DNA of 22,446 bases from a virus. Both the position numbers and the translations under genes were made by a program. The stretch is from the IMG/VR virus record IMGVR_UViG_3300021960_000568, positions 1 through 22,446 of that record; one strand, 5' to 3'. The notes beneath the pieces are model-generated. The model was not told the DNA's origin. It made no database searches and saw only the letters and a list, made by a program, of their open reading frames with translations. Of the stretch, positions 1 through 22,446 are shown piece by piece. Within the stretch, counting starts at the first letter, position 1, and each line of letters opens with the position of its first letter.

Positions 1-300
1 CATGTGAACGTCGAGGTTGCTGTCGATGGCCGAGAGCTGAGGGAAAAGCTCGAAAAGGAAAAGTTCGACATAATCATAAGCGACATTATGATACCCTATG
101 AATCTGGCGACTCAGTTTTGGAGAGTGTAGACGTCGGGGACACGCCCATCGTTATCTTGTCTGCCATCCCTCCAGGTGATATTGTGAAAATTGCTGAACG
201 CTTAGTCTCCTCCGGTAGAAATATCATCGCAGCGGAGACTAAACCAGTCACTATGAAGCGGATAAAAGGGATTATTAGAGAGTTCTGTGAGCGAAGCTGA
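1..300 (+). CDS. Receiver (CheY-like) domain protein, 5' end outside window
   Basis: The frame is open from base 1, so the start lies upstream; the GTG at 4 is probably an internal Val. The visible 99 residues match the later two thirds of a response-regulator receiver domain. Counting the GTG as residue 1, a hydrophobic strand ends in the phospho-acceptor-like Asp27 (IIISDIMIP), followed by the conserved Ser53 (VILSAI) and Lys80 (ETKPV), in the usual order and spacing. A final helix ends the protein, and no output domain follows, so the visible part is a receiver-only (stand-alone) arrangement. In the family, these residues form the phosphorylation pocket with an acidic pair near the N-terminus, which is off-window. 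The stop overlaps the next gene by 14 bases, so it belongs to the same phage transcript. Its role in the phage is unknown. It could be an active phosphate sink, a partner of host kinases, or a fold reused for binding. Confidence 0.72.
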   Translation, partial: HVNVEVAVDGRELREKLEKEKFDIIISDIMIPYESGDSVLESVDVGDTPIVILSAIPPGDIVKIAERLVSSGRNIIAAETKPVTMKRIKGIIREFCERS

Positions 301-556
301 GATACGCCAAGCTGTTCAGAGCGCCGTCGCTGATGTGGCGAACACTCAGAGTATGATAGCGAACATAGCCGCCTCTTTGGCTATCGCTGGGATCATGTGC
401 ACTACGTTGTTCTTCATCGTAGACGCTCGGATCGAGACGAAAACGAACGGTCAGAGGACCGAAACCGCTGTACTGAAGGCCGAGTTCAAGGGTGTTCAGC
501 GTGAAGTCAGCTCTATGAGCAGCAAAATAGACAGACTAATAGAGTTGAAGAAGTAA
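287..556 (+). CDS. Small single-TM protein with C-terminal coiled coil; candidate spanin- or holin-like
   Basis: This is an 89-residue protein starting at GTG and overlapping the preceding gene by 14 bases, with only a weak purine-rich stretch upstream. Residues 1-20 are polar, about 23-45 form one hydrophobic membrane segment (Ala/Ile/Leu rich, ending FFIVDAR), and about 56-87 are charged with heptad-like Leu/Val/Ile spacing suggesting a coiled coil. One N-terminal membrane anchor followed by a coiled tail resembles inner-membrane spanins, but it is also seen in small holin-associated proteins. I do not recognise a specific family. A larger membrane protein follows after a short gap, which fits a lysis or envelope pair, but no endolysin is recognisable in the window. 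The functional call is inference from topology only. Confidence 0.6.
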   Translation: MSEAEIRQAVQSAVADVANTQSMIANIAASLAIAGIMCTTLFFIVDARIETKTNGQRTETAVLKAEFKGVQREVSSMSSKIDRLIELKK

Positions 557-558
557 AA

Positions 559-576
559 CCCCCGTTAGTCTGGGGG
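559..576 (+). other. Small GC hairpin before gene at 590
   Basis: CCCCC (559-563) can pair with GGGGG (572-576) around an 8-base loop. It lies between the stop at 556 and the AAGGAG ribosome binding site at 578-583. No T-run follows, so it does not look like an intrinsic terminator. It may shape the RNA just upstream of the next start or may be incidental. Confidence 0.35.
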
Positions 577-589
577 CAAGGAGAGAAGA

Positions 590-1009
590 ATGATCGAGTC
601 CGTACTTGCGGGCGCTGGGTCGAAGCTAATATTTACGTTAGTAACGTCTTGGTTCCACAATTCCGAGAAGAAGTCCGAGAGGAAGTACCTCAAGGGGAAG
701 GAGATGGTCGACGCTCACATCGAGCTAGCCAAGATCCACTCGAATAACCCTCTGATGAACGCTACCCAGTCGGCTCTGGCGATCATGGCGATGGGGGCTT
801 GGTGTTTCATTGGGATCTATGCGATGATGCACCCCACAGAGACCGACATTTTGATACCTATTAAGCATGGCTGGCTCAGCGGGATGCTGTTCAACCAACC
901 CGACGCTGTTGTGGCTGCTGGTAGGACACCTGGAGTGCTCTTTCAAGCATGGTTCGAGGTGATGATCGCATTGATCACTATGTTCAGTTTGCCGGTGAAG
1001 CGTTCGTGA
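590..1009 (+). CDS. Holin-like membrane protein (putative)
   Basis: This 139-residue protein starts at ATG with a good AAGGAG site at 578-583. Residues 1-22 form an amphipathic or hydrophobic N-terminal helix, about 25-50 are charged, about 61-80 form a clear membrane segment (Ala/Met/Trp rich), and about 116-134 form a second one. The layout of an N-terminal amphipathic helix, a charged linker, and membrane segments separated by a short polar loop resembles the three-segment holins found in gene-transfer agents and many phages. I cannot confirm the family from sequence reading alone. Its position after another small membrane protein and before terminase is compatible with a lysis set. The stop overlaps the next gene's GTG start (GTGA at 1006-1009), implying coupled translation. 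Confidence 0.55.
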   Translation: MIESVLAGAGSKLIFTLVTSWFHNSEKKSERKYLKGKEMVDAHIELAKIHSNNPLMNATQSALAIMAMGAWCFIGIYAMMHPTETDILIPIKHGWLSGMLFNQPDAVVAAGRTPGVLFQAWFEVMIALITMFSLPVKRS

Positions 1010-1326
1010 TCGACCCAGAGTTTATCGTCCACGTTGTTCCGGCGGCTACTAAGTCTTTAGCGGACAACCGAAAAGTAACGAAAGTTGTTTACGCAGGGAG
1101 GCCTCCGGTTTACCATAAGTTCATAACAGCGATGTCTTGTGTTAAAGGTTTGTATGTGAGTACTCCTTTTGGTCGGTTTAGGCCGACGCAGTTTAACTTC
1201 CGAGGGTGGAAAAAGCCCATCCATAAAGTTGACGTTATGAGGGCTAAGGACTGGATGTACGGAGACCTTTTACCTAACTGCAATAGGCTTTCTTGTGACG
1301 AAGAATCCTTCTGGTTGGCAACATGA
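1006..1326 (+). CDS. Hypothetical protein upstream of terminase
   Basis: I do not recognise this 106-residue protein. I chose GTG at 1006 because it forms a GTGA overlap with the preceding stop. An in-frame ATG at 949 would give 125 residues but a deep overlap with the holin-like gene. The product is soluble, basic in the middle (PPVYHKF, FRGWKKPIHKVD) and rich in aromatic residues, with Cys at a few sites (SCVKG, PNCNRLSCDEE) and no membrane segment. It ends in an ATGA overlap with the terminase gene. Small terminase subunits often sit directly upstream of the large one, so that role is possible by position. However, I see no DNA-binding helix-turn-helix or coiled-coil oligomerisation region, so it is left unassigned. 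Confidence 0.65.
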   Translation: MIDPEFIVHVVPAATKSLADNRKVTKVVYAGRPPVYHKFITAMSCVKGLYVSTPFGRFRPTQFNFRGWKKPIHKVDVMRAKDWMYGDLLPNCNRLSCDEESFWLAT

Positions 1327-2783
1327 TCGACCCCGCCGACGCAGAAGAGTTCCTTCATCTAACCAGTAGGTCTCTCGTCACCACTGGGCGGGCGTTGTAC
1401 CCAGACCTCATTAGTTTAAAGCCTAGTCCGCTTCATTATGAGTTGAGTTCTGCCTTGGTAGAAGGTAAGTCCTCAATGGTCATCGCTTACCCTCGTGAGT
1501 TCGGTAAGACCTCTATGGCTTGGGAGCTTTTGACCAGTTGGAACGTACTACATGGGCGCTATAAGTATCTGCTCTATATTGCTTCGACCGTCGATAAGGC
1601 CGAGAAGAACCTCAGCGTCAACGTGGTGCCCAATCTATTGAGCCATCCGTTGCTCAAGGATAACATCGAGGTGATTAAGAATACTAAGTCCGAGTTCCAC
1701 TATAAGAACAAGGCTACTGGGGAGATGTATTTCATCGCTTGTTATGGAGCGAACCAGAACCTTCGTGGCGCACGTTACCAAGAGAATCGACCCGACTTCG
1801 TTATCATCGATGACATCGAAAGTACCGAGAAGGTACGCTCCGCTGACCAGAGGATGAAACTAAAGGACTGGTTCTGGGCAGACGTTATCCCCCTTGGTAA
1901 GCTCGCTCGGTTCTTTTTCGTCGGGACAATGTTGCATGAGGACTGCCTCCTCGCTAACCTTATGGAGACCCCACCAACAGACCAGCAGTTAGGGTCTGAG
2001 TGGGGTGTTAGGCGCTATGGTGTTATGGACGACCAAGGTAACTCAACTTGGCCCGAGAAGTACAGCGACGACTGGATCGATGCGAAGCGAAAGGAATACA
2101 TCTCAATGGGTATGCTCGACCGTTTCTTAACAGAGTATATGAATGTCCCTGTCGACAAAGCAAGCCGTAAATTTGACCCCAAGGCCGTTAGATTCTTTGG
2201 GCCGGACCAACAAAAAGCGATACTGGGCGGGGCCGTTGACTTGCTGATCACAGTTGACCCCGGTATATCCAATGAAGACCATCGAGACCCCACGGTTATA
2301 TGCGTGACGGCCATGGATCGCAACGGGAATCTCTGGATACTCGATATGATCCGTAAGAAACTGGTCCAGCATGAGATTTTAGATGAGATCGCTGCTGCTT
2401 TTAGGAAGTGGCGGCCACGAATGACCTTCATCGAGTCGGTTCAAGCGCAGATATGGCTTTTTCAGAGCTTGATCAACGGTACGCACGAAGGACGCGACAT
2501 CATACCCTGCGAGAAGATCGATGGGTCACAGGTCCGAATGGGTAAAGTTGTGAGAATCGAGGGTCTCGACGAGTTATTCCATCGCAATCAGCTTTACGTC
2601 CCTGCTGACTGTAGCTGGTGGGGGGAGCTGGTGAACGAAATGGTGACGTTCCCGAAGGGCAAACACGACGACATGCTTGACGCCCTAGCTTACGCCAAGA
2701 TCAACCACATAACGCCCGGTGGTTGCAACTTAAACCTCCAAGATATGCTATCATCGGCTAAATCTAGCTCTACGGTCCTGTAA
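1323..2783 (+). CDS. terL: Terminase large subunit (packaging ATPase and nuclease)
   Basis: This 486-residue protein contains both expected domains. In the ATPase half there is a variant Walker A (PREFGKTS, residues 57-64, Lys62), a likely coupling or adenine-contact region downstream, and a Walker B strand ending VIIDDIE with Asp163/Asp164 and Glu166. In the RNase H-like nuclease half there are three acidic sites: Asp312 in ITVDPG, Glu in MTFIES, and Asp449/450/453 in HDDMLDALAYA. In the family, the ATPase drives DNA through the portal and the nuclease cuts the concatemer, using two metal ions. The start is ATG in an ATGA overlap with the previous gene, and the stop overlaps the portal start by one base (TAATG). 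No frameshift or missing catalytic residue is seen. It is the best-supported enzyme in the window. Confidence 0.96.
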   Translation: MIDPADAEEFLHLTSRSLVTTGRALYPDLISLKPSPLHYELSSALVEGKSSMVIAYPREFGKTSMAWELLTSWNVLHGRYKYLLYIASTVDKAEKNLSVNVVPNLLSHPLLKDNIEVIKNTKSEFHYKNKATGEMYFIACYGANQNLRGARYQENRPDFVIIDDIESTEKVRSADQRMKLKDWFWADVIPLGKLARFFFVGTMLHEDCLLANLMETPPTDQQLGSEWGVRRYGVMDDQGNSTWPEKYSDDWIDAKRKEYISMGMLDRFLTEYMNVPVDKASRKFDPKAVRFFGPDQQKAILGGAVDLLITVDPGISNEDHRDPTVICVTAMDRNGNLWILDMIRKKLVQHEILDEIAAAFRKWRPRMTFIESVQAQIWLFQSLINGTHEGRDIIPCEKIDGSQVRMGKVVRIEGLDELFHRNQLYVPADCSWWGELVNEMVTFPKGKHDDMLDALAYAKINHITPGGCNLNLQDMLSSAKSSSTVL

Positions 2784-4669
2784 TGCCCACAAATATCCCA
2801 GATTTCCCAGCAGTTAACCTCTCGAAGATGGAGGCTGACCTCAATAACGAGTGGAGAAACTTGGAGGCAGGGTACTACACTCGAAAAGCCACCAGAACAG
2901 AGAACTGGAAACGGTATAACTTCGAGGCTTACGGTAACGAGAGGGACGGCGAGTCTAAAATAACCGACTCCACGATATACAATACAATCGAGTGGATGCT
3001 GCCCAGCCTCATCCAACCATTCATCGAGACCCAAGACTTCGTTAAGGTGATCCCCGAGAGCGCCAGCTTTCGCGACATCATGGCCGCTGAGTTCAACCGT
3101 GAGCTGCTGAACTTCCAGATGCGTAAGCGCATGGACATGTACTCTCGGTATTATGACGCCTTCAAGACCATGCTCATCGGTGGCGACTCGTTCATCAAGC
3201 TGACTTGGCTCGACAGGGACAAGAAGAAAGGGGAGCCCGTTGGCCGCCCTAACTTGACCGTCGTATTTCCAGATTCAATCCGCTATGACTGGACTGTAAA
3301 AGGTGGATTCATGCACTCTAAGGTCGTGACCCATGAAGAGGATTGGAACAAGTCACAGGTCCTTGCCCTTCGCGGCGAGAAAGGCGTCATTGATTCCCAG
3401 CTCAAGAAGGCCCTCAGCAAAGAGGGGATGAACTCGAAGACTTCATACCTCCGCGACGAGCAGGTCGACGACAGCAATTACATCGGTGAGAAATACCAGA
3501 TGACCGACGAAAACAAGATGTTGTTCCTTCGCCGTGAACACTGGACTGAGTATGCCATGAACGGAGACGGAAAGCTCGTAGCGATCATGGCTGTATTCAT
3601 CGATAACTGCTTGGTCCAAGTGATCGAGAACCCCTACAGTTTCAAGCACCCTCCTTTCGTGAACATCGAGTGTGTCCGCGATCCACAGGGCAATCCGGCT
3701 AAGGGCCTTTCAGAGATCCTCGCGCCCATCCAGGCGTACAAGACCTCGATCATGCGTATGACTTCCAATAACCTCAACTCCCAGCTCAACGGGATGTACG
3801 AGGTCGACCAAACATCAGTCGATGATATTGGTATGCAGCTCTTAATGCAGAGCACCAGTGGCTCCAGAATACCTATCCCTGTCCGTAAGCCTGGGTCCAT
3901 CAACCCGCTTCCACAGAACCAGCTTGCACCTCAGACCTTCCCCATCCTTCAGATGCTTGAAGATGCCAGCGAGAACCGTGGGGGTTTCCCGAGGTATGCT
4001 CAAGGTCTTAACCCGAGTTCACTCTCTCAGACGGCCACAGGTGTTGTCGAGACCTCCCAACGTGCCGAGATGCGCCTATGGGAAGTGGCCACTCGTTTTG
4101 CAGAGCACAGCTTAAAGCCCTTGGTCCGTATGATCATCGCGCTCAACCAAGATAACCTCACCGAGCAAGACATCGAGATCCAGTTCGGCATCGACGCCAA
4201 GGGTAAAGAGATGCAAGACCCCGACACTGGGGAGATCATCAAGCTAGACGCTGACCCCGGCGACCTTATCGCTGTCTCTAAGGACGACATCTCGGGGTAC
4301 TTCAGCGTGAACCTCGACATACAGGTCGGATCTGATAAACAGAACACCATCAATAACCTTCTCCAGTACGCTCAGTATTTTGCGCCGTACATCGAGAACC
4401 AAACTATACCCCCAGAAGTTATCACCCAAGTGGCTGTGCAGTCTGCACGTCTCATGGGCTTACCACAAATCGAAGGCATTGTAAGGAGAAATACTCATGT
4501 CGGAATCGGAAACGCAAGCCTCCCCGGCTCAGTTGTTGGAGAAGGCCCTGGACAACAGGGAGCGTCTTTGGGAGCACTACAAGGTTCTGGAGCAGATGCC
4601 GGAATTCAAGGAACTGATCTTGGAGGGGTATCTGGGGACCTTAGAGCCCCTTCGGGACCAGTTGCTTAG
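2783..4669 (+). CDS. Portal protein (P22-like family)
   Basis: The protein has 628 residues. The N-terminal third has a helical region followed by a motif typical of P22-like podoviral portals, with a Thr/Asp pair before a segment like TIEWMLPSLIQPF (about residues 73-85). This is followed by charged helices and then a stretch reading GGDSFIKLTW, where these proteins have a conserved Gly-rich turn. In the family, twelve copies form the ring through which DNA enters and leaves and to which the tail adaptor binds. The start is TAATG, overlapping the terminase stop. The final 57 residues (from about 572) are rich in Gly, Ala, Ser and Gln and share their bases with the start of the next gene in another frame. 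This tail looks like a disordered extension, so the folded portal probably ends near residue 570. Confidence 0.9.
   Translation: MPTNIPDFPAVNLSKMEADLNNEWRNLEAGYYTRKATRTENWKRYNFEAYGNERDGESKITDSTIYNTIEWMLPSLIQPFIETQDFVKVIPESASFRDIMAAEFNRELLNFQMRKRMDMYSRYYDAFKTMLIGGDSFIKLTWLDRDKKKGEPVGRPNLTVVFPDSIRYDWTVKGGFMHSKVVTHEEDWNKSQVLALRGEKGVIDSQLKKALSKEGMNSKTSYLRDEQVDDSNYIGEKYQMTDENKMLFLRREHWTEYAMNGDGKLVAIMAVFIDNCLVQVIENPYSFKHPPFVNIECVRDPQGNPAKGLSEILAPIQAYKTSIMRMTSNNLNSQLNGMYEVDQTSVDDIGMQLLMQSTSGSRIPIPVRKPGSINPLPQNQLAPQTFPILQMLEDASENRGGFPRYAQGLNPSSLSQTATGVVETSQRAEMRLWEVATRFAEHSLKPLVRMIIALNQDNLTEQDIEIQFGIDAKGKEMQDPDTGEIIKLDADPGDLIAVSKDDISGYFSVNLDIQVGSDKQNTINNLLQYAQYFAPYIENQTIPPEVITQVAVQSARLMGLPQIEGIVRRNTHVGIGNASLPGSVVGEGPGQQGASLGALQGSGADAGIQGTDLGGVSGDLRAPSGPVA
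4482..4487 (+). promoter_or_regulatory. Strong ribosome binding site inside the portal gene
   Basis: AAGGAG lies 9 bases before the ATG at 4497, within portal coding sequence. It is one of the best ribosome binding sites in the window and decides the start of the overlapping 122-residue gene, because no other good site serves that frame. Confidence 0.8.
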
Positions 4670-4865
4670 CGACATTGGCCGCGACGAACTCAACGAAGAT
4701 ACCAAGAAAGAATACCAAGAGAAGTGGAGATTTCACGAGTACCTAGAAGGTATAAAGAAAGGCAAGGACGCTTGGTGGTACAAAGAGATGTATCGTAAAG
4801 CAGAGGCCGGAACACTTACCGAGCAGGAAATAAAAACCATTGCGGACAAAGGAGATAAGCGATGA
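4497..4865 (+). CDS. Hypothetical helical protein overlapping the portal gene
   Basis: This 122-residue protein is not recognised. It is charged and predominantly helical by composition (Glu, Lys, Leu, Trp), with a cluster of Trp and Tyr near residues 90-100 (KDAWWYKEMYRK) and no membrane segment. The start is ATG with AAGGAG nine bases upstream, which puts the first 57 codons inside the portal gene in a different frame. The reading frame looks like real protein on both sides of the portal stop at 4669, with no change of character, so the early start is credible. It ends in an ATGA overlap with the scaffold-like gene. Its position between portal and scaffold suggests a head-assembly role such as a portal- or scaffold-associated factor, but that is inference from position. 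Confidence 0.8.
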   Translation: MSESETQASPAQLLEKALDNRERLWEHYKVLEQMPEFKELILEGYLGTLEPLRDQLLSDIGRDELNEDTKKEYQEKWRFHEYLEGIKKGKDAWWYKEMYRKAEAGTLTEQEIKTIADKGDKR

Positions 4866-5779
4866 GTGACGAAGCAGTACTAGAATCAGATGCCAGCCCC
4901 GAGTTGCAGGCTGAGTTCGCGGCGTTTCAAAAGGAGGAAGCACCTCCCGAAGAGGTTGAGACAACTCTTGAGACACCTTCGGAAGAACCCGAAGTCCCTG
5001 AAGCAGAACCCTCCGAGCCCGAAGATCCATATTCGTTCACCATCAAAGGTGAGGAAAAGGCTTACACCAAGGACCAGCTCAAGCACGTTTTGAGCCGCGA
5101 GGAGACCTTCCAGCAGAAGGCCAATAACCTTGAGAAGTCCGATGAATACAAGATGGGGATACTTTTCAGAGAGGCTAAAGGTGGCGACGCCACAGCCCAG
5201 AAGGCCCTCAAGCATTTACTCGGTGAGATGGCCGACCTCGATACCTTGGACGAAGTCGAGGGAGACTTCGATGTCGATAAGAAACATGAGGACGTCCTAG
5301 AACAATCTAAAACAGACGAGCATTTTGTGGACGTCAAGGACGATGTTGACTACCAAGATACGATGGATAAGATACAAACTGACTTGAAGGCCAAGATGCC
5401 TGCTAAGGTTTTCGAATCTTACTGGGAAAACGCTTCTACCCGACGAGTCATGTACGACCTAGAAAAATCTGGGCGAGCCGAGGAGTTGTTGTCTGCGTTT
5501 GACGACGAACTTAATAAGCTCTCCACTTACGAAAGGGCGAACGTCAAGAGTAGTCCAGACCTATATGGTAATCTCTTTGTTGAGGTTCTGAATTCTCAGA
5601 ACGCAGCTCAGAAAACTCCATCGGAAAAGCCTGCTGAGAAGTCTGCGATGAGCGCAGTGTCTTCCGGTAACGGATCGCGCAGTGTTGTCGAAGATGACTC
5701 AAATCCCGACTGGGAGAACATGTCGTCCGAAGAATTCCGTAAGGCAGAGGCGAGATTGCTCAACCAGAATCGGGGCTAA
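4862..5779 (+). CDS. Scaffold-like head assembly protein
   Basis: The 305-residue product is very acidic. Residues about 20-57 are a Glu/Pro-rich disordered stretch, followed by a helical region with many Lys/Glu pairs. A Ser/Glu/Lys-rich linker lies near residues 255-275, and a short acidic to basic C-terminal helix follows. No enzymatic motif is visible. Composition, length and position directly before the major capsid gene match podoviral scaffolding proteins, which template the procapsid and then leave; their C-terminal helix usually contacts the capsid protein. The start is ATG in an ATGA overlap with the previous gene, served by AAAGGAG at 4848-4854. Scaffold sequences diverge fast, so the assignment rests mostly on context. 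Confidence 0.75.
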   Translation: MSDEAVLESDASPELQAEFAAFQKEEAPPEEVETTLETPSEEPEVPEAEPSEPEDPYSFTIKGEEKAYTKDQLKHVLSREETFQQKANNLEKSDEYKMGILFREAKGGDATAQKALKHLLGEMADLDTLDEVEGDFDVDKKHEDVLEQSKTDEHFVDVKDDVDYQDTMDKIQTDLKAKMPAKVFESYWENASTRRVMYDLEKSGRAEELLSAFDDELNKLSTYERANVKSSPDLYGNLFVEVLNSQNAAQKTPSEKPAEKSAMSAVSSGNGSRSVVEDDSNPDWENMSSEEFRKAEARLLNQNRG

Positions 5780-5816
5780 ACAAAAACCCAACCCCATTTT
5801 TTCATAGGTTAAGCTC

Positions 5817-6845
5817 ATGGCTTTAAATACTTCCGGCGGCACAATTGGCGCCAGTGCACCCTCGGCTGGGGACTTCCCAGCTAACCACAAGTTCTACGAA
5901 CGTAAGTTCCTTGAGGCTTTGCAGCCCGAGCTTATGTACGACCTGTTTGGTGACAAGGCGGCTATCCCCGCTAACAACTCAAACACCATCGTCTACAACA
6001 AAATTTCCGAGTTCGCCACATTGGAAAACTCGCCTCTTACTGAAGGCGTAACCCCAACTGAGCAGACGCTCCAGATGACTCGTATCGAGCAAGCGATCAA
6101 CCAGTACGGCGCCTTTATGACGACTACTGACCGTCTTTCTGAAGAGTCTGTGAACGGCCTCACTTCTGAGTTCACCAAGCGTAACGCCCAACAAGGCGCC
6201 CGTACCGTTAACCTGGTATACCGCGATGGCCTTCTCGGTGGAACCAACGTCCGCTATGTAGGCGCCGCTGCCAACCAAGATGCTATCGGCACTGGTGCTG
6301 TAGCGACAACTGCTGACTTCGCGTTCATGTTGGAGTCTTTCCGTTTGGCCAAGGTTAAGCCTTGGGCTATGCGTACCACTGGAACTGCCAACGTCGGTAC
6401 TACTCCTATCGCCGAGAGCTACCACTGTGTTGTTCCCGTCGAAGCGATCCCTTTCATCGAAGCCCTCGATGACGGTGTTGCCAACGCTTTCCAAAGTGTT
6501 GAAGAGTACGCCGGACAGGTTCAAGCTGGAACCAACGAGTTTGGACGTTATGGCCGTTTCCGCTTCATGTTCGACACTGAGGCTTCTATCGTTGTCAACG
6601 CCAACGGCACCCCTCAAAAGGTTGCTCAGTGCTTGATCTTCGGTAAAGGTATCGAGGACAAAGCCTACAAGGTCGTCGACCTCGCAGGTGGCAACATGCA
6701 GATCATCACCAAGCCTTTGGGTTCTGGTGGTACTACTGACCCCCTCAACCAACGTGCAACACAGGGCTGGAAGTTCAAAGGTGGTACTTTTATCATCCAA
6801 GACACTTACATGTTCCGTTACGAGTTCAGCGTAGGCGATAACTAA
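5817..6845 (+). CDS. Major capsid protein (N4-gp56 family)
   Basis: The 342-residue product matches the N4-gp56 type of HK97-fold capsid proteins. It has an N-terminal arm with a segment such as FYERKFLEAL, then NTIVYNKISEFATL with LTEGVTP (about residues 58-80), followed by the helix of this family with the Gln/Tyr/Gly pattern of INQYGAFM. A Thr/Asp region leads to the long spine helix, and a C-terminal strand reads GTFIIQDTYMFRYEFSVG. In the virion, hundreds of copies form the shell. The gene is preceded by a 37-base gap and a weak ribosome binding site (only AGG at 5806-5808), which is unusual for the most abundant virion protein. A strong hairpin follows the stop. Codon choice is strongly biased to C-ending codons, as expected for high expression. 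Confidence 0.93.
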   Translation: MALNTSGGTIGASAPSAGDFPANHKFYERKFLEALQPELMYDLFGDKAAIPANNSNTIVYNKISEFATLENSPLTEGVTPTEQTLQMTRIEQAINQYGAFMTTTDRLSEESVNGLTSEFTKRNAQQGARTVNLVYRDGLLGGTNVRYVGAAANQDAIGTGAVATTADFAFMLESFRLAKVKPWAMRTTGTANVGTTPIAESYHCVVPVEAIPFIEALDDGVANAFQSVEEYAGQVQAGTNEFGRYGRFRFMFDTEASIVVNANGTPQKVAQCLIFGKGIEDKAYKVVDLAGGNMQIITKPLGSGGTTDPLNQRATQGWKFKGGTFIIQDTYMFRYEFSVGDN

Positions 6846-6860
6846 GCCGACGATTTCACT

Positions 6861-6909
6861 GTTGGCAGGTCCGGTGCGGGTTTCTCCTTCTCTCACCGGG
6901 CTTGCCAAC
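6861..6909 (+). other. 16-bp hairpin after capsid gene, possible pseudoknot with downstream RBS
   Basis: GTTGGCAGGTCCGGTG (6861-6876) pairs fully with CACCGGGCTTGCCAAC (6894-6909), 14 Watson-Crick pairs plus two G-U pairs, around a 17-base pyrimidine-rich loop. No T-run follows, so it is not a canonical intrinsic terminator; transcription into the next gene is likely to continue. Loop bases 6882-6889 (TTCTCCTT) are the exact complement of 6923-6930 (AAGGAGAA), the ribosome binding site of the next gene. The hairpin may stabilise capsid mRNA, control translation downstream, or both. Confidence 0.85.
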
Positions 6910-6922
6910 CCAAACTTATTCT

Positions 6923-6930
6923 AAGGAGAA
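6923..6930 (+). promoter_or_regulatory. Ribosome binding site complementary to upstream hairpin loop
   Basis: AAGGAGAA lies 4 bases before the ATG at 6935 (6 bases from the AAGGAG core). It decides that start over a TTG at 6902 in the same frame, which would fall inside the hairpin. The same eight bases can pair with the hairpin loop at 6882-6889, which would hide the site from ribosomes. Confidence 0.8.
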
Positions 6931-6934
6931 TAGA

Positions 6935-7402
6935 ATGCCAACAGCAAAGAAAGCAGACATTGGGTTAACAGCCCTAGAAGAAAAGAAACTGGACGTTGCC
7001 GTCGAGAGCGCCAAACTCGATATTGCCCAGAAGAGAGCTGATAACTCAGCCCAGACAGAATACTACGAGGGTGAAGGGAAGAAGCGGTACAAGTGCAAGA
7101 TAACTTCCATGCGCCGAGGCGAAAAACAGTTCGAGTTAACTGTCGCTGACCCTGCCAACCCCAACCATGCCATCTTGATCCGCGAGAAGTGCGGAGTGGT
7201 CCTTCAGCAAGGATTGCCGATGTTCGCCATCGACGCCCTACGCGCAGCTTACGATGTTGAGGCCGAGGAGGTCTCCGTAGGTGCTGACCCCAACATCCAC
7301 TACCAGCGCGAGTTCAAGACTTTCCATCGCCCCCGCTATGCCGTTGAGGTTTACGGCGAGGTCGAAGACCCTAAACCATTATCTTCACTTGTAAGGTACT
7401 AA
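6935..7402 (+). CDS. Hypothetical protein downstream of capsid
   Basis: The 155-residue product is not recognised. Residues 1-35 are a charged helix with many Lys and Glu. From about residue 38 there is a compact mixed region (a YEGEGKKRYKCKI strand, then basic and hydrophobic alternation), and the C-terminal part ends in a possible strand and Pro/Leu tail. There is no membrane segment or signal peptide. The start is ATG with a strong AAGGAG. It has a hairpin upstream, so its translation may be controlled separately from capsid. The stop overlaps the adaptor start as TAATG. Position between capsid and adaptor is where head-completion or decoration proteins occur, so a structural role is plausible but not shown. 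Confidence 0.8.
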   Translation: MPTAKKADIGLTALEEKKLDVAVESAKLDIAQKRADNSAQTEYYEGEGKKRYKCKITSMRRGEKQFELTVADPANPNHAILIREKCGVVLQQGLPMFAIDALRAAYDVEAEEVSVGADPNIHYQREFKTFHRPRYAVEVYGEVEDPKPLSSLVRY

Positions 7403-8769
7403 TGCTTTCATTCAGCAAGGTTTTATCCAGCGTTCGCAGACTTAACGAGGACTCTCCTGGTCTGCGCTGGGACGATGAGGTCATTGGTGACTACGCTACG
7501 GATGTCGTAAACGAGATTCGTAGACGCACCGGAGCGACTACTGACTCCGAGCCTTATCGTTTAAACCTTGTCCAAGGGCAGCAGGTGTACGACGTGACAC
7601 CTACTGGTGACGCTGGTAACTCTAGTGTCACCTTCGAGGGTCGGATCGTAAAGGTCCGGCTCTTGCCCGAGTGCTCCTCCACTGCCCTTGAGCTTTCGCA
7701 GGTTCCGATGCACGACATACCTGCCGGAGCCATCGTGGACCAAGAGGTAGTGGCCGGAGGTACTTCTTACATCGGGGGTACGGATGCTTTTAAGTACACT
7801 ACGCCCGATGTGACTTTTTCTGGCTTTCAGACTTATTGCTTCGAAGTGTTCGTTGAGAAGTCACAGACAGTCACAGGGACATGTTTTAACTTTGGAAACT
7901 CCCTCTCCGGTTTCACGCTTGACTGGGACACCTCCGTTAACGGCCTCATCGGCCAAATCCATAGTGGCTCTGGCGATGGGGTTTTTACCCCAGCCCCAGA
8001 TACGAATAGCGGTCGCGGCGTATGGACTAAGGTAGTTTTCACCTTCGGGGCCGATAGGGACGGAAGCGAGCTGTATTTAAACGCAGAGCCTCAAGAGAAG
8101 TCTGGGATAAACGCGACTTTCACCGAGCCGACGACAAGCCTGCTCTACGCGAGGGATCACGCGACGGGTTCGAATTGTGATTGTAGACTGAGGAACGTCG
8201 AGGTCTACTCTGGCATTCCAGAGAACCCGACTGAGTGGCTGCCAGGGGATGTTGAGTCTCTTATTGGTGTTACTCTTGTCACACAAGATCCGCTGGGTAA
8301 CGGTGAGTCTCCCGAAGGTGTGCTGTTTGGATATGCCACTGGGAACCCTATCACGGATGCGGTGCCTGCCTGTACGACAAGCCGAGTGCAGGACCAAGGA
8401 GAACCTACACAGTTCGCCCTTGGAGTGAACGGTGGTGTTGAGGGGACCGATCAAATCCTTAAGCTACACCCTTCGCCTTCCCGTAGTGCTTCTAGCGCCA
8501 TTATCGTCGACATCGCTGAGGACTGGATATTCGCAGTAGACTCGACGGCTACCTCTGAGCAAAACAACACGATCATGCCCGTGATGCAGAGGTTCGAGCA
8601 GCCTTTGATCTGGATGATCGCAGGGAAATGCTTGATCGAGATGAACGACAGCTCGTTTGTTGAGAAGGGCAACTTCTGGCTCCAGCGGGCCGAGAAGATG
8701 ATCGGTGACATTAGCGCCGTGAACACCCTTAGTAACTGGAACAACTCTCAGAACCGAGTCTTCCCTTGA
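7402..8769 (+). CDS. Head-tail adaptor protein with inserted lectin-like domain
   Basis: The 455-residue product reads as a podoviral adaptor split in two. Residues 1-115 have the family pattern: an N-terminal helix, a charged helix with DDEVIGDYATDVVNEIRR, then a strand with LNLVQGQQVYDV and a segment reading GRIVKVRLL. The C-terminal part (about residues 325-455) resumes with a strand ending LKLHPSPS, then a conserved strand and a helical bundle (MQRFEQPLIWMIAGKCLIEM, about residues 395-414). Between them, about residues 121-300, is a beta-rich segment with a jelly-roll or LamG-like pattern (strand pairs, WTKVVFTFG, a terminal PTEWLPGD). Uninterrupted adaptors are usually near 200-250 residues, so the extra length fits a domain insertion. 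In the family, the ring of adaptors extends the portal for the nozzle. The start is TAATG. The exact insertion ends are estimates. Confidence 0.72.
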   Translation: MLSFSKVLSSVRRLNEDSPGLRWDDEVIGDYATDVVNEIRRRTGATTDSEPYRLNLVQGQQVYDVTPTGDAGNSSVTFEGRIVKVRLLPECSSTALELSQVPMHDIPAGAIVDQEVVAGGTSYIGGTDAFKYTTPDVTFSGFQTYCFEVFVEKSQTVTGTCFNFGNSLSGFTLDWDTSVNGLIGQIHSGSGDGVFTPAPDTNSGRGVWTKVVFTFGADRDGSELYLNAEPQEKSGINATFTEPTTSLLYARDHATGSNCDCRLRNVEVYSGIPENPTEWLPGDVESLIGVTLVTQDPLGNGESPEGVLFGYATGNPITDAVPACTTSRVQDQGEPTQFALGVNGGVEGTDQILKLHPSPSRSASSAIIVDIAEDWIFAVDSTATSEQNNTIMPVMQRFEQPLIWMIAGKCLIEMNDSSFVEKGNFWLQRAEKMIGDISAVNTLSNWNNSQNRVFP

Positions 8770-10034
8770 GCTTACTCCGTGAGATGGCAGGCGCCATGGA
8801 GCGGATGGCCCAGCGCCAAGAGGATCTCTACGGCGTAGTCAGTATGTTGACTGAGGTTGTCCAAGGGCAATCTCTGAACATGGCCTTTGATCGAGGAGTC
8901 ATTAACGACTTCATCAACTCCACGGACATGCCCCACGATTGCGACATGGCTGGAGTTAAGCTCGACGTAGCGGCCTCCAACGGCAACTACATGTACAAGA
9001 AGGGCGACAGGGGTAGGCATACACTCGCCGCCCGTTACGCTATCGATAAGATACCCAAGGTGGCGAAGGCCGACTTGGATGCAGCGATTGCGAGGCAACA
9101 CGGCGGGGTAGCCAAGCAGGCCGAGGAGGTCGCTAGGAGGACCGTCGAGGCTATCGGTGGGGACCTCAAAGAGAAGCTCATGGCCCACGTTAAGGAAGCT
9201 ACAAACCTTTTGGCCAAGTCGCAGAGTAAAGCGGCCCATATCTACAGGGACATCGAGGAAGCTGAGGTGATGATCCTTGGGGATATTAGCGAGGCCAAGG
9301 GCGCTCTAGAGCGTAGCTCAACGGCGCTCAACATGACCACTGAGCAGAGCAAGCGCACCGTCGATATAGCGCAGGGTAAAGCCAACGTGGTTATCAAGAA
9401 GATTGAGAACGCGAAGACCGAGATACTGGACGACATTAGCGCAGAGATCAAGGCGGCCAAAGACTCGGTTCGAGATGAGCTGAGAGATGAGGTCCAGACT
9501 AAACTCTCGCAGCTTGACGATAGCGTTAGCTCAGCGGTCGAGGATTACACCGCGAAGGCCAAGGCGGCCATAGATGATATGCAGGACGTGCTCCCAGAGA
9601 TGGCTAAGGTGCAGGAGTCAGTCGGTAAGAAACTCGAAGAGGCCCGTCATATGGCGAACGTAGTCGAAAAGAAATTCAATCAGACTTTGAAGACTTCCCT
9701 TGGCACCGCTGACACCGTTATTAGAAACGCAGAGTCTAAACTGGAGCGACAGATTGGAGAACAGAGCGATAACATTAAGGGGCTTTTGTCGCGTTTGGAA
9801 GCGACGCGCTACGAGGTTCGCGACAGTTACGAGTCGAATGTTGGTGCGGCTATTGAAAAAGTAGTATCCTCGCTTAAACAAAAAGAGGCCGAGGTCAATA
9901 GCTCACTGAATGTACTTGCAGCACTAGAGCAGCAACTACAATCCAAAAGTAAGGAGATTCCGGCGTTAACTGCGAGAGTGGAAAACGCCATTCCTAAACG
10001 AAAACAAAAGGTAAGAATATCCCATGGCCATTGA
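8766..10034 (+). CDS. Long coiled-coil virion protein, function unknown
   Basis: This is a 422-residue protein if translation starts at TTG 8766 (TTGA overlap with the adaptor stop); an ATG at 8784 would remove six residues, and neither has a clear ribosome binding site. Residues 1-55 are a helical N-terminal region, about 55-90 a small Gly/Asp/Lys-containing segment, and about 95-410 are almost pure coiled coil, with Ala/Glu/Lys-rich heptads and few Pro or Gly. The C-terminus is basic (KRKQKVRISHGH). No enzyme motif is seen. Its place between the adaptor and the S74-chaperoned fibre suggests a tail rod, fibre stem or linker, and long trimeric coiled coils are common there. An ejection or internal protein is an alternative. 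The end overlaps the fibre gene by 11 bases. Confidence 0.72.
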   Translation: MSLLREMAGAMERMAQRQEDLYGVVSMLTEVVQGQSLNMAFDRGVINDFINSTDMPHDCDMAGVKLDVAASNGNYMYKKGDRGRHTLAARYAIDKIPKVAKADLDAAIARQHGGVAKQAEEVARRTVEAIGGDLKEKLMAHVKEATNLLAKSQSKAAHIYRDIEEAEVMILGDISEAKGALERSSTALNMTTEQSKRTVDIAQGKANVVIKKIENAKTEILDDISAEIKAAKDSVRDELRDEVQTKLSQLDDSVSSAVEDYTAKAKAAIDDMQDVLPEMAKVQESVGKKLEEARHMANVVEKKFNQTLKTSLGTADTVIRNAESKLERQIGEQSDNIKGLLSRLEATRYEVRDSYESNVGAAIEKVVSSLKQKEAEVNSSLNVLAALEQQLQSKSKEIPALTARVENAIPKRKQKVRISHGH

Positions 10035-11571
10035 CTCCACAAACCAAGGTTACATCGACGCGCAGAACTATGCGAACGACCCCAACAACGTCGACGTTCC
10101 CGACCGCGATCACCAGAAGTATTCTGAGGGTATCGACACATTCCAACTGACCCAGCAGCAGGACGTTACTGACCTCACTTCGGTTATCACTGCCGATGCG
10201 ATCAATGATCGCGTGGGTATCAATGAGGCGACCCCTCTTCGTGAACTCCACATCCACAAAGATGGTGCCACTCAGGTCGCCATGCACCTCACTAATGGGA
10301 CGACCGGTAAGGATGTAGGCTCTGGATTTGACTTTCAACTGGACACAGATGGCGACGCCCAGATTCTCCAGAGGGAGAACGGACGGTTGCTTTTATACAC
10401 AAACAATGCTGTTAGGCAGACCATAGACTCAGCCGGAAATGTCGGAATCGGGACTTCTGCGCCAGTTAGAGATCTGCACGTCCATGACGCAAGCACAGCA
10501 TACCTCATGCTCTCGAATAACACCAGTGGGCAGACGACTGCTGACGGTTTTCAGTTGGGTCAAGAAGGTTTGGACACCTTTATGATTAACCGTGAAGCTG
10601 GACATATGCGGTTTTCTACAAATAACACTGAAGCCATGAGGCTCGACTCGTCTCAGAATCTGCTTGTGGGGAAGACGTCAATCAGCTCTGCAGTTGCTGG
10701 ATGTGAGATAAAATCCGGTGGTCAGTTGTTTGCTACAAAAGACAGTGATTACTGCGCTCGGTTTAATCGACTGACTACTGACGGGGCCGTAATTCAAATT
10801 CAACAGGCAGGAGTTCTGGTCGGCTCAATCGGAACTGAAGGCACAAAACTGGATATAAATGGAGGAGGATCACTTGCTTTCTCGATAAATGGCAGCGAGA
10901 AAGTTCAGGTTGAATCAACTGGAATCACCCGCCCCGGAACTGACAACACTCAATCTCTAGGCAAGGCATCTTTCCGTTGGTCAACTGTGTATGCAGGGAC
11001 AGGGTCGATCAACACTTCTGACGAGAGAACCAAGACAGAGGTTGTTGACGTCGAGACTCTGGCAATGGATGCTGGCGACCTCATCAGCGTGAAGCAGTTC
11101 AAGTTCAAAGACGCAGTTGAGTCAAAAGGTTCTGACGCTCGCCTACACTTCGGTGTCATCGCTCAAGAAGTTAAAGCAGCATTTGAATCTGTGGGCCTTG
11201 ATGGTTTTGCCTATGGAGTTCTGTGTTACGACGAATGGGAAGACGAGTTTAAGACTGTCACTGTAGAGCCTGCTGTGTATGAGACTAATATCATCACTCC
11301 AGCAGTTGAAGGTGTTGAAGCTGTAGCTGAGGAGCTAAACGAAGACGGAGATGTGATTGTTGAAGCTGTCGAAGCAGTGGAAGCTGTAGAGGAAGTCACA
11401 GAGCAAGTCTTAGTCACTCCTGCCGTCACTGAAGAACAGCTAGTCACCCCAGCAGGGAATCGCTACGGGGTTCGCTATGATGAATTAATGGCCCTGAAAA
11501 TTGCCTGCTTGGAGCGCAAACTATCCAAGAGCTTGAGGCACGACTCACTGCCGCAGGGATCTAATCTCTAA
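10024..11571 (+). CDS. Tail fibre with C-terminal S74 self-cleaving chaperone
   Basis: In frame 0 the product has 515 residues. The N-terminal part (1-60) probably attaches to the virion. From about residue 62 to 300 there are beta-type repeats seen in fibre shafts, including two copies of an RVGI/NVGIG then LHxH unit (near 63-75 and 140-151). The S74 intramolecular chaperone begins near 320: TSDERTK with catalytic Ser332 and Lys337, followed by AQEV at 380-383. In the family, the chaperone drives trimer folding and is then cut off just before the Ser. About 420-470 is a Val/Glu/Ala-rich low-complexity stretch (VEAVEAVEAVEE). The last 20 residues in this frame are atypical; the -1 frame from 11508 encodes the usual final helix, so the gene may carry or use a frameshift. 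The start is ATG with a weak AAAAGG site. Confidence 0.9.
   Translation: MAIDSTNQGYIDAQNYANDPNNVDVPDRDHQKYSEGIDTFQLTQQQDVTDLTSVITADAINDRVGINEATPLRELHIHKDGATQVAMHLTNGTTGKDVGSGFDFQLDTDGDAQILQRENGRLLLYTNNAVRQTIDSAGNVGIGTSAPVRDLHVHDASTAYLMLSNNTSGQTTADGFQLGQEGLDTFMINREAGHMRFSTNNTEAMRLDSSQNLLVGKTSISSAVAGCEIKSGGQLFATKDSDYCARFNRLTTDGAVIQIQQAGVLVGSIGTEGTKLDINGGGSLAFSINGSEKVQVESTGITRPGTDNTQSLGKASFRWSTVYAGTGSINTSDERTKTEVVDVETLAMDAGDLISVKQFKFKDAVESKGSDARLHFGVIAQEVKAAFESVGLDGFAYGVLCYDEWEDEFKTVTVEPAVYETNIITPAVEGVEAVAEELNEDGDVIVEAVEAVEAVEEVTEQVLVTPAVTEEQLVTPAGNRYGVRYDELMALKIACLERKLSKSLRHDSLPQGSNL
11508..11564 (+). other. -1 frame tail of S74 chaperone (frameshifted C-terminus)
   Basis: Moving back one base after the TGC codon at 11506-11508 opens a frame encoding LGAQTIQELEARLTAAGI and a TAA at 11562-11564. 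This has the Gln/Leu/Glu heptad pattern normally found at the end of S74 chaperones after the YDELMALKIA motif. The frame-0 continuation (ERKLSKSLRHDSLPQGSNL) does not. No X XXY YYZ slippery heptamer is visible at the site, so a one-base loss in the genome or in the assembly is at least as likely as programmed shifting. Confidence 0.7.
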
Positions 11572-14500
11572 TTGGCAGACCGCAAGTACAACAAGTTTGA
11601 TTTTGGGTTCCTTAACGTAGCCCAAGATCAAACTGAAATTGGAGACTCCGAGGCAACTGAGTTAAGAAACCTCGATCCAGACCAGTTAGCTCTCGGGTCT
11701 CTTGTATTCAATGATCAATCTACCGTCGACCAGAGTGGCCGAGACTATCTCGAAACCACAATGGCTGGCCGTAGGTTTTTCTTAGGGGATTACGACCCCT
11801 ACTCTGAGTTTGACGGCAATGGCCACTTCGAGAGTTCTTCGGTCGCAGGCGACCAGAACCCGACGTTCAACTTCGGTACATCCATCGAGTACACTTTTGC
11901 CTTCGAGTTCCGCACCACATCCACTGGGTTCATCATCGGTAACGGAGAGAACCTAGGCGTCGCTGCTAGCGGAGAGATCCGCTTCGACATCGATGGTAGC
12001 GGCGACCTATACCTACAGTATTACAATAGCAACTCTGCGACTACGGGGTCTTTGCTCCTAGCCTCATCGGTAAACGATGGCGCATGGCATAAAGTCGTGG
12101 CCCTCAGCAGACCTAGCCGGACCCCAGGTGCTACAGACCTTCGTGGCTTCTTCGATGGGCGTATCGGCCCTGTCAGCGTCACGTTAGTTCACGCTGATTC
12201 AGAGTCCGAGCCTCTCTTCATCGGAGGCAATACGGTCGATGGTAACTCTACGGTCGACCTCAGAAACATTCAGATACTCAAGTTTGCCTGTACTTCCCCA
12301 GCGGAGTGGACAGGCACCTTACGCTCCCTTGGCTTTGGTAACGGTGGCGATCTTATGCTCTCGACCCCCAACGGGTCCGGTACCGACAACCAAGAAGAGA
12401 TCGAGTTTACCCTTACGGGAACCTTTGTCGCCCATGCAGACGAAACGAAGCAGGTCGGACCAATACGATACGAAGTAAACCCCGATGGGTTTGACTTTAG
12501 AACCTCGGGTTTCACTAAGTTTAGGGTCGGAACTAAGGCTAACGAATGGTCCTCGGCCATCACGACGGAGCCCCTTTCTTTTGACGAGGGTTTTATCGTA
12601 GCCATTGACTTGGCTTGTACGATCCAAGGTAACGCGGGTAACAAGTTCGCTGCGTTATCTGGTAGCACGTCGGGTACCGCAACGGATACCTTCGAGATTG
12701 GCTTTGATACCTCTGGTTTTTACTCGAAGATTTACCTACCTTCCTCTACTGTAACGACCCAAGAGCCCAACATGCTGGTGCCGATTGGGTCTAAGTCTCG
12801 GGCTAGAATCATACTGCACTTCTACCGCAGCGGGGCTATGGCCGTCGTAGACCAATACTTCAACGGTGAGAAAGTCGTAGCCTATGAGGATACGGGGTTC
12901 GTTAGCGGCGACCCGTTGTTGATGGATAGCGCCTCGTACCTAATGTTTCACGACGACCCTGCTACGACCAGCGGTTTTACGTTCTTCCAAGACGACTTCA
13001 TATACAACGTCGTCGCCATGAGTCTAACGACTAGCGACCCTTCGCTATTCAAGCCAGAGCTATGGGATGGGTCGGGAGATTACTTCGACCAGTACAAGCA
13101 AGATGACATATTCGTTACCACGAACGGCAACATGTTCGAGTCGAGGAACGGAGAGAATATCATCGATGGGCCTAACGGATATGGATGGCCAATATACGTC
13201 CAAGCGGGCTCCGTAACGAACACTGGTGAAGTCCAGTCACCTCTCGTCGCGCAAGACGTTTCCCCTACTAAACCCGAGCAGCCCACTATCGACAAGGTAG
13301 AGGACATAAGAATATCCAACGTGATCTTGTCGGGTGCTACTCTCTTCGAAATATCCGAAATATCCGGTAAGTCCTATGACGGCCCCGAGTCTCTAAACTT
13401 CGACTTCAAGGTCGACGTAGTGACCACTGCTGGAACTAAGAACGGGGTAAAGGTGTACACTAAGCCTACCTCTCAGACTACATGGGAGCTGCGATATGAA
13501 GACTACGGCGCAGCAGGAGTCGCCTACGGCGAGACCATCCATACGATCACCCTCGGGAACAATTTGCAGGCTGTAATGCCTCCTGGTCTTGCAGTAAGTA
13601 CCTCCCTTTCTAACTCCGTGACGGTCCAATCGACCAAGATACTGGACGGAAAGTACATCTACAAGTGCGTTGGTGTTCGGGTTGGTGACACAAAGCCTGC
13701 CATCGAGGTCAAGTCGACTCCGACAGATGACCTCGAAATAGAGATTAAGAACTTAGATGAAGCTGGGGACCGTATCGGTAACTTCGTTCCCGTGCTCACG
13801 ATCCCTCCCGTCGCGACAGGTGGCCCCGACTATTTAGATCGAATCGACATCTACCGTAAAGACCCCGACGGCGAAGAGTTCGTTAAGGTGGGTTCAAGCT
13901 CTAGCACTGAGGTAACTCAGTTTACCGATGGTGGCACGATAGGTGACCTTCCGAAGATCGAGTTCCTCGCTGAGATTAACGATGAGAACTTCGAGACCAT
14001 AAACGACGCTATCGGTAACGACGCCGGTACCTTCGATAAGCTATTCAACAAAGACAATAGGCTCTGGGTTATCCCAACGGATCGCCAAGACTTACTCATG
14101 TACTCTAGGGCAGGGGACTTCTGGGGCTGGAGACGTGAAAACTCCTTCAGCTTCAACGGCGACATCGTTGATACAGCGATTGTTCGAGACCCCTCTGTCG
14201 TCTCTGGGGAGCTAACTCTAGTCGTCTTCACGACCAAAGGTATCTATCATATCATTGGCCTTGGCACTGAAGCATCGCCTTACACACTCTTACCTGTTAT
14301 CGGGGGAGACGACTTCACAAACATAGATGTGTACCCAGGCTCCGTGGTTCAAACCAACGGTGTTGTGATGTTCCTCTCGCGGTCCACGGACGGTGAGTAC
14401 GACACAGGGCCTTATGGCCAGAAGGTCTACGAGTACGACTTACAGAACGTGACTGAGGTATCCGGTCGGGTCCGTGGTGACGCTCAGATCACAGGGACTT

Positions 14501-14910
14501 CTCTCGTAAACTTCGCCTCGTTCACTGGTGGCGACAAGTACCTCGTATCTAAAGAGGTCAGTGGCGCCGGTTTGTTATACCACAAGGACGCGAGGGGCTG
14601 GCTGAACTTCAACCAGAACGCCTCTAACCCTTGGCGCTGGAAGTCCAAGACGTTCAACCGTCGTATCATGGGCCGAGGGAACCCTGCGTTTGCCCGAATG
14701 TTCAAGGTCGATTACGAGGGTGACATCACGATGACCTTCGGTATTATCGACAGCGAGACTGGCAACGAGAGGCTGCTTAATGTTAACCTCTCCTCGGTCG
14801 CAAGGACCACACTAGAGAACGTGATGCCAGCCGGTATGGCCGACCAGTGGTACCTGCTTTTCACCGGAGAGGACAACTCGATACTGCACAACTTCTGGTT
14901 TGTTCAGTGA
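11572..14910 (+). CDS. Tail nozzle / stabilisation-like protein with two lectin-like domains
   Basis: The product has 1112 residues. TTG at 11572 is the only plausible start before residue 64, because a TAA in the same frame lies immediately upstream. Residues about 1-60 match the start of tail nozzle/stabilisation proteins (FGFLNVAQ, then an NLDPDQL motif). Residues about 83-245 form a LamG-like jelly roll (GFIIGNGENLG, GAWHKVVAL, ending PAEWTG). Residues about 292-497 form a second, divergent one. After beta-rich linkers, residues about 690-1112 read as the nozzle proper: a fibronectin-like strand set (DRIDIYRKDPDG, then TQFTDGG), then the family motif DNRLWVIPTDRQDLLMYSR and propeller-like strands. 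In T7 (gp12) and P22 (gp10) such proteins close the tail channel. The lectin-like modules are expected to face outward and bind glycans, which is inference. Confidence 0.8.
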   Translation: MADRKYNKFDFGFLNVAQDQTEIGDSEATELRNLDPDQLALGSLVFNDQSTVDQSGRDYLETTMAGRRFFLGDYDPYSEFDGNGHFESSSVAGDQNPTFNFGTSIEYTFAFEFRTTSTGFIIGNGENLGVAASGEIRFDIDGSGDLYLQYYNSNSATTGSLLLASSVNDGAWHKVVALSRPSRTPGATDLRGFFDGRIGPVSVTLVHADSESEPLFIGGNTVDGNSTVDLRNIQILKFACTSPAEWTGTLRSLGFGNGGDLMLSTPNGSGTDNQEEIEFTLTGTFVAHADETKQVGPIRYEVNPDGFDFRTSGFTKFRVGTKANEWSSAITTEPLSFDEGFIVAIDLACTIQGNAGNKFAALSGSTSGTATDTFEIGFDTSGFYSKIYLPSSTVTTQEPNMLVPIGSKSRARIILHFYRSGAMAVVDQYFNGEKVVAYEDTGFVSGDPLLMDSASYLMFHDDPATTSGFTFFQDDFIYNVVAMSLTTSDPSLFKPELWDGSGDYFDQYKQDDIFVTTNGNMFESRNGENIIDGPNGYGWPIYVQAGSVTNTGEVQSPLVAQDVSPTKPEQPTIDKVEDIRISNVILSGATLFEISEISGKSYDGPESLNFDFKVDVVTTAGTKNGVKVYTKPTSQTTWELRYEDYGAAGVAYGETIHTITLGNNLQAVMPPGLAVSTSLSNSVTVQSTKILDGKYIYKCVGVRVGDTKPAIEVKSTPTDDLEIEIKNLDEAGDRIGNFVPVLTIPPVATGGPDYLDRIDIYRKDPDGEEFVKVGSSSSTEVTQFTDGGTIGDLPKIEFLAEINDENFETINDAIGNDAGTFDKLFNKDNRLWVIPTDRQDLLMYSRAGDFWGWRRENSFSFNGDIVDTAIVRDPSVVSGELTLVVFTTKGIYHIIGLGTEASPYTLLPVIGGDDFTNIDVYPGSVVQTNGVVMFLSRSTDGEYDTGPYGQKVYEYDLQNVTEVSGRVRGDAQITGTSLVNFASFTGGDKYLVSKEVSGAGLLYHKDARGWLNFNQNASNPWRWKSKTFNRRIMGRGNPAFARMFKVDYEGDITMTFGIIDSETGNERLLNVNLSSVARTTLENVMPAGMADQWYLLFTGEDNSILHNFWFVQ

Positions 14911-15287
14911 TCGTAAGACCTTTTAGCTGGGAGACTGATTGGGAAGCCTTAGACTCTTGGTATAAAGCCCACGGGTGGCCGGACATGGACCCTTTGATGT
15001 TCCCCGAGACTGGGATGTTCGTCGAGGGGTTAGCTTGTGGTTGGCTCTATAAGACTGATAGTCCGATTGGCTGGCTTGAGTGGCTTGTGATAAACCCAGA
15101 GGCGAATAAGGTCTCTGCGTTCCGAGCGTTAAAGATGATATACGATGAGGCCGATGAGAAAGCGAAGGCCCTCGGGATGTCGTCTTTGTTTAGCACTTTC
15201 AACAACGACGCCCTCATTAAACTATCGAAGTCCAAAGGCTATGTAGCTGCGGACACCAATGTCACCAACTTGATAAAGGTCTTGTAA
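14907..15287 (+). CDS. GNAT-like acetyltransferase-fold protein
   Basis: This is a 126-residue protein starting at GTG in a GTGA overlap with the nozzle stop. The opening strand (IVRPFSWETDWEALDSWYKAHGWP) and the central pattern of a beta strand GWLEWLVINPEA leading into the helix FRALKMIYDEADEKAKALGMSSLF, then LIKLSKSKGY near the end, follow the order of a GNAT N-acetyltransferase fold. The usual R/Q-x-x-G-x-G/A acetyl-CoA loop is not clear; only NKVSAFRA sits at that place. Activity is therefore uncertain, and a structural use of the fold is possible. Its tail-module location, immediately before the ejection genes, is unusual for a metabolic enzyme; it may modify a virion protein or a host target. 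Confidence 0.66.
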   Translation: MIVRPFSWETDWEALDSWYKAHGWPDMDPLMFPETGMFVEGLACGWLYKTDSPIGWLEWLVINPEANKVSAFRALKMIYDEADEKAKALGMSSLFSTFNNDALIKLSKSKGYVAADTNVTNLIKVL

Positions 15288-15616
15288 TGCCTACTACAGC
15301 CGCAGCCATTATAGGTAGTGCCCTTCTGAGTGCAGGAAGCTCTGCGGTCCAAGGATCGAAGGCCCGTAGCTCTCAGCGTAGAGTCGCAGCCCAGCGACTA
15401 GAGAACCAGAAACGTATCGCTCGAAAGCAGAGCACACAGGAGCTTGCAAAAATAACTCGTGAGAGACAATCCCAGCAAGATGCCTCTCGATTGGCGAGGG
15501 CAAGTGCTACGTCTGCTTCTGGAAAGTCCTTAGCTCAACGTGGTATTAAAGCCCGACCTCTCGCTAGCTTCAGTGATATTACTCGAACAGTGCTAGACGA
15601 AGGGAACATTGGCTGA
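15287..15616 (+). CDS. Small ejection (internal virion) protein, gp14-like by position
   Basis: The 109-residue product starts at ATG in a TAATG overlap. Residues about 3-22 are Ala/Gly/Ile-rich and hydrophobic (AAAIIGSALLSAGSSAVQG), and the remainder is a basic, Gln/Arg/Ala-rich helix. T7 gp14 likewise has a small hydrophobic Ala/Gly-rich start followed by a Gln/Ala/Lys-rich helix, and the gene occupies the same place ahead of larger ejection proteins. There is no detectable sequence identity from reading alone, so the link is by composition and order. In T7, gp14 forms the outer-membrane part of the DNA-ejection channel. It overlaps the next gene by 8 bases. Confidence 0.66.
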   Translation: MPTTAAAIIGSALLSAGSSAVQGSKARSSQRRVAAQRLENQKRIARKQSTQELAKITRERQSQQDASRLARASATSASGKSLAQRGIKARPLASFSDITRTVLDEGNIG

Positions 15617-16217
15617 GGACTCAAAAGAATCTGTACTACAAGGAGGGTTCCAAACCCCCTTCGATCAGTTATCTGATGGCTTTAAGCTGCCCGGATCTGG
15701 CGAGTCGGCTTTCAATATGGTTAGTGCTCTGCTGCAAGACCAAGCTAACCAGAAGCCTGCCTTATCTGACACTATGGCTAAGCCCTCGTTTAGTCGACTT
15801 CAGCCCCTCGATAAGACCGAAGGTGGATTCGAGCTTAGCTTTGACCCCTCGGTTCTAGCTGCGACAGAGGCCGACGAAGCGGCTGCCATTGCGAAACAAG
15901 AGGCTGCCGACGCAACAAAGTCTGCCGGTCGTAAACTCGTCGCCACGACTGCTGCCGACGCAGCTTTAGGTCTGGGCCTCGGGTTAGCTTCTCTTGAACA
16001 GCAGGAAGACGACGCATTCGAGCAGATGTCCGCTGAGTTCGGTTTGGCTAGTGAGCAGATCCAGCGTAACGCGAATTTAACTCAGGCTGTCCAAGAGACT
16101 GCCGCAGTGAACAATGTACTCCAGCGTATCCGAGCGTTAGAAGCTCGTAAACCGGGGCCTGTTCAACAACAACAATTTCTACGCGACCCAGTGACAGGGG
16201 CTCTTTTAAATGGCTAA
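15609..16217 (+). CDS. Ejection-module protein of unknown function
   Basis: The product has 202 residues and starts at TTG 15609, preceded by AAGGGA four bases upstream and overlapping the previous stop by 8 bases; no better start is seen. Residues 1-75 are low in charge and rich in Ser, Pro and Gly (probably disordered), about 80-115 are Ala/Glu-rich helical, about 115-130 are Ala/Leu/Gly-rich and moderately hydrophobic, and the rest is Gln/Ala/Glu-rich helix ending in a Gln-rich and Pro-containing tail. Together with the preceding protein it could supply the gp14-type function. No enzyme motif is present. It ends in an 8-base overlap with the next gene. Confidence 0.66.
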   Translation: MAEDSKESVLQGGFQTPFDQLSDGFKLPGSGESAFNMVSALLQDQANQKPALSDTMAKPSFSRLQPLDKTEGGFELSFDPSVLAATEADEAAAIAKQEAADATKSAGRKLVATTAADAALGLGLGLASLEQQEDDAFEQMSAEFGLASEQIQRNANLTQAVQETAAVNNVLQRIRALEARKPGPVQQQQFLRDPVTGALLNG

Positions 16218-18114
16218 TGCTTTCTCTGGTGCCGCTGGTGGTTTAAACATCCGTGGGCTTGCCCAGCAACTCGAACAGATAGAGGCAGCTCCTATCCGCA
16301 AGCAGTTGCTACAGGACCAACTCGCCACCTCGAAGGCTAACCAAGATCGTTTGGCCCAATACCAGAAATCGATCCTGTCTGCCAGACAAGGACTCGAAGG
16401 TGCCAAGCAGAGCCCTTTGTACAAAGGTGTGATCGGTGAGTCTGATTTAACGATCGATGACAATGCTTTAGCTAAGTGGAAAAGCTTTCAAGAAGCTCAG
16501 AGGCTGGACGGTGCACTTAGCCAGCTGATCGCTTTACAGGGCGACAAGGTTGACCCTGCCTTCGCTAACGTGGTCCGTCAGAAGTTCATGAATGGTAACG
16601 TCAAGGGTGGGGCTGCGTCACTTGAAAAGCTGACGAATATGTTGGACCCCCTAGAGGCTCAACGTAGAGAGGCTGGGTTCGCTGAAGCCAAGCAGTTCGT
16701 GTCGGACGCTGACGCTAAGGTAGCGACGAGGGAACTCGACAACGTGGTTGGCGATGCTTTATCTGTCGGAGACATAGAAGGTGTCCGAAAGCTAATGGCC
16801 GAGAGCCCAGCGAACTTGAGTTCTAACATGTTCAATCAAGTGATGAACTTTCAGAAGAAGATAGGCGTCCCTGAGCAAGTCCAGTCTAAAGAGCTAAAGG
16901 GAAGGCTCTTACAACACCAGATTAAGATGAATGCTTTTAGCCCTGAGGATTACAACACTGGGCAAGAATACCTCGATGCGTTAAGTAGTGAGCAAGTCGA
17001 GGGGAGAAAGCTAATAAACAACGCAGCTTTCGTTAGCCTCCCAGAGAAAGAAAGGGATAAGTTCTTGGGCGAGATTAAAGAGTCAGGTGCCACGCTTAAG
17101 AGTGAGAAGGCTAGACTTGAGCCTGTGATAGAAGAAAACAATAACTTCGACCAGATATTCTCTGAGTTTGGGGAAAGTTTTTCACCCAAAGATTTTGCAG
17201 ACAGGACCTCAATAAACATGAAGATCATGGGTGTCGAAGGGTTACGATCCGCATTGGGGTCAGACGCCGGAAGATTCGCAGAATGGCTGAAGAATAACCA
17301 GTCTAGGCTTTCTGCTGAGTCCCAGCTAAAAAAAGCAACATCTCTAGAAGTAGATAAAACCCAAGATGAGTTTGAGTCGCAGTTCAAGAACCTCGATTCT
17401 CAAGATACGATGGTTAGCGATGTTATGGGTAGCACACGGCTGGCCCCAAGCGCCGCGATGGTCGGTGCGCTAACAAACTCAGACGCTCCGGGTCTTGGAG
17501 GTGTTCTAGGGACCTCGCCGGGGCTTGTCATCGACTCAGCCGGAGGGAAGGCCCTAGGTTTTTTTAACGCTCGTGGGGACAAAGCTACTGTTGTCCGTAT
17601 GGTCGATGGCTCTCCACAGATACAGCGAGTAGGCGTTGTCACAGATGAAAACGGTCTCCGAGCTTTTGACTTTGCCAACGCAGATTCTGTTGACTTCGAA
17701 GGTATTATCGAGAACGTGAAATCTCCCTCTTTCGACTCGCAGCCCATGGACTCGACTAGTGAGTTCACAAGGGCGATCACTGGGTCTATTTTTTCTTCGG
17801 TAGTTGACAAGAAGAAAGGTTTCAAGAGAAGCCTCAGAGGAGGAGGAACGCCTACATCACACGTATCATCTAAACTACAGAATCTATCAGAAGATGAAGC
17901 CGCTAGGTTAAGCCGCAAGGCCACCGTACTAAACGATAGAGCGGAGAACTTAGATAAGCGTGTATCTATCTGGGAGATATGGAACGAGGATACAACCGAC
18001 AGGGATGTGAGAGAGTCGAACGCGTTGATGAAGGACGCGCTTGAGCTATACTTCGACGCTATGAACTCGGTCTACATCCCAGACGAGATCGCACCCCCTT
18101 TAGACAGCCTGTAA
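16210..18114 (+). CDS. Large ejection protein, gp15-like by position
   Basis: The product has 634 residues and starts at ATG 16210, inside the end of the previous gene, with a G-rich AGGGG about ten bases upstream. It is mostly helical: Gln/Lys/Leu-rich at the N-terminus (about 10-70), then long charged helices, and a more globular part near 400-510 (Gly/Ala/Val rich, with GGKALGFFNARGDKATVVRMVDG), then a basic Gly-rich linker (SLRGGGTP) and a final helix. No catalytic motif is recognised. Size, position between small and very large ejection proteins, and helical nature fit T7 gp15, the part of the channel that crosses the periplasm. That is position-based inference. The next gene starts after four bases. 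Confidence 0.7.
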   Translation: MANAFSGAAGGLNIRGLAQQLEQIEAAPIRKQLLQDQLATSKANQDRLAQYQKSILSARQGLEGAKQSPLYKGVIGESDLTIDDNALAKWKSFQEAQRLDGALSQLIALQGDKVDPAFANVVRQKFMNGNVKGGAASLEKLTNMLDPLEAQRREAGFAEAKQFVSDADAKVATRELDNVVGDALSVGDIEGVRKLMAESPANLSSNMFNQVMNFQKKIGVPEQVQSKELKGRLLQHQIKMNAFSPEDYNTGQEYLDALSSEQVEGRKLINNAAFVSLPEKERDKFLGEIKESGATLKSEKARLEPVIEENNNFDQIFSEFGESFSPKDFADRTSINMKIMGVEGLRSALGSDAGRFAEWLKNNQSRLSAESQLKKATSLEVDKTQDEFESQFKNLDSQDTMVSDVMGSTRLAPSAAMVGALTNSDAPGLGGVLGTSPGLVIDSAGGKALGFFNARGDKATVVRMVDGSPQIQRVGVVTDENGLRAFDFANADSVDFEGIIENVKSPSFDSQPMDSTSEFTRAITGSIFSSVVDKKKGFKRSLRGGGTPTSHVSSKLQNLSEDEAARLSRKATVLNDRAENLDKRVSIWEIWNEDTTDRDVRESNALMKDALELYFDAMNSVYIPDEIAPPLDSL

Positions 18115-18118
18115 CAAT

Positions 18119-21100
18119 ATGCCAGCCGACACCCTTTTAGACAGACAAAGAGAGGTTCAGACGGTACAGGGGGAAGACGGGGTTGTTCAGACTGCAACAT
18201 CTCCTCTAGACCCTGTTGTCGAAGCACCGGAGGTTAAAGGTCTCCCCGGAGTGTCGGGCGTAGAAGAACAAGTCCTTGAGTCCACTGCTCCTGCGACTGG
18301 AGCCTTCGCCCCCGAGACTTTAGCCGAACTCCAAGAAGTAACTAGCGGTAGATCCGGTAGTATCTTCGGGTCCGCTAGGGCTGGATGGAACGAGGGTATC
18401 ATTGGCAGTGTCGTTAACTCGATAAGTGGGTCTCCCCTTAGCGCAGGGGACCTCGACAAGTTCAGAATCGAGATGACATCCTATGCGGACAAGAACCCTG
18501 TTAAGAACTTCATGGGTGAGGTAGCTGGTCGTTGGCTTAGTGATTCTCCTTTAGATATGGTCATAGGTTTTGGTTCCTCCAACCTAGGTAAAGCTGTTTC
18601 GACCTATGCTAACTTACGGAAGTTTCCAGTTGGGGCACAGACAAAAATAGATGATGCGATAAAACTAGCACACAAGGACGACCCTAAACTCGGGAAGCGA
18701 ATCTATATCAACGCTACGGAAGGTCTTCTCACAGGATACTTGTCTGAGGAAATCCTCCAAGGACTCGGGAAAGAAGGTAACGAATCGGATAAGCTCGCGG
18801 CAGCTATCGGAGACGCCATCGCCTCTCCTATATTTAGCGAGGGGCTACGAGCTTTAGTTAAGACAGGCAGTTGGACTTCCAAGAAGTTCGTAAAAGACTT
18901 ATCGAAAGACCTGTCCCCTAAACTCGGCGTCCCCCCTAAGCAACTCGAACCGATCCTTCGAGATAACCTCAAGGATATGGAAGAGATCGCTAAGGCTACC
19001 GAAGAAGGTGTGCATACTGTACCTACGGCAGAAGAGTCTATCGCGAAGGACATTACGGTGCTACAGTCTGAAGTTAAAAGGACAGACCTAGCCGAGAAGA
19101 TCGAGATGGAAAAGTCCTTCCAACAAAAGCTAGCCTCTAGAGAGGGAGTGACTGACCTTGCGGAAAGGAACGCCCTTACTGACCACGCAGCTAAAGTTCA
19201 GCGCAAGGTCGAGCGCATAAGAGACGGTGAGCTTCCTGACTTTGCTAAGAAGATCCCCGAGGGGGAAGTCTTGCTCCGCACAGAAGCAGATGTCGATAAC
19301 GTCTTTAGAAAGCTACTCGACTCTGATGCAAAGAACATGGACGGTCAGGTCGGTATCCTAAAGAACTTGATGAAAGCTCGCGCAGCAGCCACAGGTCACA
19401 GGAGCTTAGATGACTGGCTCGCTAAAGCAAAGCTAATGGCGGGAGGAGGGGACAACGCTAAGACAGTCTTTGGTCAAACTCACACATTGCTCTCTGCACC
19501 TTACAGAGCTACCAGCTTCCGTGAGCTTGTCCACGAGATGGGGCATATCTTCGAATTCGATCTGGATAACCGTACACTTCGTACTGTCGCAAAAGAGTAT
19601 GGCGTAGGGACAGATAACATTTTTACTCGTGATGTGTCGGAAAGGTTTGCTCAAGACTTCGAATCATATGTCAGCGACTTAGCTGGCGGGCGAGACTCGG
19701 AGTTGTCCGGCTCTCTCCGTAAGGCTTTCGACAAGATGCTGAGCTATCTTAAGACGATCTTCACTGGGCTGCCTACCGACCCCATCGACCCAAACATGCG
19801 CGAGGTGTTCGATAATATCTTTGGGGCAGACAAGACAGGCTCACCTATCGGTGACGTCGACGCATTTCGTAAGGCGAGGGTTGCAGTCAAGGCACAGCGT
19901 GGCGGAGAAGAACTATTCTTTACGCCAAAGGAAGGTGAAGACTTCGGTGCGTTGCAAGACGCGAAGGCCGAAGAACTTGTCTCTGATCTAAACAGCGGCG
20001 CAGAGGAGATCGAGTTCTCCGCACTGGCCGACAAGAAGGGTCTAGCCAATAAGGCTTGGAATGCTTTTCGTAAGAAAGCCCCTTCGATCTTTGGTGCTGG
20101 GGTACTGACTCCTCAGTCGTTGTTCTCTGGTCTAGGAGAAACTGGAAAGAAGATATGGGAATCCATGCAGAAAGGTATCCAGCGTGAAGCTGAGTTCCAG
20201 TCGAGGAACGTCGGCCAGATCAACAGCGCCATGGAGGCTACTAAGTTCGATAAGGCCGACTCAGCTAACCTCGCTAAGAAAGGAGAGGTCAACCTTGGGG
20301 ACGGAAAGAAAAGAGACATGTCGGGGCAAGAGGCGTTGGTGCTGAGCATGTACGCCCGGAACAAGAGCGGTAAATACTCAGCTCACGACTCGTTAGTCGA
20401 GAAGGGTTATCAGCCTCAAGGTACAGACGAGGTAATAACTTTCACCCCTGAGCAGGTCAATGAGATGGCCACCGACACTTGGCTTCTTGAGAACGCTGGT
20501 GAATCTGGGGTTAAAGCTGCTGAGATGCTTCGGCTTTCCTTTATCGAGATGGCCGGGAATGAGAGGAACATGCTTTCAAATCGTGGAATTCCCGAAGAAG
20601 ACATCGAGCTGAACGAGGATTACTTCCCTAAGAAGGGCCTCGCTTTAACTCGTAACGAGCTTAAGAAACTTCCTAAGTCTGCCCGAGATGCTATCGCTTC
20701 AGAGGACATCCAGAAGGTCATGGCCAATACAAGGGGCCGTAGCCACAAGCAAGTCCAGAGTGACATGTTCGCCTCACGTTCAGCTAATATACGGAGGAGA
20801 GGAAACTCGACCCTTGTGTTCCAGAACCCCCTCGAATCTTTGATGAAACACTCCGACCAGCAGACTCGCTTTGAGGCTCTGGCTGACGAAGTGGCCTACG
20901 CGAAAGCATGGTCCAACGGGATGGAGGGCGACATCTCGAAGTTCGTTGGTGACGACATTAACAAAGCCATAAGCACATCCTTGGAGACCGTATCTGGTGG
21001 TCGAGGTGGCGACCCTATCGCTGGGAAGATCGCTGGTCAACTGTTCAAAGGTCAGGTCCTCTCTGCGCTATCGTTTAACCTCTCGCCCATAGCGAAGCAG

Positions 21101-22159
21101 ATGCCTTCCTTGGTTACTGGACTTCAGCACCTCGGGTTCTCCCCAAAGGACGGCCCCAGTTTCTTGAAGCAGGCAGCGGATAAAGGCTTGCACGAAGAGA
21201 TGATGGAGCTGTTCCCTACATACCAGATGAGGTACTTATCTGCTGGTCAGAACGCCGACCTCCATGACATCGGGTTAGCTGACTCATTCAACAGCCGTAT
21301 GCTCGGGGGCACTGATCTTTCCGCTGCTGCTGCCCAAGGCCCACTTAAAGGGGTCGAAGCACTAGCCCAGAAAGGGATGGCAGGTGTTCGAGGGGCTGAT
21401 GCAGCGGTAATCCGTAGTCTGTACTTGGGTGCCAAGCAGAAGCTAGACCTCGGTGACGTAGACTTCAAGGACCTAGAGCCTGCCCAGTTGAAACAGATCG
21501 AAGATCAGATGTCGAAGATCATCAACGAGACTCAACCTTCGTACCACCCATTGACTCGCTCAACCTCTCAGTCCAGCTCTAGTATCCTCACTAGGCAGTT
21601 CTCTATGTTTGCTTCCCAACCCATGAAGAACTTTAACCTAATGATGAGGGACCTCCAAGAGTTGTCTCTCGACCCGAACAACCAAGAGCTGAAGGACCGA
21701 GTTAAACGTACAGCTCAGATCATCGCATTGCAAACTGCATTGGTTACTGGGTCAGGCACAACGGCGCTCTTGGCTAAGGACAAGGCACTCGATTTATTCC
21801 GTTCAGACGAAGCGAAAGAGGACCGCGAGAAATACTACGAAGACATGGGGCAGACTTCCCAAAGGTTCTGGCAACAAGCCTTCGCTTCGACCTTCGGTAA
21901 CTTCCCGGTTGGTGGTCAGTTCTTGGGCACCATGCTCCAGAAGATTATCACTGGGGAAGGTTTCGATGCAGAGGCTATGCCTATCGAACTCTACAATGAC
22001 ACGCTCAGGCTCGGAGGTGACGTCAACAAAGTATTAACTGATGACGACGTAACGGCAACCGAGATATCTGAGTCTATCGGTCGGGCATTCAAACTTGCGA
22101 TGTCACCGACCGGATTCCCTTCGGTCTTCAATCAGACTGCGAAGGCGATAGCTCAGTAA
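18119..22159 (+). CDS. Very large ejection protein (gp16-like) with zinc-peptidase-like site
   Basis: The product has 1346 residues. Residues 1-85 are polar and disordered, and about 90-260 are Gly/Ala-rich with amphipathic helices. At 472-476 is HEMGH, followed by Glu508 in ERFAQDFESYV, the order of a gluzincin metallopeptidase (two His plus a distal Glu as zinc ligands and Glu473 as the general base). From about 650 to 1346 the sequence is helical, resembling regions of large multi-domain phage polyvalent proteins, with a Leu/Ser/Ala segment GQLFKGQVLSALSFN near 973, FSMFASQPMKNF near 1160 and a hydrophobic stretch near 1200-1218. In T7, gp16 is 1318 residues and carries a transglycosylase; no such motif is evident here. 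The convergent neighbour overlaps the last 32 bases. The start is ATG four bases after the previous stop. Confidence 0.82.
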   Translation: MPADTLLDRQREVQTVQGEDGVVQTATSPLDPVVEAPEVKGLPGVSGVEEQVLESTAPATGAFAPETLAELQEVTSGRSGSIFGSARAGWNEGIIGSVVNSISGSPLSAGDLDKFRIEMTSYADKNPVKNFMGEVAGRWLSDSPLDMVIGFGSSNLGKAVSTYANLRKFPVGAQTKIDDAIKLAHKDDPKLGKRIYINATEGLLTGYLSEEILQGLGKEGNESDKLAAAIGDAIASPIFSEGLRALVKTGSWTSKKFVKDLSKDLSPKLGVPPKQLEPILRDNLKDMEEIAKATEEGVHTVPTAEESIAKDITVLQSEVKRTDLAEKIEMEKSFQQKLASREGVTDLAERNALTDHAAKVQRKVERIRDGELPDFAKKIPEGEVLLRTEADVDNVFRKLLDSDAKNMDGQVGILKNLMKARAAATGHRSLDDWLAKAKLMAGGGDNAKTVFGQTHTLLSAPYRATSFRELVHEMGHIFEFDLDNRTLRTVAKEYGVGTDNIFTRDVSERFAQDFESYVSDLAGGRDSELSGSLRKAFDKMLSYLKTIFTGLPTDPIDPNMREVFDNIFGADKTGSPIGDVDAFRKARVAVKAQRGGEELFFTPKEGEDFGALQDAKAEELVSDLNSGAEEIEFSALADKKGLANKAWNAFRKKAPSIFGAGVLTPQSLFSGLGETGKKIWESMQKGIQREAEFQSRNVGQINSAMEATKFDKADSANLAKKGEVNLGDGKKRDMSGQEALVLSMYARNKSGKYSAHDSLVEKGYQPQGTDEVITFTPEQVNEMATDTWLLENAGESGVKAAEMLRLSFIEMAGNERNMLSNRGIPEEDIELNEDYFPKKGLALTRNELKKLPKSARDAIASEDIQKVMANTRGRSHKQVQSDMFASRSANIRRRGNSTLVFQNPLESLMKHSDQQTRFEALADEVAYAKAWSNGMEGDISKFVGDDINKAISTSLETVSGGRGGDPIAGKIAGQLFKGQVLSALSFNLSPIAKQMPSLVTGLQHLGFSPKDGPSFLKQAADKGLHEEMMELFPTYQMRYLSAGQNADLHDIGLADSFNSRMLGGTDLSAAAAQGPLKGVEALAQKGMAGVRGADAAVIRSLYLGAKQKLDLGDVDFKDLEPAQLKQIEDQMSKIINETQPSYHPLTRSTSQSSSSILTRQFSMFASQPMKNFNLMMRDLQELSLDPNNQELKDRVKRTAQIIALQTALVTGSGTTALLAKDKALDLFRSDEAKEDREKYYEDMGQTSQRFWQQAFASTFGNFPVGGQFLGTMLQKIITGEGFDAEAMPIELYNDTLRLGGDVNKVLTDDDVTATEISESIGRAFKLAMSPTGFPSVFNQTAKAIAQ

Positions 22160-22446
22160 GAGCCAAGTGATAGATAGCGAGTGCATCGGCCTCGTTGTCA
22201 TCCTTGGGGTTAAACCCACGTTCTCTGGCAGCCTTGATCATCAAGTCTTTACCCGCTGACCCTTTGCCTGTCCATGCTTTCTTGATAGTTCCGACCGGAT
22301 ACCCAGTGTACTCGATCCGGTGCTCATCGCAGAAGGACTGAAGGATCGATATATAGCCACCGTACGCATGCGCCGCATAGGTTGAGCTATGGGACTCGAC
22401 AGATTCATAAGCTACCACGTCGGGTTTTGGTAAGAGCAGCAGCCAC
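22128..22446 (-). CDS. RuvC-like Holliday junction resolvase, 5' end outside window
   Basis: The frame remains open to the right edge, so the start lies beyond it; a GTG at 22418 is internal (Val). The visible 105 residues contain the later RuvC motifs: a strand ending VVAYE (catalytic Glu), a His/Ser-containing helix, the substrate-contact segment KKAWTGKGSAGKDLMI and the C-terminal acidic pair NEADALAIYHLA. The first catalytic Asp is off-window. In the family, a dimer cuts four-way junctions by metal catalysis, which in phages resolves branched replication products before packaging. The gene runs against the structural series and overlaps the large ejection gene by 32 bases tail to tail, with no terminator between. 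It probably belongs to a separate DNA-metabolism unit extending to the right. Confidence 0.88.
   Translation of the reverse strand, partial: WLLLLPKPDVVAYESVESHSSTYAAHAYGGYISILQSFCDEHRIEYTGYPVGTIKKAWTGKGSAGKDLMIKAARERGFNPKDDNEADALAIYHLALTELSPSQSD

Follow-up and report, generated by a model that had tools for sequence, protein, structure and literature searches.

The window analyzed here is a 22,446-nt fragment from an uncultured podovirus. Its structural block runs in the order of terminase (1323), SU10-type portal (2783), N4-gp56 capsid (5817), and then small head and tail genes, and the gene at 4862 is, by its position, probably the scaffold gene. The structural genes are tightly packed, and the two gaps that flank the capsid gene, of 37 and 89 nt, are the sole sizeable ones in the block. 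The capsid genes of relatives carry the annotation N4-gp56 family major capsid protein. A counterpart of the gene at 6935 lies behind the capsid gene in four relatives that were aligned, with weak identity (29%–39%), and in StenR_269 the gene in this position is annotated as "virion associated protein." The features in and around the gap behind the capsid gene are as follows:

5817–6845, plus strand: major capsid protein gene, N4-gp56 family, 342 aa (phrog_1357 major head protein, E 1.9e-42)
6861–6909, plus strand: post-capsid hairpin, with a 16-bp stem (6861–6876/6894–6909) and a 17-nt loop (6877–6893), with an equivalent in six divergent relatives
6882–6889, plus strand: loop octamer TTCTCCTT, the exact complement of the downstream Shine–Dalgarno (SD) sequence, with the pairing kept in L002 and weakly in L028
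6910–6922, plus strand: 13-nt linker CCAAACTTATTCT, without a U-tract (T-tail score 0.13)
6923–6930, plus strand: SD sequence AAGGAGAA of the gene at 6935, also predicted to lie within a small local hairpin
6935–7402, plus strand: next gene, 155 aa, without a family match

The initial annotation had described a perfectly pairable 16-bp stem with two G-U pairs, and this was borne out both by the pairing itself, with GTTGGCAGGTCCGGTG (6861–6876) fully paired with CACCGGGCTTGCCAAC (6894–6909), and by an energy scan of the window. Among uninterrupted helices of at least 11 bp, the hairpin was the strongest in the 22.4-kb window (−32.8 kcal/mol), and the runner-up reached −23.8 kcal/mol. The gap between the capsid gene and the next gene had a folding z-score of −4.65, and none of 200 dinucleotide shuffles folded equally well. 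A stem of this kind lies far outside what chance would give. The hairpin starts 15 nt past the capsid stop codon and ends 25 nt ahead of the next start, which, judging from these coordinates, suggests that a terminating or initiating ribosome should melt little of it. The search of Rfam with the hairpin region of the window did not match any curated covariance model at E values up to 1.

The hairpin was compared with six divergent IMG/VR relatives (L002, L013, L006, L009, L010, and L028), while the near-identical contig L001 (99.65%) was uninformative. Capsid identity to the window, over the aligned part, was 64% in L002, 63% in L013, 52% in L006, and 56% in both L009 and L010, and the L028 capsid was 58% identical to that of L010. 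Three records were left out: L024 and L025, which end ahead of the gap, and L032, in which a homologous capsid gene was not detectable. A phage nucleotide search with the window returned no matches, and scans of genome collections with capsid and portal profiles did not find relatives.

The data showed that a strong hairpin is present in the gap between the capsid gene and the next gene in all seven lineages, with z-scores from −3.7 to −8.6 and none of 200 shuffles as good in each case. Paired substitutions in the stem, which the initial annotation had proposed to look for among related phages, were indeed seen in the lower stem of six lineages, where pairs 3, 4, 6, 7, and 8 carry substitutions on both sides in a small alignment made by hand, in which L013 could not be aligned. 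These changes on both sides show that the structure is under selection, and the comparison gives good support to the post-capsid hairpin as a genuine element at the boundary of the capsid gene, kept by selection. A scripted scan of three distant records (L018, L019, and L037) gave no comparable hairpin, with the next start possibly mis-chosen in them. The post-capsid element of L028 (6550–6766) is a three-way junction, consisting of an outer stem, an arm with a UCUCCUAAGU loop, and a UUCG-capped arm; behind the junction lies a small lysine-rich ORF, the stop codon of which abuts the ATG of the next gene.

The sequences following the stem differ among the lineages. In L006 and L010 the sequence TTTTT is located directly behind the stem (T-scores 4.0 and 3.9, compared with 2.6 for the 99th percentile of the window), and in L009 TTTTTT is located at most 20 nt from it. 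A U-tract behind the stem was not found in the window (T-score 0.13), L002, L013, or L028. Because the automatic T-score was misled by overlong outer pairings in L028, L038, L039, L040, and L041, the tails of these five were read by eye. A hairpin with a U-tract is also present in the capsid/next-gene gap of the distant N4-gp56 records Y3, ct7QV12, ctQWt234, and an Endozoicomonas plasmid, and in Bacillus phage Page and Paenibacillus phage API480 a terminator was annotated at the post-capsid spot by the record annotators. The two latter phages share with the window the N4-gp56 capsid family and the same gap before the next gene, while their hairpins are followed by the U-tract that the window hairpin lacks. 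The window hairpin has the stability and G+C-richness of an intrinsic terminator without the U-tract directly after the stem, and it is for this reason not classified as one; its 17-nt loop is also longer than usual for a terminator. A hairpin behind the capsid gene is thus common among these little-studied podoviruses, the lineages of which differ in whether it is followed by a U-tract.

In T7, a terminator follows gene 10. In the T7-like phage LUZ100, transcript mapping indicated an apparent strong terminator immediately 3′ of the capsid gene (PMC10134795). The window resembles these T7-like phages in having an element behind the capsid gene within a podovirus structural block, and in the presumed role of this element in setting capsid expression apart. 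It differs from them in its lack of a U-tract, its 17-nt loop, and its capsid family, and also in having no demonstrated phage RNA polymerase or local promoter.

These observations suggest that the hairpin is probably a 3′ boundary element of the capsid mRNA, which could act as a terminator or attenuator, or as a protector of the 3′ end. By forming just 3′ of the capsid stop codon it would set capsid expression apart from that of the downstream genes. In the relatives in which the hairpin is followed by UUUUU, partial termination would be expected, leading to lower output of the downstream head–tail genes. The absence of the U-tract in the window and its nearest relatives makes 3′-end protection and/or weak or factor-assisted termination most likely there. 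The hairpin would most likely protect the 3′ end of the capsid mRNA by blocking 3′-exonucleases once the mRNA has been cleaved, or ended by factor-dependent termination, in the region behind the hairpin, and/or it could serve as a weak or factor-assisted terminator. The hairpin, its conservation with covariation, and the U-tracts of the relatives are observed, while its activity in the cell and the balance between termination and 3′-end protection here are what we infer. Plain mRNA stabilization by the stem, which the initial annotation had offered as an alternative to hiding of the ribosome binding site (RBS), fits the comparative evidence better than such hiding does, jointly with termination or attenuation, which had not been named. 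Alternatively, the long stem could be cut or bounded by RNase III or RNase E, which would part the capsid and downstream mRNAs. Near-perfect stems of 16–20 bp, which are within the size cleavable by RNase III, followed by a single strand are consistent with such processing; however, the U-tracts 3′ of the stem in the relatives suit termination better, and we consider endonucleolytic processing unlikely.

A further proposal concerned the loop, in which TTCTCCTT was noted as exactly complementary to the RBS AAGGAGAA of the gene at 6935, so that an H-type pseudoknot, with joining segments of 5, 4, and 13 nt, would hide this site. Both the 8-bp complementarity and the segment lengths agree with the coordinates. 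A match of this length was obtained with 0.75% of shuffled loops (p = 0.0075) and 0.2% of uniform random loops (p = 0.002), while 5.6% of shuffles were as good when the match was scored by duplex energy (p = 0.056). About 0.05% of the other 17-mers of the window match the RBS region of the gene at 6935 by at least 8 bp. Hence, the match is moderately unusual, with p from about 0.001 to 0.06 depending on the choice of null. The gene at 4497 has the octamer AAGGAGAA as its RBS too (4483–4490), and the loop could pair with either copy, so that it complements a generic strong SD sequence rather than that of the gene at 6935 alone. A second copy of TTCTCCTT is located at 18544, inside a gene.

The loop–RBS complementarity was then compared among the lineages as the longest contiguous Watson–Crick match between the main loop and the 20 nt ahead of the next start. 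The window reached 8 bp, L002 and L028 reached 6 bp each, L013 and L006 had 4 bp, and L009 and L010, both of which have UUCG tetraloops, had 3 bp. The 4-bp match of L006 falls outside the SD sequence, and the 6-bp match of L028 is on one arm of the three-way junction, with the RBS well beyond 100 nt away behind the small ORF. The shuffle p-value was 0.006 for L002, and about 0.75 for each of L013, L006, L009, and L010. The combined p-value of the six relatives, with the discovery case left out, was 0.11, and as a set they do not support the complementarity. The conservation or covariation of the loop–SD pairing that would be expected of an SD-sequestering pseudoknot was therefore not found among the six relatives: the pairing is kept in the sister L002 and perhaps in L028, and is absent in the other four. 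The expectation that the loop complementarity would be kept together with the stem fails in these four (L006, L009, L010, and L013), which is the outcome that the initial annotation had named as speaking against its proposal. The hiding of the next RBS by the loop is consistent only with the 8 and 6 bp of the window and L002, with their one compensated pair, and more weakly with L028.

The window and L002 are sisters (support 100/98). One sister has CUCCUU/AAGGAG, and the other has CUCCUA/UAGGAG, which leaves one truly compensated pair, U6889-A6923 versus A-U. As the two are sisters, their matches represent one origin with one compensated pair, which is the sole comparative evidence for the pseudoknot. 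CUCC loops are found in the window, L002, L013, and L028, which are exactly the lineages without a U-tract, and not in the U-tract-containing L006, L009, and L010 (4/0 versus 0/3, Fisher p = 0.029, post hoc). This split could favor the pseudoknot; however, three of the four CUCC lineages form one clade, so that common ancestry can account for a large part of the pattern.

In an ideal A-form model of the window pseudoknot, the 13-nt linker would follow a path of ∼38 Å across the minor groove, while its reach is ∼80 Å by our own estimate of 6 Å per link. In this model the linkers are thus sterically possible in the window, and the 16-bp stem would not need to open there. The suggestion of the initial annotation that the outer pairs may have to open for the 13-nt linker is therefore unnecessary for the window with ideal A-form geometry. 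It would apply to L002, in which only 9 nt are available for ∼21 stem layers, so that some opening of the outer pairs would be needed. The helix energies in the pseudoknot were −29.9 and −9.0 kcal/mol, each including the duplex initiation term of ∼4.1, and the textbook pseudoknot penalty is ∼9.6. A sum made by hand with these terms gave roughly −37.5 for the pseudoknot, compared with −37.4 for the nested minimum, which includes the small local hairpin (−3.8 kcal/mol) holding the SD sequence. The SD:anti-SD pairing with the ribosome (−9.1 kcal/mol) is about as strong as the pairing of the loop with the SD sequence. The pseudoknot would be about isoenergetic with this minimum. Given also the local hairpin around the SD sequence and the equally strong ribosomal pairing, it is possible, yet the case for it is not compelling.

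A translational control, in which pairing of the loop with the SD sequence would lower translation of the gene at 6935 until ribosomes or a factor open the pseudoknot, with the pairing kept in L002 by the compensating change, seems improbable to us. The exact match in the window, its counterpart in L002, the feasible linker, and the level energies agree with it, while the sister relationship, the L002 linker, the RBS shared with the gene at 4497, the equally strong ribosomal pairing, the combined p-value of the six relatives, and the absence of the match in L013, L006, L009, and L010 argue against it. The pseudoknot switch is unproven and has a low probability, and outside the window and L002 it is mostly contradicted by the relatives. 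We slightly favor the explanation that a pyrimidine-rich loop on a 3′-boundary hairpin happens to hold an anti-SD-like octamer, which is compatible with the boundary role. This would be consistent with the duplex-energy shuffles, the recurrence of TTCTCCTT within a gene, the low complexity of the SD consensus, the choice of the match after the fact, and the lack of conserved loop–SD pairing in most relatives, although the compensated pair within the 6-bp match of L002 does not fit it easily. The SD-complementary loop would then be at most a minor or clade-specific feature, and the main caution as it stands is that anti-SD-like loops arise easily.

In SAM-II and similar riboswitches, the SD sequence lies within a strand of the pseudoknot. 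The window would resemble them in that a strand of an H-type pseudoknot holds the SD sequence, while it differs in having a 16-bp stem, a generic and unconserved anti-SD loop, no conserved ligand pocket, and no Rfam match. The H-type fold is covered in a previous report (PMC7367207). If the pseudoknot forms, its position upstream of a translation start would also be similar to that of the T4/T2 gene 32 and E. coli rpsO pseudoknots, of which the gene 32 pseudoknot is placed upstream of the RBS and nucleates the binding of the repressor protein (PMC3014915). Unlike gene 32, the window has no known regulator, and conservation of the pairing is poor. It is unlikely that the window/L002 lineage started from a post-capsid terminator, the U-tract of which was lost and the loop of which now lowers translation of the next gene through an anti-SD pseudoknot, or, in a trans variant considered jointly with it, that a stable trimmed fragment of the abundant capsid mRNA acts on other strong SD sequences, such as that of the gene at 4497. 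Were control by the loop real, a hairpin for transcription control would have become a translation switch, which is rare.

The putative head–tail adaptor of the window (7402–8769, 455 aa) contains a ∼200-residue insert (about residues 113–315), which is absent in five relatives with proteins of 214–224 aa; by eye the insert has a likeness to a LamG/concanavalin-type fold, and it had no match in Pfam. The terminase frame of L020 (39–2243) extends to 734 aa, though the terminase similarity stops near 1388, which could possibly reflect a fusion or an insertion. Further downstream, the window encodes a tail fibre/spike-like protein (10024–11571) with a C-terminal S74 endosialidase-type chaperone domain.
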